DNA from: Bacteroidota bacterium
Lineage (GTDB): Bacteria > Bacteroidota > Bacteroidia > Chitinophagales > Chitinophagaceae
Reading direction: 5' to 3'
Assembly: GCA_024640225.1 (NCBI GenBank)
Contig: JAHEFK010000002.1
Coordinates: 1 to 64,000 of the forward strand
DNA length: 64,000 nt
The notes beneath the pieces were generated by a model, which saw only the letters and a program-made list of their open reading frames with translations, was not told the origin of the DNA and ran no database searches. Within the stretch, counting starts at the first letter, position 1. Each line of letters begins with the position of its first letter. This document shows positions 1 to 64,000 of this stretch, in pieces. A program made the translations under genes and the position numbers.

Positions 1-18
1 ATGTCCGAAGGGACTTTG

Positions 19-92
19 CGGACCGGACGGGACTCGAACCCGCGACCTCCGCCGTGACAGGGCGGCATTCTAACCAACTGAACTACCGATCC
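19..92 (-). tRNA. tRNA-Asp (GTC)
   Basis: Read on the minus strand this is a complete 74-nt cloverleaf. The 7-bp acceptor stem pairs 92-86 with 26-20 and contains one T-G wobble. The D arm, the anticodon loop with GTC (complement of 56-58) and the TTCGA-containing T arm are all present. The discriminator base is G, as is usual for tRNA-Asp. CCA is not encoded: the next bases read CAA on the minus strand, so CCA must be added after transcription. Confidence 0.96.
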
Positions 93-122
93 AAGACAAA
101 ACTTGCGTTTTGTTTGGGAGTG

Positions 123-130
123 CAAATATA
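123..130 (-). promoter_or_regulatory. Promoter -7 element for tRNA-Asp
   Basis: The minus strand reads TATATTTG, a full match to the Bacteroidota -7 consensus TAnnTTTG. It lies about 30 nt upstream of the tRNA 5' end. No clear TTTG -33 box is at the expected distance. Confidence 0.6.
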
Positions 131-179
131 AAACCCTTTTTTCAATTTACCTATAGCTAGTAAATAAAAATTTTAAAAC

Positions 180-187
180 TATCTTTG
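180..187 (+). promoter_or_regulatory. Promoter -7 element for accA-dapA
   Basis: TATCTTTG matches TAnnTTTG and lies 25 nt before the accA ATG. I see no convincing -33 TTTG. Confidence 0.6.
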
Positions 188-212
188 TAAACTAAACAAA
201 ATTGATTCTACT

Positions 213-1175
213 ATGCAATTTTTGGATTTTGAGAAACCTCTAGAAGACCTTCAAAAGCAACTCGATAAATTAAATGAAATGGCTGAAAGTAGCCATGCAG
301 ATATGTCAGCAGCTATTCGTGAAATAGAAACCGCTATTGAAAAAACACGCGCTAGTATTTATCAAAACTTAACGCCTTGGCAACGCGTGCAATTGAGCCG
401 CCATCCAGAGCGTCCATATACCCAATTCTATATAGAAAGCATCTTTGACAACTTTACCGAATTGTTTGGCGATCGCCAAGTAAAAGATGATAAAGCTATT
501 GTTGCAGGCATGGCCGAGTTAAATGGTTTGCCCGTAATGGTGATGGGTCATCAGAAAGGAACCAATACCAAAACCCGTCAGTTACGCAATTTTGGTATGG
601 CTAATCCAGAGGGCTATCGTAAAGCCTTGCGCTTAATGAAAATTGCAGAGAAATTTAATAGACCTATTATCACCTTTATAGACACGCCGGGCGCTTATCC
701 TGGTTTGGAAGCCGAAGAGCGTGGACAAGCAGAAGCGATTGCCCGCAATTTATTTGAAATGGTGAATATGAAAGTGCCTGTGATCTGTATCATTATTGGA
801 GAAGGTGCATCGGGTGGAGCTTTAGGTATCGGTATTGGTGATAAAGTAGTGATGTTGGAAAATACATGGTACACCGTTATTTCGCCAGAATCTTGTTCAT
901 CTATCTTATGGAGAACATGGAATAATAAAGAATTGGCAGCGGAGCAATTGAAATTGACATCGGAAGATATGAAAGGCTTCGATCTAGTAGATGATGTGTT
1001 GAAAGAGCCTATTGGAGGCGCACATGCTAGACCCGATGAGATGGCCGCTATCGTAAAAGATTATTTGATAAAAACCATTGCTGGTTTACAGACTTTTGAT
1101 GCCGATACCCGCATTCAACAACGCATTGATAAATTCTCTAAAATGGGCTTCTATGACGAAGTGCCCACAACCTAA
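213..1175 (+). CDS. accA: Acetyl-CoA carboxylase carboxyltransferase, alpha subunit
   Basis: This is the alpha half of the carboxyltransferase that moves CO2 from carboxybiotin to acetyl-CoA, giving malonyl-CoA for fatty acid synthesis in the cytoplasm. The 320 residues match the usual AccA length. The N-terminal helical part contains the family segment TPWQRVQLSRHPERP. The crotonase-like core contains DTPGAYPG and GEGASGGALGIGIGD, the glycine-rich oxyanion and CoA-binding region, followed by SPESCSSILWR. It is the first gene of a pair, with dapA 11 nt downstream. No accD or biotin carboxylase genes are nearby, which is common. The ATG is supported by the TATCTTTG promoter just upstream. Confidence 0.97.
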   Translation: MQFLDFEKPLEDLQKQLDKLNEMAESSHADMSAAIREIETAIEKTRASIYQNLTPWQRVQLSRHPERPYTQFYIESIFDNFTELFGDRQVKDDKAIVAGMAELNGLPVMVMGHQKGTNTKTRQLRNFGMANPEGYRKALRLMKIAEKFNRPIITFIDTPGAYPGLEAEERGQAEAIARNLFEMVNMKVPVICIIIGEGASGGALGIGIGDKVVMLENTWYTVISPESCSSILWRTWNNKELAAEQLKLTSEDMKGFDLVDDVLKEPIGGAHARPDEMAAIVKDYLIKTIAGLQTFDADTRIQQRIDKFSKMGFYDEVPTT

Positions 1176-1186
1176 GTAGTATCAGT

Positions 1187-2065
1187 ATGAATAATAAATT
1201 TCAAGGCACCGGCGTAGCATTAGTGACCCCTTTTACTAAAGAAGGAACTATTGATTTTCCTGCTTTAGCAAAATTGGTGGAGCATGTTATCGAAAACAAA
1301 GTTGATTTTTTGGTGGCTTTAGGAACAACTGCCGAAACACCTACCTTAACAACAGATGAAAAACAAGCCGTACTTCGTTTTATCGTTCAGCAAAACAATA
1401 AGCGTGTGCCTTTGGTTTGTGGTGCCGGAGGGAATAATACAGCAGCAGTTGTTCAGCAATTACAAACTTGGGATTGGAGCGGAGTAGATGGGCTTTTGAG
1501 TGTAGTGCCGTATTATAACAAACCAAGTCAGGAAGGTATTTATCAGCATTTTAAAGCGATTGCTCAAGCAACAGCATTGCCTATTATTTTATATAATGTA
1601 CCTGGTAGAACGGTAACCAATATGTTGCCGGCCACAACCTTACGCTTAGCCAACGAATTTGCCAATATAGTAGCCGTAAAAGAAGCAAGTGGTAATATGG
1701 CGCAATGTATGGAATTAGTGCAAGGCGCAGCTGCAAATTTTGCTGTGCTTTCGGGCGATGATGATTTAGTACTTCCACAAATAGCGATGGGTATGCATGG
1801 AGTTATCTCCGTTGCGGCTAACTGCTTTACCAAAGATTTTGCTCAAATGGTGCTATTGGCTAGACAAGGCCAAATTGCAGCTGCTAAAGACCTACATTAT
1901 AAATTGTTGAAGGGCATTAATTTACTCTTTGCAGAAGGCAATCCAGCGGGAGTAAAATGTGTATTGCAAGAAATGGGTATTATGCAAGATACCTTGCGTT
2001 TACCTTTAGTAAACGTATCTTCTGCAACTAAATCACAGATACAAGACTACTTAAAAACCATTTAG
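1187..2065 (+). CDS. dapA: 4-hydroxy-tetrahydrodipicolinate synthase
   Basis: It condenses pyruvate with aspartate semialdehyde, the first step committed to diaminopimelate and lysine, and so feeds peptidoglycan. The 292-residue TIM barrel has the family landmarks: GTTAET near residue 46 (normally GTTGE, here Ala for Gly), YYNKPSQEG, the catalytic-triad Tyr in YNVPGRT, and the Schiff-base Lys165 in VAVKEASGN. The closely related pyruvate aldolases NanA and KdgD differ in these motifs, so DapA is preferred. It is 11 nt after accA and probably cotranscribed with it. Confidence 0.95.
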   Translation: MNNKFQGTGVALVTPFTKEGTIDFPALAKLVEHVIENKVDFLVALGTTAETPTLTTDEKQAVLRFIVQQNNKRVPLVCGAGGNNTAAVVQQLQTWDWSGVDGLLSVVPYYNKPSQEGIYQHFKAIAQATALPIILYNVPGRTVTNMLPATTLRLANEFANIVAVKEASGNMAQCMELVQGAAANFAVLSGDDDLVLPQIAMGMHGVISVAANCFTKDFAQMVLLARQGQIAAAKDLHYKLLKGINLLFAEGNPAGVKCVLQEMGIMQDTLRLPLVNVSSATKSQIQDYLKTI

Positions 2066-2173
2066 TAGAAGCTTTTTAAGGAGCTATTTATACTTGGTTC
2101 AACAAATTAGGTTTGTTTTAAAAAATTAGATAAAAGAAGGTTCTATCTAGTCCTTCGTATCATAGAATAACTG

Positions 2174-2181
2174 TATCTTTG
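2174..2181 (+). promoter_or_regulatory. Promoter -7 element for ahcY
   Basis: TATCTTTG is a full TAnnTTTG match ending 16 nt before the ahcY ATG. No exact TTTG box lies upstream at the right spacing. Confidence 0.6.
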
Positions 2182-2197
2182 CCAAAATTTTTTTAAT

Positions 2198-3514
2198 ATG
2201 AGTTCAACTATTGATTTTAATTTACCATACAAGGTAAAAGATATGAGTCTCGCTGAATGGGGCCGTAAAGAAATTCGTTTAGCAGAAGCAGAAATGCCTG
2301 GCTTAATGTCTTTGAGAGCAGAATATGGCGATAGCAAACCATTAGCTGGTGCGCGTATTGCAGGTTGCTTACACATGACTATTCAAACAGCAGTGTTAAT
2401 TGAAACCTTAGTAGCTTTAGGAGCTGAAGTAAAATGGAGCTCTTGTAATATCTTCTCTACGCAAGACCAAGCAGCAGCAGCAATTGCAGCAGCTGGTATT
2501 GGCGTTTTTGCATGGAAAGGACAAACTATTGAAGAAGGTGATTGGTGTATTGAGCAAACCTTATATTTCGGAAGTGAAGATCGTCCTCTAAATATGATTT
2601 TAGATGATGGTGGTGATTTAACGAATATGGTATTGGATAAATATCCGCATTTAGTTAGTGGCATCAAAGGCTTATCAGAAGAAACAACTACCGGTGTGCA
2701 TCGTTTATATGAGCGTATGGCAAAAGGTACTTTACCAATGCCTGCGATCAATGTAAATGATTCGGTTACAAAATCTAAATTTGATAACAAGTACGGATGT
2801 AAAGAATCATTAGTAGATGCGATTCGTCGTGCTACTGATGTGATGATGGCTGGTAAAGTAGCGGTTGTGGGTAGTTATGGTGATGTGGGTAAAGGATCTG
2901 CAGAATCGTTGAGAGGTGCAGGTGCTCGTGTTATCGTTACCGAAATCGATCCAATCTGTGCTTTGCAAGCAGCTATGGACGGCTTTGAAGTTAAGAAAAT
3001 GGTAGACGCAGTAAAAGAAGCAGATATCATTGTAACGGCATCTGGTTGTCGTGATTTGATTACTGAAAAGCATTTCCGCTCTATGAAAGACAAAGCGATT
3101 GTATGTAATATCGGTCACTTTGATATCGAAATTGATATGGCTTGGTTAAACACTAATTACGGTCATACAAAAGATACTATTAAACCTCAAGTAGATGTTT
3201 ATACGATCGATGGTAAAGAAGTAATTGTATTAGCAGAAGGTCGTTTAGTAAATTTAGGCTGTGCTACAGGTCACCCATCGTTTGTAATGAGTAACTCGTT
3301 TACAAACCAAACTTTAGCGCAAATAGAATTGTGGACGAATACCGCAAATTATGAAAACAAAGTGTATGTATTGCCTAAGCATTTAGATGAGAAGGTAGCG
3401 CGTTTACACTTAGCTAAAATTGGTGTTGAATTAGATGAGTTAACAGATGAGCAAGCTGCTTATTTAGGTATTCCTAAATACGGACCATTTAAAGCGGATC
3501 ATTATCGTTATTAA
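2198..3514 (+). CDS. ahcY: S-adenosyl-L-homocysteine hydrolase
   Basis: It splits S-adenosylhomocysteine into adenosine and homocysteine, which removes the product inhibitor of methyltransferases. It uses tightly bound NAD. The 438-residue length is typical of the bacterial form without the long insertion. Landmarks are the substrate-binding segment around [13 protein letters not shown], the Rossmann motif [14 protein letters not shown] near residue 225, [25 protein letters not shown], and the C-terminal FKADHYRY tail. That tail supplies the Lys/Tyr that reach the partner subunit's NAD, and it is usually KPDHYRY. It is a single-gene unit with its own promoter and a strong terminator. I saw no SAH riboswitch fold in the short upstream region. 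Confidence 0.97.
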
Positions 3515-3530
3515 TAGCAATAAAACAATA

Positions 3531-3565
3531 AAAAAAAGTGTGTCTTACAAAGACACACTTTTTTT
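3531..3565 (+). terminator. Intrinsic terminator after ahcY
   Basis: A 9-bp perfect stem (3537-3545 with 3551-3559) has a 5-nt loop TACAA and a T7 tract. It is flanked by A7, so the stem can extend with A-U pairs. Confidence 0.9.
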
Positions 3566-3605
3566 ATAGATTGAACTTTTTTTGATTCTATTTGTAATAG
3601 TAGGG

Positions 3606-4358
3606 ATGATTCAACAAGCGTATAATTTTTTAGCAGCATGGCAATTAATACCGGAGCAATGCCTTTATGAAAAGGGAACTGTGCCAACGGCTGCCATTTT
3701 TACCATTACTGGTATTGAAGCTGCTGCTTCTTTTAATATCAAAGAAGAACGTACTATTAATCAACAAAAAGAAGTAAGCTCAATTGAATTGTTTTTTCAA
3801 GATCAGCAGGTACAAATTCCTTCCGCTATCCAATTTCATTACACCTATACTGCATCTAATCATTTACCCATTCGAGTGCAATTAGATTTATTACCTAATG
3901 GTCATATGAAAAGGACACTACAAGGTTTTGATGAACATGAACGACCGTATAGCAATATCGAATTTTACCATAAGCAACTTAGCGTATTAGCATATGCAAC
4001 AAGTGCAAGTAGTGCCTTGGTGAGGCCTACTAAGGAAGGTGTTATAAAAAATAAGGCCTTGTTGGCAATGGAAGAACAAACGAATATGCAATTAGAGCAA
4101 ATTCGTAAACAAATAGAACTGTTAGCTGCTCAAGCCCAAGCAATTCAAAATAGAAAGGCGCTTTCTATGATGATTTATGAAGCTCAAATGAGTTTTAAGC
4201 CATTAATAGGGCATACCTATCATTTATATGAAAAAGAACAAGATCGATTTGTGCTATCTTTAATTGGTCCTCAAGAATGGGGTGCCTCCATTCCTTTTAA
4301 GAATTTCATTGCTAGTGTAAAACTATTGGCTGATCATACCTGGATTGAAATAAAATAA
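3606..4358 (+). CDS. DUF2452-containing protein of unknown function
   Basis: The function is unknown. From about residue 125 onward the protein resembles DUF2452. It has a helical segment with repeated Gln/Ala (EQIRKQIELLAAQAQAI), then FKPLIGHTYHLYEK, LSLIGPQEWG and the ending VKLLADHTWIEI, the most recognisable part of that family. The first ~120 residues are an extra, mainly beta-type region that I do not recognise. I use ATG 3606 (250 residues) rather than the in-frame TTG at 3582, because the longer form would start inside a promoter-like TTCTATTTG. There is no signal peptide or membrane segment. The protein is probably cytoplasmic. Confidence 0.75.
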   Translation: MIQQAYNFLAAWQLIPEQCLYEKGTVPTAAIFTITGIEAAASFNIKEERTINQQKEVSSIELFFQDQQVQIPSAIQFHYTYTASNHLPIRVQLDLLPNGHMKRTLQGFDEHERPYSNIEFYHKQLSVLAYATSASSALVRPTKEGVIKNKALLAMEEQTNMQLEQIRKQIELLAAQAQAIQNRKALSMMIYEAQMSFKPLIGHTYHLYEKEQDRFVLSLIGPQEWGASIPFKNFIASVKLLADHTWIEIK

Positions 4359-4398
4359 TCTACTATTCGTATTTATTTTACCTTTACAAAAAAAATGT

Positions 4399-5448
4399 AT
4401 GCCACGCGGGCTATTTATACTTTTATTATTGTGCATTACTAAGAATTCATTAGGTATTTCGCCAACTAAACAATCTAATCAGTTGTGCAGGCAAGTACAA
4501 AAAGTTTGTAAAAAAACCTTCACTACTTCGCCCACTGTAGCGTTTAAAAATTGGGAGCACTATTGTTTAAAAAACAAGGCACTTGTTTCGATGGTGCCGT
4601 ACAACATTAACTACGGAATAAAAATAGATAGCGCTTCTTCTGTATTATTTAATGGACAAAAAATAGCGATTGACAATGCTAATTTTCCCCTTCCTTATTC
4701 GGCTAATGCTCAAGTGAGTGGCAACTGTATTCCGGATGTGATGGAGCAAAATAATATCTGGTTATTGCCGCTGTATGATGATGAAGAGCAAGCCAATGAT
4801 TCTTTATTTCCTTTACAGAAAGTGCTATACGATCGAACAATTGCAGCAGCTCAGCAAGGCGCTACAGGAATTATTTTTTATAATAATTTCCAAAACAAAA
4901 AAACGTTATTTTTCAATACGCTAGATACCCATCAAAAAGTTGCAATACCTGCAATGCTTGTTGCACAAAAACCCATAGGGAAAATTAATCAAGAAGAAGA
5001 TAAGTATAATGCAATGGGATATGTATATGCAGATATGCAAGTGCATATAGTTCCAGCACTTTACGAAGGTGTTTTCAAAACTGTTTTTTTTAATAAACAG
5101 GCTAAAGAAACATGGGTGTTTATAGTAGAAGAAAATAATCTGGATGCTATGGTGCTCAGCCAAAGTTTAACGCCCTATCTGCTGAACAATACTACCCATA
5201 ATAGTTTATTTGTTTTTGCAAATAAGGAACACAGTATGCTTCCTGTTGATACATTGTTAACAGCTTTCAGTTCGCTTGCTATCAATGCAACGCATTTTTG
5301 TAAGCTTACATCCACCGCATCTTGTTTTAGTAAACAAGCCCAAAGATGGGTTTTAATAGGAAATAATGCAAATGAGGAGCGTACGCTGGAATTGAATTTT
5401 TGCAAAGAACTAACAGCTATTTTAGAAAATATGCAAATAACGTATTAG
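4399..5448 (+). CDS. Secreted relative of M28-family peptidases, with a PA-like domain and no catalytic residues
   Basis: It has an N-terminal signal peptide (hydrophobic residues 5-18). Residues ~70-230 look like the protease-associated (PA) insert of Bacteroidota M28 aminopeptidases: FNGQKI, FPLPYSAN, AAAQQGATGIIFYN, then VAIPAMLV. Active homologs follow this with a zinc-binding peptidase domain (HxD...EE...D/E...H). Here the corresponding stretch (WVFIVEENNLDAMVL onward) lacks the His/Asp ligand pattern, and the whole protein is 349 residues, shorter than typical. I infer a catalytically dead, decaying or repurposed relative. It ends 8 nt before the exporter gene. An imperfect promoter, TACCTTTA, lies at 4379-4386. 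Confidence 0.6.
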   Translation: MPRGLFILLLLCITKNSLGISPTKQSNQLCRQVQKVCKKTFTTSPTVAFKNWEHYCLKNKALVSMVPYNINYGIKIDSASSVLFNGQKIAIDNANFPLPYSANAQVSGNCIPDVMEQNNIWLLPLYDDEEQANDSLFPLQKVLYDRTIAAAQQGATGIIFYNNFQNKKTLFFNTLDTHQKVAIPAMLVAQKPIGKINQEEDKYNAMGYVYADMQVHIVPALYEGVFKTVFFNKQAKETWVFIVEENNLDAMVLSQSLTPYLLNNTTHNSLFVFANKEHSMLPVDTLLTAFSSLAINATHFCKLTSTASCFSKQAQRWVLIGNNANEERTLELNFCKELTAILENMQITY

Positions 5449-5456
5449 CCAACTTT

Positions 5457-7229
5457 ATGAAATCGTTACGTGCTCTCCATCCATTATTCTTTAAATATAA
5501 ATACTCCTTTTTATTAGGTATTTTATTCGTTGCTATCTCTAATTATTTCGCTGTTTTACCACCAGCAATCATTAGAAAATTATTGGATGGCGTGCAGCAA
5601 AAAGTGTTGCTATATAAAGCTATACGCAATTTATCGCAACAGATGGCTGCTGAAAAAGCTATTGCCTATTGGGTATTAACTAATGGATTGTTGTTAGTTG
5701 GTTTAGCAATTTTGAGAGGTTTTTTTATGTTCTTGATGCGACAAACATTAATAGTAATGTCGCGCAAAATTGAGTTTGATCAAAAAAACGAACTCTATCA
5801 GCACTATCAAACATTGGATGTGCATTTTTATAAAACCAACACTATAGGTGATTTAATGAATCGCATTGCAGAAGATGTAGCCCGTGTAAGAATGTATACG
5901 GGACCAGCTTTGATGTATACCGTCAACTTAAGTGTATTGGGATGTATGTGTATTTGGGGGATGTGGCAGGTGCATCCTATGCTTACGCTTTGGGTTTTAT
6001 TGCCTTTCCCTTTTTTAGCAACTACTTTGTACTTAGTGAATAAGAAAATCTATAAAAAAAGTGAACATATTCAAGCGCAATTATCCAATCTTACTGCGCG
6101 CGCTCAAGAAACGTATGCCGGTATTAGAATAGTAAAGGCCTTTTCGCAACATACGTTCCTAGAAAAATTATTTTATAAAGAATCTAATGCGTATAAAAAT
6201 AGTGCCTTACAATTATCCATGATAGAATCTATCTATTTTCCTTCCATGAATTTGTTTATAGGCCTCAGTATGCTTTTCTCCGTTTTAGTTGGTGGCTATT
6301 TAGCTATACAAGGGAAAACAAGTGCAGGGCATATTGCTGAGTTTATTATGTATATCAATCTATTGATGTTTCCTATTTCGAGTATTGGTTGGGTGGCTTC
6401 TATAATACAACGAGCTGCTGCCTCTCAAAAAAGAATTAATGATTTTTTACAAACACCATCTGCGATTATAGATGCGCCATTGGCTTCTGAAAAAGTACTT
6501 CAAGGTGCTATTACATTTAATAAGGTCAACTTTACCTATCCCCATACGGGCATAAAAGCGTTGCATAATTTTTCATTACATATACCTGCCAAGTCGAGTA
6601 TAGCCATTTTAGGAAAAACAGGTGCTGGAAAATCTACCTTAATACAATTGTTAGAACGTATGTATGATGTAGAGGAAGGAACGCTTTCTTTAGATGGTGT
6701 AGCTATAAGTGCAATAACTTTGAAAAGTATTCGATCTCAAATTGCCTATGCATCACAAGAGCCACTCCTTTTTTCCGATACCATTTATCAAAATTTATTA
6801 TTGGCCAATGCAAAGGCTACAAAAGAAGAAATAGAGCAAGCGTGTAAAGATGCTTGTTTGTATGATGAAATTATAAGCATGCCGCATCAGTTTAATACGA
6901 TCATTGGTGAGCGTGGTGTGCTTTTATCCGGTGGTCAAAAACAACGATTGGGTATTGCGAGAGCCTTATTAAAAAAGGCGCCGATTTTAATATTAGACGA
7001 TTGTTTGTCGGCTGTGGACACGAACACAGAGCAACATATTGTGCACGTTTTAAAAGAAAAAGCAAAACACCAAACAACTATTGTTATTACGCATCGAATT
7101 TTTAATAATTGGGATTTTGATCAAGTTCTTTTTTTAGAACAAGGCACCATTAAAGAACAAGGCACGCATGAAGCGCTAATGCAATTGAAGGGAGCATATT
7201 ACGAAACGTTTAATTATCAAAACAAATAA
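5457..7229 (+). CDS. ABC exporter, fused permease/ATPase (MsbA/MdlA type)
   Basis: This is a half-transporter with about six membrane helices in residues 1-310 and a C-terminal ATPase. The ATPase has Walker A GKTGAGKST, Q-loop ASQEP, signature LSGGQKQR, Walker B ILILDDCLSAVD and H-loop THR. The residue after Walker B is Asp (LDD) where the catalytic Glu (LDE) is usual. That feature is known from the degenerate half of heterodimeric exporters such as the MdlA/BmrC type, so a partner subunit elsewhere is plausible. I start at ATG 5457, 8 nt after the previous stop. A longer TTG-initiated frame from 5400 would overlap that gene. The substrate cannot be told. Confidence 0.88.
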   Translation: MKSLRALHPLFFKYKYSFLLGILFVAISNYFAVLPPAIIRKLLDGVQQKVLLYKAIRNLSQQMAAEKAIAYWVLTNGLLLVGLAILRGFFMFLMRQTLIVMSRKIEFDQKNELYQHYQTLDVHFYKTNTIGDLMNRIAEDVARVRMYTGPALMYTVNLSVLGCMCIWGMWQVHPMLTLWVLLPFPFLATTLYLVNKKIYKKSEHIQAQLSNLTARAQETYAGIRIVKAFSQHTFLEKLFYKESNAYKNSALQLSMIESIYFPSMNLFIGLSMLFSVLVGGYLAIQGKTSAGHIAEFIMYINLLMFPISSIGWVASIIQRAAASQKRINDFLQTPSAIIDAPLASEKVLQGAITFNKVNFTYPHTGIKALHNFSLHIPAKSSIAILGKTGAGKSTLIQLLERMYDVEEGTLSLDGVAISAITLKSIRSQIAYASQEPLLFSDTIYQNLLLANAKATKEEIEQACKDACLYDEIISMPHQFNTIIGERGVLLSGGQKQRLGIARALLKKAPILILDDCLSAVDTNTEQHIVHVLKEKAKHQTTIVITHRIFNNWDFDQVLFLEQGTIKEQGTHEALMQLKGAYYETFNYQNK

Positions 7230-7264
7230 AAAAAACCGAAGTCAATGACTTCGGTTTTTTTTAT
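7227..7264. terminator. Bidirectional terminator between the exporter and groEL
   Basis: A near-perfect inverted repeat (ACCGAAGTCA, one base, TGACTTCGGT) is flanked by A7 on the left and T8 on the right. It can therefore end transcripts from both convergent genes. Confidence 0.9.
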
Positions 7265-7281
7265 TTAGGCAATCGGATTGA

Positions 7282-8934
<1,653 letters not shown>

Positions 8935-8949
8935 TTATTTTTTGATTGA

Positions 8950-9228
8950 TTATACAATTGCAAGAATATCGCTTTCTCTCATGATTAGGTAATCATTGCC
9001 TTCTATACTAATTTCAGTACCAGCATATTTGCCGTACAAAACAGTATCTCCAGCTTTTACGGTCATTGGTTCGTCTTTTTTACCTGGGCCAGCAGCAACT
9101 ACAGTGCCTCTTTGTGGTTTTTCTTTTGCCGTATCTGGAATGATGATTCCACTTGCTGTTTTTTCTTCAGCTGCAGCAGGTAATACAATTACTCTGTCGT
9201 GCAAGGGGGTGATGTTAACTTTTGACAT
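8950..9228 (-). CDS. groS: Co-chaperonin GroES (10 kDa)
   Basis: This heptameric lid of the GroEL cage has 92 residues. It has [25 protein letters not shown] at the start, including the mobile loop, followed by [22 protein letters not shown] and the final [10 protein letters not shown]. It is the first gene of the chaperonin operon. No CIRCE element (the HrcA site) is seen upstream, but two palindromes are present. Confidence 0.99.
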
Positions 9229-9261
9229 ATCATTTAGTTTTTAAAAAATTAAACAAAATAG

Positions 9262-9299
9262 GATTCGAATCTTATTCCTAATTATTGCACAAATTGTGC
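9262..9299 (-). promoter_or_regulatory. Candidate groES-groEL control region with two palindromes
   Basis: GATTCGAATC (9262-9271) is a perfect palindrome, and GCACAA-A-TTGTGC (9287-9299) is an inverted repeat. Read on the minus strand, the second site sits in TTGGCACAATTTGTGCAA. This has GG-N10-GC spacing and matches the sigma-54 consensus at most positions. Either an operator or a sigma-54-type promoter is possible. The distance to the groES ATG is about 60 nt. Confidence 0.4.
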
Positions 9300-9404
9300 C
9301 AAGTTTAAAAATAAGACATATTTTCAGAAAGGTACGACTATTGCTATCTTTAAAGCCCTTTCAAGCGACATTTTTACAATTTTTAGCAATCATTTCACAT
9401 TCAT

Positions 9405-9437
9405 TTTGTCATAATTGAAGTTGATGTTGTAATTTTG
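9405..9437 (+). promoter_or_regulatory. Promoter for the peroxiredoxin gene
   Basis: TTTG (9405-9408), 21 nt, then TAATTTTG (9430-9437). Both boxes match the Bacteroidota promoter, and the -7 box ends 16 nt before the ATG. Confidence 0.7.
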
Positions 9438-9453
9438 AAAAAAACAAATTAAT

Positions 9454-9921
9454 ATGAGCATAACAGTAGGTCAAATGGCCCCAAATTTTACCCTTAGGGA
9501 TTCTGATAAAAATGAAGTTTCCTTAAGTCAGTTTTCTGGCAAAAATGTAGTCTTAGTGTTTTTCCCATTAGCTTTTACAGGGGTTTGCACCACAGAGCTT
9601 TGCTCTTTAAGAGACAGCATTGCTGTATATAATAATTTGAATGCAGAAGTACTTGGTATTTCTGTAGATTCTTTATTTACGTTAGACAAGTTTAAAAAAG
9701 AACAATCGTTGAATTTTACTTTATTGAGTGACTTCAACAAAGAGGTATCTTCAGCATATGGTTGTTTGTATGAAAATTTTGTATTGGATATGAAAGGCGT
9801 TAGTAAACGTTCTGCATTTGTAATAGATGCTAAAGGAGTAGTTCAATATGCAGAAGTTTTAGAAAGTGCTGGTGATTTGCCCAACTTCGAAGCTATTCAG
9901 GCATGTCTTACAGGTTTATAA
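9454..9921 (+). CDS. Peroxiredoxin (AhpC/TSA family, AhpE/BCP-like)
   Basis: This thiol peroxidase reduces H2O2 and organic peroxides. The 155 residues form one thioredoxin-fold domain. The peroxidatic Cys is in FPLAFTGVCTTELCSLRD, which carries the PxxxTxxC signature. A second Cys (TELC) lies four residues later, as a possible partner. FTLLSDFNKEVSSAYG and RSAFVIDAKGVVQY are further family blocks. It has no signal peptide and is cytoplasmic. I cannot separate AhpE-like from BCP-like by eye. It is followed closely by the first T9SS cargo gene, but a shared function is unlikely. Confidence 0.9.
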   Translation: MSITVGQMAPNFTLRDSDKNEVSLSQFSGKNVVLVFFPLAFTGVCTTELCSLRDSIAVYNNLNAEVLGISVDSLFTLDKFKKEQSLNFTLLSDFNKEVSSAYGCLYENFVLDMKGVSKRSAFVIDAKGVVQYAEVLESAGDLPNFEAIQACLTGL

Positions 9922-9938
9922 TTATTAAAACAAATTCG

Positions 9939-10877
9939 ATGAAAAAATTACTACTTTTATTAAGTGCAACCGTTTTATCTGTTGCATATTCAAATGCACA
10001 AACGACTGCTCCAAATGGAGGATTTGAAACTTGGCAAACAAAAACACTCCTATTTAATCCATTAACACCTTTAGACGTGCCTACATCATGGTCAACTTTT
10101 GATTCGTTGGCTAATAGTTTAAATTTTTTACTTGGTCAAACCACTTCAATACAAAAAACGGTTACTAAAAGCACCACAGTAAAAAATTCGGGTACAATGT
10201 CGGCTGTGCTGACAACTAAAACATTTTCAAGTCTTGGCGCAGTTCCTGGTATTCTTACGAATGCTACCGTGAATTTAGATGCTTCCTTTAATTTGACGTT
10301 CTCTGGCGGTGCGCCCATTACTCAACGCGTAAGTGTAGCTTCTGCTTATTTAAAATATGCGCCTGCTACCGCTGATTCTGGTTCATTTGCTGTAGAAATT
10401 ATCAACAGAACCTTAGGTGTGGATTCTATTATTGGTTCTGGTGGCGTTCAATTTAGTGTTTTAGCAAATTTTACTAAAGTAAATGTTCCTATCACCTACA
10501 TCACAACTAATTTACCGGCAAATTTAATCCGTTTTTACTTTACCAATTCTAATGATACCGTACAAAATTCAAGTACGCTATATGTTGATGATGTAACATA
10601 TACCACCACCACAGGGATTACCGAAGCCTTAATGAACGATATTGAAATTACGGCCTATCCAAATCCTGCAAGCAATGTATTGACTGTTAATGCAACTAGT
10701 GACGATGCATTGCTGTTTGAGTTATATGCTATAGATGGTAAAATTTTAAAGACTACATCATTTAGTAAAACAACGCAAGTGAATGTAGCTGATTTAGCTA
10801 GTGGTTTGTATTTATATACGGTGAAAAATAAGGATCAAGCAATCCTTAAAAAAGCTAGTATTACTATTACAAGATAA
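9939..10877 (+). CDS. Secreted protein with T9SS type A sorting domain (copy 1)
   Basis: A signal peptide (MKKLLLLLSATVLSVAYSNAQ) is followed by a beta-rich domain opening with NGGFETWQ and PTSWSTFDS. That opening is common in Bacteroidota carbohydrate-binding-like (PCMD-type) surface proteins. The last ~75 residues are a type A sorting domain: ITAYPNPASNVLTV, LYAIDGKIL, LASGLYLYTVKNKDQAILKK. It should therefore be exported to the cell surface by the type IX system. It is a tandem paralog of the next gene, and they align over their full length. I use ATG 9939; an in-frame ATG at 9903 overlaps the previous gene and would bury the signal peptide. Confidence 0.85.
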   Translation: MKKLLLLLSATVLSVAYSNAQTTAPNGGFETWQTKTLLFNPLTPLDVPTSWSTFDSLANSLNFLLGQTTSIQKTVTKSTTVKNSGTMSAVLTTKTFSSLGAVPGILTNATVNLDASFNLTFSGGAPITQRVSVASAYLKYAPATADSGSFAVEIINRTLGVDSIIGSGGVQFSVLANFTKVNVPITYITTNLPANLIRFYFTNSNDTVQNSSTLYVDDVTYTTTTGITEALMNDIEITAYPNPASNVLTVNATSDDALLFELYAIDGKILKTTSFSKTTQVNVADLASGLYLYTVKNKDQAILKKASITITR

Positions 10878-10894
10878 TTAACATTATAAATGTC

Positions 10895-10945
10895 AATAGC
10901 ACCTGTATTGGCTAAGAAGCCTCAGGTGCTAATGACTTAGTAGTC
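10895..10945 (+). promoter_or_regulatory. Intergenic hairpins between the T9SS paralogs
   Basis: AGCACCTG (10898-10905) pairs with CAGGTGCT (10923-10930), with an inner GGCT/AGCC stem (10910-10921). A smaller GACT/AGTC hairpin (10934-10945) follows. There is no T-tract, so this is not a classic terminator. It may be an mRNA 3'-end stabiliser or a processing site. Confidence 0.45.
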
Positions 10946-11034
10946 AAGAGTTAGTAAGCAGAAAAAGAGTATTTTAAATTAAAATTGAAGTTATCATTTT
11001 ATTGAGATTACGTTAAGTTACCTATAGTCACCCC

Positions 11035-11051
11035 TACAAGCCTTGCTTGTA
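11035..11051 (+). promoter_or_regulatory. Palindrome upstream of T9SS copy 2
   Basis: TACAAGC-CTT-GCTTGTA is a perfect 7-bp inverted repeat with a 3-bp spacer, 33 nt before the ATG. It is a possible regulator site or leader hairpin. No TAnnTTTG promoter is visible in the preceding 150 nt. Confidence 0.4.
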
Positions 11052-11083
11052 CCATTATAAACAATTTAAAAAATAAAAAAATC

Positions 11084-12025
11084 ATGAAAAAACTAGTACT
11101 TTTCATTTGTGCTACAACGTTAATTGCAACAAATTCTAAATCACAAAATGCACCCAACAACAATGGCTTCGAAACATGGCAAGTAAAAACCTTGACCTTT
11201 ACACCACCAACACCTATTGAAATTCCTACATCTTGGTCTACCATTGATTCTCTACTCAATTCTTTGTATTATTATTATACGCAAATGCCAATAAGTCAAC
11301 AAACCGTTTTTAAAAGTACCACTGTAAAAAATTCAGGTAATAGCTCAGCGAAATTAATTATGTCGTCTATGCCTGGTTTCAATCCGCTTCCGGGTTTTCT
11401 TACTAACGGAAATACTATGTTTGATCCCAATCATAATGTACTCTATTTTATTGGAGGCACACCCGTTTCCCAAAGAATTAATAAGGCATCTGCATATATA
11501 AAATACGATCCAGATATTGCTGATACAGCTGTATTATCAGTTGTTATTATTAATACGACTACTGGAGTTGATTCTATTATAGGGTCGGGGGAAGTTCATT
11601 TGGGAACAGTGCCTACTTTTACAAAAATAGACGTGCCCATAACGTATACAAATTCAACCTTACCTGCCAATTTGATTCGCTATGTTTTTGCAAATTCAAT
11701 TTCATCAATCCCAGCAACAAGTACCATGTATGTTGATGATGTAACGTATACCACCACAACGGGTATTACTGAATCTTTAATGAACGACATTGAAATTACT
11801 GCGTATCCAAATCCAGTAAAAGATATCTTAGTAATTAATGCATTCAGCGAAGACGAATTGGTATTTGAATTATATACTATGGATGGTAAAATTATACAGA
11901 CTAGAACATTTAGTAAAGCAACCCAAATTAATGTAGCTGATTTTGCTAGTGGATTGTATCTATACACAGTAAAAAATAAGGATCAAGCCATTATTAAAAA
12001 AGCAACTATTAATATAGCGCATTAA
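11084..12025 (+). CDS. Secreted protein with T9SS type A sorting domain (copy 2)
   Basis: This paralog of the upstream gene has 313 residues. It shares the signal peptide, the NGFETWQVKTL opening, PTSWSTIDS, the TMYVDDVTYTTTTGITE linker and the sorting domain (ITAYPNPVKDILVI, LASGLYLYTVKNKD-type ending). The linker and sorting domain are nearly identical between the copies, while the central domain has diverged more. This suggests duplication followed by change in the exposed part or by gene conversion at the 3' end. The product is probably displayed on the cell surface. Its ligand is unknown. Confidence 0.85.
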   Translation: MKKLVLFICATTLIATNSKSQNAPNNNGFETWQVKTLTFTPPTPIEIPTSWSTIDSLLNSLYYYYTQMPISQQTVFKSTTVKNSGNSSAKLIMSSMPGFNPLPGFLTNGNTMFDPNHNVLYFIGGTPVSQRINKASAYIKYDPDIADTAVLSVVIINTTTGVDSIIGSGEVHLGTVPTFTKIDVPITYTNSTLPANLIRYVFANSISSIPATSTMYVDDVTYTTTTGITESLMNDIEITAYPNPVKDILVINAFSEDELVFELYTMDGKIIQTRTFSKATQINVADFASGLYLYTVKNKDQAIIKKATINIAH

Positions 12026-12035
12026 CAAGGTTAAA

Positions 12036-12070
12036 ATAAAAAGAGGAGGCCATTTGGCCTCCTCTTTTTA
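12036..12070. terminator. Bidirectional terminator between T9SS copy 2 and the DEAD-box gene
   Basis: A GC-rich stem (GAGGAGGCCA paired with TGGCCTCCTC) with a 2-nt tip is flanked by A5 and T5. It serves both converging genes. Confidence 0.9.
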
Positions 12071-13288
12071 TTTTGCTTTCTTTTGACTATTAAATTTTGG
12101 TTTAAAATTTCGCTTTTCAAAAGCAGGTTTTGCTTCTTTAACGGGATGATGATCGACTAATGGGAAGGGGTGGTTGTCAATAACCGGTATTTTTTTAGCG
12201 ATTAATTTCTCTACATCTTTTAAATAAGCTTTCTCTTCTGCATCACAAAATGAATAGGCCGTACCAGCAGCGCCAGCTCTACCTGTTCTGCCAATTCTGT
12301 GTACATACGTTTCTGGAATATTCGACATTTCGTAGTTGATTACATAAGCAAGCTCATCCACATCAATTCCTCTGGCAGCAATATCTGTTGCAACTAATAC
12401 GCGGGTAGTATGATTTTTGAAATTAGTAAGTGCTCGTTGTCTTGCATTTTGTGCTTTGTTACCATGAATGGCTTCTGCTGTTATGCCATTGGCTACGAGT
12501 ACTTTTACTACTTTGTCGGCACCATGTTTAGTACGTGTAAAGACTAGTACGGTTTTGATAGCTTCATTTTTTAGTAGTTCTAATAGCAATTTTTGCTTAT
12601 TGCCTTTATCTACAAAATAAATAAATTGTTGAATAATCTCTACAGTTGAAGAAACAGGTGTTACGGCTACTTTACTTGGATTTTTAAGTATGGTATTAGC
12701 GAGTTTCACAATTTCATTAGGCATGGTAGCAGAGAAAAACAGGGATTGTTTTTGCTCGGGCAATAAAGTTAATAGGCGTTTTACATCATGTATAAAACCC
12801 ATATCTAACATTCTATCTGCTTCATCTAATACAAATAATTCTACATTGTGCAAGGATAAAAACCCTTGTTGAATAATATCTAATAAACGACCAGGTGTTG
12901 CTACTAAAATATCTACCCCATTTCTAATGGCGTTTACTTGTGGATTTTGTCCAACACCACCAAAGATAACGGTGTGTACAAGATCGACATGTTTTCCGTA
13001 GGCAGCAAAACTTTCACCAATTTGAATAGCTAATTCACGAGTGGGTGTTAATACTAAACACTTCACTTTTCTTCGCTTAGGGTCTTTTGGTTTTGCTGCT
13101 AATAATTGTAAAATAGGAATGGCAAAGGCTGCGGTTTTTCCGGTGCCTGTTTGCGCACATGCTAACAGGTCTTTCTTTTGCAATACTATGGGAATAGCTT
13201 GCGATTGAATAGGCGTGGGATGGGTATAGCCCTCATCCTCAAGGGCTTGAAGTATAGGGTCTATGACCGCTAGAGATTTAAATGACAT
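12068..13288 (-). CDS. DEAD-box RNA helicase (RhlE type)
   Basis: An ATP-dependent RNA unwinding enzyme, likely active in ribosome assembly or RNA decay and often cold-induced. The motifs are in order: Q-motif PTPIQSQAIP, motif I AQTGTGKT, Ia PTRELA, Ib ATPGRLLD, II VLDEADRMLDMGF, III FSATMP, then RGIDVDEL and HRIGRTGRAG in the second RecA domain. DEADRMLDMGF and the short basic tail (FEKRNFKPKFNSQKKAK) fit RhlE. The 406 residues are usual. The gene has a ~100-nt leader with inverted repeats. Confidence 0.93.
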   Translation of the reverse strand: MSFKSLAVIDPILQALEDEGYTHPTPIQSQAIPIVLQKKDLLACAQTGTGKTAAFAIPILQLLAAKPKDPKRRKVKCLVLTPTRELAIQIGESFAAYGKHVDLVHTVIFGGVGQNPQVNAIRNGVDILVATPGRLLDIIQQGFLSLHNVELFVLDEADRMLDMGFIHDVKRLLTLLPEQKQSLFFSATMPNEIVKLANTILKNPSKVAVTPVSSTVEIIQQFIYFVDKGNKQKLLLELLKNEAIKTVLVFTRTKHGADKVVKVLVANGITAEAIHGNKAQNARQRALTNFKNHTTRVLVATDIAARGIDVDELAYVINYEMSNIPETYVHRIGRTGRAGAAGTAYSFCDAEEKAYLKDVEKLIAKKIPVIDNHPFPLVDHHPVKEAKPAFEKRNFKPKFNSQKKAK

Positions 13289-13396
13289 GATTCATGTTTA
13301 AAATGTACTCAACAAAAAGGGAGTACAAGGATTTATAAAATGTAATTGCAAATGAAAAAATGGGAGAAGAACTTTTTTATACCATCAATTACATTG
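13289..13396 (-). promoter_or_regulatory. Long structured 5' leader of the DEAD-box gene
   Basis: On the minus strand the leader begins with ATGTAATTG (complement of 13386-13394), which can pair with CAATTACAT (complement of 13340-13348). A second hairpin, TGTACTC/GAGTACA (13304-13326 region), stands just before the start codon. An out-of-frame ATG at 13295 opens a 5-codon reading frame that overlaps the helicase start. This layout suggests post-transcriptional control. Confidence 0.45.
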
Positions 13397-13404
13397 CAAA
13401 GATA
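13397..13404 (-). promoter_or_regulatory. Promoter -7 element for the DEAD-box gene
   Basis: The minus strand reads TATCTTTG, a full TAnnTTTG match. It implies a leader of about 100 nt. Confidence 0.6.
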
Positions 13405-13436
13405 CGCTTTTTAATTGGCAACTAATTGACTAGTTT

Positions 13437-13469
13437 TTTGTTATCCAACAACAAGTATCCGTAGTTTTG
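13437..13469 (+). promoter_or_regulatory. Promoter for msrB-nth
   Basis: TTTG (13437-13440), 21 nt, then TAGTTTTG (13462-13469), ending 13 nt before the msrB ATG. Both boxes match and the leader is very short. Confidence 0.7.
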
Positions 13470-13482
13470 TAAAAATTGAGCC

Positions 13483-13992
13483 ATGCATAAATTTGTATTA
13501 TACACGATTATATTTTTAAATTGGTTTTTTATTTCTTGTTCTACCGCACAACAAAAATCAACTATGCAAAAAAATCCATATTACTCAAGAACAGCAAAAG
13601 AGAAATTAACACTTTCGAATGAAGAATGGAAAGCGGTATTGCCGCTAGATGTTTATCAGGTGGCACGTTTAGCGCATACCGAACGTGCCTTTACCGGTAA
13701 ATATTGGGACCAGGATATCAAGGGTACATATTATTGTGCTGTATGTGGTCATCCATTATTTACATCTACCGCTAAATTTGCAAGTGGCTGTGGATGGCCA
13801 AGTTTTTTTGAAACGCTCGGCGAACACAGTGTACAATACAAACCAGATCATTCGTATGGTATGGAGCGTATAGAAGTATTATGTGGTCGATGCGATTCGC
13901 ATTTAGGCCATATTTTTGATGATGGTCCTGCTCCTACCCATAAGCGCTTTTGCATGAATAGTATCGTATTAGATTTTGAAGCAGCACACTAA
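13483..13992 (+). CDS. msrB: Peptide-methionine (R)-S-oxide reductase, lipoprotein form
   Basis: It reduces methionine-R-sulfoxide in damaged proteins. The 169 residues start with a lipoprotein signal (hydrophobic stretch, then FISC at Cys19), so the enzyme is probably anchored in the periplasm or outer membrane. The MsrB domain has both structural zinc pairs (YYCAVCGHPLF and VLCGRCDSHLGH), CGWPSF, and the catalytic Cys in KRFCMNSIVL. All key residues are present. The nth gene starts 1 nt after its stop, so the two are probably cotranscribed. Confidence 0.95.
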   Translation: MHKFVLYTIIFLNWFFISCSTAQQKSTMQKNPYYSRTAKEKLTLSNEEWKAVLPLDVYQVARLAHTERAFTGKYWDQDIKGTYYCAVCGHPLFTSTAKFASGCGWPSFFETLGEHSVQYKPDHSYGMERIEVLCGRCDSHLGHIFDDGPAPTHKRFCMNSIVLDFEAAH

Positions 13993-13993
13993 G

Positions 13994-14638
13994 ATGACTA
14001 AAAAAGAACGTTACGAGAAAATACTAGATTGGTTTGCAACCCATGTGCCGGAAGCAGAAACAGAACTACTATACGATAATGCTTTTCAATTATTAGTAGC
14101 TGTTATATTATCTGCACAGTGCACCGACAAACGTGTAAATGCAACTACACCATTTATTTTTGAAAAATATCCCGATGCAGTAGCCTTAGCTAAAGCCTCT
14201 TTCGATGATTTGTTTGCTATTATTAAAAGCATCAGCTATCCAAATAACAAAACAAAGCATTTGATAGGCATGGCTACTATGTTGTTAGAGAAGTTCAATG
14301 GAGCAGTACCCCATACCGTAGGAGAGCTTATACAATTACCCGGTGTAGGTAGAAAAACAGCTAATGTAATCACTTCTGTTATTGATCAGCAACCTAATAT
14401 GGCGGTGGATACTCATGTATTTAGAGTGTCAGCTCGTTTGGGTTTAACCACGAATGCTAAAACACCGCTTCAAGCAGAATTGCAACTCATCAAACATATT
14501 CCTAAGGAAAAAGTGCATATTGCCCACCATTGGCTAATCTTACACGGGCGGTATACTTGCTTAGCGCGATCGCCAAAGTGTGCAGAATGTAAAATAAAAA
14601 TGTATTGTAAGTATGCTGAAAAGCTTAGTGCCAAGTAG
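13994..14638 (+). CDS. nth: Endonuclease III (DNA glycosylase/AP lyase)
   Basis: A base-excision repair enzyme that removes oxidised pyrimidines and cuts the abasic site. The 214 residues contain LSAQCTDKRVN, the helix-hairpin-helix LPGVGRKTANVI with the catalytic Lys, VDTHVFRVSARLGL with the catalytic Asp, and the C-terminal [4Fe-4S] motif C-x6-C-x2-C-x5-C (CLARSPKCAECKIKMYC). I use ATG 13994, directly after the msrB stop, not the TTG at 13976 inside msrB. The 3' end overlaps the convergent thioredoxin gene by 14 nt. Confidence 0.96.
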   Translation: MTKKERYEKILDWFATHVPEAETELLYDNAFQLLVAVILSAQCTDKRVNATTPFIFEKYPDAVALAKASFDDLFAIIKSISYPNNKTKHLIGMATMLLEKFNGAVPHTVGELIQLPGVGRKTANVITSVIDQQPNMAVDTHVFRVSARLGLTTNAKTPLQAELQLIKHIPKEKVHIAHHWLILHGRYTCLARSPKCAECKIKMYCKYAEKLSAK

Positions 14639-15185
14639 CTTTAAATTCCTTTTGATAATCTGGGAATCCTTTTGTGCGATATAAATTTTCACCCAAGTAT
14701 TTCACAATCATTTCGCAAGTAGGCACATCTAAATAGCCTGGAATAGGTTGAGGGTTTAGGAAGTTCTCTTCAAAAATAACGGTGGTAGGATACGACATTT
14801 GACCGTGCAATAGTTCTACAGCTAATTCGTTGGTATTGGTTCCTGGTTTTAATTCATAGGTCTTACCCATAAAACGAATAGGCTCTTTTTGTTCAGCATT
14901 GAATCGAATAGCATAATAATGCTCGTTGATATATTTTATAACTTCTGGATGCGTAAAGGTAGCCTTTTCCATTTTTTTGCACCAACCACACCAATCGGTA
15001 TATACATCCATGAATACTTTTTTAGGTTGTTTCTTCATTGCTACTTGTAATTCATCAAAACTCATCCAGTGAATCTCTTGATTAGCACTTTCTTTCTTAT
15101 CAGTAACAACTCCAGGTTGCTCACTTGCAATTGCAACCATGAACAAGCTAAGGCAAGACAATATGATTAAACTCCATTTTTTCAT
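14625..15185 (-). CDS. Secreted thioredoxin-fold protein
   Basis: A signal peptide (MKKWSLIILSCLSLFMVAIAS) precedes a single thioredoxin-like domain with the redox motif DVYTDWCGWCKKM. ATFTHPEVIKYINEHYYAIRFNAE and SYPTTVIFEE with the cis-proline follow. WCGWC resembles the DsbD C-terminal and DUF255-type periplasmic thioredoxins. It probably acts as a thiol-disulfide reductase outside the cytoplasm, with its partner unknown. I use ATG 15185. The in-frame ATG at 15257 adds 24 residues before the signal peptide and would place the start close to the ubiX promoter on the other strand. Confidence 0.85.
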   Translation of the reverse strand: MKKWSLIILSCLSLFMVAIASEQPGVVTDKKESANQEIHWMSFDELQVAMKKQPKKVFMDVYTDWCGWCKKMEKATFTHPEVIKYINEHYYAIRFNAEQKEPIRFMGKTYELKPGTNTNELAVELLHGQMSYPTTVIFEENFLNPQPIPGYLDVPTCEMIVKYLGENLYRTKGFPDYQKEFKATWH

Positions 15186-15227
15186 AAGGATATCTTTTAT
15201 AAAGCCCAATTTACAACAAAATCTTTT

Positions 15228-15235
15228 TAGCTTTG
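15228..15235 (+). promoter_or_regulatory. Promoter -7 element for ubiX-mazG
   Basis: TAGCTTTG fits TAnnTTTG and ends 40 nt before the ubiX ATG. The -33 box is not clear. Confidence 0.5.
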
Positions 15236-15275
15236 TCATTATAGGTAAGATTTCCATTTTTTGAAAAGTTAAGAC

Positions 15276-15836
15276 ATGAAAATAGCAGTAGGAATTACCG
15301 GAGCCAGTGGTGCCATTTACGCCAAAGTACTATTAGATAAATTAAGGCAATTGTCGCCGCAAGAACATACAATACACTTAGTATGGTCAAGTAATGCACC
15401 TATGGTATGGAATTTAGAATTGCAAGGAACGGATGCCACCCAATATGGTTTCACAACCTATGCGCAAACCGATTTTCGAGCGCCCTTTGCGTCTGGTAGT
15501 GCTGGTTTCGACGCATTTATAATTTGCCCTTGTAGCATGGGTGTTTTAGGCCGAATTGCCGGAGGTATGAGTAATGACTTAATTACCCGAGCAGCGGATG
15601 TGATGCTAAAAGAAAGAAAGAAATTAATTTGTGTAGTAAGAGAAACACCGTATAACTTAATACACTTAAAAAATATGACTACTGTAACTGAAGCAGGTGG
15701 GATAATATGCCCTGCCAGTCCTTCCTATTACAGCATGCCTAGTTCTATGGAAGATCTGGCTGCGACAGTAATAGATCGCGTACTTCAACTTGCAGGTATT
15801 TCAATTGATACGTATAAATGGGGAGCAGCTCAATGA
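15276..15836 (+). CDS. ubiX: Flavin prenyltransferase UbiX
   Basis: It attaches a dimethylallyl unit to FMN, making the prenylated flavin used by UbiD-type decarboxylases. The 186 residues show VGITGASGAIYAKVLL (FMN-binding), the WSSNA-like loop, CPCSMGVLGRIAGGMSNDLITRAADVMLKE, and RETPYNLIHLKNM, all hallmark segments. No ubiD lies nearby. Its TGA overlaps the ATG of mazG (ATGA), so translation is probably coupled. Confidence 0.95.
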   Translation: MKIAVGITGASGAIYAKVLLDKLRQLSPQEHTIHLVWSSNAPMVWNLELQGTDATQYGFTTYAQTDFRAPFASGSAGFDAFIICPCSMGVLGRIAGGMSNDLITRAADVMLKERKKLICVVRETPYNLIHLKNMTTVTEAGGIICPASPSYYSMPSSMEDLAATVIDRVLQLAGISIDTYKWGAAQ

Positions 15837-16597
15837 TGTATAATAAATCTATAGATCGATTACTTCAAATCATGAATGAGCTGAGGGCACAATGCCCTTG
15901 GGATCAAAAACAGACTATTGCAACCCTGCGGCCGTTGACGATAGAAGAAACCTATGAATTGTGTGATGCTATTGTGAAGAATGATTGGGATGGACTCAAG
16001 GAAGAAATTGGTGATGTGCTTTTACATTTAGTGTTTTATAGTAAAATTGCAGCTGAAGAAAATAAGTTTAATTTTGGAGATGTAATTGAAGCAGTTTGTA
16101 ATAAACTAGTATATCGTCATCCGCATATTTATAGCAATGTAAAAGTTGAAAATGAACAAGAGGTTAAGGAAAATTGGGAGAAATTAAAACAAAAAGAACA
16201 TAAAAAATCAATTTTATCGGGAGTGCCGGAAGCATTACCAGCATTAGTTAAAGCAATTAGAATACAAGAAAAATCAAAACAAGTTGGTTTTGAATGGGAT
16301 ACGGTGCAGCAAGTGCAAGCTAAGGTAGACGAAGAGTTACAAGAATTACAAGAAGCAGTTGAAGAAGGCGATCAAAATCATATTGAAGAAGAATTTGGAG
16401 ATGTGCTATTTTCCCTTGTCAATCTTGCGCGATTTTTAAAAGTTGATCCAGAATTGGCACTAGAGCGCACCAATAGAAAGTTCATTGATCGATTTAATAA
16501 AATGGAGAACATTGCAAAAGATAGTGGCAAATCGCTCTTAGATATGAATTTAGAGGAAATGGATGCGCTTTGGAATAAAGTTAAAAAAGGAAATTAG
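15833..16597 (+). CDS. mazG: Nucleoside triphosphate pyrophosphohydrolase MazG
   Basis: It hydrolyses (d)NTPs to NMPs and PPi and is a house-cleaning enzyme. The 254 residues carry two MazG halves. The N-terminal half has LRAQCPWDQKQT, EETYELCDAI and EEIGDVLLHLVFY. The C-terminal half has KVDEELQELQEAVEEGD and EEEFGDVLFSLVNLARFL. Both have the ExxE...ExxD metal sites. The start is taken at 15833 in the ATGA overlap with ubiX; the codon at 15836 is equally possible, while 15818 lies further inside ubiX. Confidence 0.95.
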   Translation: MMYNKSIDRLLQIMNELRAQCPWDQKQTIATLRPLTIEETYELCDAIVKNDWDGLKEEIGDVLLHLVFYSKIAAEENKFNFGDVIEAVCNKLVYRHPHIYSNVKVENEQEVKENWEKLKQKEHKKSILSGVPEALPALVKAIRIQEKSKQVGFEWDTVQQVQAKVDEELQELQEAVEEGDQNHIEEEFGDVLFSLVNLARFLKVDPELALERTNRKFIDRFNKMENIAKDSGKSLLDMNLEEMDALWNKVKKGN

Positions 16598-16633
16598 TTA
16601 CTCCTCAATAAATTATCATTTTAAACAAATTAC

Positions 16634-19600
16634 ATGTTTAAAGAAAAATATGTACGCTTATTAATCGTATTTACGGTACTTTTTTGGATTGCAATCTTCG
16701 TGAGATTTTATGGGCATGCCTTTAAACATAATAATCCAATTCAGCTTCAAAAAACATTGCAAGAAGATGTTTTTAATAAATCGAAAGCAGTTGAGGACTT
16801 ATTAGATAAAAAAAATGGCGACGTAACTTATTTTAAAGAGCAGCTTCCCAAACAGGTATACTTTTTTTTATATACAAAGCAACAATTAACGGATTGGAAT
16901 ACTAATCTTTTATTACCAGATACAGTACAATTACCTCAAAATACTTATAAACTAACTAAGCTTGGCAATTCGATCTACATAGGAAAAGAATATGTATTGG
17001 ATAGTAACCGTAAATTAAAAGTGTTGATACCAATTTACGTTGCTTATCCTGTTGAGCATGCATATTTAGTATCACATTTCGTTGCAGATTCCTATATACC
17101 TTCTAATGCCCTTGTGAGTGCAAGCCCGCTACCTAATGGATGGGTCCTTAAAGATGCACAACAACACAAAGTTGCTTATGTGTTTTTTAATGCAAAAGAT
17201 ATTAAGCTTTACCCACCTGATGCTATAGATATTTTTCTTGTTATACTTGCTGTTTTTTTTACCTATGCTAGTATTAATGTTTCTAATTTAATTTTCACCA
17301 AAAAACGAAGTCAGTGGAAAGGCTTATTGTTTTCCATTCTTATCATTACTTTTTTCAGAACGCTTTTATATGTTTTTGGTATTCCTTTTCATGCACGCAC
17401 ACTAGACTTCTTCTCTCCACTTATATATTCTAAAAACCACTTAATGTACTCATTAGGTGATTTGTTTTTTAATGCCTTAGGCTTTATGTGGATTATCTCT
17501 TATGTATACAAACATACCCAATATACTCAAGCGTTTAAAAACATAAAAACACCTACCACAAAAATAATTTTACTTGTTTTTATTGCACTGCTATCCGTTG
17601 GAGTTTTTTATGAATCTATATACCTCACCCATAGTATAATAATGGATTCTAATATTTCATTTGATATTCGAAATGTAAAAAATGTTAGTTCCTTAAGTTT
17701 TGCCGGTCTTGTTATTATGTGTTTAATTTCCGGAACGGTAGCACTTGCTTTGAATATTTTTAATTTTCTATTAAATAATCTAACTGAAAATAGATTTTTA
17801 AAATATGGATTATTATTGCTTTGTTTGTTGATTTGTCTTCCTCTTTTACCCAATGTCTTAGGTCTATTTGTTTATATTTTAATTATACTTTGGTTTATTT
17901 TATTTTATGTTTTCATCGATTATTTTAACATTAAAATCACTTCCGACATTTCAGAATTGAGTACTATTTTTTGGCTCAGTTTTGTTTGTTTTTCTTTTAC
18001 AGGTTTGTTTATGCATTTTATAAACAACAAAGAACAACTGAATAAAAAAGCAGTAATAATTCAATTGTCTATGGATAAGATAGACGATTCTTTAAGTAAG
18101 TCAGCATACAATATACCATGGAATCAACATTCAACACTTATTTTTAATAAGCCAACTACTGCTTCTTTTTTATCAAATACCTATCAAAATTCGAATTACT
18201 CTGTTGCTAAATATGTAGATGGAAAACTAATCTATCAAATCAGTGATTTTGCGTTTCCACTTTTTTCCAAAAGAGCCAAAACGCTTACTCAACCCTTCAA
18301 CTATTTGAATACAAGCAAACAGTCTTGGCTTTGGTTTAAAAAAAATCAACATGAAACCTTTGTAATTGTACAAGAATCTATTAAGTGGTTTGACGCTCTA
18401 ATTCTGTTTTCTTATTTATTTGGTATTAGTGTTTTAATCATCCTGTTAATTATAACGTACCGTCTTTTTGCAACTCTTTTAGTAGTTCAAAAATACAAAA
18501 AGGAGTTAATCGCATTCAATTTTAGGAAGCGCACCCACTATGCTATGTTAAGCATGGTACTTATATCCTTTTTAATATTAGCGACCATTACTATAGCGTT
18601 TCTTTACTTCAGATTTAAGCAAAATGAAAAAGCTACGCTTATTACAGCTACGCACAATGCACAAGTGCAATTCGAGCAATATGTCCATAAACAACAACTT
18701 ACTAATTTTGAAACATTACAAAAATCTACAGCATTTGATTCGCTTGTAGCGCATCTTGTTAACTTATCTAAAGAAATTCATGCCGATATTAATGTCTATG
18801 ATATACATGGTAAATTAATTGCATCCTCCAATACTGATTTGCTCAGAAAAGGTATTATTGCCCCCTTACTAACAAATGCTATTCATAAAGCACTTGATAC
18901 TAAAACAGCCTCTTTATTGATTACAGATGAGCAGCTTGGTTCATTGACTTACCAAGTAGGATATATGTATTTATATGCTGCAGATGGGGCTATAATAGGT
19001 TATATCAGTACGCCGATTTTCTCCTCTCAACAAGAAATGCGTTATGAGATTACTTATTTGATTATAACAATGACCAATTTATATGCCTTTATTTTTGTTT
19101 TTTCAACGATCATAGCCTTCTTTATAACTAATGGACTAACTAAGAGTTTTAATATTATTATAAAACAATTTCAACGCACTAGTCTTAAAAATAATGAAAC
19201 AATTGACTGGCCTTATGATGATGAAATTGGATTGATGGTTCGTGAGTATAATAAAATGATCAAAAAATTAGAAGTTAGTGCTCATCAACTAGCTCAGTCT
19301 GAACGAGAAGATGCTTGGAAGGATATGGCAAAACAAGTTGCCCACGAAATTAAAAATCCCCTAACGCCCATGCGTTTAAATTTACAATTCTTACAAAATG
19401 CAATTAATAATAAACAGGATAATACCTTAGCTATTACAAAAAAAGTTACCGACTCTTTAATTGAGCAAATAGACAATTTAAATTATATAGCTAGTGAGTT
19501 TTCCAATTTCGCAAAACTACCCGATCCGCAAGTTGCCTCTTTTAGTTTAAATACTATTTTAGAAAATAGCGTTTCTATTTATAAGAATGAAAGCAATATA

Positions 19601-19984
19601 ACCATGTCCTTATCATTACCTAATCACCAAACAATGGTAAGATCAGATAAAAGTCAGTTGCTGCGCGTATTTAGTAATTTATTGCAAAATGCTGTTCAGG
19701 CTATACCAGAAGGAAAACAAGGCATCATTTCTGTAAACCTATATATTCAAAATCAACAAGCGGTTGTTCAAGTAAAAGATAATGGAGTTGGAATGCCACC
19801 TGCAACTCAATCCAATGTTTTTGTACCTCATTTTACAACAAAAAATTCAGGAAGCGGTATTGGCTTAGCAATGAGTAAGCGTATTATTGAATATTGGAAT
19901 GGTTCTATTTGGTTTGAATCTATTGAAAATGAAGGCACCGATTTCTATATTAAGCTCCCTATTTTAGAGCAACGTATTACGTAG
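16634..19984 (+). CDS. Large membrane sensor histidine kinase (NtrY-like)
   Basis: A 1116-residue sensor. A TM helix (res ~8-26) and an extracytoplasmic region are followed by a bundle of about seven hydrophobic helices (res ~195-465). Then come another outer loop, two helices (~590-660), a second outer sensor region (~660-800), a TM helix (~805-835), a HAMP-like linker, and the kinase core. The phospho-acceptor is His904 in VAHEIKNPLTPMRL, with the NPLTP motif typical of NtrY-type kinases. The N box (LLQNAVQAIPEGKQG) and the G boxes (DNGVGMP, SGSGIGLAMSKRIIE) complete it. No response regulator is adjacent, so it is an orphan here. The signal is unknown. It overlaps murB by 21 nt tail to tail. 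Confidence 0.88.
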   Translation: MFKEKYVRLLIVFTVLFWIAIFVRFYGHAFKHNNPIQLQKTLQEDVFNKSKAVEDLLDKKNGDVTYFKEQLPKQVYFFLYTKQQLTDWNTNLLLPDTVQLPQNTYKLTKLGNSIYIGKEYVLDSNRKLKVLIPIYVAYPVEHAYLVSHFVADSYIPSNALVSASPLPNGWVLKDAQQHKVAYVFFNAKDIKLYPPDAIDIFLVILAVFFTYASINVSNLIFTKKRSQWKGLLFSILIITFFRTLLYVFGIPFHARTLDFFSPLIYSKNHLMYSLGDLFFNALGFMWIISYVYKHTQYTQAFKNIKTPTTKIILLVFIALLSVGVFYESIYLTHSIIMDSNISFDIRNVKNVSSLSFAGLVIMCLISGTVALALNIFNFLLNNLTENRFLKYGLLLLCLLICLPLLPNVLGLFVYILIILWFILFYVFIDYFNIKITSDISELSTIFWLSFVCFSFTGLFMHFINNKEQLNKKAVIIQLSMDKIDDSLSKSAYNIPWNQHSTLIFNKPTTASFLSNTYQNSNYSVAKYVDGKLIYQISDFAFPLFSKRAKTLTQPFNYLNTSKQSWLWFKKNQHETFVIVQESIKWFDALILFSYLFGISVLIILLIITYRLFATLLVVQKYKKELIAFNFRKRTHYAMLSMVLISFLILATITIAFLYFRFKQNEKATLITATHNAQVQFEQYVHKQQLTNFETLQKSTAFDSLVAHLVNLSKEIHADINVYDIHGKLIASSNTDLLRKGIIAPLLTNAIHKALDTKTASLLITDEQLGSLTYQVGYMYLYAADGAIIGYISTPIFSSQQEMRYEITYLIITMTNLYAFIFVFSTIIAFFITNGLTKSFNIIIKQFQRTSLKNNETIDWPYDDEIGLMVREYNKMIKKLEVSAHQLAQSEREDAWKDMAKQVAHEIKNPLTPMRLNLQFLQNAINNKQDNTLAITKKVTDSLIEQIDNLNYIASEFSNFAKLPDPQVASFSLNTILENSVSIYKNESNITMSLSLPNHQTMVRSDKSQLLRVFSNLLQNAVQAIPEGKQGIISVNLYIQNQQAVVQVKDNGVGMPPATQSNVFVPHFTTKNSGSGIGLAMSKRIIEYWNGSIWFESIENEGTDFYIKLPILEQRIT

Positions 19985-20995
19985 GATTTGTACTTCACGC
20001 TCCAATTCGATATTGAATTTTTCTTGAACATCTTGAATAATTGCTTCAGAGAGATTAAATAAATCACGCCCACTTGCTTTGCCATAATTTACTAAAACGA
20101 GTGCTTGGTCTTTGTGTACGCCGCAGGCACCTACTTTTTTTCCTTTCCACCCACATTGCTCTATAAGCCATCCAGCAGGCACTTTTACGTGTTGTGCATC
20201 TACTGCAAATGATGGTATGAGAGTATGTAGTTTTTGAAGTTCTTTAAAGTGCGCTAGTTTGATCGTAGGATTTTTAAAAAAACTACCGGCATTGCCAAGT
20301 ACTTCGGGGTTGGGAAGTTTACTTTTTCTAATTGCAATTACGGCATCCGATATCGCTTTAATAGATAAGGTAGTAATACCCATTTTGTCTAATTCTTGTG
20401 TAATAGCGCCGTAAGTAGTATTGAAATGATGGTGCTTATCTAATTTAAAAACGACAGAAGTAATTAATATTTTTTGTTTCCATTTCTCTTTGAAAATACT
20501 TGTTCTGTATCCAAACTTGCATTCTTCTTTATTAAATTTGATACTCTCTTTATCATTCCAATTCCAAGCATGCACTTCTGCAATGCAATTGCTTACTTCT
20601 ACACCATATGCGCCAATATTTTGAATAGGGGCTGCACCTACTGTGCCAGGTATTAAAGAAAGATTTTCTACGCCCCCCCAATTATTTTCTATGGCATATA
20701 CTACAAAGTCATGCCATTTTTCACCAGCCATTATCTCTACCCAAACGTGCTCTGCTGTTTCTTTAATAATCTTTTTCCCTTTGAGTTGATTATGAATTAA
20801 GGTTGCATGTAATTGCTCTTCAATGCATAAAATATTGCTTCCACCGCCAACTTGTATTTTATGTTTTATTAATTTTTTTTCTTCGCTAAGTTCTTTAACT
20901 ACTTGCATAGAATCAACTACAATGTAGTTATCCACTTTGAAGTCTATGCCAAATGTGTTTAGGTGTTTTATAGATACATTTTGTTGCACTATCAT
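19964..20995 (-). CDS. murB: UDP-N-acetylenolpyruvoylglucosamine reductase
   Basis: This FAD enzyme reduces UDP-GlcNAc-enolpyruvate to UDP-MurNAc, the second peptidoglycan step. It has NTFGID near the start, VGGGSNIL (FAD pyrophosphate site), PGTVGAAPIQNIGAYGVEV, GYRTSIFK with the active Tyr/Arg region, GNAGSFFKNP carrying the catalytic Ser, and AGWLIEQCGWKGK. It is the longer, E. coli-like type I form (343 residues). I use ATG 20995, 7 nt after priA, because the ATG at 21025 would overlap priA by 23 nt. Confidence 0.95.
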   Translation of the reverse strand: MIVQQNVSIKHLNTFGIDFKVDNYIVVDSMQVVKELSEEKKLIKHKIQVGGGSNILCIEEQLHATLIHNQLKGKKIIKETAEHVWVEIMAGEKWHDFVVYAIENNWGGVENLSLIPGTVGAAPIQNIGAYGVEVSNCIAEVHAWNWNDKESIKFNKEECKFGYRTSIFKEKWKQKILITSVVFKLDKHHHFNTTYGAITQELDKMGITTLSIKAISDAVIAIRKSKLPNPEVLGNAGSFFKNPTIKLAHFKELQKLHTLIPSFAVDAQHVKVPAGWLIEQCGWKGKKVGACGVHKDQALVLVNYGKASGRDLFNLSEAIIQDVQEKFNIELEREVQILRNTLL

Positions 20996-21002
20996 AGTAA
21001 GC

Positions 21003-23489
21003 TTAGTTTTGAGGGTCCACATCAAGCGTTATTATTCCAGAACTATAAGCTTTCATAGACAGAATGCTTCTTTTTTGTTCTTTCAATAGTTGTTTGATAT
21101 CGACTAGTTTTTTTGCGTCTTTAGGGCATTTAAGCCAAAGTTCGTAATAATATAAATTGTTGATTTTGTTGATAAGCGCTGGTGCTGGACCTTGCAATAT
21201 ACAATCTATTTTTTTTGTTTGAATGGCGTCAGCCATAAGTGCTCCCATTTGTTGAGCCATCGCTTCTGCAGCATGCTTGCATATCACTTTAATCATTCTG
21301 CAAAATGGAGGGTATATGAATGCTTCTCTAAATTGTAATTCATTTTCATAGTAGGTCTGTGTGCTATGATCTTTTACCCATTGCAATACGGGATGGTCGA
21401 TATGAATGGCTTGAATGAGCACTTCGCCTTGTTGCTCTTTTCTTCCAGCTCTTCCACTCACTTGTTCCATTAATTGAAAAGCTCTTTCGTTGACTCTAAA
21501 ATCTGGCCATGTAAGCAAATTGTCAGCATTTAAAATACCTACCAAAGATACATTAGCAAAATCTAAGCCTTTCACTACCATTTGTGTGCCAATTAAAATA
21601 TCAATTTGGCGCAGCTCCATTTTTTTAAACAATTCGGAAAAGTTATTTTTCCCTTTCATACTATCGGTATCCATTCTAGCGATAGTTGCTGTTGGAAATA
21701 ATTGTTTAATATCTTCTTCTATTCGCTCTGTTCCAAAACTTTTACTAATGATATGATCACTGCCACATGCTGGACATTGATGCATCACTTTCGATTTTGT
21801 GCCACAATAATGACAATGCATCTTGTCGGTTATCTTATGGTAGGTAAGAGAAACGGAGCAATATTTGCATTTTGGTACCCAGCCACAAGTAGTACATACT
21901 TGAAAAGGAGCGTAACCCCGTTTGTTTTGAAACAGAATAATTTGTTTTTTATTCGACAGTGCTACTGCTATTTTTTCAATAAGTGCAGGTGCAATTAAGG
22001 AATTTGTAGCATTAGCTTGTTGCAGCATACGAGCATCTACAATCTCTATTGTAGGCATTGCCAAACCTTGATAGCGTTCCTTTAATTGTATATAGCCATA
22101 TTTTTTTTGATGCGCATTATACAAACTTTCCATGCTTGGTGTTGCCGATCCTAATATAACTTTGGCTTTATGAAGTTGCGCTAAATAAATGGCTGCATCT
22201 CTTCCATGAAATCGTGGCGCTGGTTCTTGTTGTTTATAAGATCCGTCATGCTCTTCATCTACAATAACCAAGCCTAGTTGTTGAAAAGGAAGCCATACGG
22301 CAGAGCGTGCACCAACGATTAACTTGTATGCTTGACTACTCACTTTATTCCATATCTCCACACGCTCATTATTAGAAAATTTGGAATGGTAGACACCCAG
22401 TTCTTCACCAAAATAATGATATAAACGAGCCACTAATTGTGTACTTAAGGCTATTTCGGGTACTAAGAGTAATACTTGTTTTCCCTCTTGTATTATTTTT
22501 TTTATTTGCTCTATGTAGAGCAGCGTTTTACCACTACCTGTTACGCCCTCAATCAAAACTACTTCTTGTTTTTCGAGTGCTTTTTCAAGTGATTGTTGAC
22601 CAATTTGTTGTGCATCTGTTAAGGTAATAGTCTTAACGCCATCTGGATTTTTAATATACGCGAGTCGATCTACTTTTATTTCATCGGTATAAAAAAATCC
22701 TTTTTCTATGAGTGCATTTAATTGCGCATTGGTAGTCTGTGTACTAGCCAATAAATTTTTAACGGTGACTACGGCTTCTTTTTTATACAATTGATAAAAA
22801 GCCATTACGAGTTGTTCTTGTTTAGGTGCTTTTTTACAAGCATCTAAAAGGGTATGAAGACCTTGCTCCGAATCAAATTCGGACTTTAATTTTACAATTC
22901 TTTCTGTTTTAGGTTTATAGGTTTCTTCAAGCCTTTCAATGATGCGTATAGCATTATTATGCAAAAGCTCTTGAAGGGTGATAGCTACTTTTTTAGGAGT
23001 AATTAATTGTTTGATGGTGCTAAGACTAAGTTTGCCTTTTAGTTCGAGTGCTTCTATAACAATAAAAGCATCATCACTCCAATTAATTCTTGTATCAAAT
23101 TTTTGTAATTCAAAAAGGGCTTCGCCAGATAGTTTTAAGTGTGTTGGAAGCGCTACCTGCATTACTTCGCCCGGATTGGCAATATAATATTGGCAAACCC
23201 ACGACCAAAAGGCTAATTGCAATTCACTTATGATTGGAATAGCATCAATTATAGCACGAATAGGTTTTACTTGATAGGATGTTGGTTGATTATTGTGAAC
23301 AGCAACTACTAGTCCTGCATACAATTTATTTCTTCCCAATGCTACTTCTACACGCATGCCTGGCAATACACTTCCTTGCCATTCTAGAGGAATGCCATAG
23401 GTGAGGGTTTGCGGTAGATTGAGTGGCACTACCACCTCTACAAATCTATTTTCTGTATCGGTTGTATGAGCGAATAAAGTAGTATTCAT
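21003..23489 (-). CDS. priA: Primosomal replication-restart helicase PriA
   Basis: A 3'-5' helicase that reloads the replisome at stalled forks. The 828 residues contain the N-terminal fork-binding domain, Walker A GVTGSGKT, motif II DEEHDGSYKQ, and GSATPSMES. The zinc region has four CxxC-type pairs (CTTCGWVPKCKYC ... CHYCG ... CPACGS), then TQMVVKGLDF and VSGRAGRKEQQG. I use ATG 23489; an in-frame TTG four codons upstream is less likely. It probably forms an operon with murB (7-nt gap). Confidence 0.96.
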   Translation of the reverse strand: MNTTLFAHTTDTENRFVEVVVPLNLPQTLTYGIPLEWQGSVLPGMRVEVALGRNKLYAGLVVAVHNNQPTSYQVKPIRAIIDAIPIISELQLAFWSWVCQYYIANPGEVMQVALPTHLKLSGEALFELQKFDTRINWSDDAFIVIEALELKGKLSLSTIKQLITPKKVAITLQELLHNNAIRIIERLEETYKPKTERIVKLKSEFDSEQGLHTLLDACKKAPKQEQLVMAFYQLYKKEAVVTVKNLLASTQTTNAQLNALIEKGFFYTDEIKVDRLAYIKNPDGVKTITLTDAQQIGQQSLEKALEKQEVVLIEGVTGSGKTLLYIEQIKKIIQEGKQVLLLVPEIALSTQLVARLYHYFGEELGVYHSKFSNNERVEIWNKVSSQAYKLIVGARSAVWLPFQQLGLVIVDEEHDGSYKQQEPAPRFHGRDAAIYLAQLHKAKVILGSATPSMESLYNAHQKKYGYIQLKERYQGLAMPTIEIVDARMLQQANATNSLIAPALIEKIAVALSNKKQIILFQNKRGYAPFQVCTTCGWVPKCKYCSVSLTYHKITDKMHCHYCGTKSKVMHQCPACGSDHIISKSFGTERIEEDIKQLFPTATIARMDTDSMKGKNNFSELFKKMELRQIDILIGTQMVVKGLDFANVSLVGILNADNLLTWPDFRVNERAFQLMEQVSGRAGRKEQQGEVLIQAIHIDHPVLQWVKDHSTQTYYENELQFREAFIYPPFCRMIKVICKHAAEAMAQQMGALMADAIQTKKIDCILQGPAPALINKINNLYYYELWLKCPKDAKKLVDIKQLLKEQKRSILSMKAYSSGIITLDVDPQN

Positions 23490-23575
23490 TTCTATCTGCA
23501 AGATACTAGATAGCTTTTATACTTTAAGGCAATTTTTTATAGGGGCAGATTTCTTATTTCTTCCTTTTCAATGCG

Positions 23576-23583
23576 TACCTTTG
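23576..23583 (+). promoter_or_regulatory. Promoter -7 element for clpX
   Basis: TACCTTTG is a full TAnnTTTG match ending 18 nt before the clpX ATG. Confidence 0.6.
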
Positions 23584-23601
23584 ACAACTAATTATTTTTG
23601 A

Positions 23602-24834
23602 ATGGCAAAAGCTACTGAAAAAAAATGTTCGTTCTGCGAACGTGCTGAAAGTGAAGTTAATATCCTATTTACAGGTGCTAAAGGAATGATCTGCGATGCC
23701 TGTATAGAAAATGCACATATTTTATTGCAAGATGCAGGTGTTGCAGGCAAAGCAGCTACTGGTACTCCAGCTGCTTTATCCTTGCATAAACCGAAAGAAA
23801 TAAAAGCTTTTTTAGATCAATATGTAATTGGCCAAGAAGATGCAAAGAAAACCATGGCAGTGGCTATTTACAATCATTATAAGCGCTTAAATCAGGAAGA
23901 TGATGAAGTGGAAATAGATAAGTCCAATATCATTATGGTGGGCGAAACGGGTACGGGAAAAACCTTATTAGCTAAAACCATTGCCAAATTACTACAAGTT
24001 CCTTTTGCCATTGCCGATGCCACTGTTTTCACGGAAGCAGGTTATGTTGGTGAAGATGTAGAAAGTATTTTATCGCGCTTACTACAAGCGTGTAATTATG
24101 ATGTAAGCTTAGCAGAGAAAGGTATTGTATATATCGACGAGATTGACAAAGTGGGTAGAAAAAGCGACAACCCTTCTATTACCAGAGATGTAAGTGGTGA
24201 AGGGGTGCAACAAGCAATGCTCAAATTATTAGAAGGATCGGAAGTATTGGTGCCTCCTCAGGGTGGCCGTAAACATCCCGATCAGAAAATGGTAAAAGTA
24301 AATACGCAACATATTTTATTTATTTGCGGCGGTGCATTTGAGGGTATCGATAAAATGATTGCTCGTAGAATGCAATCATCAGCAATTGGATATCGATCTA
24401 TCACAGCAACGCAAGATTTGGATAGAGCTAATTTATTACAATACGTAAACTCACAAGACTTGAGAAGTTTTGGTTTAATACCCGAGCTTTTAGGTCGTTT
24501 GCCTATTGTTACGTATTTAAACCCTCTTGACAAAACATCGTTAAAACGTATTCTTACCGAACCTAAAAATGCATTGATCAAACAATATAAGAAATTATTT
24601 TCCTTAGAAAATATTGCGTTAACAGTTGATGAAGATGCGCTTGATTTTATGGTTGAGAAGGCTATTGAGTTTCAATTAGGCGGAAGAGGCTTGCGCAGTA
24701 TTTGTGAAATGATTTTACGTGATGCCATGTATGAATTGCCGAGTGAAAAAGGGGTTACTTCATTTCATCTTAGCTTAGCCTATACAAAAGAGAAATTACA
24801 AGTAGAAAAATTACAAGCTCAAAAAGCAGTTTAA
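23602..24834 (+). CDS. clpX: ClpX, ATPase subunit of the ClpXP protease
   Basis: This AAA+ unfoldase feeds substrates to ClpP. The 410 residues have an N-terminal zinc-binding domain ([11 protein letters not shown] ... CDACIENA), Walker [16 protein letters not shown], Walker [13 protein letters not shown], the pore loop GYVGEDVE, the RKHPDQ segment, the IGF-like loop region, sensor 1 and sensor 2 ([10 protein letters not shown]). No clpP or tig is next to it, unlike many genomes. A 57-codon gene follows 2 nt after the stop. Confidence 0.97.
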
Positions 24835-24836
24835 TT

Positions 24837-25010
24837 ATGAACGATTTACTTAAAGAATTAGAAACTAATGCAGGCTTAACGCCAGAACAAGCTAAAGCAG
24901 CACTGGAAACCGTAAAGGCATATATTCTTAAAAAAGTTCCGCCTCAATTTGCACCAATTTTAGATAATTTTTTGGCAAGCCAAAAACCGAGTGACGATTT
25001 TTTAGATTAA
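24837..25010 (+). CDS. Small acidic helical protein (57 residues)
   Basis: An open reading frame of 57 codons starts 2 nt after the clpX stop and reads MNDLLKELETNAGL, then TPEQAKAALETVKAYIL, KKVPPQFAPILDNFLA and an acidic tail. The TPEQAKAALE...Y...K.P segment resembles the helical repeat seen in DUF2267/DUF2780-like small proteins. The coding bias matches the neighbours, and the tight spacing suggests cotranslation with clpX. It could be a ClpX-linked adaptor, but that is only positional inference. Confidence 0.7.
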   Translation: MNDLLKELETNAGLTPEQAKAALETVKAYILKKVPPQFAPILDNFLASQKPSDDFLD

Positions 25011-25033
25011 GCTAAAGCAAATTTTGGATTGCG

Positions 25034-25789
25034 CTATTTATTGGTGAGTTTAAACTCTTTACTTACTTCTGATTTCCAGGTAATATAACCAATAATGGAA
25101 TTGAATAAATAGAAAATATACTTAAACATATTGGCATAGTTTTTGAACAATATGTTTTGCACTAGTTTGAATAAATTATAACTCTGCCACATCAACCAAC
25201 TGTCTGGATATAATCGGGCTGTATTGAAAGTAGCACCAAAAGTGATCCCTGCTGGTATAGCAACTATTACATATTTTAAAAGATCTATAGATTCGTTGCT
25301 GAATAGATTAAATTTTTTAAAGCCAATATAGTTGAGCACAAAAGAAACCATAAAGCCCAACGCTATATTTCTGTAAAATATCCAATCAATTTCTCGTAAT
25401 ACCTTACTTACTTTCCAAGAGCGATAGCAGAAATAATTAGCAAGAAAAGAAACGGGGTAGGTAATGATTGCAGCAATATTTCCTAATAGAAAATCAACAG
25501 CACCGCTCAGCACCGTATTAAATGTAGTTACAAGATTGCCCAAATTGTTTTTCTTAGTCACCATTCTCGTACTCAAAATGCTAATGCAGGTATTGATAAT
25601 TGAAAAGATGCCTAAGGGCAATACATAGGGGATAGAATAAGGATGAAGATCTACCGTGGTTTTGTGATAACCAAGCGAAATAGCACCGGCAAGAACCACA
25701 ATCACACCTATTACATCTAAGTATTTACTGTTGGTAATACTTCTAATAGCTTGTATTAAAGGGTGTTTAGAATACTTAGATAAATCCAT
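25034..25789 (-). CDS. PnuC-family vitamin-precursor transporter (first copy)
   Basis: A membrane protein with about seven helices (251 residues). The C-terminal segment NTARLYPDSWLMWQSYNLFKLV followed by YIFYLFNSIIGYITWK fits the PnuC fold, with its conserved W...N face and the G-Y-x-x-W ending. PnuC proteins import nicotinamide riboside; relatives carry thiamine or riboflavin. It looks closer to the forms in Gram-positive bacteria than to the second PnuC at 39.3 kb. The start codon overlaps the glnS stop by one base (TAATG), so translation is likely coupled to glnS, an unexpected partner. The substrate is not assignable. Confidence 0.62.
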   Translation of the reverse strand: MDLSKYSKHPLIQAIRSITNSKYLDVIGVIVVLAGAISLGYHKTTVDLHPYSIPYVLPLGIFSIINTCISILSTRMVTKKNNLGNLVTTFNTVLSGAVDFLLGNIAAIITYPVSFLANYFCYRSWKVSKVLREIDWIFYRNIALGFMVSFVLNYIGFKKFNLFSNESIDLLKYVIVAIPAGITFGATFNTARLYPDSWLMWQSYNLFKLVQNILFKNYANMFKYIFYLFNSIIGYITWKSEVSKEFKLTNK

Positions 25790-27450
25790 TATTTTTTTTG
25801 TTCTTTAGCCCAAGAATCCTTCAAGCCTACTGTTTTGTTGAAAATGAGTTGCGATGCAGTGCTTTGTGTATCTACACAAAAATATCCTAGTCTCAAAAAT
25901 TGAAAGTGTTCGCCCACTTTGGCAGTAGCCAATGCAGGTTCTATATATACAGTGTTGAGCTCCGTTTTGGAATGCTCGTTTAAGTATGATTTAAAATCAC
26001 CTTCTTCACTGCTTGGGTCTTCTACTTTGAATAAGCGATCATACAAATGCACCGTTGCTGTTTGCGCATGTTGAGTGCTCACCCAATGAATAGTGCCTTT
26101 TACGTTTATGCCACTGGTGTCTTGTCCACTTTTGCTTTCAGGAAAATAAGTAGCATGTACTTCTGTGATGTTTCCATTGGCATCTTTTTTATAATCAGTG
26201 CATTCCACAATGTAAGCATGTTTTAAGCGTACTTTTAAGCCTACTCCCAATCTAAAGAATTTTTTTGGAGGCGCTTCCATAAAGTCGTCACGCTCTATCC
26301 ATAGTTCTTTAGTAAAAGGAATGGTTCTATTTCCAGCATCCACATCTTCTGGATTGTTTTCTGCATGCAATATTTCTTCTGTATCCGGATAATTGGTGAT
26401 GACTAATTTAATCGGATCTAAAACCGCCATTCTACGTTGTGCTATTTTATTGAGGTCTTCTCGTACGCAGAATTCAAGCAAGCCAATATCTACAATATTT
26501 TCGCGCTTAGCAACGCCAATTGTATCTGCAAAATTTCTCAATGCCTTTGCCGTATAGCCTCTTCTTCTCATGCCGCTGATAGTGGGCATTCGTGGGTCAT
26601 CCCAAGCGGTAACATGGCCTTCGGTAACCAATTGTAATAATTTACGTTTACTCATTACCGTATAGGTAAGGTTGCGACGCGCAAATTCGTATTGGTGACT
26701 TGGATAAATACCTAGTTGCTCAATAAACCAATTGTATAATGGTCTATGATGTATAAACTCTAAGGTGCAAATGCTATGTGTAATATGTTCAATGCTATCA
26801 CTTTGTCCGTGAGCAAAATCATACATAGGATAAATGCACCAAGCATTACCTGTGCGATGATGATGCGCATGTTTGATGCGATACATAATAGGATCGCGTA
26901 GAAGAAGATTGGGATGCGCCATATCAATTTTTGCACGCAATACTTTTTCACCATCAGCAAAGGCACCTGAGCGCATGGCTTCAAAAAGTTCTTTATTTTC
27001 GCTAATGCTTCTATCTCTGTAGGGACTATTTTTTCCGGGCGTTTGTAAATTGCCTTTCATTGCTGCAATTTCTTCTGCACTGCTATCGTCTACATAAGCC
27101 AATCCTTTTTCTATTAAAGCAAGGGCGAACTGATATAGCTGCTCAAAATAATCAGAGGCATATAGTTCTTTATCCCAAGTAAAGCCTAACCAAGCAATAT
27201 CTTGTTTTATATTCTCTACATATTCTGTTTCTTCTGTAGTTGGATTGGTATCATCGAAACGAAGATTACATTTTCCTTTATATTTTGTAGCTAATCCAAA
27301 ATTTAAACAAATAGAAGAAGCATGACCAATATGTAAATAACCATTTGGTTCGGGAGGAAATCGAGTTTGTATACCATCAGGATATTTTCCTGCGGCCAAA
27401 TCATTTTCAATAATTTCTTCTAAAAAGTTGAGTGATTTTTCTTCTTGCAT
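25789..27450 (-). CDS. glnS: Glutaminyl-tRNA synthetase
   Basis: It charges tRNA-Gln directly. This class I synthetase of 553 residues has the HIGH motif in [15 protein letters not shown], the GlnRS-type pocket ([29 protein letters not shown]) and a KMSKS equivalent VMSKRKL. The C-terminal anticodon-binding beta barrels begin near residue 340. The [13 protein letters not shown] form separates GlnRS from GluRS. It is in the minus-strand operon kbl-glnS-pnuC. Confidence 0.97.
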
Positions 27451-27484
27451 AATTTACTTTTCTAGTGCGCTTGTGCTCTTGCTA

Positions 27485-28675
27485 TTATTTAATTACTGCT
27501 AGTTCTTTACCTACTTTAATAAAGGCTTCAATGGCTTTATCTAAATGATGCTGATCATGGCCAGCACTTATTTGAACACGAATTCTAGCTAATCCTTTTG
27601 CTACTACTGGGTAGAAAAATCCAACTACATAGATACCTTCTTCCAGCATGCGTGCTGCAAATTTTTGTGCTAATACGGCATCATATAACATTACTGGACA
27701 AATAGGATGGATACCCGGTTTGATATCAAATCCTGCGGCAGTCATTTTAGATCTAAAATAGTGCGTATTGCTTTCTAATTTATCTCTTAAGGCTGTAGAT
27801 TCGCTAAGCAAATCAAAGACCGCTATCGAAGCACCTACAATGGAAGGAGCTAAGGTGTTAGAAAACAAATAAGGTCTGCTGCGTTGACGCAACATATCAA
27901 TAACTTCTTTTTTACCACTGGTAAAACCTCCAGAGGCACCGCCTAGTGCTTTACCTAAGGTGCCTGTGATAATATCTATTCTTCCCATCACATCGCATAA
28001 TTCATGCACCCCTCTACCCGTTTTACCCATAAAACCTGATGAGTGGCACTCATCCATCATAATAATAGCATCGTATTGGTCGGCTAAATCACATATTTTA
28101 TCAAGTTGCGCAACTGTGCCATCCATAGAAAAAACAGAGTCGGTAACAATAATGCGCGTTCTTGCATCTGCATGTTGTTGTAATTGTGCTTCCAAATCGG
28201 CCATGTCGTTATGTTTGTAACGAGCACGCTTCGATTTACATAAGCGTACACCATCTATGATGGATGCATGGTTTAATTCATCTGAAATAATAACATCATC
28301 TTCTCCTAATAAAGGTTCAAACACGCCACCGTTTGCATCAAAGCAAGCAGCGTACAATATCGTATCTTCTGTGCCTAAGAATGCAGAAATCTTTTGTTCT
28401 AATTCCTTATGAATATCTTGTGTACCACAAATAAAACGAACAGAACTTAAGCCAAAGCCTCTTTTATCTAAGGCCTTGTGCGCCGCTTCAATAACACGCG
28501 GATGCGAGGAAAGACCCAAGTAATTATTAGCACAGAAATTTAAAACTGTTTTACCGTTGACCATTATTTCTGCGCCTTGCTCAGAAGCAATGATACGTTC
28601 TTCTTTAAATAAACCTGCGTTTTTAATCTCTTCAACTTCTTTTGCTATTCGATTATTAAATGCACTACTTGCCAT
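27485..28675 (-). CDS. kbl: Glycine C-acetyltransferase (2-amino-3-ketobutyrate CoA ligase)
   Basis: A PLP enzyme that splits 2-amino-3-ketobutyrate with CoA into glycine and acetyl-CoA in threonine breakdown. The 396 residues match E. coli Kbl closely in layout: [46 protein letters not shown], and the PLP Lys in [13 protein letters not shown]. Serine palmitoyltransferase and AONS are relatives, but the N-terminal FKEERII segment favours Kbl. No tdh (threonine dehydrogenase) gene is adjacent. Confidence 0.92.
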
Positions 28676-28698
28676 GTTTTTTGATTTTTTAATTTTAG

Positions 28699-28706
28699 CA
28701 AAAATA
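28699..28706 (-). promoter_or_regulatory. Promoter -7 element for kbl-glnS-pnuC
   Basis: The minus strand reads TATTTTTG (TAnnTTTG), 23 nt before the kbl ATG. Confidence 0.55.
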
Positions 28707-28764
28707 CAAGTATATTCAGTAATCTTTTATAAAAATTATAGAAAGTCGATAGTATCTTTACAAT

Positions 28765-29481
28765 ATGGTATTAGCTTGGCATAAAGGTATAATTATAGAT
28801 ATCCAAAATGAATCGCCTACGGTGAAGCGATTTTGGATACAATTGCCCGAAGTAGAGCAGTTTGATTTTATACCCGGACAGTTTGTAACACTCGATTTGC
28901 CTATTGCTGAGCGCCGAAATAAACGATGGAGGAGCTATAGTATTGCAAATGCCCCCAATCAATCCAATATTTTTGAATTGGTTATTGTAAAGTTTGAACA
29001 AGGTGCCGGCACTACCTACCTTTTTGAGCAAGCTAATATAGGTACCGAATTGCTGGTAAGAGCCGCTCAAGGGGTTTTTGTATTGCCCGACCAATTAGAT
29101 AAAACCTTGTTTTTAATTTGTACTGGTACGGGTATTGCTCCGTACAGAAGCATGCTGCAGTATATACAACAAGAACAGTTACCTCATTTAGATATTCATT
29201 TGATTTATGGTTGTCGCAAGGAAGAAGATCTGCTTTTCAAAGAGGAAATGGAGGCGATGGCTAAACAAAATGAGCAGTTTTTCTATCATCCTATTACCTC
29301 TAGAACTACCTATAATTCAAAAAGAGGTTATGTGCATGCTATTTACGAATCCCTTTGTAGCGATTTGCCGGTAGCGCATTTTATGCTCTGTGGATGGCGC
29401 CCCATGGTAGATGAAGCAAAAGAGCGCATTATCAAATTGGGCTATAATAAAACGAATGTGGAATTTGAATTGTATGGTTAA
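28765..29481 (+). CDS. FAD/NAD(P)-binding oxidoreductase (ferredoxin-NADP reductase type)
   Basis: The 238 residues hold two domains: an FAD-binding barrel with RWRSYSIANAPN (RxYS motif) and a nucleotide-binding domain with CTGTGIAPYRSML, YGCRKEEDLLF and a C-terminal CGWRPMVDEAKE. There is no [2Fe-2S] ferredoxin domain of its own. An electron carrier is needed, and the Rieske-type protein three genes downstream is a candidate. The actual partner is unknown. An imperfect -7 box, TATCTTTA, lies just before the ATG. It starts a five-gene run with short gaps. Confidence 0.85.
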   Translation: MVLAWHKGIIIDIQNESPTVKRFWIQLPEVEQFDFIPGQFVTLDLPIAERRNKRWRSYSIANAPNQSNIFELVIVKFEQGAGTTYLFEQANIGTELLVRAAQGVFVLPDQLDKTLFLICTGTGIAPYRSMLQYIQQEQLPHLDIHLIYGCRKEEDLLFKEEMEAMAKQNEQFFYHPITSRTTYNSKRGYVHAIYESLCSDLPVAHFMLCGWRPMVDEAKERIIKLGYNKTNVEFELYG

Positions 29482-29484
29482 ACA

Positions 29485-29931
29485 ATGAGAGCAGTTATTC
29501 AACGTGTAAAAAGAGCCTCTGTCGCTATTGATCAAGAAGTGGTTGGTGCTATCCAAGCTGGCTTCCTTGTTTTATTAGGAATTACGCATGATGATACAGA
29601 AGAAGATGTTGATTGGCTCGTACAAAAAATTGAAAAATTGCGCGTGTTTGCAGATGAGCATGGCGCTATGAATTTGGATCTTAAAGCAATACAAGGTGCT
29701 GTTTTAGTGGTCAGTCAATTCACGCTATTTGCACAGTATAAAAAAGGAAATAGGCCTTCTTTTATAAATGCAGCACATCCCGATCATGCCAAACCCTTAT
29801 ATCAGTTGTTTATTCATAAAATGCAACAAATGGTGCCTACCGAAAAAGGGGTTTTTGGTGCCGATATGCAAATCGATTTATTAAATGATGGTCCAGTAAC
29901 CATTATCATGGATACTAAACATAAAGAATAA
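29485..29931 (+). CDS. dtd: D-aminoacyl-tRNA deacylase
   Basis: It hydrolyses D-amino acids (and glycine mischarged on tRNA-Ala) from tRNA. The 148 residues have the N-terminal MRAVIQRVKRASV, the catalytic-site SQFTLFA (canonical SQFTL) and NDGPVTI (canonical NxGP-V/T), and NRPSF. It starts 3 nt after the reductase gene, and its last base is the A of the tadA ATG. Confidence 0.96.
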   Translation: MRAVIQRVKRASVAIDQEVVGAIQAGFLVLLGITHDDTEEDVDWLVQKIEKLRVFADEHGAMNLDLKAIQGAVLVVSQFTLFAQYKKGNRPSFINAAHPDHAKPLYQLFIHKMQQMVPTEKGVFGADMQIDLLNDGPVTIIMDTKHKE

Positions 29932-30371
29932 TGTTCGACGATAATTATTTCATGAAAGCCGCACTAGAACAAGCTCAAATAGCATTTGATTTGGGAGAAA
30001 TTCCCATTGGTGCAGTCGTAGTTTGGGATCAAAAAATCATTGCTCGTGGTCATAATCAAACGGAGCAATTAAAAGATCCAACGGCACATGCCGAAATGAT
30101 TGCCATAACGGCTGCATGTAATCAAATAGGTAGCAAGTATTTAAGCGAAGCCTGCGTTTATGTAACGGTAGAACCGTGTTTGATGTGTAGCGGCGCAATT
30201 TATTGGAGTAAGGTAAAACGCATCGTGTTTGGAGCTGCCGATGAAAAAAATGGTTATCAAAAACACACCAAAGAAAATTGGCCTTTTCATCCAAAAGCAA
30301 CGCTGTCGCAAGGGATATTAGCAAGCGAATGCGCTCAGCTTATGAAAGATTTTTTTGCTTCTAAACGATAA
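29931..30371 (+). CDS. tadA: tRNA-specific adenosine deaminase (A34 to inosine)
   Basis: A zinc deaminase that edits the wobble A of tRNA-Arg(ACG). The 146 residues have HAEM with the zinc His and catalytic Glu, then PCLMCSGAIYWSKV with the two zinc Cys. EIPIGAVVV and the C-terminal helix fit TadA rather than guanine deaminase. It is translationally coupled with dtd by a 1-nt stop/start overlap. Confidence 0.92.
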   Translation: MFDDNYFMKAALEQAQIAFDLGEIPIGAVVVWDQKIIARGHNQTEQLKDPTAHAEMIAITAACNQIGSKYLSEACVYVTVEPCLMCSGAIYWSKVKRIVFGAADEKNGYQKHTKENWPFHPKATLSQGILASECAQLMKDFFASKR

Positions 30372-30373
30372 GT

Positions 30374-30688
30374 ATGTATCAATTTGTACAAGCTCCTTTT
30401 TTATATAGCGAATTGGAAGAAGGTAAATTTCAATCCTTACTATTAGCAGAAAAGCAAATTGTAGTGCTTAAAAAAAAGGAGCAGCTTTTTGCTTTTGCAG
30501 CTACTTGTCCGCATGCCGGTGCGCATTTTTGCGATGCTTGGTTAGATGCTAGTGATCGTCTAGTGTGCCCTTTACACAAATATCGATTTGATTTAAGTAA
30601 TGGAAGAAATACCAGTGGAGAAGGGTATAAATTGAAAATATATCCTACAAAAATTGAGGAAAACACTATTTTTATTGGCATTTGGTAA
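30374..30688 (+). CDS. Rieske [2Fe-2S] protein
   Basis: The 104 residues are a single Rieske domain. The ligands are CPHAG (Cys, His) and CPLHKYRF (Cys, His), separated by about 20 residues. It is of the soluble NirD/ferredoxin-component type, with no membrane anchor. It probably passes electrons to an oxygenase or reductase. The FNR-like reductase two genes upstream could supply it, but no oxygenase is nearby. Confidence 0.9.
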   Translation: MYQFVQAPFLYSELEEGKFQSLLLAEKQIVVLKKKEQLFAFAATCPHAGAHFCDAWLDASDRLVCPLHKYRFDLSNGRNTSGEGYKLKIYPTKIEENTIFIGIW

Positions 30689-30699
30689 ATGAAATAACG

Positions 30700-31611
30700 A
30701 TGAGTATGATACAAGCACCTTATTTAAAGCCCGGAATGAAAATTGGCATTACTTGTCCGTCTGGATATGTTGATGCCTCTCGCGTAGAGCAGGCCGTTCG
30801 CCTATTACATGCACAGGGTTATGAAACGGTATTAGGCAAAACGATAGGCTTAGGCGATTATTATTTCGCTGGTTCGGATCAAGATCGTTTAGCCGATTTG
30901 CAAGCTATGTTAGATGATACTAGTCTTGCAGCTATTTGGATGGGAAGAGGGGGTTATGGCATGAGTAGAATTATTGATCAGCTCGACTTTACCAAGTTTT
31001 TAAAACACCCAAAATGGATTTGTGGTTTTAGTGATATTACGGTTTTGCATAGTCATCTACAAGCCCAATTTGCACTGCCAACGATACATGCTTTAATGTG
31101 TGGAAGTGTGGTTGCTGATAACTGGCAAAGCGCACCCGTTCAATCCTTATTATTAGCATTGGAAGGAAAATCGTTGTCGTATGAAATGCCCGCACATCCC
31201 TTGAATATACTTGGTTCAGTAACTGCTCCTCTAGTGGGGGGCAACCTAGCTATTTTAGCACACTTAACCGGTTCGCCATCGCAACTGCAAACAGCGGGCA
31301 AGATACTTTTCATAGAAGACATTGGTGAGCATTTGTATCAAATAGATCGCATGTTGTATAATCTAAAACGATCAGGACAGTTACAAGCGCTTAGTGGTTT
31401 AGTAGTGGGTAGTTTTACCGATGTGGAAGATACAGAACGACCATTTGGACAATCTTTAGAAGAAATAATTTGGGATAAAGTAGCTGAATATGGTTATCCT
31501 GTTTGTTTTAATGTCCCTTGTGGTCATCAATACGACAATAGGGCACTCCGTTTGGGAATGCCCTATCAGTTATCGGTGTTAGAAGAAAAAGCTACCTTAT
31601 CGAGTCTTTAA
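30700..31611 (+). CDS. LD-carboxypeptidase (S66 family)
   Basis: It removes D-alanine from the tetrapeptide of recycled murein. The 303 residues contain MGRGGYGMSRII, the nucleophile Ser in CGFSDITVLHSHL, EDIGEHLYQIDRML with the catalytic Glu, and PCGHQYDNRALRLG with the catalytic His. There is no signal peptide, so it is cytoplasmic like LdcA. I take ATG 30700. A TTG at 30682 lies inside the Rieske gene, and ATG 30706 is also possible. The end overlaps gpmI by 4 nt. Confidence 0.92.
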   Translation: MSMIQAPYLKPGMKIGITCPSGYVDASRVEQAVRLLHAQGYETVLGKTIGLGDYYFAGSDQDRLADLQAMLDDTSLAAIWMGRGGYGMSRIIDQLDFTKFLKHPKWICGFSDITVLHSHLQAQFALPTIHALMCGSVVADNWQSAPVQSLLLALEGKSLSYEMPAHPLNILGSVTAPLVGGNLAILAHLTGSPSQLQTAGKILFIEDIGEHLYQIDRMLYNLKRSGQLQALSGLVVGSFTDVEDTERPFGQSLEEIIWDKVAEYGYPVCFNVPCGHQYDNRALRLGMPYQLSVLEEKATLSSL

Positions 31612-33131
31612 ATTAAAACGGTACCTGTCATTTCTTTAGGTATAGCTAAGCCCATATAATGCAAGATCGTAGGTGCTAAATCGCCTAATTTCCCATTCGA
31701 TTGAATAGTGCCGTTGAAGTCATTAGTAATAATGTAAAAAGGTACAGGATTCATAGTATGTGCGGTATTCGGAGAACCATCTTCATTAATTAAGCAGTCA
31801 GAATTTCCATGATCGGCCGTGAGGAAAATACCATAGTTCATTTTTAATGCTAAGGGTATGATTTGAGCAATGCATGCATCTACTGTTTCTGCAGCTTTGA
31901 TAGCCGCTTGCCAAACCCCTGTATGGCCAACCATATCGGCATTTGCAAAATTAATGACGATAAAATCGGCTGTTTGATTTTCGATTTCTGGTAATAAAGC
32001 TGCCGTTAATTCCTTCGCACTCATCTCTGGTTTTAAATCATAAGTAGCCACATCTTTTGGCGAGTCTTTCATGATTCTTTTCTCGCCTTCAAAAACTTCT
32101 TCTCTTCCTCCAGAAAAGAAAAAAGTAACATGCGGGTATTTTTCTGTTTCAGCCATGCGCAATTGTTTCAACTTGTTTTTGGCTATAACTTCTCCCAGCG
32201 TATTATTTAAATTGTCGTTGTGAAAAACTACCTGCACATTTTTAAAACTATGATCATACTCTGTAAAGGTGCAGTAATGAAGCGGTAACGCAAATAGGCT
32301 TAATTCGGGAAAATCTCTTTGTGTAAGCACCTCGGTAATTTCACGACAACGGTCTGTTCGGAAATTAAAGCAAATCACTACATCGTCTTTTTGAATGGTC
32401 GCTACAGGATGGCCTTCGGCGTCTGTTGCTATGATTGGTTTAATAAATTCATCTGTAACTTGATCGGTATACGATTGCTTTACAGCAGCTAAAATATCGC
32501 TCGACATATTCCCTTTTCCATGCACCAATGCATCGTAAGCAATTTTTACTCGATCCCATCGTTTGTCTCGATCCATTGCAAAATAACGACCTGTCACAGA
32601 TGCAATTTGGGTATTTTTATCTTGAATAAACTGTTGAAGATCCGCTAAAAACCCATAACCACTTTTAGGATCGGTATCTCTTCCGTCTGTGAAAGCATGA
32701 ATAGCAACTTTAGGAACACCTTGCTCCGAAGCCAAAGCTACCAATGCTTTTAAATGATTAGAATGTGCATGTACGCCACCATCGCCCACTAAACCAATAA
32801 GGTGTAGTGTTTTGTTTTGTTCTTTAGCATAGCTTATTGCTGCTAATAAAGTAGGGTTGGTGGAAAATTCTCCTGAACGTATAGCTACATTAATTCGTTG
32901 TAGTTCTTGGTTAACAATTCTTCCGGCGCCAATATTCAAATGCCCCACTTCCGAATTACCCATTTGACCTTCTGGCAAACCAACTGCTTCACCAAAGGTG
33001 GTCAGTGTAGAATAAGGATATTGACCTTGTAAGGAGTTAAAAAAAGGGGTAGCTGCATGTGCAATTGCATCTGCAGCTGGTCGAGCGCCTTTTCCCCAAC
33101 CATCCATAATAATTAATAATGCCTTCTTCAT
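31608..33131 (-). CDS. gpmI: 2,3-bisphosphoglycerate-independent phosphoglycerate mutase
   Basis: A Mn-dependent glycolytic enzyme converting 3- to 2-phosphoglycerate. The 507 residues are of usual length. It has MDGWGKG near the N-terminus, the phospho-Ser in GQMGNSEVGHLNIGAG, VGDGGVHAHSNH, HAFTDGRDTDP, NFRTDRCREI, FINFANADMVGHTG-type metal site and LTADHGNSD. All metal-site segments are present. Confidence 0.97.
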   Translation of the reverse strand: MKKALLIIMDGWGKGARPAADAIAHAATPFFNSLQGQYPYSTLTTFGEAVGLPEGQMGNSEVGHLNIGAGRIVNQELQRINVAIRSGEFSTNPTLLAAISYAKEQNKTLHLIGLVGDGGVHAHSNHLKALVALASEQGVPKVAIHAFTDGRDTDPKSGYGFLADLQQFIQDKNTQIASVTGRYFAMDRDKRWDRVKIAYDALVHGKGNMSSDILAAVKQSYTDQVTDEFIKPIIATDAEGHPVATIQKDDVVICFNFRTDRCREITEVLTQRDFPELSLFALPLHYCTFTEYDHSFKNVQVVFHNDNLNNTLGEVIAKNKLKQLRMAETEKYPHVTFFFSGGREEVFEGEKRIMKDSPKDVATYDLKPEMSAKELTAALLPEIENQTADFIVINFANADMVGHTGVWQAAIKAAETVDACIAQIIPLALKMNYGIFLTADHGNSDCLINEDGSPNTAHTMNPVPFYIITNDFNGTIQSNGKLGDLAPTILHYMGLAIPKEMTGTVLI

Positions 33132-33198
33132 GTTGTAAAATTACAACATAAATGGCGTTAAAAAAGGAGCAAATTTTTATGGATATGCTTGAGCTTTA

Positions 33199-35481
33199 TT
33201 ATTTAACAATGCTCAATTTTGCAAAATTCAACATTATTTTTTTTAGTCCATTGCCAGCACCAAAATCGATGTGTGCAATTCTATTATTGCTAGCTCCTTC
33301 TATAGCGCTTACCGTTCCAATGCCAAATTTCTGATGTTCTACTTTTTGCCCCACTTCAATTTCTGAAGGATCGGCAATGGTAAAGTTGGCAGAAGGGGTA
33401 TGCGCAGGAATAGCTTGTTGTTGTATTTTTTCGGATAGTTTTTTTAATGAACTAGGCGTTTTGTCATCTGCTCTAAATTGAATACCTAAGCCACTGTTAT
33501 TGCTTTTTGAGGCGCTACCCGTAAAGGTTTTGTCTAAGTAAGGCTCTGGTATTTCGTCTAAAAAACGACTTGGGTCGTTTTGAATTAAGGAACCAAAACG
33601 ATATCGTGTATTCGCGTAGGATATCCACAATTTAGATTTTGCTCGAGTTACCACAACGTAAAATAATCTTCGCTCTTCTTCTAAATCAGCACGATCATAT
33701 AAACTCATGGCGCTTGGAAATAAATTCTCTTCCAAGCCTACACTAAATACACACGGAAACTCTAAGCCTTTTGCCGCATGAATAGTCATAAGACTAACAG
33801 CATCTTTGTCGGCATCATCATTATTTACATCGGTTAATAAGGTGATTTGTTGTAGGTAATTACCAAGGCTTTTATCGTGTAGTTCGCCTTCTTCGTCGGG
33901 CGTTTCTGTATATTCTTTTATAGAGTTGAGTAAGGCTTGAATATTCTCATAGCGCGCCAAGCCTTCAACTGATTTATCATTGTATAATTCAGCAACTAAT
34001 CCTGTTTGTTTGCCTACGGCAAAAGCAATATCATACGCATTTTCTTTTTCGAGCATCGACTGGAAACTTTTCAGCATCACCACAAAATTTTCTGCTGCTG
34101 CCAAAGCGGCTCCTTTTAACCCTATGCTTGTTGGTGTTTGTAAAACCTCCCACATCGTTATGCCATGCGTATTGGCCGCTAATACCATTCTATCGATACT
34201 GGACTTTCCAATACCGCGAACGGGATAGTTGATAATGCGTTTTAAATTTTCTTCATCATTAGGATTAACAACTAAACGGAGATAGGCCAATAAATCTTTA
34301 ATTTCTTTTCTTTGATAAAACGAAACCCCGCCATATAACTTGTAAGGGATATTCATCTTTCTCAAGCTCTCCTCAAACGACCTACTTTGCGCATTGGTTC
34401 TGTATAAAATTGCAAAATCCTTATTGTCGTAATGATTTCTGAGCTTTAATTCTGTAATGGTATCCGCAACAAATCGACCTTCATCATTGTCGGTCAATGT
34501 ACGTACTACCTTAATTTTCTCGCCATGCTCATTATCAGTCCATAGCGATTTTTTGATTTGATTTTTATTGTTGCTGATAATGGTATTGGCTACTTCTAAA
34601 ATCGATTTAGAACTGCGATAGTTTTGCTCTAATTTAATAACTTTTGTGTCTTCGTAATCTTTTTCGAACTGAAGAATATTCTTTACCGTGGCGCCTCTAA
34701 AGGAATAAATACTTTGTGCATCATCGCCCACTACACATATATTCTCATTTACAGCCCCCAGCATTTTAATAATTTGATATTGGGCTACATTGGTATCCTG
34801 ATACTCATCTATGAGAATATATTTAAAGCGATGTTGGTATTTTGCTAACACATCAGGTGCAGCATGCAAAATAGTGAACATTTTAAAGAGCAAATCATCA
34901 AAATCCATTGCTCCGTTTTTGAAACACTTGTTTTCGTAACGCAAATAAATTTCACCGATCATCGGTCTGTTGCCACGAGCATCTTCTTGTTGAATAACGC
35001 TATCGTTGATATAAGCAGCAGCGTTTAATAAACTATTTTTTGCTGCAGAAATTCGATTATAGACAAAGGCAGGTTTATAAATTTTATCGTCTAAATTCAA
35101 ATCCTTGACTATTTCTTTGATAATCGACTTCGCATCGTCGGTATCATAAATGGTAAAATTGCTTGGATAGCCAATTTTAGTAGCCTCAGCCCGCAAAATC
35201 TTTGCAAATACGGAGTGAAAGGTACCTATGTATAAATTACGAGCGTCGTTATTGCCTAAAATTCGCTCAATACGTTCTTTCATTTCTGTAGCGGCCTTAT
35301 TCGTAAAGGTTAGTGCTAAGATATTAAAGGGGTCTACTCCTTGGTGCATTAGATGAGCGATACGGGTAGTGAGTACTTTAGTTTTCCCACTACCAGCCCC
35401 TGCTACAATCATTAAAGGTCCATTAATGTGAAGTACAGCTGCTCGTTGCTGCTCGTTCAAATCTTCTAAATACACTTGCAT
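33199..35481 (-). CDS. uvrD: ATP-dependent DNA helicase UvrD/PcrA
   Basis: An SF1A 3'-5' helicase for excision repair, mismatch repair and fork upkeep. The 760 residues carry the Q motif LNEQQRAAVLH, motif I AGAGSGKTKVLTTRI, II LIDEYQDTN, III GDDAQSIYSFRGA, IV LEQNYRSS, V TIHAAKGLEF and VI RRLFYVVVTRAK. The C-terminal tail ends in a Tudor-like segment (VGQKVEHQKFGIGTVSAIEG), as in PcrA-type proteins that touch RNA polymerase. The start codon lies 5 nt after a TAnnTTTG element. Confidence 0.96.
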   Translation of the reverse strand: MQVYLEDLNEQQRAAVLHINGPLMIVAGAGSGKTKVLTTRIAHLMHQGVDPFNILALTFTNKAATEMKERIERILGNNDARNLYIGTFHSVFAKILRAEATKIGYPSNFTIYDTDDAKSIIKEIVKDLNLDDKIYKPAFVYNRISAAKNSLLNAAAYINDSVIQQEDARGNRPMIGEIYLRYENKCFKNGAMDFDDLLFKMFTILHAAPDVLAKYQHRFKYILIDEYQDTNVAQYQIIKMLGAVNENICVVGDDAQSIYSFRGATVKNILQFEKDYEDTKVIKLEQNYRSSKSILEVANTIISNNKNQIKKSLWTDNEHGEKIKVVRTLTDNDEGRFVADTITELKLRNHYDNKDFAILYRTNAQSRSFEESLRKMNIPYKLYGGVSFYQRKEIKDLLAYLRLVVNPNDEENLKRIINYPVRGIGKSSIDRMVLAANTHGITMWEVLQTPTSIGLKGAALAAAENFVVMLKSFQSMLEKENAYDIAFAVGKQTGLVAELYNDKSVEGLARYENIQALLNSIKEYTETPDEEGELHDKSLGNYLQQITLLTDVNNDDADKDAVSLMTIHAAKGLEFPCVFSVGLEENLFPSAMSLYDRADLEEERRLFYVVVTRAKSKLWISYANTRYRFGSLIQNDPSRFLDEIPEPYLDKTFTGSASKSNNSGLGIQFRADDKTPSSLKKLSEKIQQQAIPAHTPSANFTIADPSEIEVGQKVEHQKFGIGTVSAIEGASNNRIAHIDFGAGNGLKKIMLNFAKLSIVK

Positions 35482-35486
35482 AGTTA

Positions 35487-35494
35487 CAAATCTA
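35487..35494 (-). promoter_or_regulatory. Promoter -7 element for uvrD (leaderless layout)
   Basis: The minus strand reads TAGATTTG, with only five bases between its G and the ATG. The transcript would begin at or next to the start codon. Confidence 0.55.
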
Positions 35495-35594
35495 CAAGAT
35501 ACTACTCGTCCAAAAAAACAAATGCCGGCTTTTAATTATCAACATTGTTCATTCGTAAAAAGGGTGTTAAAATTTCTTTTTTAATAGACTTTAA

Positions 35595-35628
35595 TTGATA
35601 AACACTATCTTTTGCTTTATTAAATTTG
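35595..35628 (+). promoter_or_regulatory. Promoter for the BatB-BatC-like gene
   Basis: TTG (35595-35597), 23 nt, then TAAATTTG (35621-35628), ending 13 nt before the ATG. Confidence 0.5.
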
Positions 35629-35641
35629 TTTTCAAATTTTA

Positions 35642-37363
35642 ATGAAGCATATGTATCGATTTGAACATGAAGTTTACCTATGGCTCCTGGTGAGTATACC
35701 TATCTTATTGCTTAGCTTATATGCATTCTTAAAATGGCAGCGCAAGAGTATTGATGAATTGGGTAATAGAAAGGTAGTACTACAACAATTGATTACGCAT
35801 ATCCCTAATCGATTTACTCTAAAAATGTTATTATTAATTGCTGCTTTATTTTTTTTAATTGTGGCATTGGCCAATTGGCAAAAAGGAAGTGGCGAAGCTA
35901 CGGCCAAAAGAAAAGGAGTGGATATTATGATTGCGTTGGATGTAAGTAAAAGTATGTGGGCTAAAGATTTGCAACCCGACCGACTTACCAGGGCAAAATT
36001 ATTCATAAATAAGTTATTAGATAAAGTAGAAAATGACCGGGTAGGTTTAATTGTATTTGCAGGTAATGCCTATTTGCAAGTGCCTATCACCACAGATCAT
36101 GCTGCATTAAAAATGATGCTGCAAGCGGTTAGTCCAGATATGGTCCCTACGCAGGGTACTGAAGTAGGGGCTGCTATAAATTTGGCCTGCACATCTCTTA
36201 GCGGAAAAAATCGAAATAGTAAAACAATAGTTCTTATATCTGATGGAGAAGATCACGATGAAAAATCAACAAATGCCATTGAGGCAGCTAAAGAGGCGGG
36301 CATTAGTATTCAAATCATTGGCGTAGGATCAGAAAAAGGAGCGCCTATTTTTGACCCTAATACACAAGCTAATAAAATAGATGCTCAAGGCAATGAAGTG
36401 CTTTCAAAATTAAATAAAGCAGCTTTAGTCGCTATTGCACAACAAACTAATGGTACTTATAGCGCTATTGACAATATGGAGGAAGCCGTGAAAACGATCA
36501 CCCTCAAAATAGATCAAATGACCACTACAGAATTTGAAATTGTATGGTATGCTGATTACACCAATTTCTTTCAAATACCACTAGCCATTGCTTTGCTTTT
36601 GTTATTGGCGGCAATGTTTTTAAAGACAGCTTCCAAACAAACTTCCAACACCCTTATGCTATTAGTAGTTACTTTATGGGTATGCAATCCTTCCTTGTAT
36701 GCACAAGAAAACAAAATGCTTAAACAAGCAAATGCTCTTTATAAAGAAAAAAAGTACAAGGATGCAACACAATGCTACCAAAAAGCATTACAAATAAACA
36801 ATAAAAACAGTATTGCTCATTTTAATAATGGCAATAGTTTGTATAGTCAAAAAAATAACGAAGCGGCAAGAAAAGAGTTTGACCAAGCTACTAAGTGGAG
36901 TACTGATAAACAGGCAAAAAGTGGTGCTCAATACAATATTGGCAATACATATATGGATGAAAAAAAATGGGAAGAAGCTATAGCGTATTACAAAAATGCA
37001 CTAAAACTGCATGCAGATGATCAAGATGCCAAATACAATTTATCGTATGCTTTAGCAATGAAAAAGAAAGACGACAACAACAAGAAAAAAAATAAGGACA
37101 ACAAAAAAGACAATCAACAAAACAAGGATAATAAGGATAAAAATAAAGATCGGAAAAAGCAACAGGACCAACAAAACAAGCAAGAACAAAATAAAGATCA
37201 AAAGCAGCAGGAAGAAAAAAATAATTCAGGACAACAGCCTAGTAAGTTATCTAAGCAGCAAGCAGAACAATTATTGCAGGCGTTGATGCAAGAAGAAAAA
37301 AAGCTGCAGGATAAAAAAAGACAAGAGCGTGCGCAACCAATTAAAAAAGAAAAAGATTGGTAA
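35642..37363 (+). CDS. BatB-BatC fusion: membrane VWA protein with TPR tail
   Basis: Residues ~10-30 and ~58-80 are membrane helices. A von Willebrand A domain (~90-280) follows, with MIDAS motif DVSKSM, GLIVFAGNAYLQVPIT and ISDGEDHD, then a helix at ~302-325. Next is a hydrophobic stretch ending NPSLYAQ (~335-353) that looks like a leftover signal peptide. After it come TPR repeats (~357-470) and a Lys/Asn/Gln-rich, low-complexity tail. In Bacteroidota these parts are usually separate BatB and BatC proteins of the aerotolerance locus. No MoxR, BatA, BatD or BatE is adjacent. The function is likely periplasmic stress tolerance or complex assembly, but is unproven. Confidence 0.85.
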   Translation: MKHMYRFEHEVYLWLLVSIPILLLSLYAFLKWQRKSIDELGNRKVVLQQLITHIPNRFTLKMLLLIAALFFLIVALANWQKGSGEATAKRKGVDIMIALDVSKSMWAKDLQPDRLTRAKLFINKLLDKVENDRVGLIVFAGNAYLQVPITTDHAALKMMLQAVSPDMVPTQGTEVGAAINLACTSLSGKNRNSKTIVLISDGEDHDEKSTNAIEAAKEAGISIQIIGVGSEKGAPIFDPNTQANKIDAQGNEVLSKLNKAALVAIAQQTNGTYSAIDNMEEAVKTITLKIDQMTTTEFEIVWYADYTNFFQIPLAIALLLLLAAMFLKTASKQTSNTLMLLVVTLWVCNPSLYAQENKMLKQANALYKEKKYKDATQCYQKALQINNKNSIAHFNNGNSLYSQKNNEAARKEFDQATKWSTDKQAKSGAQYNIGNTYMDEKKWEEAIAYYKNALKLHADDQDAKYNLSYALAMKKKDDNNKKKNKDNKKDNQQNKDNKDKNKDRKKQQDQQNKQEQNKDQKQQEEKNNSGQQPSKLSKQQAEQLLQALMQEEKKLQDKKRQERAQPIKKEKDW

Positions 37364-37467
37364 ATTAAATTAATTGGACATCATTTTTGGTTGTCAACAA
37401 GTTTTCAACATTTAAAAAAAAGATTGAAAAATATTTTTTTGTAGTGATTTTTTTTCTAATATTGTGT

Positions 37468-37538
37468 AAGGATTGTACTTACTAACCCATCCTCATAAAA
37501 GTCCGACACCCAACGCAACTGGTCGGACTTTTTTTTAT
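37468..37538 (+). ncRNA. Candidate small RNA A (about 70 nt) ending in a terminator
   Basis: A promoter-like TAATATTG (37457-37464, one mismatch to TAnnTTTG) precedes it. The predicted transcript has a 5-bp hairpin, AGGAT (37469-37473) with ATCCT (37489-37493). Its loop exposes ACTTACTAACCC. A strong terminator follows. ACTTACTAACCCA is exactly complementary to a segment of candidate RNA B at 52374-52386. It could instead be only the terminator of the preceding gene. Confidence 0.4.
37497..37537 (+). terminator. Intrinsic terminator
   Basis: An 11-bp stem (37497-37507 with 37522-37532, core GTCCGAC/GTCGGAC) with a 14-nt loop is followed by T5. It ends the BatB-BatC transcript or the candidate small RNA. 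Confidence 0.85.
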
Positions 37539-37724
37539 TCCCTAAAACGCCCTAAATTCAATGCTTTCAGAAAATTGTTTGGAGCATAAGAAAATTCAAA
37601 ACATTAATTAAAAAGAAGGGGCAGTTATTTTTATTAAAATAGTTTTTGTCATTTTGGGCAAACCTGATTTCATACGTACCTTTTTTTTAAAATAATTTCT
37701 CACTCAAGAGCGCTTATAATTTTG

Positions 37725-37732
37725 TACTTTTG
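37725..37732 (+). promoter_or_regulatory. Promoter -7 element for adk-obg
   Basis: TACTTTTG matches TAnnTTTG and ends 19 nt before the adk ATG. Confidence 0.6.
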
Positions 37733-37751
37733 TAAGTAATAACTAAGCACT

Positions 37752-38333
37752 ATGTTTAATTTAATTTTATTTGGCCCTCCAGGTTGTGGTAAAGGAACTC
37801 AGTCGACAAACATCATTGAGCGTTATCAATTACAACATATTTCTACGGGCGATTTATTGCGTCATGAAGTAAGTAATGAAACAACCCTTGGCGTTGAAGC
37901 AAAAAAATATATGGACCAAGGTTTATTGGTGCCAGACGAGGTGGTAATTGGAATGATCAGTTCTAAAATTGATGAAACACCTAATACCCGTGGATTTATA
38001 TTTGATGGTTTCCCGCGTACGAAAGCACAAGCAGAGGCATTGGATAAACTATTAGATTTTAAAGCGGCGCCTATTCAATTAGTACTTTCTTTAGAAGTGC
38101 CTGAAGACGAATTGGTGAGACGCATAGTAGAGCGTGGTATTACCTCTGGTAGAAGCGACGATAATGAAGAAGTAATTAGTAAACGTATCCGTGAGTATTA
38201 TGAAAAAACAGCGCCAGTAGCTAGTTATTATGATAGCTTAGGAAAATTAGTGCGTCTTGTAGGTAATGGAACTATTGAGGCTACCTTTGAATTAATTAAA
38301 AAAGAAATAGAGCAATATCTCTTACCAGCCTAG
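37752..38333 (+). CDS. adk: Adenylate kinase
   Basis: It interconverts ATP + AMP and 2 ADP. The 193 residues are the short form without the zinc LID domain. P-loop [23 protein letters not shown] (AMP site), [15 protein letters not shown] and the Arg-rich [10 protein letters not shown] region are all intact. Its TAG overlaps the GTG start of obg by one base. Confidence 0.97.
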
Positions 38334-39322
38334 TGGAAAAAGCAAACTTTGTAGATTATATACGTGTATTTTGTCATTCGGGAAAAGGGGGCGCAGGAAG
38401 TGCTCACATGGCCCGTACTAAATTTAATGCACAAGCTGGTCCAGATGGCGGAGATGGTGGCAGAGGTGGGCATATTATCTTAAGAGGTAATAGACAATTG
38501 TGGACTCTTTTACATTTACGTTATCATAAAAATATTATTGCTAAAGATGGCCGTAATGGAGATAAAAATAAATGCACTGGTCATGATGGAGAAGATATTA
38601 TTATCGAAGTTCCATTAGGTACCATTGCAAGAGATGAGGAAACAGGTGAAGTAGAAGCAGAAATTTTAGAAGAAGGTCAAGAAATAATTTGGTGCAAAGG
38701 CGGTCGTGGCGGATTAGGCAATTACAACTTTGCTACCTCCACCAACCAGGCACCTGAATATGCACAACCGGGCGAATTAGGAACTGAAGGCTGGAAATAT
38801 TTAGAACTTAAAATATTAGCGGATGTTGGTTTAGTAGGTTTTCCTAATGCTGGAAAATCAACGCTCTTATCCGTTATCAGCGCAGCAAAACCTAAAATTG
38901 CTAATTATGCATTTACTACCTTAACACCGCAATTAGGTATGGTGCCTTACAGAGACGATGCATCATTTTGTGTTGCAGATCTACCAGGTATCATTGAAGG
39001 CGCGGCAGAAGGTAAAGGATTAGGTCATCGTTTTTTAAGACACATCGAGCGTAATTCGGTATTGCTATTTTTAATTCCTGCAGATAGTCAAGATCACGCC
39101 AAAGAATTTGAAGTGCTTATTAATGAGTTGCAACAATTTAATCCTGAACTGATGGATAAAAATATGTTGATAGCTATTAGTAAATCAGATATGCTTGATG
39201 ATGAATTGAAAAGTGAAATAGCAAAAACACTTCCAAAGGCAGTGCCTCATTTATTTATATCATCAGCGGCTAATCAAGGCATTGTAGCCTTGAAAGATGC
39301 TTTATGGAATATGCTAACTTAA
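38333..39322 (+). CDS. obg: GTPase Obg (ribosome assembly)
   Basis: A large-subunit assembly GTPase and stress regulator. The 329 residues start with GTG, overlapping the adk TAG. The N-terminal glycine-rich Obg fold ([28 protein letters not shown]) is followed by a G domain from ~160, with [12 protein letters not shown], the switch segment with [27 protein letters not shown] and SKSDMLD. The C-terminal OCT domain is absent, as is common in Bacteroidota. The last 4 nt overlap the convergent pnuC gene. Confidence 0.97.
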
Positions 39323-39939
39323 TAGTTTGCTCCCGCCTTTTGTTTCCAACTTTTCAGCCCATAAAAGGTTAAAATAGTAAACACACTATATTGAACGCTC
39401 GTAAAAGCATAGCCTTTCACGTAATATAAGGGTATGCAGACTGAATTAGTGAGCAGCCACCAATACCAACTTTCTACTTTTTTTTGTGTCATTAGATACA
39501 TGCCCGTAAAGGCAGCCGCACTTGCTAGAGCGTCTGCAAAAGGAATGGTATCTGGAGAAAAATATTTTTTAAGCATCATCAGCGAACAAATGAACAATAC
39601 GAAGAAGCTACTAAAGAATAGTAATTGCTGAATCTGTTGTTTTTTAGTGGAATAGCTTATGGGTAAGGAATCGTTATTTTTAGACTTATTTTCCCAATGA
39701 TACCAACCATAACAACCCATTATAGAATAGAATAGATTTACTACACTTTCTCCAAATAGCGATCCTTGAAGGCAAATAACAATATAAATCAGGGTGCTTA
39801 TTAATCCAATAGGATAGGTATATACATGTGCTTTGCGAGAATACAGCACGGAAACAATACCCGTTATAACTGCAATGAATTCTAATGCTTGGGTATGTAT
39901 AAGTTGATTGTAAAAGCTACTAATAAAATGCGCTAACAT
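39319..39939 (-). CDS. pnuC: PnuC-family nicotinamide riboside transporter (second copy)
   Basis: A seven-helix membrane transporter of 206 residues. The core shows [39 protein letters not shown] and [23 protein letters not shown], the classic PnuC pattern with paired aromatics. It most likely imports nicotinamide riboside for NAD synthesis. No NAD-kinase-type NadR gene is nearby. A hairpin (yceI terminator) stands only about a dozen bases before its ATG, so its expression may depend on read-through. Confidence 0.9.
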
Positions 39940-39950
39940 ACTAACAAGGT

Positions 39951-39982
39951 AAAAAAAAGGTGCGAATTAATTCGCACCTTTT
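39951..39982 (-). terminator. Terminator of the YceI gene / pnuC leader hairpin
   Basis: On the minus strand the stem AAAAGGTGCGAA/TTCGCACCTTTT, with a TTAA tip, is followed by a T-tract (A8 on the plus strand, 39951-39958). It lies about 11 nt before the pnuC ATG. It can end the yceI transcript and may also gate pnuC. Confidence 0.85.
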
Positions 39983-39999
39983 AGCATTTTATAGATTCT

Positions 40000-40677
40000 T
40001 TATTTTGAACAAACAGTATGAATTTTTAAAGTCACATCTGGATGAATAAATTTGTCTTTAAAGCTCTTGTCGTTACCATAAGATAAATTCCATTGCGTTC
40101 TGTCGAATGTGAAATGAGCATCTGCAGTAATTACGCCATTAGCTTGACTTACTTTTGCTGGGAAAGAAATGCTTTTAGTAACATTTTTTAAAGTTAAGTT
40201 ACCTGTAATAGTATGCGTAGCATCCTTCATTAAAAGACCAACTGTATCTACTGTGTTGGAAACAGAAGTAATTTCTAATGTAGCTGTTGCAAAGGTATCT
40301 ACATTGAAAAAATCAGGACTTAATAAATGACCTTCTAATTTATGCGTATAAGCAGTATCGGTCATATCATCTGTTTTCAAAGATTTGATATCAATGGTGA
40401 ATTTTCCACCTGTGATTGCATTGCTAGAGTCTACTAATAAATAGCCAGCTTGTAATTTAAAGGTACCGTGGTGTTGTGTTTTACCAATTTCAAGTTTACC
40501 CAAACCTTTACTTGCCAACCATTCAACGTTTGATTCTGCAATGTTTGCATTTAATGTGTCGCCAGAAGTAGTTACTTCTTGAGCATCTGTTGCTGAAACT
40601 TTATCAGCATCTGAAGAGGAGTTACAAGCTGCGAAGAATGTGCTTGCTGCAGCGAAAGCTAAAATAATTTTTTTCAT
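40000..40677 (-). CDS. YceI-family lipocalin-like lipoprotein
   Basis: A lipoprotein signal (MKKIILAFAAASTFFAAC, lipobox FAAC) is followed by a polar Ser/Asp linker. The ~170-residue YceI domain has NVEWLASKGLGKLE near its start, GKFTIDIKSLKTDD, HLLSPDFFNVDTFATATLEI, HTITGNLTLKNVTKSISFP and FDRTQWNLSYG. YceI proteins bind isoprenoid-type lipids in a beta barrel. The role here is unknown. I take the start at 40677; the ATG at 40716 adds residues before the signal peptide and lies beyond the promoter. Confidence 0.92.
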   Translation of the reverse strand: MKKIILAFAAASTFFAACNSSSDADKVSATDAQEVTTSGDTLNANIAESNVEWLASKGLGKLEIGKTQHHGTFKLQAGYLLVDSSNAITGGKFTIDIKSLKTDDMTDTAYTHKLEGHLLSPDFFNVDTFATATLEITSVSNTVDTVGLLMKDATHTITGNLTLKNVTKSISFPAKVSQANGVITADAHFTFDRTQWNLSYGNDKSFKDKFIHPDVTLKIHTVCSK

Positions 40678-40697
40678 GTTTTTATAATTTTGAATAG

Positions 40698-40705
40698 CAA
40701 AAGTA
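40698..40705 (-). promoter_or_regulatory. Promoter -7 element for the YceI gene
   Basis: The minus strand reads TACTTTTG, 20 nt before the ATG at 40677. Confidence 0.6.
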
Positions 40706-40743
40706 AGACTGTACATGCTATAAAATATTAATCTATTTTAATA

Positions 40744-42060
40744 TTAACGTGCAATCCAGTCTTCTGGATTTACTCTAGCACTTTTATTATTTGCACCCAC
40801 TTTCCAAATTTGGAAATTAATCGTGGTTTCACCGTCAATATTACCAACTACACCAATATGTTGCTTTGTTTTTACACGATCGCCTGCTTTTACCGATACC
40901 GCGCCTAATTTGGAATATACTGTAAAGAACTTACCATGGTTAATCATAACCGTTTGTCCCATACCTGCCGAAAAGACACTCGATACCACGCCATCAAAAA
41001 CAGCGCGCGCAGGGGCATTAGCATTTGTTTTGATATCGACTCCAAAATTTTCAACGAGTACTTTCTCGGCTATAGGATGTTTATGTGTACCAAAAGACTC
41101 TGATATAAAGCCTTTTTCAACAGGCCATGGTAGTCTGCCTCGATTAGCTTCAAAATTGTCTGATAATGCAGCTTCTGAAGGCGTAAGATTAGAAATATAA
41201 GAGTTAGAAACAGGTTTTGGTTTATACGGTTCTACATTAGCGGTGCCTCCTGTATTTGGTTTGCTGGTTGCATTGCCCTTAGCCACTTGTTTTTTTTGTT
41301 CTTCTTCTGCCTTTTTTCTAGCTATTTCAATTTCTCTTTGAATAATATTGCTGATCGCTGTATTTAATTGTCTTGTTTGTCGTTGCTTTTTTTCTATTTG
41401 AGCAGTCAATTCCTTTTCTCTTCCTTTCAAATCCTTAACTACTTTGTTGGTTTCGTTGGTTTCTACTTCTAATTCTCTTTTTTGTTGTACTTCGGCCATC
41501 AACAATTTATCCTTTTCCGATTTGATAACGTTCAGGTCATCAATTTTTTCGTGCAGTTTAATTTGCGTTTTTCGAATGAGCACCGCTTGTTGTTCTCTAT
41601 AATCTCTATATTTTTTCAAATATTTTAATCGTCTAATAGCATCGTTAAAATCGCTTGATGAAAATATAAATGCCATCATGTTATATGAACTTCTATTGGC
41701 ATACGCATAGCGCACAGATTGAGCGTAGCGTGCTTTTTGAATGTTTAATTGTTGCTGTAGGCTGCTTACCTCATGGGATGAAGTAGCTATTGAATTGGTA
41801 ATGCTTCCCAATTCTTGATTAATATTGCCAATTAGCTTTTTTCTACTGTTTAATTTTTCTTGCAAAATGCGAAGTTGCGCTAAGGTGGCATTTTTGTCTT
41901 TGTTGGTATTCGCTAATTCTCTTTTATAGGATTCAATTTCATCCATCAATTGCTGTTTACGCTTTTCTAATTCTGCTCTAGTAGGCATGCCAGCAGGCTG
42001 CACTTGAGCTACAGATTGGGTGATTGAAAAAATGAACAATAAGAGAATAAATAAGCGCAT
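40744..42060 (-). CDS. EnvC-like murein hydrolase activator (degenerate LytM domain)
   Basis: A signal peptide (MRLFILLLFIFSITQSVAQ) is followed by a long coiled coil (~25-245), a linker and a C-terminal LytM/M23 fold (~315-438). Active M23 enzymes have HxxxD and HxH zinc ligands. Here the first site reads ENFGVDI and the HxH position reads YSKLGAV, so zinc ligands are missing although HG (INHGKFF) remains. Coiled coil plus degenerate LytM is the EnvC pattern, which activates cell-division amidases rather than cutting murein itself. The promoter is TATTTTTG on the minus strand at 42084-42091. Confidence 0.88.
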   Translation of the reverse strand: MRLFILLLFIFSITQSVAQVQPAGMPTRAELEKRKQQLMDEIESYKRELANTNKDKNATLAQLRILQEKLNSRKKLIGNINQELGSITNSIATSSHEVSSLQQQLNIQKARYAQSVRYAYANRSSYNMMAFIFSSSDFNDAIRRLKYLKKYRDYREQQAVLIRKTQIKLHEKIDDLNVIKSEKDKLLMAEVQQKRELEVETNETNKVVKDLKGREKELTAQIEKKQRQTRQLNTAISNIIQREIEIARKKAEEEQKKQVAKGNATSKPNTGGTANVEPYKPKPVSNSYISNLTPSEAALSDNFEANRGRLPWPVEKGFISESFGTHKHPIAEKVLVENFGVDIKTNANAPARAVFDGVVSSVFSAGMGQTVMINHGKFFTVYSKLGAVSVKAGDRVKTKQHIGVVGNIDGETTINFQIWKVGANNKSARVNPEDWIAR

Positions 42061-42083
42061 GGTAAGCCAAATTTCGATTTCAA

Positions 42084-42091
42084 CAAAAATA
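42084..42091 (-). promoter_or_regulatory. Promoter -7 element for the EnvC-like gene
   Basis: The minus strand reads TATTTTTG, 23 nt upstream of the ATG. Confidence 0.5.
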
Positions 42092-42147
42092 ACTAAACTA
42101 ATAAGGATTTTGGCATTATTTATAAAGTTTTAACGACTAAGTTTATA

Positions 42148-42178
42148 TTTGTTGTATCGTATAATAGCAATACCTTTG
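42148..42178 (+). promoter_or_regulatory. Promoter for yicC-gldH-kinase
   Basis: TTTG (42148-42151), exactly 19 nt, then TACCTTTG (42171-42178). This is the best full match to the Bacteroidota promoter in the window. Confidence 0.8.
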
Positions 42179-42227
42179 CGTTTATTACACGCCAATTATT
42201 TAATTCAATTTAGAAATTCATATTCAC

Positions 42228-43106
42228 ATGCTTTATTCAATGACAGGGTTTGGAAGAACCGAGGGGATGATAGGAAACAGACAAATAGCTGTTGAGATTA
42301 AATCGCTTAATGGTAAGCAACTAGATATTTTTACGAAATTACCTTCTTTCGTTCGTGCACATGATATCGATATTAGAACGATGCTTCAAAATGAATTGGT
42401 TAGGGGCTCTATTGAATTTAATTTGCAAATAAAGCAAGATGGCAGTACACGACCTATGGTGGTAAATAAGGAAATGGCTACTTATTATTATAATGCGATG
42501 CAATCAATAGCTGAAGATTTGCAAGTAAGTCAAGATCATATTTTAGCCACGCTAATGCAATTGCCAGAGGTGGTAACACAAGAGCAGCCAGAGCAATTAA
42601 GTGAGGAAGAATGGATGGCTATTAAGCAATTTATACAATCATCTATGGAAGCGCTTATGCAACACCGTTTGGTTGAAGGAGCGGTGATCAAAGCTGGATT
42701 ATTAGCTAATATTAATACCATCCAAGATGTCTTATCTCAAATTATTCCATTGGAGCAAGATCGCATGGAGCGAATCAAACAACGTATTCAGCAACATATT
42801 GCTGAACATATTCCAGCTGATCAAATAGACGCTAATCGATTTGAGCAAGAACTTATTTTTTATATCGAGAAATTAGATTTTACAGAAGAAAAACAACGCT
42901 TAACTCAGCATTGTGTTTTCTTTAAGGAAGTTTTAGATAATAACGAAATTAGTAAAGGCAAGAAATTAGGTTTCATCTTACAAGAAGTAGGTAGGGAAAT
43001 TAATACGCTTGGTTCTAAAGCAAATGATGCGACCATTCAACAGTTGGTTGTGAAAATGAAAGATGAATTAGAAAAAGCAAAAGAACAAATTTTAAATGCA
43101 CTCTAA
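42228..43106 (+). CDS. YicC-family endoribonuclease
   Basis: The 292 residues have the family start MLYSMTGFGRTE, EIKSLNGKQLD, RGSIEFNLQI, and the C-terminal DUF1732 part with FEQELIFYIEKLDFTEEKQRL. EEKQRL-H and GKKLGFILQEVGREINTLGSKAND are also present. E. coli YicC is an RNase that acts on small RNA such as RyhB. It is conserved and non-essential in most bacteria. It is 9 nt before gldH. Confidence 0.93.
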   Translation: MLYSMTGFGRTEGMIGNRQIAVEIKSLNGKQLDIFTKLPSFVRAHDIDIRTMLQNELVRGSIEFNLQIKQDGSTRPMVVNKEMATYYYNAMQSIAEDLQVSQDHILATLMQLPEVVTQEQPEQLSEEEWMAIKQFIQSSMEALMQHRLVEGAVIKAGLLANINTIQDVLSQIIPLEQDRMERIKQRIQQHIAEHIPADQIDANRFEQELIFYIEKLDFTEEKQRLTQHCVFFKEVLDNNEISKGKKLGFILQEVGREINTLGSKANDATIQQLVVKMKDELEKAKEQILNAL

Positions 43107-43115
43107 TTATATTAT

Positions 43116-43607
43116 ATGAAAAAAGTATACCTTCTTACCATTGGAATATTATTTTTTGGAATAGCCATGCAAAGTTGCACCCATATTGATATGTACCAAA
43201 AGCAAGTTGCGCTCAATCATAATGTTTGGGATCATAAAGAAAAGGCTAGTTTCGAATTTAACATAGAAGATACGGCAGCTAATTATCAATTGTATTTTTT
43301 AATTAGACATACCGATGCTTATCCTTTTTCAAATATTTGGTTGTCAATAACTACACAATTGCCGGGCGAAAAAGAAGGCGTAGAAAGTAAAGTAGAGATT
43401 CCATTAGCCGATAAAAATGGCAAATGGTTGGGCAGAGGCATGGGAGAAATTTATGAACAATTGATGCCATTATCTGGAACAAGCGGGCATTCAAAATTTA
43501 CCAAGAAGGGTATGTATAAAATTACTTTTCAGCAAATTATGCGAGAAAATCCATTGCCAGAAATTCTTCAAGTGGGATTACGCGTAGAAAAACAAAAAAC
43601 TAACTAA
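43116..43607 (+). CDS. gldH: Gliding motility lipoprotein GldH
   Basis: A lipoprotein signal with lipobox MQSC (Cys21) is followed by a ~140-residue beta-rich domain: Y-x-x-NHNVWDHKEKASFEF, DTAANYQLYFLIRHTDAYPFSNIWL, then GRGMGEIYEQL. This fits GldH, needed for gliding and T9SS function in Flavobacterium and widely kept in Bacteroidota. It acts at the inner or outer membrane. It is next to yicC and a histidine kinase in one apparent transcription unit. Confidence 0.88.
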   Translation: MKKVYLLTIGILFFGIAMQSCTHIDMYQKQVALNHNVWDHKEKASFEFNIEDTAANYQLYFLIRHTDAYPFSNIWLSITTQLPGEKEGVESKVEIPLADKNGKWLGRGMGEIYEQLMPLSGTSGHSKFTKKGMYKITFQQIMRENPLPEILQVGLRVEKQKTN

Positions 43608-43618
43608 GTCTGTTCTTT

Positions 43619-44587
43619 ATGAAACGCATTAGTCTATTACATTTTATGTTGTTTTTTTATGTAGTAGCCGCATTGGTATTTTGGGGCGTAAGTCTAGAAA
43701 AGCAAAGTCAGCTTTTATTTAATAAAGAACAACAATTGCTCTTAGTTGAGTATAAAAATCAAACACATACTACTGCTTTTCAACAGCAACTACAACAAAT
43801 CGCGAATAAAAGAGATCGTAGAACCAAGCAATATATTGCAGAGGGCAGTACCTTTTTAATTGTAATCTTAATAGGTGCAACCGTTGTTTTTAGTTTTTAT
43901 AGCCGAACCAATAGGCTTAACAAACAACAAAACAATTTTATGTTAGCAGTAACCCACGAATTGAAATCACCTTTGGCCGCTATAAAACTCAATCTAGAAA
44001 CGCTTGAAAAACGAAATTTAGATGCTGATCAGCAAAAATTATTATTACAACGAAGTGTTACAGAGAGCAACCGATTAAATGATCTGTGTAACAATATGCT
44101 CTTGGCCTCTCAAATGGAAGGGAAGCAATACCAGGCCGTTCAAGAAAAAATTATTTTTTCTGATTTAGTAGCACAAAGTATCCAGCAATTTTCAAGTCGC
44201 TTTGGCAATAGATTTACATTGGATAATGCCACATCTTGTTCTATTTTAGGGGATGCTTTTCTAATTCAATTGGCCGTTCATAATATTTTAGATAATGCCG
44301 TTAAATATGCACCTGCAGCTACCAACATTGCAGTTAGCGTGTATGCCGATCAACAATGGGCCTATTGCTCTATTGCAGATGAAGGTGAAGGCATTGCCGC
44401 AGAAGAGCAACAAGAAGTATTTAAGAAGTTTTATAGAATTGGAAACGAACAAGTACGAACAAAGAAAGGTACAGGTTTGGGTTTGTATTTAACTAAGAAA
44501 ATTATAGTGCAACACAAGGGAAGTATTTATCTTAAAGAGCCAGCTGAAAAGGGTTGTACATTCATTATTAAATTACCTCTGGTTTAA
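43619..44587 (+). CDS. Small membrane sensor histidine kinase
   Basis: The 322 residues have two membrane helices (~8-26 and ~76-96) around a short (~50-residue) periplasmic part. A HisKA domain follows, with His113 in VTHELKSPLAAIKLNLETL. The HATPase domain has LDNAVKYAP (N box), DEGEGIAAEEQQ (G1), FKKFYRIG (F box) and GTGLGLYLTKKII (G2). There is no HAMP or PAS domain. No response regulator lies next to it. It ends directly against the rnhB stop. Confidence 0.92.
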   Translation: MKRISLLHFMLFFYVVAALVFWGVSLEKQSQLLFNKEQQLLLVEYKNQTHTTAFQQQLQQIANKRDRRTKQYIAEGSTFLIVILIGATVVFSFYSRTNRLNKQQNNFMLAVTHELKSPLAAIKLNLETLEKRNLDADQQKLLLQRSVTESNRLNDLCNNMLLASQMEGKQYQAVQEKIIFSDLVAQSIQQFSSRFGNRFTLDNATSCSILGDAFLIQLAVHNILDNAVKYAPAATNIAVSVYADQQWAYCSIADEGEGIAAEEQQEVFKKFYRIGNEQVRTKKGTGLGLYLTKKIIVQHKGSIYLKEPAEKGCTFIIKLPLV

Positions 44588-45166
44588 TTACGTATACTTA
44601 AAGGTAACTCGGTGAAGTGGTGTTAACCCATGTGCTGCAATAAGTGCTTTGTGGGCTTTAGTAGGATAACCTTTGTTTTCATTCCATTTATAATGAGGAT
44701 AATCTTGATGTGCGGCATACATAAAATCATCTCTATAGGTTTTTGCTAAAATACTTGCTGCTGCAATAGCTGCATATTTCCCATCTCCTTTTATAACGCA
44801 CTCATGAGCAATACCTAAATACGGTGTAAATCTATTGCCATCAATTAGTAATAATGCAGGCTTTACTTGAAGATTGTCAATGGCCTTATGCATTGCTTTG
44901 AAAGAAGCTTTTAGAATATTAATGGCATCAATTTCTTGTGGTGATACCTGAGCTACTGCAAATGCTAGTGCCTCTTTCTCAATGATAGGTCGCAATAGTT
45001 CTCGTTGATGCTCATTCAGTTGTTTACTATCGTTTAATAAAGGGTGATAAAAATCATTGGGTAAAATTACCGATGCTGCAAATACCGGTCCTGCCAAACA
45101 GCCTCTTCCGGCTTCATCGCAGCCTGCTTCTATAAGTCCTTTTTTAAAGTAGGGTAGTAATGCCAT
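44588..45166 (-). CDS. rnhB: Ribonuclease HII
   Basis: It cuts RNA in RNA-DNA hybrids and single ribonucleotides in DNA. The 192 residues have [20 protein letters not shown] (first Asp-Glu metal site), [21 protein letters not shown] and the C-terminal-side [15 protein letters not shown]. The GRG motif typical of HII enzymes is present. Confidence 0.96.
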
Positions 45167-45231
45167 AAGTATTATTTTTTAAAGATACATTTCAATTTGA
45201 TAAGTTATTAGAAAAGCATGCACAAAGATTG

Positions 45232-45239
45232 TACCTTTG
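45232..45239 (+). promoter_or_regulatory. Promoter -7 element for the pseudouridine synthase gene
   Basis: TACCTTTG matches TAnnTTTG, 25 nt before the ATG. Confidence 0.6.
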
Positions 45240-45264
45240 TCTTTACGATTGAATTGTAAAATTT

Positions 45265-46404
45265 ATGGAGCCCAGAAAAAATAGTAAAACGCATTCACCT
45301 AAAAGTGGAACCGCTAAAAGAAATAGCCCGGCAAAACCTGCAGGTGATAAAAAAGCAACCGTATCCAAATCTGAGAAAAAAGATGCGGGTGCCCACCCTT
45401 TTGATAAGTTCATGAAAAAAACGAATCCTAAAACAGCTTATAAAAATGAGCGTAAACAAGATCGTTTAACAGAAGAGAAAAATAAAAAAGAGTTTTTTAA
45501 TGCTAAAGAAAGTAGCTTTAAAAAAGATAGACCGTATGCTAAAAAAGATACTGCAGTATCTAAATACGGACCAGCACCTAAGGTTACTGATTATACTAAA
45601 ACAAAAACTACTCCAGAACGCACATCTAAAACGGGAAAAAAACTAATTTCAAAAAAGAGCTTTCATCACAATCAAGATTTTGAAGAACTTCCAGAAGCAG
45701 CTATGCCACTTAATAAATATCTTGCGCATGCAGGTATTTGTGGAAGAAGAGATGCTGCTGCATTGATAAAATCAGGAAAAGTTACATTGAATGGTGTTGT
45801 TTTTACTGAACCAGGTTATAGAGTTCAAGAAACGGATGTGGTCATGTACGATCAAGTAGTTGTAAAACCTGTACAAGATAAAGTATACATACTGTTGAAT
45901 AAACCAAAAGGCTTTATAACTACTACCGATGACGAGCGTAGTAGAAAAACAGTAATGGATTTAGTGAAAAATGCCGATGCCGGTAGAATGTACCCTGTAG
46001 GGCGATTAGATAGAAACACTACAGGATTGTTATTAATGACGAATGATGGTGATTTAGCTCAAAAATTATCACATCCTAAAAACGCTGTGAAGAAAATTTA
46101 TCAAGCCGAATTAGATAAAGATTTTAAGAAAGAAGATTTTGAAAAAGTGCAAGCAGGCTTAACCTTAGAAGATGGTTTGATTAAGGTTGATGAAATTGCT
46201 TACCTAGAAACTAAACGTACCATTGGTATTGAAATTCATAGTGGTAAAAATAGAATTGTAAGAAGAATTTTTGAATCCTTAGGGTATGTGGTAGAAAAGC
46301 TAGACAGAGTGATGTATGCTAATTTAACCAAGAAAAATATTCAAAGAGGCAAATGGCGCTTTCTTACAGATAAAGAAATTATCTTTTTAAAACATTTTAA
46401 ATAA
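45265..46404 (+). CDS. rRNA pseudouridine synthase (RsuA/RluB family) with long basic N-terminus
   Basis: It converts specific rRNA uridines to pseudouridine. The first ~145 residues are Lys/Ser/Thr-rich and probably disordered. An S4 RNA-binding domain (MPLNKYLAHAGICGRRDAAA, ~146-190) follows. The catalytic domain has LLNKPKGFITTTDDE and the active Asp in GRLDRNTTGLLLMTNDG, then SGKNRIVRRIFESLGY. RluB is more likely than RsuA or RluE, but I cannot fix the target base. The long basic extension is common in Bacteroidota homologs. Confidence 0.93.
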   Translation: MEPRKNSKTHSPKSGTAKRNSPAKPAGDKKATVSKSEKKDAGAHPFDKFMKKTNPKTAYKNERKQDRLTEEKNKKEFFNAKESSFKKDRPYAKKDTAVSKYGPAPKVTDYTKTKTTPERTSKTGKKLISKKSFHHNQDFEELPEAAMPLNKYLAHAGICGRRDAAALIKSGKVTLNGVVFTEPGYRVQETDVVMYDQVVVKPVQDKVYILLNKPKGFITTTDDERSRKTVMDLVKNADAGRMYPVGRLDRNTTGLLLMTNDGDLAQKLSHPKNAVKKIYQAELDKDFKKEDFEKVQAGLTLEDGLIKVDEIAYLETKRTIGIEIHSGKNRIVRRIFESLGYVVEKLDRVMYANLTKKNIQRGKWRFLTDKEIIFLKHFK

Positions 46405-46421
46405 GATTCAAGCCTCCTTTC

Positions 46422-47570
46422 ATGCGCATTGCAGCAGATAAAATACATGATGGAAAAAAGTTCTTACCACCACACTCGGTTATTTGTATAAACGAAACAG
46501 GTTGTATTGAAGCAATTGAATTCCATGAGCAAGCAACAGCTGTAGATGTTTATTATGAAGGCATCATTTGTCCGGGCTTTGTAAATGCGCATTGTCATTT
46601 AGAATTATCTCATTTAAAGCAAGTTGTTCCCAAACATACCGGTTTGGTTACCTTTTTGAGCTCCGTAAGTTTGCAGCGTGCACACAGCACCTTAGAACAA
46701 AGAAAATTAGCTATGCAAGTGGCGCATGATTTTCTTATTGCGAAAGGTACCGTTGCTATTGGCGATATTTCAAATAACGACGATTCGCTTTTGTTAAAGC
46801 AGCAATCACCTATTGCTATTCACACATTTATAGAGTGTTTGGGTTTTGCAGCGCCTTTTGCAGAAGCTCGATTTCAATACAGTACTGCTATAGAAGCAAC
46901 ATTTAAGAAGAGCAACTTATCCTGTTCTATTACACCGCATGCACCTTATTCTTTTTCTAGAGAATTATTGTCTTTAATAAATGAGCATCAGCAAGGAGCA
47001 ACCTTATCGATTCATAATCAAGAGTGTGCTGCAGAAAACGACTTGTATCTTTTTAAAGAAGGGGATATGCTCCGACTCTACGAAACCTTACAAACGAATA
47101 CGGATCATTTTCAGGCAAGCGGTAAAAGTTCTTTAGCTACCTATGCACCATGGATAGATCCTTCGCATCCTTTGTTGCTCGTGCATAATACTTTTTCCAC
47201 TAAAGAAGATATTGAAATTATTAAAGCAAGATTTAATAAAGCCTTTTGGTGTGTATGCCCCAATGCTAATCTTTATATAGAAAATACCTTGCCCCCCATA
47301 GCTTTACTCCAATCAATGGGCGTTCCTATTTGTATTGGCACAGATAGTTTAGCATCTAATGATCAATTGGATATTTGCTCTGAGCTCAATGTGTTGCTCG
47401 AACATTGCTCTGTGCATCTTGAGGATGTATTGCAATGGGCTACATGGAATGGTGCTAATGCCTTGTCTATGCAAAATCATTTAGGATGTATAGCAGAAAA
47501 GTATACCCCCGGACTTTTATTGCTCAAAGAAAAGGATAGACAAATAACATTTGTAAAACGCATTATCTAA
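46422..47570 (+). CDS. Amidohydrolase-family deaminase
   Basis: The 382 residues form a TIM-barrel metal hydrolase of the TrzA/cytosine-deaminase-like group. The metal and active-site motifs are NAHCHLELSHL, TPHAPYS, IHNQE and GTDSLASNDQLDI. The last two resemble aminofutalosine deaminase (MqnX) of the futalosine menaquinone route and S-adenosylhomocysteine-type deaminases. No other mqn gene is visible, so the substrate is open. It starts 17 nt after the pseudouridine synthase gene and ends 2 nt from ligA on the other strand. Confidence 0.8.
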   Translation: MRIAADKIHDGKKFLPPHSVICINETGCIEAIEFHEQATAVDVYYEGIICPGFVNAHCHLELSHLKQVVPKHTGLVTFLSSVSLQRAHSTLEQRKLAMQVAHDFLIAKGTVAIGDISNNDDSLLLKQQSPIAIHTFIECLGFAAPFAEARFQYSTAIEATFKKSNLSCSITPHAPYSFSRELLSLINEHQQGATLSIHNQECAAENDLYLFKEGDMLRLYETLQTNTDHFQASGKSSLATYAPWIDPSHPLLLVHNTFSTKEDIEIIKARFNKAFWCVCPNANLYIENTLPPIALLQSMGVPICIGTDSLASNDQLDICSELNVLLEHCSVHLEDVLQWATWNGANALSMQNHLGCIAEKYTPGLLLLKEKDRQITFVKRII

Positions 47571-47572
47571 TT

Positions 47573-49663
<2,091 letters not shown>

Positions 49664-50284
49664 CTATATTATGGATGCTGGTATTGCGCCAGCACCTTCT
49701 CTTAAGATAAGGGGGGGTTCTGCTGTACAATCTATAATGGTAGATAATTGTTGTTGTCCAATGCCGCCATCAATTACTAAATCTACAACTTTAGAAAATC
49801 GTTGCCAAATTTCTTCAGGGTCTGTTTCATAGCTGTCCCATTCGTTTGGTGGCAATGACATGCTCATGATAGGATGGCCTAATAAGCTAATAAGTTGTTG
49901 CGTAATTGCATGATCTGGTATTCGAATACCAATAGTATCTTTTTTTATTTTCAAATGCTTAGGCACTTCTTTATTGGCCTCTAGAATAAACGTATAGGGG
50001 CCTGGCAAGCAATGCTTTAATAATCTAAAAATAGGGGTGTTTACATTTTTTGTATAGTTGCTTAAATGACTCAAATCGCTACATACAAAACTAAACTGTG
50101 CTTGTTTTGGAAGCACCTCTTTTATTTTACAAATACGCTCTATGGCTTTTTGATTATAAATATCACAGCCCAATCCATATACCGTATCGGTGGGGTAAAT
50201 AATTACCCCACCTGCTTTTATGCAATCAATTACTTGTTGCAGCAAGCGCTCTTGCGGATTGTCTGGATGTATTTTTAGTAGCAT
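49664..50284 (-). CDS. YrdC/YciO-type L-threonylcarbamoyladenylate synthase
   Basis: The 206 residues are one YrdC/Sua5 domain: KAGGVIIYPTDTVYGLGCD, CKIKEVLPKQAQFSFVC, CLPGPYTFILEA and GIRIPDHAITQQLISLLGHPIMSMSLP. The KxR/SxN motif set that defines true TsaC is partly changed (YciO-like), so it may be a YciO relative rather than the essential TsaC. I take ATG 50284, 4 nt after pepF, which gives the usual MLLKIHPDNP start. The ATG at 50302 would overlap pepF. Confidence 0.88.
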   Translation of the reverse strand: MLLKIHPDNPQERLLQQVIDCIKAGGVIIYPTDTVYGLGCDIYNQKAIERICKIKEVLPKQAQFSFVCSDLSHLSNYTKNVNTPIFRLLKHCLPGPYTFILEANKEVPKHLKIKKDTIGIRIPDHAITQQLISLLGHPIMSMSLPPNEWDSYETDPEEIWQRFSKVVDLVIDGGIGQQQLSTIIDCTAEPPLILREGAGAIPASII

Positions 50285-50288
50285 GGTA

Positions 50289-52016
50289 TTATAACATCTC
50301 ATCTATTGCTGCTGATACAAAAGCAGCTAATTCTTTAATATAAGCCGGACTAAAATCAAATTGTATTCCAGCAATTTGATAAAGTTCTTTCAGCGTTTTG
50401 GTATATCCCAAGCTCAGTGCATTGCAATAATTTGCTAAGGCTTGCTCTTTATTTTGTTTGTATTGGCGCCACATAGCTAATGCACCTAATTGAGCAATGC
50501 CATATTCGATATAATAAAAAGGCACTTCAAATAAATGCAATTGCTTTTGCCAAGAGGCTGCACGGATTGCTTCTAATCCACTCCAATCTACTTCTTGGGT
50601 AGAGAATTTATCTAAGGTTGCTATCCAAGCTTGTGTGCGTTCAGCTTCTGTATGCGCAGGGTTGGTGTAAAGCCAATGTTGGAAAGAATCTATTGTTGCT
50701 ATCCAAGGGAGTACGTCAATGATGCGCTCTAATTCTTCTAGTTGCGCTCTTTTTAAATCCTCTTTGTTTTCATAAAAAACATCCCAATGCTCCATGGAAA
50801 ATAATTCCATACTCATACTGGCCAATTCAGCAATTTCCATTGGGTATTCTTTAAATGCGCTAAGGGTAAGAGGATGGGATAAAAACGAATGAAAAGCGTG
50901 ACCCCCTTCATGCATCATGGTAATAACATCTCCATGAGTGCCTGCGGCGTTCATAAAAATAAAAGGCACTCCAGTTTCTGCCAATGGACAATTATAACCA
51001 CCAGGAGCTTTTCCTTTTCTACTATCTAAATCTAATCTTCCCATCGATTGCATGCTTGCTATGCAAGAAGAAAAGTAAGGGTTCAATTTTTCAAATACTT
51101 GAATTGATTTAGCTGCTAAATCGTTACCATCCGTAAATGGACTCAGTGCTTTTTGCCCTTGCGGTGTAGCGCTGGTATCCCAAGGTCGTAATGCTCCTGG
51201 AAGCTTTAGAAGAGATTTTTTATGCTGTAATAGTTTCTTTTGAATGGGAACAATATGTTCTTGGACCGCTTCATGAAATTCGAAACAATCCTGAACGCTA
51301 TAATCGAATCGACCCAGTTCTTTAAATTTATAATCTCTATAGTTTTCAAAACCAGCGTTTAATGCTATTTGATTTCTTTTTGCGACCAATTGATTAAAAA
51401 GATCGTTTAGCACTTGTTGGTCTGCTAAGCGTCTTTGTGAAATCAAATGAAATACTTCTTTTCTAATGTCAGCATCACTGCTTTGCAGATATTTTGCTGC
51501 TTGTTGCAGGGTCAATTCCTTTTCCTGAAAATGAATAGTCATTTTAGAAGCAGTAGCTCCATATTGTTGCGCGAGCACATTGATAGCTGCCTGAATGGCA
51601 ATATTTTCTTCCTTATACAATGCTATGGCATTGGCAATACCTCTTAAATAGGGAAAATAGCTAGCCTTATCTAAATCCTTTTTAAAAGGAGTTTGATCTA
51701 GTTTTTTTTGTAACTCGAAAGCTAAAGGTTTCAAAGAAGGTTCTATTTCCATTACAAAATAGGTATAAGCTTCTTCTAAGCTAGGGTCTTGTGTATTGCA
51801 GGTCATTTTAATCTGCCTCCAACAAGCATCTTCGCTAATAACAGCTTCCAATTCACTTACATGTAGGAGCCATTCATTCAATGCTTCTTTTGTAGATATT
51901 TGAAAATCAATTAGTTGTTGCACATAAGGCGCAAGCGCTTCCCAAGTAGTAATGGTAAAGTCTTGGGGTAAATAAGACCGTTGAGCAACGGTTAAGGGTT
52001 TAAATACAGGAATCAT
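50289..52016 (-). CDS. pepF: M3-family oligoendopeptidase (PepF type)
   Basis: A cytoplasmic zinc peptidase acting on oligopeptides. The 575 residues have the catalytic HEGGH motif in MMHEGGHAFHSFL, preceded by FIFMNAAGTHGDVITM. The downstream EIAELASMSMELFSMEHW supplies the third ligand. A late active-site segment, YYIEYGIAQLGALAMW, is also present. The N-terminal helical part is typical. It is first in a minus-strand operon with the YrdC-like gene and ligA. Confidence 0.94.
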   Translation of the reverse strand: MIPVFKPLTVAQRSYLPQDFTITTWEALAPYVQQLIDFQISTKEALNEWLLHVSELEAVISEDACWRQIKMTCNTQDPSLEEAYTYFVMEIEPSLKPLAFELQKKLDQTPFKKDLDKASYFPYLRGIANAIALYKEENIAIQAAINVLAQQYGATASKMTIHFQEKELTLQQAAKYLQSSDADIRKEVFHLISQRRLADQQVLNDLFNQLVAKRNQIALNAGFENYRDYKFKELGRFDYSVQDCFEFHEAVQEHIVPIQKKLLQHKKSLLKLPGALRPWDTSATPQGQKALSPFTDGNDLAAKSIQVFEKLNPYFSSCIASMQSMGRLDLDSRKGKAPGGYNCPLAETGVPFIFMNAAGTHGDVITMMHEGGHAFHSFLSHPLTLSAFKEYPMEIAELASMSMELFSMEHWDVFYENKEDLKRAQLEELERIIDVLPWIATIDSFQHWLYTNPAHTEAERTQAWIATLDKFSTQEVDWSGLEAIRAASWQKQLHLFEVPFYYIEYGIAQLGALAMWRQYKQNKEQALANYCNALSLGYTKTLKELYQIAGIQFDFSPAYIKELAAFVSAAIDEML

Positions 52017-52347
52017 GTTGAAAACTACAAATTTTAGTGCAAATTACAATCCTTGGGAGTAAAACTACCCCCGAAATCGACTCAAATTTAATAAAACATA
52101 AGAATATAATAAATTATAATATGAAAGGGTGTCCGTAAGCATTTACTTTTTTATACATTACAATAATTTAATTTTGATTTGAAAAATGAATATATAATTA
52201 ATTATATTATACTATAAATACTATAAATCATATAATTATGCATAGTTATTATAAATAATTTAATATTTTATTAATGTTTTTTAAACCATTATTATTTTTT
52301 TTGATAGCAATATTTTAAAATCTTTTTTTCAGTTTGCCATGATTTTG

Positions 52348-52355
52348 TACCTTTG
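52348..52355 (+). promoter_or_regulatory. Promoter -7 element for candidate small RNA B
   Basis: TACCTTTG matches TAnnTTTG and is followed within 66 nt by an intrinsic terminator, with no coding frame between. Confidence 0.55.
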
Positions 52356-52360
52356 TACTA

Positions 52361-52420
52361 GTTGTGAATTTACTGGGTTAGTAAGTTAGGCCGTTCCGAT
52401 TCTTCGGAATGGCTTTTTTA
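52361..52420 (+). ncRNA. Candidate small RNA B (about 60 nt)
   Basis: It is bounded by a TACCTTTG promoter box and a strong terminator. The 5' part folds as TTACT-GGGTT-AGTAA (52370-52384). The sequence TGGGTTAGTAAGT (52374-52386) is exactly complementary to ACTTACTAACCCA in candidate RNA A at 37477-37489. Only tiny open frames exist. It may be a separate sRNA or a short early-terminated leader upstream of radA. Confidence 0.5.
52390..52419 (+). terminator. Intrinsic terminator of candidate small RNA B
   Basis: A 10-bp stem (GCCGTTCCGA with TCGGAATGGC, one G-T pair), a 4-nt loop TTCT and T6. Confidence 0.85.
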
Positions 52421-52492
52421 TTTTAGGTCATTTTTCATTTTTTATAATTGTATTTCTGAATCCTTTTTTAAAATAACCAGCATCAAAATTTA

Positions 52493-52500
52493 TACATTTG
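52493..52500 (+). promoter_or_regulatory. Promoter -7 element for radA (leaderless layout)
   Basis: TACATTTG matches TAnnTTTG, with only 6 nt to the ATG at 52507. The transcript would have almost no 5' leader. Confidence 0.6.
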
Positions 52501-52506
52501 TATACC

Positions 52507-53877
52507 ATGGCAAAAACAAAAACAGCGTTCTTCTGTCAACAATGCGGTCACGAAACTCCGAAGTGGAATGGCAAATGTGCATCTTGTGGTGCATGGAATT
52601 CTATAGTTGAAGAAGTGATTCAGAAAGAAGATAAAAAATTGGTAAATCAGATTTGGGAAGATGGAAGTCAACAAAAAGTAAGTGCCCAAAAAATTGATGA
52701 GGTACAATTTACCGAGGAACAACGCATCGCAATGCCCGATTCGGAAATCAATAGGGTATTGGGTGGCGGCTTAGTGCCCGGTTCTGTTATTTTGGTTGCA
52801 GGCGAACCAGGGATTGGTAAATCAACGCTGTTTTTGCAATGCGCATTACAATGGAAAAATAAAATTACACTTTATGTTTCGGGTGAAGAAAGTGCTCAAC
52901 AAATAAAAATGCGTGCCGAACGGATGCAATTAAAAAATGAGCAAGTCTATTTATTAAACGCAAGTACTACTCAAACAATTTTTCAGGAAGCAAAAAAAAT
53001 TAAACCCGATTTAATCATCATAGATTCTATTCAAACAATGGAATCGTCTTTAGTAGAAAGTGCTGCAGGAAGTGTATCTCAAGTTAGAGAATGCGCCGCT
53101 GAATTTCAACGATTTGCCAAACTAAGTAATATACCTGTTTGCATTATTGGGCATATAACCAAAGACGGCACCATTGCCGGACCAAAGGTTTTAGAGCATA
53201 TGGTAGATACGGTACTCCAATTTGAAGGTGATCGTCATTATGCCTATAGAATAGTGCGTACTCTAAAAAACCGTTTTGGATCTACTTCAGAATTAGGAAT
53301 TTACGAAATGCAATCGACGGGTATGCGTCCGGTTGCTAATCCCTCAGAAATTTTGCTTTCGCAACATGATGAGCTTTTAAGTGGCATTGCTATTGCTGGT
53401 ACCATGGAAGGATTAAGACCGCTTATGATAGAAGTGCAAGCCTTGGTAACCAATTCGGTATATGGTACACCGCAGCGAACAGTAAGCGGTTTTGACACGC
53501 GTAGAATTCAACTTTTGTTGGCCGTATTAGAAAAAAGAGGCGGATTTATGTTCGGCGCCAAAGATGTTTTTGTCAATATTGCTGGGGGCATAAAAGTAGA
53601 AGATCCTGCAATTGAATTAGCACTCGTATGTGCTCTATTATCTTCTTACGAAGAAAAACCATTGCCCTCCAACATAGTATTAATTGGAGAAATAGGCCTT
53701 TCTGGTGAGATTAGAGCCGTAAATAGAATTGATCAACGGATTGCTGAAGCAGAAAAGTTGGGCATGGATGCAGTTATTGTTCCTAAAGCTAATGCTAAAG
53801 GTTTAGACACTACTAAATTTGGTATTAAAATAAAATGGGTAAATAAAATAGAAGACGTTTACAAGTTAATTTTTTAG
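52507..53877 (+). CDS. radA: DNA repair protein RadA
   Basis: A RecA-like ATPase that helps branch migration during recombination. The 456 residues have a zinc finger (FFCQQCGHETPKWNGKCASCGAW), Walker A AGEPGIGKST, Walker B LIIIDSIQTM, and the RadA-specific LKNRFGSTSELGIYEM (KNRFG motif). A Lon-like C-terminal domain has GGIKVEDPAIELAL and GEIGLSGEIR. I use ATG 52507; the TTG at 52498 overlaps the promoter. comF follows 9 nt later. Confidence 0.96.
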   Translation: MAKTKTAFFCQQCGHETPKWNGKCASCGAWNSIVEEVIQKEDKKLVNQIWEDGSQQKVSAQKIDEVQFTEEQRIAMPDSEINRVLGGGLVPGSVILVAGEPGIGKSTLFLQCALQWKNKITLYVSGEESAQQIKMRAERMQLKNEQVYLLNASTTQTIFQEAKKIKPDLIIIDSIQTMESSLVESAAGSVSQVRECAAEFQRFAKLSNIPVCIIGHITKDGTIAGPKVLEHMVDTVLQFEGDRHYAYRIVRTLKNRFGSTSELGIYEMQSTGMRPVANPSEILLSQHDELLSGIAIAGTMEGLRPLMIEVQALVTNSVYGTPQRTVSGFDTRRIQLLLAVLEKRGGFMFGAKDVFVNIAGGIKVEDPAIELALVCALLSSYEEKPLPSNIVLIGEIGLSGEIRAVNRIDQRIAEAEKLGMDAVIVPKANAKGLDTTKFGIKIKWVNKIEDVYKLIF

Positions 53878-53886
53878 TTATTTATT

Positions 53887-54585
53887 ATGCGTTATTGGAA
53901 TGAATGGAAACAAAGCATGATGCATTTGTTTTTCCCAAGCTTGTGCGCTCTATGCAAACAAGCGTTACTAGTACAAGAAAATACGCTATGTTTTGCATGT
54001 GAGCATAAGTTGCCCTATACACATTTTCATGCACTCCCTAATAATGAAACAACGCTTCGTTTAGCAGGCCGATTTCCTTTTAAACAGGCAACTTCCTTAT
54101 TCTATTTTACACAAGAAAGTGCTGTTCAGCAACTAATGCACGCATTAAAATATGAGCATCGCCCAGCAATAGGTACTTATTTTGGATCCCTTTTGGGACA
54201 ACAATTAAGGGAGATGGAAGCCTTTCAGGCCATAGATGGTATTGTAGCGATACCCTTACATTATAAGAAAGAACAACAGCGTGGCTATAATCAAAGCAAT
54301 TTGATTGCTGCTGCATGTGCAGAAGCCATGGGGCTGCCATTTTATAATAAAGCAATTGTTAGAAAACGATTTACGCAAACACAAACGCTTAAAACTCGTT
54401 CAGAGAGAGTGGATAATATGGAGGAAGCCTTCTTTATAAAAAACACGGAGCTTTTAATTGGTAAGCATCTACTTATAATTGATGATGTATTAACTACAGG
54501 TGCTACAATAGAGGCTTGCGCCCTTCAAGTACTAAAAATACCCAACACGCAAGTAAGCATTGCTACCATTGGGGTTGTTATTTAA
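53887..54585 (+). CDS. ComF-family phosphoribosyltransferase-like protein
   Basis: The 232 residues have an N-terminal zinc-ribbon-like part (CALCKQALL ... CFACEHKL), the family segment YNQSNLIAAACAEAMGLP, and the PRTase motif LLIIDDVLTTGATIEA. ComF proteins take part in natural DNA uptake and may move DNA strands, but biochemical proof is limited. Pairing with radA is common and suggests a shared DNA-processing role. Confidence 0.92.
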   Translation: MRYWNEWKQSMMHLFFPSLCALCKQALLVQENTLCFACEHKLPYTHFHALPNNETTLRLAGRFPFKQATSLFYFTQESAVQQLMHALKYEHRPAIGTYFGSLLGQQLREMEAFQAIDGIVAIPLHYKKEQQRGYNQSNLIAAACAEAMGLPFYNKAIVRKRFTQTQTLKTRSERVDNMEEAFFIKNTELLIGKHLLIIDDVLTTGATIEACALQVLKIPNTQVSIATIGVVI

Positions 54586-54605
54586 TAAATTTTAGTATCT
54601 TGTAA

Positions 54606-54630
54606 CTTAAATTTTAAGAAGAATTTCTTC
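54606..54630 (+). promoter_or_regulatory. Two abutting palindromes upstream of the OmpP1-GDSL pair
   Basis: CTTAAATTTTAAG (54606-54618) and GAAGAATTTCTTC (54618-54630) are both perfect 13-bp palindromes around a central base, sharing one G. They lie 36 nt before the ATG. They could bind a dimeric regulator. An imperfect -7 box TATCTTGT is close by. Confidence 0.4.
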
Positions 54631-54665
54631 AATTAACAATTTAATAATCCTATAAACCAAACATC

Positions 54666-55901
54666 ATGAAAAGAAAACTAAGCATTATTGCTTGTTTACT
54701 AGTATCATCCTCCTTTGTTTACGCTGGAGGTTTTCAAGTAAATATGCAAGGCGTTCGTCAAGTTGCAATGGGAGGCAGTAGCACTGCGCTTACCTATGAT
54801 ATTGCATCTATTTTTTACAACCCAGGTGCATTAGCTAAAACAGCTAAAGGGACGCAAGTTTATTTTAGCGCCAATGGCATCTTTGCTAAAACAACCTTTG
54901 TAGAAACACCTACAGCTGGCTATACTTCAAAAACAGACAATCCAATGTCTACTCCATTTAATTTGTACATTGCTCATAAATTAAACGATAAAATTGCTTT
55001 AGGATTTGGCGTATATACTCCGTTTGGTAGCACCGTAAATTGGGGCAATACCAATGCTAATAGCCTTCGTTATTTAATTGAAAAAATTGAATTACGTAAT
55101 ATTAATTTTCAACCAACAATCAGCTATCAAGTAAATGATAAAGTTTCCATTGGTGCTGGTTTGGTTTATGCTACGGGTTCTGTAGTATTAGAAAAAGGTA
55201 TTCCTTTATTTGATTCTACAGGCAAAGAAGGCATGGGTCATTTAGAAGGAAAAGCTAACAATATTGGCTTCAACATGGGTGTTCACGCACAACTTAACGA
55301 CCGTTTAACCCTAGGTTTGAGCTATCGTTCTCAAGTACGTTTCGACATTAAAAATGGTGATGCAACATTTACGGTCCCTTCTTCATTAGCGGCTAATTTC
55401 CCAAAAACAACTTTTAGCGCAAGCTTACCTATGCCTCAAGTGGCTTCTTTGGGTTTGGCTTACAAAGTAAATAACAAACTTTCTGTGCAAGGTGAAATGA
55501 ATTTTGTAGGATGGGAATCATATAAATCATTAGATTTTACCTATGCTACTACAACCACTACCTTAACGAATAGTACAAGTGCACGAAATTGGGAAAATGT
55601 ATTTATTTTCCGTTTAGGTGCGCACTATCAATATAATGATAAATTAGAATTGATGGCGGGTATTGCGCGTGATCCTTCTCCAGTAAAAGACGGTTATTTT
55701 TCTGCAGAAACACCTGATGCTAATCGCTTCTTAGGTACTGCAGGATTGGTTTATAAAGTGTCTGATAAATTAAATATCATGGCTTCTTATTATTTCACAA
55801 GAACTGACCAAAGAGACATTTATAATAATGCAGATGCCGTAAAAGGTAAAATTCAAACAGCAGCAGTAGCTGGTGGTATTGGCGTGAGCTATAAATTTTA
55901 A
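54666..55901 (+). CDS. Outer membrane transport protein (OmpP1/FadL/TodX family)
   Basis: A signal peptide (MKRKLSIIACLLVSSSFVYA) is followed by the FadL-type N-terminus GGFQVNMQGVRQVAMGGSSTAL and DIASIFYNPGALA, the plug-domain signature. The rest is beta-strand-rich, ends in VSYKF and fits a 14-stranded barrel. The family takes up hydrophobic compounds such as fatty acids or aromatics. The GDSL lipoprotein 20 nt downstream makes a common Bacteroidota pair, so the two may handle lipids or esters together. Confidence 0.93.
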   Translation: MKRKLSIIACLLVSSSFVYAGGFQVNMQGVRQVAMGGSSTALTYDIASIFYNPGALAKTAKGTQVYFSANGIFAKTTFVETPTAGYTSKTDNPMSTPFNLYIAHKLNDKIALGFGVYTPFGSTVNWGNTNANSLRYLIEKIELRNINFQPTISYQVNDKVSIGAGLVYATGSVVLEKGIPLFDSTGKEGMGHLEGKANNIGFNMGVHAQLNDRLTLGLSYRSQVRFDIKNGDATFTVPSSLAANFPKTTFSASLPMPQVASLGLAYKVNNKLSVQGEMNFVGWESYKSLDFTYATTTTTLTNSTSARNWENVFIFRLGAHYQYNDKLELMAGIARDPSPVKDGYFSAETPDANRFLGTAGLVYKVSDKLNIMASYYFTRTDQRDIYNNADAVKGKIQTAAVAGGIGVSYKF

Positions 55902-55921
55902 TTTCTAAAAAAGTACTACTT

Positions 55922-57430
55922 ATGAAACATATTTATTTATTAGGCGCTTCTTTGCTTGTATTAGCATCTTGTAAGCCCAATTTAGAACCAACAAAACCAA
56001 CAAGTGGAGATGCAAATTTCTCTTCTTATGTCGCTATTGGTAATTCTTTAACTGCTGGTTATGCAGATGGAACTTTATACAGAAGCGGTCAAATCAATTC
56101 TTATCCCAACATGCTTGCTGAAATGTTTGCCTTTGCAGGTGGTGGCGAGTTTAAACAACCTTTGTTACCGGGCGATGCAGGATGGCCAAGTTTGAAATAT
56201 GTATTAGGCGTTTCTAGCACGGGTTCATTAGCGCCAACCGTTTATAATGGTGCTATGGATACTGCAGGTAGCAGTACGAATGTGTATGCTGCTGGTCCAT
56301 ACAACAATGTAGGTATTCCTGGTATTCGTTGTATCGATTATATCATGCCGGGTTATGCAACAGCTAATCCGTATGCAGGAAGATTGGTAAACAGTCCATT
56401 GCAAACAGCTTTATCCATGGCAACGTCTAAACCAGCAACCTTTTATACGGTTTGGTTAGGTGCTAACGATGTATTAGGATATGCTACAGGTGGCGGAGTT
56501 GGCAGTGTGAGCACAGGTGTTACGTACCCTACAGCTACCAACAATATTTCATCTACTACTTTGTTTGGCTTTTGCTATGACTCAGTAGTAAATAATTTAG
56601 CTAGAACAGGCGCAAAAGGAGCTTTGATTAATATCCCTGATGTTACTTCAATTCCTTATTTCACTACTGTTCCATATAATCCATTAAATGCTGCAGATCC
56701 AAATTTTGGTCCACAAATCGCAACTTTAAATACACAATTTGCTCAATTAAATCAAGTATTTACAGCTCTTGGAAAACCAGAGCGTAAAATTATTTTTAAT
56801 ACAACAGGCTTATCGCCTTTGTTGATTAAAGATAAAAACTTAACAGATATTGGTACTCAAATGACGGCTGTTTTAACAACTGCAGGTTTGCCTGCTCAAC
56901 AAGCAACATTGTATGGTCAATTATATGGACAATGTCGCCAAGCTACAGCAGCAGATTTATTAGTTTTACCTAGTTCTTCTGTAATTGCAAAACCAAATGC
57001 AACAGCAATTGCAGCTGGTGTTCCGGCACAATTAGCGATCAATGGGATTACGTATCCATTAGAAGATAAGTATGTATTGACCGGTGATTTTAGAGAAGGT
57101 ACAACTACTATTACAGGTGAAATTACTTTAGCTAAAACAGCTACAGCTTCTTTCAATGCCATCATTGCTGCAAAAGCACAAGCAAAAGGATGGGCTTTGG
57201 TTGATATGAATAAATTCTTTGCTTCCTTACAAGCGGGCATGAAATTCAATGGTGTTAATTTTGGCGTGAGCTTTGTTAGCGGTGGTTTATTCTCTTTAGA
57301 CGGAGTACACGGTACTCAAAGAGGATATGCTGTTGTAGCCAATGAAATAATTCGCACAATTAATGCATATTATGGAGCTACGATTCCTGGTGTTGATATC
57401 AATAAATATCCGGGCATTAAATTCCCATAG
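55922..57430 (+). CDS. GDSL/SGNH-type lipoprotein esterase
   Basis: A lipoprotein signal (lipobox LASC, Cys17) is followed by a 480-residue SGNH domain. The block I motif reads AIGNSLTAGY, with the nucleophile Ser and Asn in place of the usual Asp of GDS. Block III has GANDVLGYA (GxND). Block V has DGVHGTQRGYAVVAN, giving Asp and His. The triad is therefore intact. It probably hydrolyses esters at the outer membrane, together with the FadL-like porin. A bidirectional terminator follows. Confidence 0.88.
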   Translation: MKHIYLLGASLLVLASCKPNLEPTKPTSGDANFSSYVAIGNSLTAGYADGTLYRSGQINSYPNMLAEMFAFAGGGEFKQPLLPGDAGWPSLKYVLGVSSTGSLAPTVYNGAMDTAGSSTNVYAAGPYNNVGIPGIRCIDYIMPGYATANPYAGRLVNSPLQTALSMATSKPATFYTVWLGANDVLGYATGGGVGSVSTGVTYPTATNNISSTTLFGFCYDSVVNNLARTGAKGALINIPDVTSIPYFTTVPYNPLNAADPNFGPQIATLNTQFAQLNQVFTALGKPERKIIFNTTGLSPLLIKDKNLTDIGTQMTAVLTTAGLPAQQATLYGQLYGQCRQATAADLLVLPSSSVIAKPNATAIAAGVPAQLAINGITYPLEDKYVLTGDFREGTTTITGEITLAKTATASFNAIIAAKAQAKGWALVDMNKFFASLQAGMKFNGVNFGVSFVSGGLFSLDGVHGTQRGYAVVANEIIRTINAYYGATIPGVDINKYPGIKFP

Positions 57431-57448
57431 TATTACAAATAGTTTATT

Positions 57449-57479
57449 AAAAAAGGCGTGCTCAAGCACGCCTTTTTTT
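57449..57479. terminator. Bidirectional terminator between the GDSL and LRR genes
   Basis: The stem GGCGTGC/GCACGCC with loop TCAA is flanked by A6 and T7. It serves both converging genes. Confidence 0.92.
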
Positions 57480-58323
57480 ATTGAGAAAATCGGTAAGGAT
57501 ATTGACCATTTGGTATTACATGGATATTTTGCCGATAGCGCATGCGCAAATTGGAATAAAAAGGAATCGTGCGATTGTCGATATAAACAAGCTCTAGCTT
57601 AGGTAAATTAGATAAGGATTGCGGTAAATTAATAACACCACAATACACCAAATCTAATTCTTGTAAAAGACTGCAAAATGCAAGTTCTTCTGGAATGTAC
57701 TTTAAATGATTTCTACCAAGAAAAAGAAATTTTAGTGAGCTCAAATTTTTAATAGCACTAGAAATAAATGTTAGTTCATTATTATATGCATCTAAATAGC
57801 TGAGTTTTTTTTCATTATAAATGGATGCCGGTAAGGAGTCGATTTTATTAAAGGAAATATCAATTTTTTTGAGTGCAGTAATTGTTTTTACATAATTGCT
57901 CAAATGATTGATTTGATTGTGTCTTAGATGAATTTCCATTAATTTTGGCAAACTAAAAAGGGCCGCGCTAACTTGCACTAGTTCATTCGCGTTTAAGCTG
58001 ATATATTCGAGGTCTTGAAAGGCCGCTATACTATCGTTTATTACGGAAAGCTGATTATTAAAAAAATTTATCACTTTCAATTTTTTGCAGGTATAAAAAC
58101 TTGGCGGCAAATTTCGAATGCGATTATTAGAAAAATCTACTTCTTCTAAATTGGGAAATTGATTAAAAATATCGGGTAATGCTTGGAGATGCTCATGAAC
58201 GATTTTTATTTTCTTTAAAGCCTGGCCTTGTTCTAAAGCATGTTCCCAAGTAGTAGCTGTTTGCGCAATGCATACCATATGAGTGCTAAGTAAAATACCT
58301 ATCAATGAAAAAAGTCGCTGCAT
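57478..58323 (-). CDS. Secreted leucine-rich repeat protein
   Basis: A signal peptide (MQRLFSLIGILLSTHMVCIAQ) is followed by about eight LRRs of 22-24 residues, for example LEEVDFSNNRIRNLPPSF, LEYISLNANELVQVSAAL and LKFLFLGRNHLKYIPEEL. This is the plain LRR pattern LxxLxLxxNxLxxLP. No membrane anchor, sorting domain or enzyme domain is seen. It is likely a periplasmic or outer-surface binding protein with unknown partner. Its 3' end lies within the shared terminator. Confidence 0.88.
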   Translation of the reverse strand: MQRLFSLIGILLSTHMVCIAQTATTWEHALEQGQALKKIKIVHEHLQALPDIFNQFPNLEEVDFSNNRIRNLPPSFYTCKKLKVINFFNNQLSVINDSIAAFQDLEYISLNANELVQVSAALFSLPKLMEIHLRHNQINHLSNYVKTITALKKIDISFNKIDSLPASIYNEKKLSYLDAYNNELTFISSAIKNLSSLKFLFLGRNHLKYIPEELAFCSLLQELDLVYCGVINLPQSLSNLPKLELVYIDNRTIPFYSNLRMRYRQNIHVIPNGQYPYRFSQ

Positions 58324-58341
58324 CTAGAAGTTTTTTAACGA

Positions 58342-58725
58342 TTATATACGAACAATAAAATGTTCTTTTTGTTTGTAGGCTGCGTTTATAAAAATAACCC
58401 CATGCGAAAAAAAATCGATACTGCGCGTTACCTTAGGATGTGTTTTTAGTAATTCCCAGGCATGGTTATGCTCCTTGCTTTCGTGGATGGCTGCAATGAT
58501 TATTAACGAATCATCGCCTACTTCATTTAGATTAATCGGTGTTGTCAGCAGCTTTTTTTCTATAAGCGTACTTGTATTGAAAAACAGTCCTAGCTTTTTT
58601 TCTATCGATTGTGGATGGTTTTTTGCAAATTCTATAAAACTATATAGGCTTGGAGAATGTGCTCCATGTCTGCCAATTGCTTTAAACCGAAATTTACAAT
58701 AAGCCCAAAGCTTATAAGCATTCAT
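58342..58725 (-). CDS. Shortened relative of Bacteroidota SAM-dependent methyltransferases
   Basis: The 127 residues match only the two ends of a known ~240-residue Bacteroidota class I methyltransferase. The N-terminal end is KFRFKAIGRHGAHSPSLYSFIE, normally KHGVHSPFVYxF. The C-terminal end is ESKEHNHAWELLKTHPKVTRS followed by IDFFSHGVIFI and KEHFIVRI. The central SAM-binding Rossmann part is missing, leaving a ~50-residue linker. It is probably inactive as a methyltransferase. It is 18 nt upstream of the LRR gene and downstream of folA. The reading frame is intact, so it may be kept for another use or be a clean deletion product. Confidence 0.6.
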   Translation of the reverse strand: MNAYKLWAYCKFRFKAIGRHGAHSPSLYSFIEFAKNHPQSIEKKLGLFFNTSTLIEKKLLTTPINLNEVGDDSLIIIAAIHESKEHNHAWELLKTHPKVTRSIDFFSHGVIFINAAYKQKEHFIVRI

Positions 58726-58731
58726 ACTCGA

Positions 58732-59223
58732 TTATTTTCGAAGGTATTTTTTGAAAGTATAAGCAAAGGCATGCTTTTCATCTATTGCATGTGCTTCTTC
58801 CCAATCTAAGTTCCAATCTGCGGCATCAATTGTAGGGAAGAAAATATCTGCAGCTACAGTGGTATGCACTTGGGTGATATAGAGGGTATCTAAAATAGGC
58901 ATAGTTGCTGCAAAAATTTGTCCGCCACCTATTATAAAAACTTCCTCCTTGCCTTGTTGTGCAACATAGGCTAGTGCCGCATCAATAGAGGATAGCACAA
59001 CAACGCCATCGGGTACTACTAATGCTTGAGAACTAATAACAATATTCAATCTACCGGGTAATGGGCGACCCAATGATTCATATGTTTTTCGTCCCATAAT
59101 GATGGGTTTCCCAATCGTTACGGATTTGAAAAATTGGAGATCATTTGGCAAATGCCATGGTAATTGGTTATTGACACCAATTCCATTTTTGGAATCCATT
59201 GCTACAATTGCAGAAATCTTCAT
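58732..59223 (-). CDS. folA: Dihydrofolate reductase
   Basis: It makes tetrahydrofolate with NADPH. The 163 residues carry AMDSKNGIGVNNQLPWHLPNDLQFFK (substrate site, with Asp in PNDL), GRKTYESLGRPLPGR, and the NADPH site IIGGGQIFAATMPILD. It works with thyA, 10 nt upstream, to recycle the dihydrofolate made by thymidylate synthase. Confidence 0.97.
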   Translation of the reverse strand: MKISAIVAMDSKNGIGVNNQLPWHLPNDLQFFKSVTIGKPIIMGRKTYESLGRPLPGRLNIVISSQALVVPDGVVVLSSIDAALAYVAQQGKEEVFIIGGGQIFAATMPILDTLYITQVHTTVAADIFFPTIDAADWNLDWEEAHAIDEKHAFAYTFKKYLRK

Positions 59224-59233
59224 GTATTGTTTT

Positions 59234-60055
59234 TTATACCGCTACTGGTGCTTTGATGGGAGGATGCGCTTGATAATTTTCTAATGTAAAATCTTCAAAT
59301 TTAAAAGCAAATAAATCGTCTATGTTTGGATTTATTTTCAGTGTTGGCAATTCAAATGGTGTTCGACTCAATTGTAATTTGGCCTGTTCGATATGATTGC
59401 TATACAAATGCACATCGCCGAAGGAATGAATAAATTCACCAGCGTCCATACCAACAACTTGTGCCATCATCATGGTTAGTAAAGCATATGATGCAATATT
59501 GAAAGGTACCCCTAGAAAAGTATCTGCACTCCGCTGATATAACTGACAACTTAATTTTGATTTAGTTTCACCTTTTTCTTTATTTGGCGGTGTTACATAA
59601 AATTGAAATAAGGCATGACATGGACTAAGTGCCATTTTGGGTAAATCGGCTACATTCCATGCATTCACAATCATGCGTCTACTATCGGGATTTGTTTTTA
59701 ATTGATGAAGCACATCCTTTATTTGATCATGCACCTGACCATCAGCGCCCGTCCAGCTTCTCCATTGATGACCATATACGGGTCCCAAATTCCCATCTGC
59801 GTCTGCCCACTCATCCCAAATGCTCACCCCATTTTCTTTTAAATAGGCGATGTTGGTATCTCCTTTCAAAAACCACAACAGTTCATGAATGATTGATTTT
59901 AAGTGTAATTTTTTGGTGGTAACCATCGGAAAGCCTTTACTTAAGTCGAATCGCATTTGGTATCCAAAGCAACTAATTGTGCCCGTACCGGTGCGATCTT
60001 CTTTAAGCACGCCATGATCTAAAATATGTTGAAGTAGATTTAAATAGGTTTGCAT
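59234..60055 (-). CDS. thyA: Thymidylate synthase
   Basis: It methylates dUMP to dTMP with methylene-THF. The 273 residues have [46 protein letters not shown], the catalytic Cys in [36 protein letters not shown] and HLYSNHIEQ. It is upstream of folA in a two-gene unit with its own promoter. Confidence 0.98.
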
Positions 60056-60074
60056 ATCATTTTCAAATTCTCTA

Positions 60075-60082
60075 CAAAGTTA
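60075..60082 (-). promoter_or_regulatory. Promoter -7 element for thyA-folA
   Basis: The minus strand reads TAACTTTG (TAnnTTTG), 19 nt upstream of the thyA ATG. Confidence 0.55.
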
Positions 60083-60106
60083 CTTCTACATCCCCTCTAA
60101 AGGAAT

Positions 60107-60114
60107 TATATTTG
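60107..60114 (+). promoter_or_regulatory. Promoter -7 element for the gamma carbonic anhydrase
   Basis: TATATTTG matches TAnnTTTG, 19 nt before the ATG. It is divergent from the thyA promoter. Confidence 0.55.
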
Positions 60115-60133
60115 TCCACATAAAAAATATTCA

Positions 60134-60646
60134 ATGTCAATAATACTTCCCGTTAAAGGCGTTATGCCTCAAATTCCGAGCTCTTGTTTTATAGCACCCA
60201 ATGCTACTATTGTGGGCGATGTAGTTGTAGGTGAAGACTGCAGCATTTGGTTTAATGCAGTAGTGCGTGGCGATGTTAATAGCATTCGCATAGGCAATAA
60301 AGTCAATATTCAAGATGGCGCTTGCTTGCATTGTACCTATGAGAAAACACAAGTACATATTGGCAACAATGTTAGTATTGGTCATAACGCATTAGTGCAT
60401 GGGTGTACAATAGCCGATGATGTACTTATAGGAATGGGGGCTATTGTAATGGATAATGTGCAAATAGGAAGTGGCAGTATTGTTGCTGCAGGTGCTGTAG
60501 TGCTTGAAAATACAGTAATTGAGCCGGGATGCATCTATGCAGGTGTGCCTGCAAAAATGGTAAAAAAGGTAAGTGAATCGCTGCAAAAACAAGAAATTGA
60601 GCGTATTTCAAATAATTATTTGATGTATAGCAAGTGGTTTAAGTAA
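60134..60646 (+). CDS. Gamma carbonic anhydrase-like hexapeptide protein
   Basis: The 170 residues are built from hexapeptide repeats forming a left-handed beta helix: GDVVVGEDCSIWFNAVVRGDVNSI, IGNKVNIQDGACLH, HIGNNVSIGHNALVHGCTIADDVLIGMGA. The three zinc His positions are present (CLH-type, IGHNALVHG). It ends with a C-terminal helix. This is the YrdA/PaaY-type group, where activity has been shown for only some members. It stands alone, with its own promoter. Confidence 0.9.
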   Translation: MSIILPVKGVMPQIPSSCFIAPNATIVGDVVVGEDCSIWFNAVVRGDVNSIRIGNKVNIQDGACLHCTYEKTQVHIGNNVSIGHNALVHGCTIADDVLIGMGAIVMDNVQIGSGSIVAAGAVVLENTVIEPGCIYAGVPAKMVKKVSESLQKQEIERISNNYLMYSKWFK

Positions 60647-60707
60647 ATGATAATCAATTATTTATAATAAATTTATATAAATTTTTAAGAATTTTTTAGA
60701 AAAGTAC

Positions 60708-60738
60708 TTGCATTACAATTATATTATCCCTATGTTTG
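60708..60738 (+). promoter_or_regulatory. Promoter for the outer membrane beta-barrel gene
   Basis: TTG (60708-60710), 20 nt, then TATGTTTG (60731-60738), 26 nt before the ATG at 60765. Both boxes fit. Confidence 0.65.
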
Positions 60739-60764
60739 TAATTCAAAACAAAAAAACAAATTGT

Positions 60765-61478
60765 ATGAAAAAATTGATTCTCGCTCTTTTAGCTGTTAGT
60801 AGTTTTTCTGCAGCTAACGCTCAAGCTAATAGCTGGCTTCTTTATGGTAACGCAAGTTACAACTTAGACAAAAATAAATCTACTCCTGCTCCAGTTGGTG
60901 GTGTTGTAGGTGCTTCTACTGTAACAAAAGATAATTCTTGGTCAATTGCTCCAGGTATTGGATATCAAATGAACAACCATTGGACTTTAGGTTTAAACAT
61001 TGGTTTAGGTGGCAACACTTCAAACAATATTGCAACTGACACTCGTGTACAAGATAAAAATTATGCTTTCGGACCATTTGTTCGTTATACACAATGGATC
61101 AGCAAAACTTTCTTCTTATATGGTCATATGAACATGAACGTATTAAGTGGTAAAACAACAACTACTACTGGTGCTATTTCTGGTGCTACTAATACTACTT
61201 CTACTGAAGATTCTTACAACGGATTTAATCCATCTATCGTTCCAGGTATCGGAATGAACATCAAAAACGGATTTGCTGTTAACATTTCTTTCGGTGGTTT
61301 AAGCTACTCTAACGTAACTACTGATTACGCTAACAAAAGTTCTTTAAACACTAGCTCTTTCGGATTCAACTTCGGAGCTCAAAACTTCGCTATCGGAGTT
61401 TCTAAAAACTTCTGCAAAGGTCATCACCACGCTGAAGGTTCTGAGTCTCGTCGTATGAAAGATGATGATAAAGAATAG
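60765..61478 (+). CDS. Outer membrane beta-barrel protein, probably abundant
   Basis: A signal peptide (MKKLILALLAVSSFSAANAQ) is followed by an OmpW/OmpA-like 8-strand barrel: NSWLLYGNASYNL, WSIAPGIGYQMNNHWTLGLNIGLGG, FGPFVRYTQWISKTFFLYGHM and FGFNFGAQNFAIGVSKNF. Codons favour TTC, AAC, GGT and TCT far more than in neighbouring genes, a sign of high expression. The barrel is followed by an unusual hydrophilic tail rich in His, Ser, Arg and Asp. ATG 60765 is chosen over the TTG at 60708, which is part of the promoter. Confidence 0.85.
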   Translation: MKKLILALLAVSSFSAANAQANSWLLYGNASYNLDKNKSTPAPVGGVVGASTVTKDNSWSIAPGIGYQMNNHWTLGLNIGLGGNTSNNIATDTRVQDKNYAFGPFVRYTQWISKTFFLYGHMNMNVLSGKTTTTTGAISGATNTTSTEDSYNGFNPSIVPGIGMNIKNGFAVNISFGGLSYSNVTTDYANKSSLNTSSFGFNFGAQNFAIGVSKNFCKGHHHAEGSESRRMKDDDKE

Positions 61479-61500
61479 TCTTTACTAAAAAATTTATAGC

Positions 61501-61537
61501 AAAAAAAAGCGTTCCAATATTTGGAACGCTTTTTTTA
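61501..61537 (+). terminator. Intrinsic terminator after the beta-barrel gene
   Basis: The stem AGCGTTCCAA/TTGGAACGCT with a 3-nt loop is flanked by A7 and T8. Confidence 0.92.
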
Positions 61538-61573
61538 TTAGCCTAATTCATAGGCATTCCAAGTTCTGTTTTG

Positions 61574-61581
61574 TAAATTTG
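61574..61581 (+). promoter_or_regulatory. Promoter -7 element for icmF
   Basis: TAAATTTG matches TAnnTTTG, 24 nt before the ATG. Confidence 0.55.
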
Positions 61582-61605
61582 CATCCAATTCCAACACCAA
61601 TAATT

Positions 61606-64000
61606 ATGGCTTATACTCCAAAGCATAAAATCAGAATCGTTACGGCTGCTGCTCTTTTTGATGGGCACGATGCTGCTATCAATATTATGCGTCGTGTGAT
61701 GCAAAGTAGCGGTGCCGAAGTGATTCACCTCGGGCACGATAGAAGTGTGCAAGAAGTAGTTGATTGCGCTATTCAAGAAGATGCAAATGCTATTGCGATT
61801 ACCTCTTATCAGGGTGGGCATGTGGAATATTTTAAATACATGTACGACCTCCTGCAAGAAAAGGGTGGTAGCCATATCAAATTATTTGGTGGCGGCGGTG
61901 GAGTTATCTTACCATCAGAGATTGATGCCTTACATGCTTATGGCATCACTCGAATATACAGTCCAGATGATGGACGAGCAATGGGATTACAAGGAATGAT
62001 TGATGATTTGATTGAAAAAGCAGATTTTCCTACAGGTCAATTAACCGATGCCACTACCCAATTCCCCGATCAGCCTTCTGCTGCACAATTAGCCAACTAT
62101 ATTTCAGCGGTAGAAAATTTTCCGGAAAGTCCACATACGCATGCTTTATTGCAATCAGTTACGGCAAAACAAAAAGCCATACCGGTATTAGGTATCACCG
62201 GTACTGGTGGTGCTGGTAAAAGTTCGTTGGTAGATGAAATCGTTCGTCGATTCCTTTTGGATTTTGAACACGCACCAAAGAAAATTGGCATAATCTCTGT
62301 AGATCCTTCTAAACGAAAAACGGGCGGTGCTTTATTGGGCGATCGTATTCGTATGAATGCGATTAAAAATAGTCGCGTATATATGCGCTCTATGGCTACT
62401 CGTCAAAGCAATTTAGCCGTTTCTAAATATATTCAAGATGCTTTAAGCATTTATAAGGCTACCGATTTTGATTTGATCATTTTAGAAACCTCAGGTATTG
62501 GTCAGAGCGATACGCAAATTACCGACTACTGCGATGCTAGCTTATATGTAATGACACCGGAATATGGTGCCGCTACACAATTAGAGAAAATTGACATGCT
62601 GGATTTTGCAGATCTAGTTGTCATCAATAAGTTTGATAAGCGCGGCGCTATGGATGCGTTGAGAGATGTAAAGAAACAATACCAACGCAATCATAAACGA
62701 TTCGATGAAGATATTGATCAAATGCCCGTGTTTGGTACTATTGCATCGCAATTCAACGACCCTGGAACCAATACCATGTATCGTGCTTTGATGGATGTGA
62801 TTTGTAGAAAAACAAAGGCGCCTTTGCAAAGTAGTTTCATGAGTAGCGAAGAAATGAGCGAAAAAGTGTTCATTATTCCACCAGCACGTGTGCGCTATCT
62901 CAGCGAAATTTCTGAAAATAATAGAACCTATTCTAATTGGGTAAAAGAACAATCGGCTATAGCGCAAAAATTATTCAGTATTCAAAAAACAATTGAAACG
63001 CTGCAGTATGAAGCTATTGAAGATAAAGATCGATTGATCAAAGTATTAGAACAGACCTATCAAAATCTACAGCTCAACCTTGATCCTAAAAATAAACAAG
63101 TACTTGAAAATTGGACGCTTAAAAAACGATTGTTCCAAGACGAGTATTATGTTTTTAAAGTGCGCGACAAAGAATTAAAAATAAAAACCCACAGTACATC
63201 CCTATCGCATAATGAAATACCAAAAGTGGCAGTGCCTAAATTTGAAGCATGGGGTGAGGTATTACATTGGGTTTTAACAGAGAATTTCCCTGGCGAATTT
63301 CCATATGCCGCAGGTATCTATCCTTTCAAAAGAGAAGGCGAAGATCCAACGCGTATGTTTGCCGGCGAAGGCGGACCAGAGCGCACCAACAAGCGTTTCC
63401 ATTATGTATCCTTAGGTATGCCTGCAAAGCGCTTGAGTACTGCGTTTGATAGCGTTACCTTATATGGGCAAGATCCCGATTATCGACCAGATATTTTTGG
63501 TAAAGTAGGTAATGCAGGTGTGAGTATTTGTTGCCTAGATGATGCTAAAAAATTATATTCTGGATTTAGATTGGCCGATCCTAAAACATCGGTGTCGATG
63601 ACCATTAATGGCCCCGCACCAACCATGACTGCCTTTTTTATGAATGCAGCTATAGATCAAGAATGTGAAATTTATATCAAGGAGCAAGGTTTAGAAAAAG
63701 AAGTAATCGCTAAAATAGATGCTATCTATAAAGCGAAAGGTATAGCTAGACCAACATATTGTGGTGCCTTACCAGAAGGTAATGATGGTTTGGGTTTGCT
63801 TTTATTAGGCGTAACAGGCGATCAAGTATTAGAACCTGCAGTTTATAATACGATTAAGCAAGCAACTTTAAAAGCGGTGCGTGGTACTATACAAGCTGAT
63901 ATTTTAAAAGAAGACCAAGCACAAAATACTTGTATTTTCTCTACCGAGTTTTCATTACGCGTGATGGGCGATATGCAACAGTATTTTATATCGCAACAAG
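61606..64000 (+). CDS. icmF: Fused isobutyryl-CoA mutase IcmF (3' end outside the window)
   Basis: An incomplete gene with 798 codons inside the window. The order is: a cobalamin-binding domain (~10-135, with DGHDAA around His21, SYQGGH and GGGGG); a MeaB-like G-protein chaperone (~190-430, P-loop GTGGAGKSS, then [17 protein letters not shown]); and a mutase region beginning around 540. The mutase part has [31 protein letters not shown], where the segment after FAGEGGPE is used in CoA-mutase substrate binding. This B12-G-mutase order is typical of IcmF, which interconverts isobutyryl-CoA and n-butyryl-CoA. No other CoA-metabolism gene is in the window. Confidence 0.95.

Follow-up and report, generated by a model that had tools for sequence, protein, structure and literature searches.

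A predicted small RNA with complementarity to a histone-H1-like mRNA leader and its candidate leader-mimic sponge in Chitinophagaceae

Introduction

CJnc190 and CJnc180 of Campylobacter jejuni form a pair of a trans-acting small RNA (sRNA) and an antagonist RNA. The antagonist in this pair is cis-encoded (PMC8687705). In Vibrio cholerae, QrrX is a sponge of the Hfq-dependent quorum-sensing sRNAs Qrr1–4, and a LysR-type regulator drives it (PMC9732341). In Chlamydia, IhtA represses the H1-like hctA mRNA; it contains three stem-loops and engages its target by a 6–7-nt loop clamp around the AUG, and a sponge for IhtA is not mentioned in that work (PMC4355289). GibS of Bacteroides thetaiotaomicron (PMC7366714) is an intergenic RNA of ~145 nt with its own promoter and terminator, and directs a conserved single-stranded 5′ seed to the start regions of metabolic targets.

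Here we describe two short RNA genes, RNA A and RNA B, predicted in a window of 64,000 nt from a Chitinophagaceae genome. They reside at separate loci, at distances of 15 kb to several hundred kb from each other. No description of either RNA was found in Rfam 15 or in the literature searched. The original prediction had singled out the two loci for a shared complementary segment; going beyond it, we report a candidate mRNA target, a second complementary segment and DnaA-box-like sites.

Results and discussion

The shared segment is the 13-mer ACTTACTAACCCA on the forward strand (37477–37489), the exact reverse complement of which lies at 52374–52386, and the claimed complementarity was exact on re-check. 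No further exact copy occurs anywhere else in the genome of 1.85 Mb. A composition-based estimate yielded ~0.02 expected chance matches of 13 nt between two 400-nt AT-rich regions, which agrees with the earlier figure of about 1 in 100, and the match by itself is weak evidence. It is not ascribed to chance because both segments are conserved across the family while the terminator stems vary. When one mismatch was allowed, the genome itself contained seven matches, as many as for the reversed control (seven); the five extra sites fell mostly within genes. Given this lack of excess, a 13-mer regulon in this genome was rejected. An Rfam scan of RNA A and RNA B returned nothing that reached a gathering threshold, the best sub-threshold matches being far below it.

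Promoters, terminators and family-wide conservation recognized at both loci support the original prediction of two terminator-bounded short RNAs (Table 1). RNA B has the attributes of an sRNA gene: it is short and intergenic, and it possesses its own promoter and intrinsic terminator (52333–52419 and homologues). The textbook −7 box of Bacteroidota is TAnnTTTG; TACCTTTG of RNA B fits this consensus, and TAATATTG of RNA A is one base off. The AT-rich stretch 5′ of the RNA A −7 element is conserved as well. RNA B is organized as TAnnTTTG or TAATTTAG, followed by a 22–27-nt seed (GAATTTAATGGGTTAGTAAGTA) and the terminator, with an AGTTGTG extension of the seed in the window's clade (the near clade). 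In folding predictions the seed is open in the other genomes inspected, and a weak seed hairpin is predicted for the RNA B of the window. Outside the window's genus, the seed region equivalent to 52366–52386 reads AATTTA ATG GGT TAG TAA; this conserved mini frame (start-Gly-stop) could be coincidental.

Table 1 Features of the RNA A and RNA B loci in the window
Feature	Position	Strand	Basis or remark
Two tandem DnaA-box-like 9-mers TTGTCAACA, TTTTCAACA, preceding the promoter of RNA A	37391–37410	+	Sequence
RNA A −7 promoter element TAATATTG	37457–37464	+	Nearly invariant in aligned homologues
RNA A, predicted sponge/leader mimic, ~68 nt	37469–37536	+	Covariance models; start placed from the promoter
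RNA A 5′ hairpin	37469–37493	+	Stem 37469–37473/37489–37493
RNA A pairing site 1 (13-mer)	37477–37489	+	Exact complement in RNA B
RNA A intrinsic terminator	37501–37536	+	Stems 37501–37507/37522–37528, T-run 37529–37536
RNA A pairing site 2, terminator loop CGCAACT	37514–37520	+	Complementary to RNA B 52360–52366
RNA B promoter (TTTG 52333–52336 and TACCTTTG 52348–52355)	52333–52355	+	TAnnTTTG kept in clade
RNA B, predicted trans-acting sRNA, ~60 nt	52360–52419	+	Sequence model; predicted start
RNA B seed AGTTGTGAATTTACTGGGTTAGTAAGT	52360–52386	+	Complementary to H1-like mRNA leader and RNA A
RNA B 13-mer complementary to 37477–37489	52374–52386	+	Exact match
RNA B intrinsic terminator	52390–52419	+	Stems 52390–52399/52404–52413
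radA, next gene 3′ of RNA B at most loci	52507–53877	+	tblastn with window RadA

In most genera, RNA A consists of TAATATTG, a GGGAA-loop-TTCCC hairpin, the open segment GTACTTACTAACCCATCC and the terminator. The window's clade carries a different hairpin (AGGAT/ATCCT) that encloses the pairing segment; in other genera a hairpin is kept at the 5′ position in another layout. The 5-bp hairpin and the terminator claimed for the window are both present, and the placement of the 13-mer within the hairpin loop applies to the window's clade. In most genera the segment is located just 3′ of the hairpin and the match comprises 15 nt. Of the direct pairing modes considered earlier, base pairing as such is what we predict, but a kissing-loop pair is not retained as the main mode since the RNA A segment is looped only in the window's clade, and the RNA B segment is mostly single-stranded. 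Covariation analysis of the RNA A hairpin gave no signal, the stem being kept in 86% of cells but too invariant. A loose inverted repeat (TGAAA..TTTCA, ~30 bp) at 37543–37578, 3′ of the RNA A terminator, recurs in relatives.

BLASTN searches of 59 relatives revealed both regions in other genera. In a hand alignment both 13-mers were kept and the terminator stems differed, which is the opposite of the pattern named as refuting the original prediction, a 13-mer lost behind constant terminators; the paired segments persist across the family while the stems change. An exact scan of named genomes extended to Chitinophaga, Sediminibacterium, Niabella, Terrimonas, Segetibacter, Ferruginibacter, Taibaiella, Flavihumibacter, Puia and others. 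Covariance models, a check that the original prediction had named, were applied to RNA A: the first gave matches in 210/294 genomes of the Chitinophagaceae, nearly all with a single copy, and a second, better model, for which the other half of the family served as training set, recovered all 26 Chitinophagaceae (26/26) from a sample that spanned the order. Outside the family this sample gave a single weak match to RNA A that was unconvincing on inspection. A sequence model of RNA B matched 269/294 genomes and 87/92 genera of the family; in the same order outside Chitinophagaceae, RNA B was absent or weak, and the best matches did not read as RNA B. Both are near-universal, essentially single-copy genes of Chitinophagaceae and absent outside at this sensitivity. 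In g31 (G032, G137, G188 and G231, all four in the sample) RNA A was present and RNA B undetected, so that either RNA B has diverged or RNA A has another partner there.

By tblastn, radA follows RNA B at most loci, at variable distance, and no radA was found at those of G003, G171, G075 and G149. A role of RNA B as radA leader or attenuator was rejected because radA is not always adjacent and the spacing varies.

Per-genome comparison showed an A/B duplex of 15 nt in most genera, perfect or with wobble pairs in most genomes, and the paired segments of both RNAs are near-invariant while the terminators change. In G121 a C-to-T change in RNA A is compensated by a G-to-A change in RNA B. Most other single changes preserve a G–U pair, as in G002, G027 and a clade with GTGCTTAC. 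Exceptions are G226, where both sides of one pair changed to give an A–A mismatch, g2, where the end pairs are lost, and g73, which is also mismatched. The most extensive joint change concerns the AGTTGTG extension: CACAAC or ACAACT occurs in the RNA A terminator loop in 25 of the 30 genomes with AGTTGTG in RNA B and in none of the 30 without. The site in the window, CGCAACT in place of the CACAAC found in most of the clade, pairs with RNA B via one G–U. As the RadA phylogeny sets the AGTTGTG clade apart by a branch with 100/99 support, the joint change was probably one ancestral event that was then maintained. RNA A of g15 (G016) is separately extended, and its duplex reaches the 5′ end of RNA B. 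Pairing between the RNAs of one genome was slightly but significantly better than between swapped partners (overall p 0.0008; within clades, p 0.03 and 0.02).

The 11-nt core is near-invariant and covariations are few, as would also be seen if the segment were a DNA or RNA site of a single protein, placed in opposite orientation at the two loci and not engaged in base pairing. We regard this as very improbable: the compensatory change in G121 argues against it, as do the lineage-specific additional complementarity (near clade, g15) and matching changes in the leader of an H1-like mRNA, to which we now turn.

The conserved region of RNA B is longer than the part paired with RNA A. In several genera, a search for the complement of this region gave near matches that end shortly (a few nucleotides) 5′ of the ATG in Lys/Ala-rich genes, several of them right after rpmA. 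Full-length RNA B-complementary sites showed no clear overall excess genome-wide over the reversed control, RNA B itself aside. The recurrence of near matches before the same type of gene led to the H1-like gene as target candidate. The gene after rpmA encodes a 53–151-aa K/A/P-rich protein in nearly every genome read; that of the window's genome (L556) has 92 aa, among them 37 K and 43 A. These proteins contain low-complexity K/A repeats, and matches to HC2 and to an H1-like NCBIfam model remained below cut-off (HC2, 33.7 bits, cut-off 40; NF038053, 32.7 bits, cut-off 80).

In 28/28 genomes, including that of the window, the genome's own RNA B seed is complementary to the H1-like leader over ~15–25 bp. 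The pairing ends ~0–8 nt before the ATG and extends up to the ATG in the near clade; in L556 of the window's genome, the leader TAACCCTTAAATGTCACAACT directly adjoins the ATG and is complementary to AGTTGTGAATTTACTGGGTTA of RNA B. Duplex energies, which were computed without target accessibility or loop-loop pairing, ranged from −15 to −26 kcal/mol for RNA B and the H1-like leader vs. control means of −8 to −11 kcal/mol. Only 1–15 of 1500 control leaders, mostly taken from genomes other than the one tested, paired as well as the H1-like leader, and rpmA leaders of the same loci reached a mean of −8.2 kcal/mol compared to −20.7 kcal/mol for the H1-like leaders. TCACA or CACAA precedes the H1-like ATG in 11/12 genomes with AGTTGTG in RNA B, but in 2/16 without it. 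Swaps of RNA B and leader within clades revealed no specificity (p 0.26 and 0.52).

The leaders of SWIB-domain proteins with a K/A-rich N-terminus (L521, L543, L539, L540, L541) were compared with RNA B as well. Among seven genomes, four leaders paired well, one more weakly and two did not pair. The SWIB mRNA is likely a second target; as the main target it was rejected, since the gene was found in 7/30 genomes only. The window's genome also contains a perfect complement of RNA B over 15 nt at L005 1496–1520 (G000 contig 16, near 98648), overlapping the region just past a dnaN-like stop codon and 5′ of a terminator.

A sequence resembling the H1-like leader is likewise present in RNA A, down to the clade-specific CACAAC of the terminator loop. 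RNA A covers the GGGTTA segment of RNA B and, in the near clade, AGTTGTG, both of which are also used on the leader. With a mean of −23.6 kcal/mol, the B:A duplex is stronger than B:mRNA (−20.8 kcal/mol), and thus has what a sponge needs. The sponge/target relation contemplated in the original prediction is in this way supported by sequence, with RNA A as the sponge of RNA B. The stronger A/B pairing and the frequency of A/T-rich leaders in Chitinophagaceae would also suit a scheme in which the two RNAs regulate only each other, for example by mutual decay, and the H1-like match arises incidentally because the leader motif is a common one. Such a scheme appears quite improbable, as the conserved region of RNA B exceeds the part paired with RNA A and matches the H1-like leader, neither control leaders nor the rpmA leader pair with RNA B, and the leader change accompanies those in RNA B and RNA A.

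We consider it probable that RNA B acts in trans as an sRNA on the mRNA of the H1-like nucleoid protein, with RNA A as a leader-mimic sponge that titrates RNA B. The exposed 5′ seed of RNA B would base-pair with the H1-like mRNA leader, the duplex ending at the start codon or slightly 5′ of it; RNA A would present a copy of the leader sequence in an exposed stretch, pair with the same RNA B nucleotides and titrate RNA B off the H1-like mRNA. Most likely, RNA B would lower translation of the H1-like protein and RNA A would relieve this effect. Repression is the default that we infer from the pairing geometry and from chlamydial IhtA. Two RNA genes, their conservation throughout the family, the three-way complementarity and the joint change in one clade can be read from the genomes; transcription, duplex formation in cells, the regulatory sign and control by DnaA are all four predictions.

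A number of viral contigs bear on the sign. L448 (IMG/VR, IMGVR_UViG_3300025314_000361) contains at 8880–8945 a B-like RNA gene with terminator next to a tail-lysozyme-like gene, and a terminase large subunit gene is also present on this contig. The near-identical contigs L450 (2068) and L454 (3125) exhibit a B-like core followed by a terminator. Possibly, the B-like RNA genes of phages mimic the RNA B of the host. Phage genes encoding 98–346 aa carry TTACTAACCCATTAAATT 6–9 nt before the ATG (L452 4944, L453 8191, L455 10640, L457 4310, L449 2116); L453 and L457 each have an additional, partial copy in tandem. In total, the B-complementary pattern occurred in 19 stretches, ~10 of them distinct, vs. 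one for a reversed pattern of the same length. No promoter-hairpin-core pattern of an RNA A-like RNA was detected in viral contigs, where 16-mer matches look like chance.

The same triad could operate with opposite sign, RNA B activating or stabilising the H1-like mRNA via its leader and RNA A removing the activator. This is a serious rival, since phages would hardly retain B-complementary leaders or B-like genes if RNA B silenced messages of this kind. The four to five distinct phage genes in which TTACTAACCCATTAAATT precedes the ATG by 6–9 nt speak for it, as do the B-like genes of at least two different phages, and the phage leaders fit activation at least as well as repression; moreover, pairing with the H1-like leader stops 0–8 nt short of the ATG and leaves it uncovered in most genomes. 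In the near clade, however, the pairing reaches the ATG itself, a typical repressive geometry, and no leader hairpin is known that RNA B might open. On balance, we deem activation unlikely and proceed with repression by RNA B.

DnaA-box-like sites are a further feature of the RNA A loci and, in many lineages, of the RNA B loci. At 60 of 89 loci, a box with at most one mismatch to TTATCCACA is found at a fixed place upstream of RNA A, compared to 2.3% in the background; exact boxes occur at 20/89 loci vs. 1/884 background windows; the window's own TTGTCAACA and TTTTCAACA each differ from TTATCCACA by two mismatches. Upstream of RNA B such a site occurs at fixed spacing in 21/43 far-clade loci vs. 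~2% in the background, and in 0/30 of the near clade. These sites suggest that the balance between RNA A and RNA B may be tied to the replication cycle.

Paired boxes and a conserved AT-rich stretch, present once per genome, might also mark the RNA A locus as the chromosomal origin, with RNA A transcribed from the DNA-unwinding region and RNA B as its antisense regulator. We find this scarcely credible: the GC skew switches ~0.3 Mb from RNA A in G232 and ~0.1–0.2 Mb away in G122, for which reason RNA A was rejected as oriC, and G122 has another DnaA-box cluster at 5.557 Mb. This cluster (contig 1, 5556635–5556917), whose four DnaA-box-like sites share one strand, lies close to the GC-skew switch and is a candidate for the true origin. 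For the sRNA/sponge pair itself, we put forward as a tentative and rather doubtful extension that control by DnaA couples synthesis of the H1-like protein to replication throughout the family, and that phages carry B-like RNAs and B-responsive leaders.

Conclusions

RNA A and RNA B would rank with the more widely conserved sRNAs of Bacteroidota. The proposed triad turns the dosage of an H1-like DNA-packing protein, and its possible link to replication, into a testable question, and a natural set of sRNA, sponge and target, phage variants included, offers material for studying the co-evolution of RNA pairing. If true, a replication-coupled supply of H1-like protein would parallel in function the replication-coupled histone supply of eukaryotes.

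RNA B resembles GibS in being intergenic, in having its own promoter and terminator and in its seed; GibS differs in size and targets, is kept within Bacteroides and has no reported sponge (PMC7366714). The C. jejuni pair (PMC8687705) likewise combines a trans-acting sRNA with a dedicated antagonist, but RNA A and RNA B are encoded at separate loci. Unlike QrrX (PMC9732341), RNA A is one sponge for one sRNA, occurs family-wide and is accompanied by DnaA-box-like sites. The nearest functional analogue of RNA B and the H1-like mRNA is IhtA with hctA and CTL0322 in Chlamydia (PMC3469542, PMC4355289, PMC8343073). In both cases an sRNA pairs, or is predicted to pair, at the start of the mRNA of a small basic histone-H1-like protein, and CTL0322 is a second basic-protein target, as proposed here for SWIB. 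RNA B is distinguished from IhtA by a linear 5′ seed of 20–27 nt, predicted pairing upstream of the AUG and a conserved candidate sponge partner, and is not known to be related to it in sequence. The proposed sponge partner of an sRNA directed at an H1-like mRNA is new compared to IhtA/hctA.
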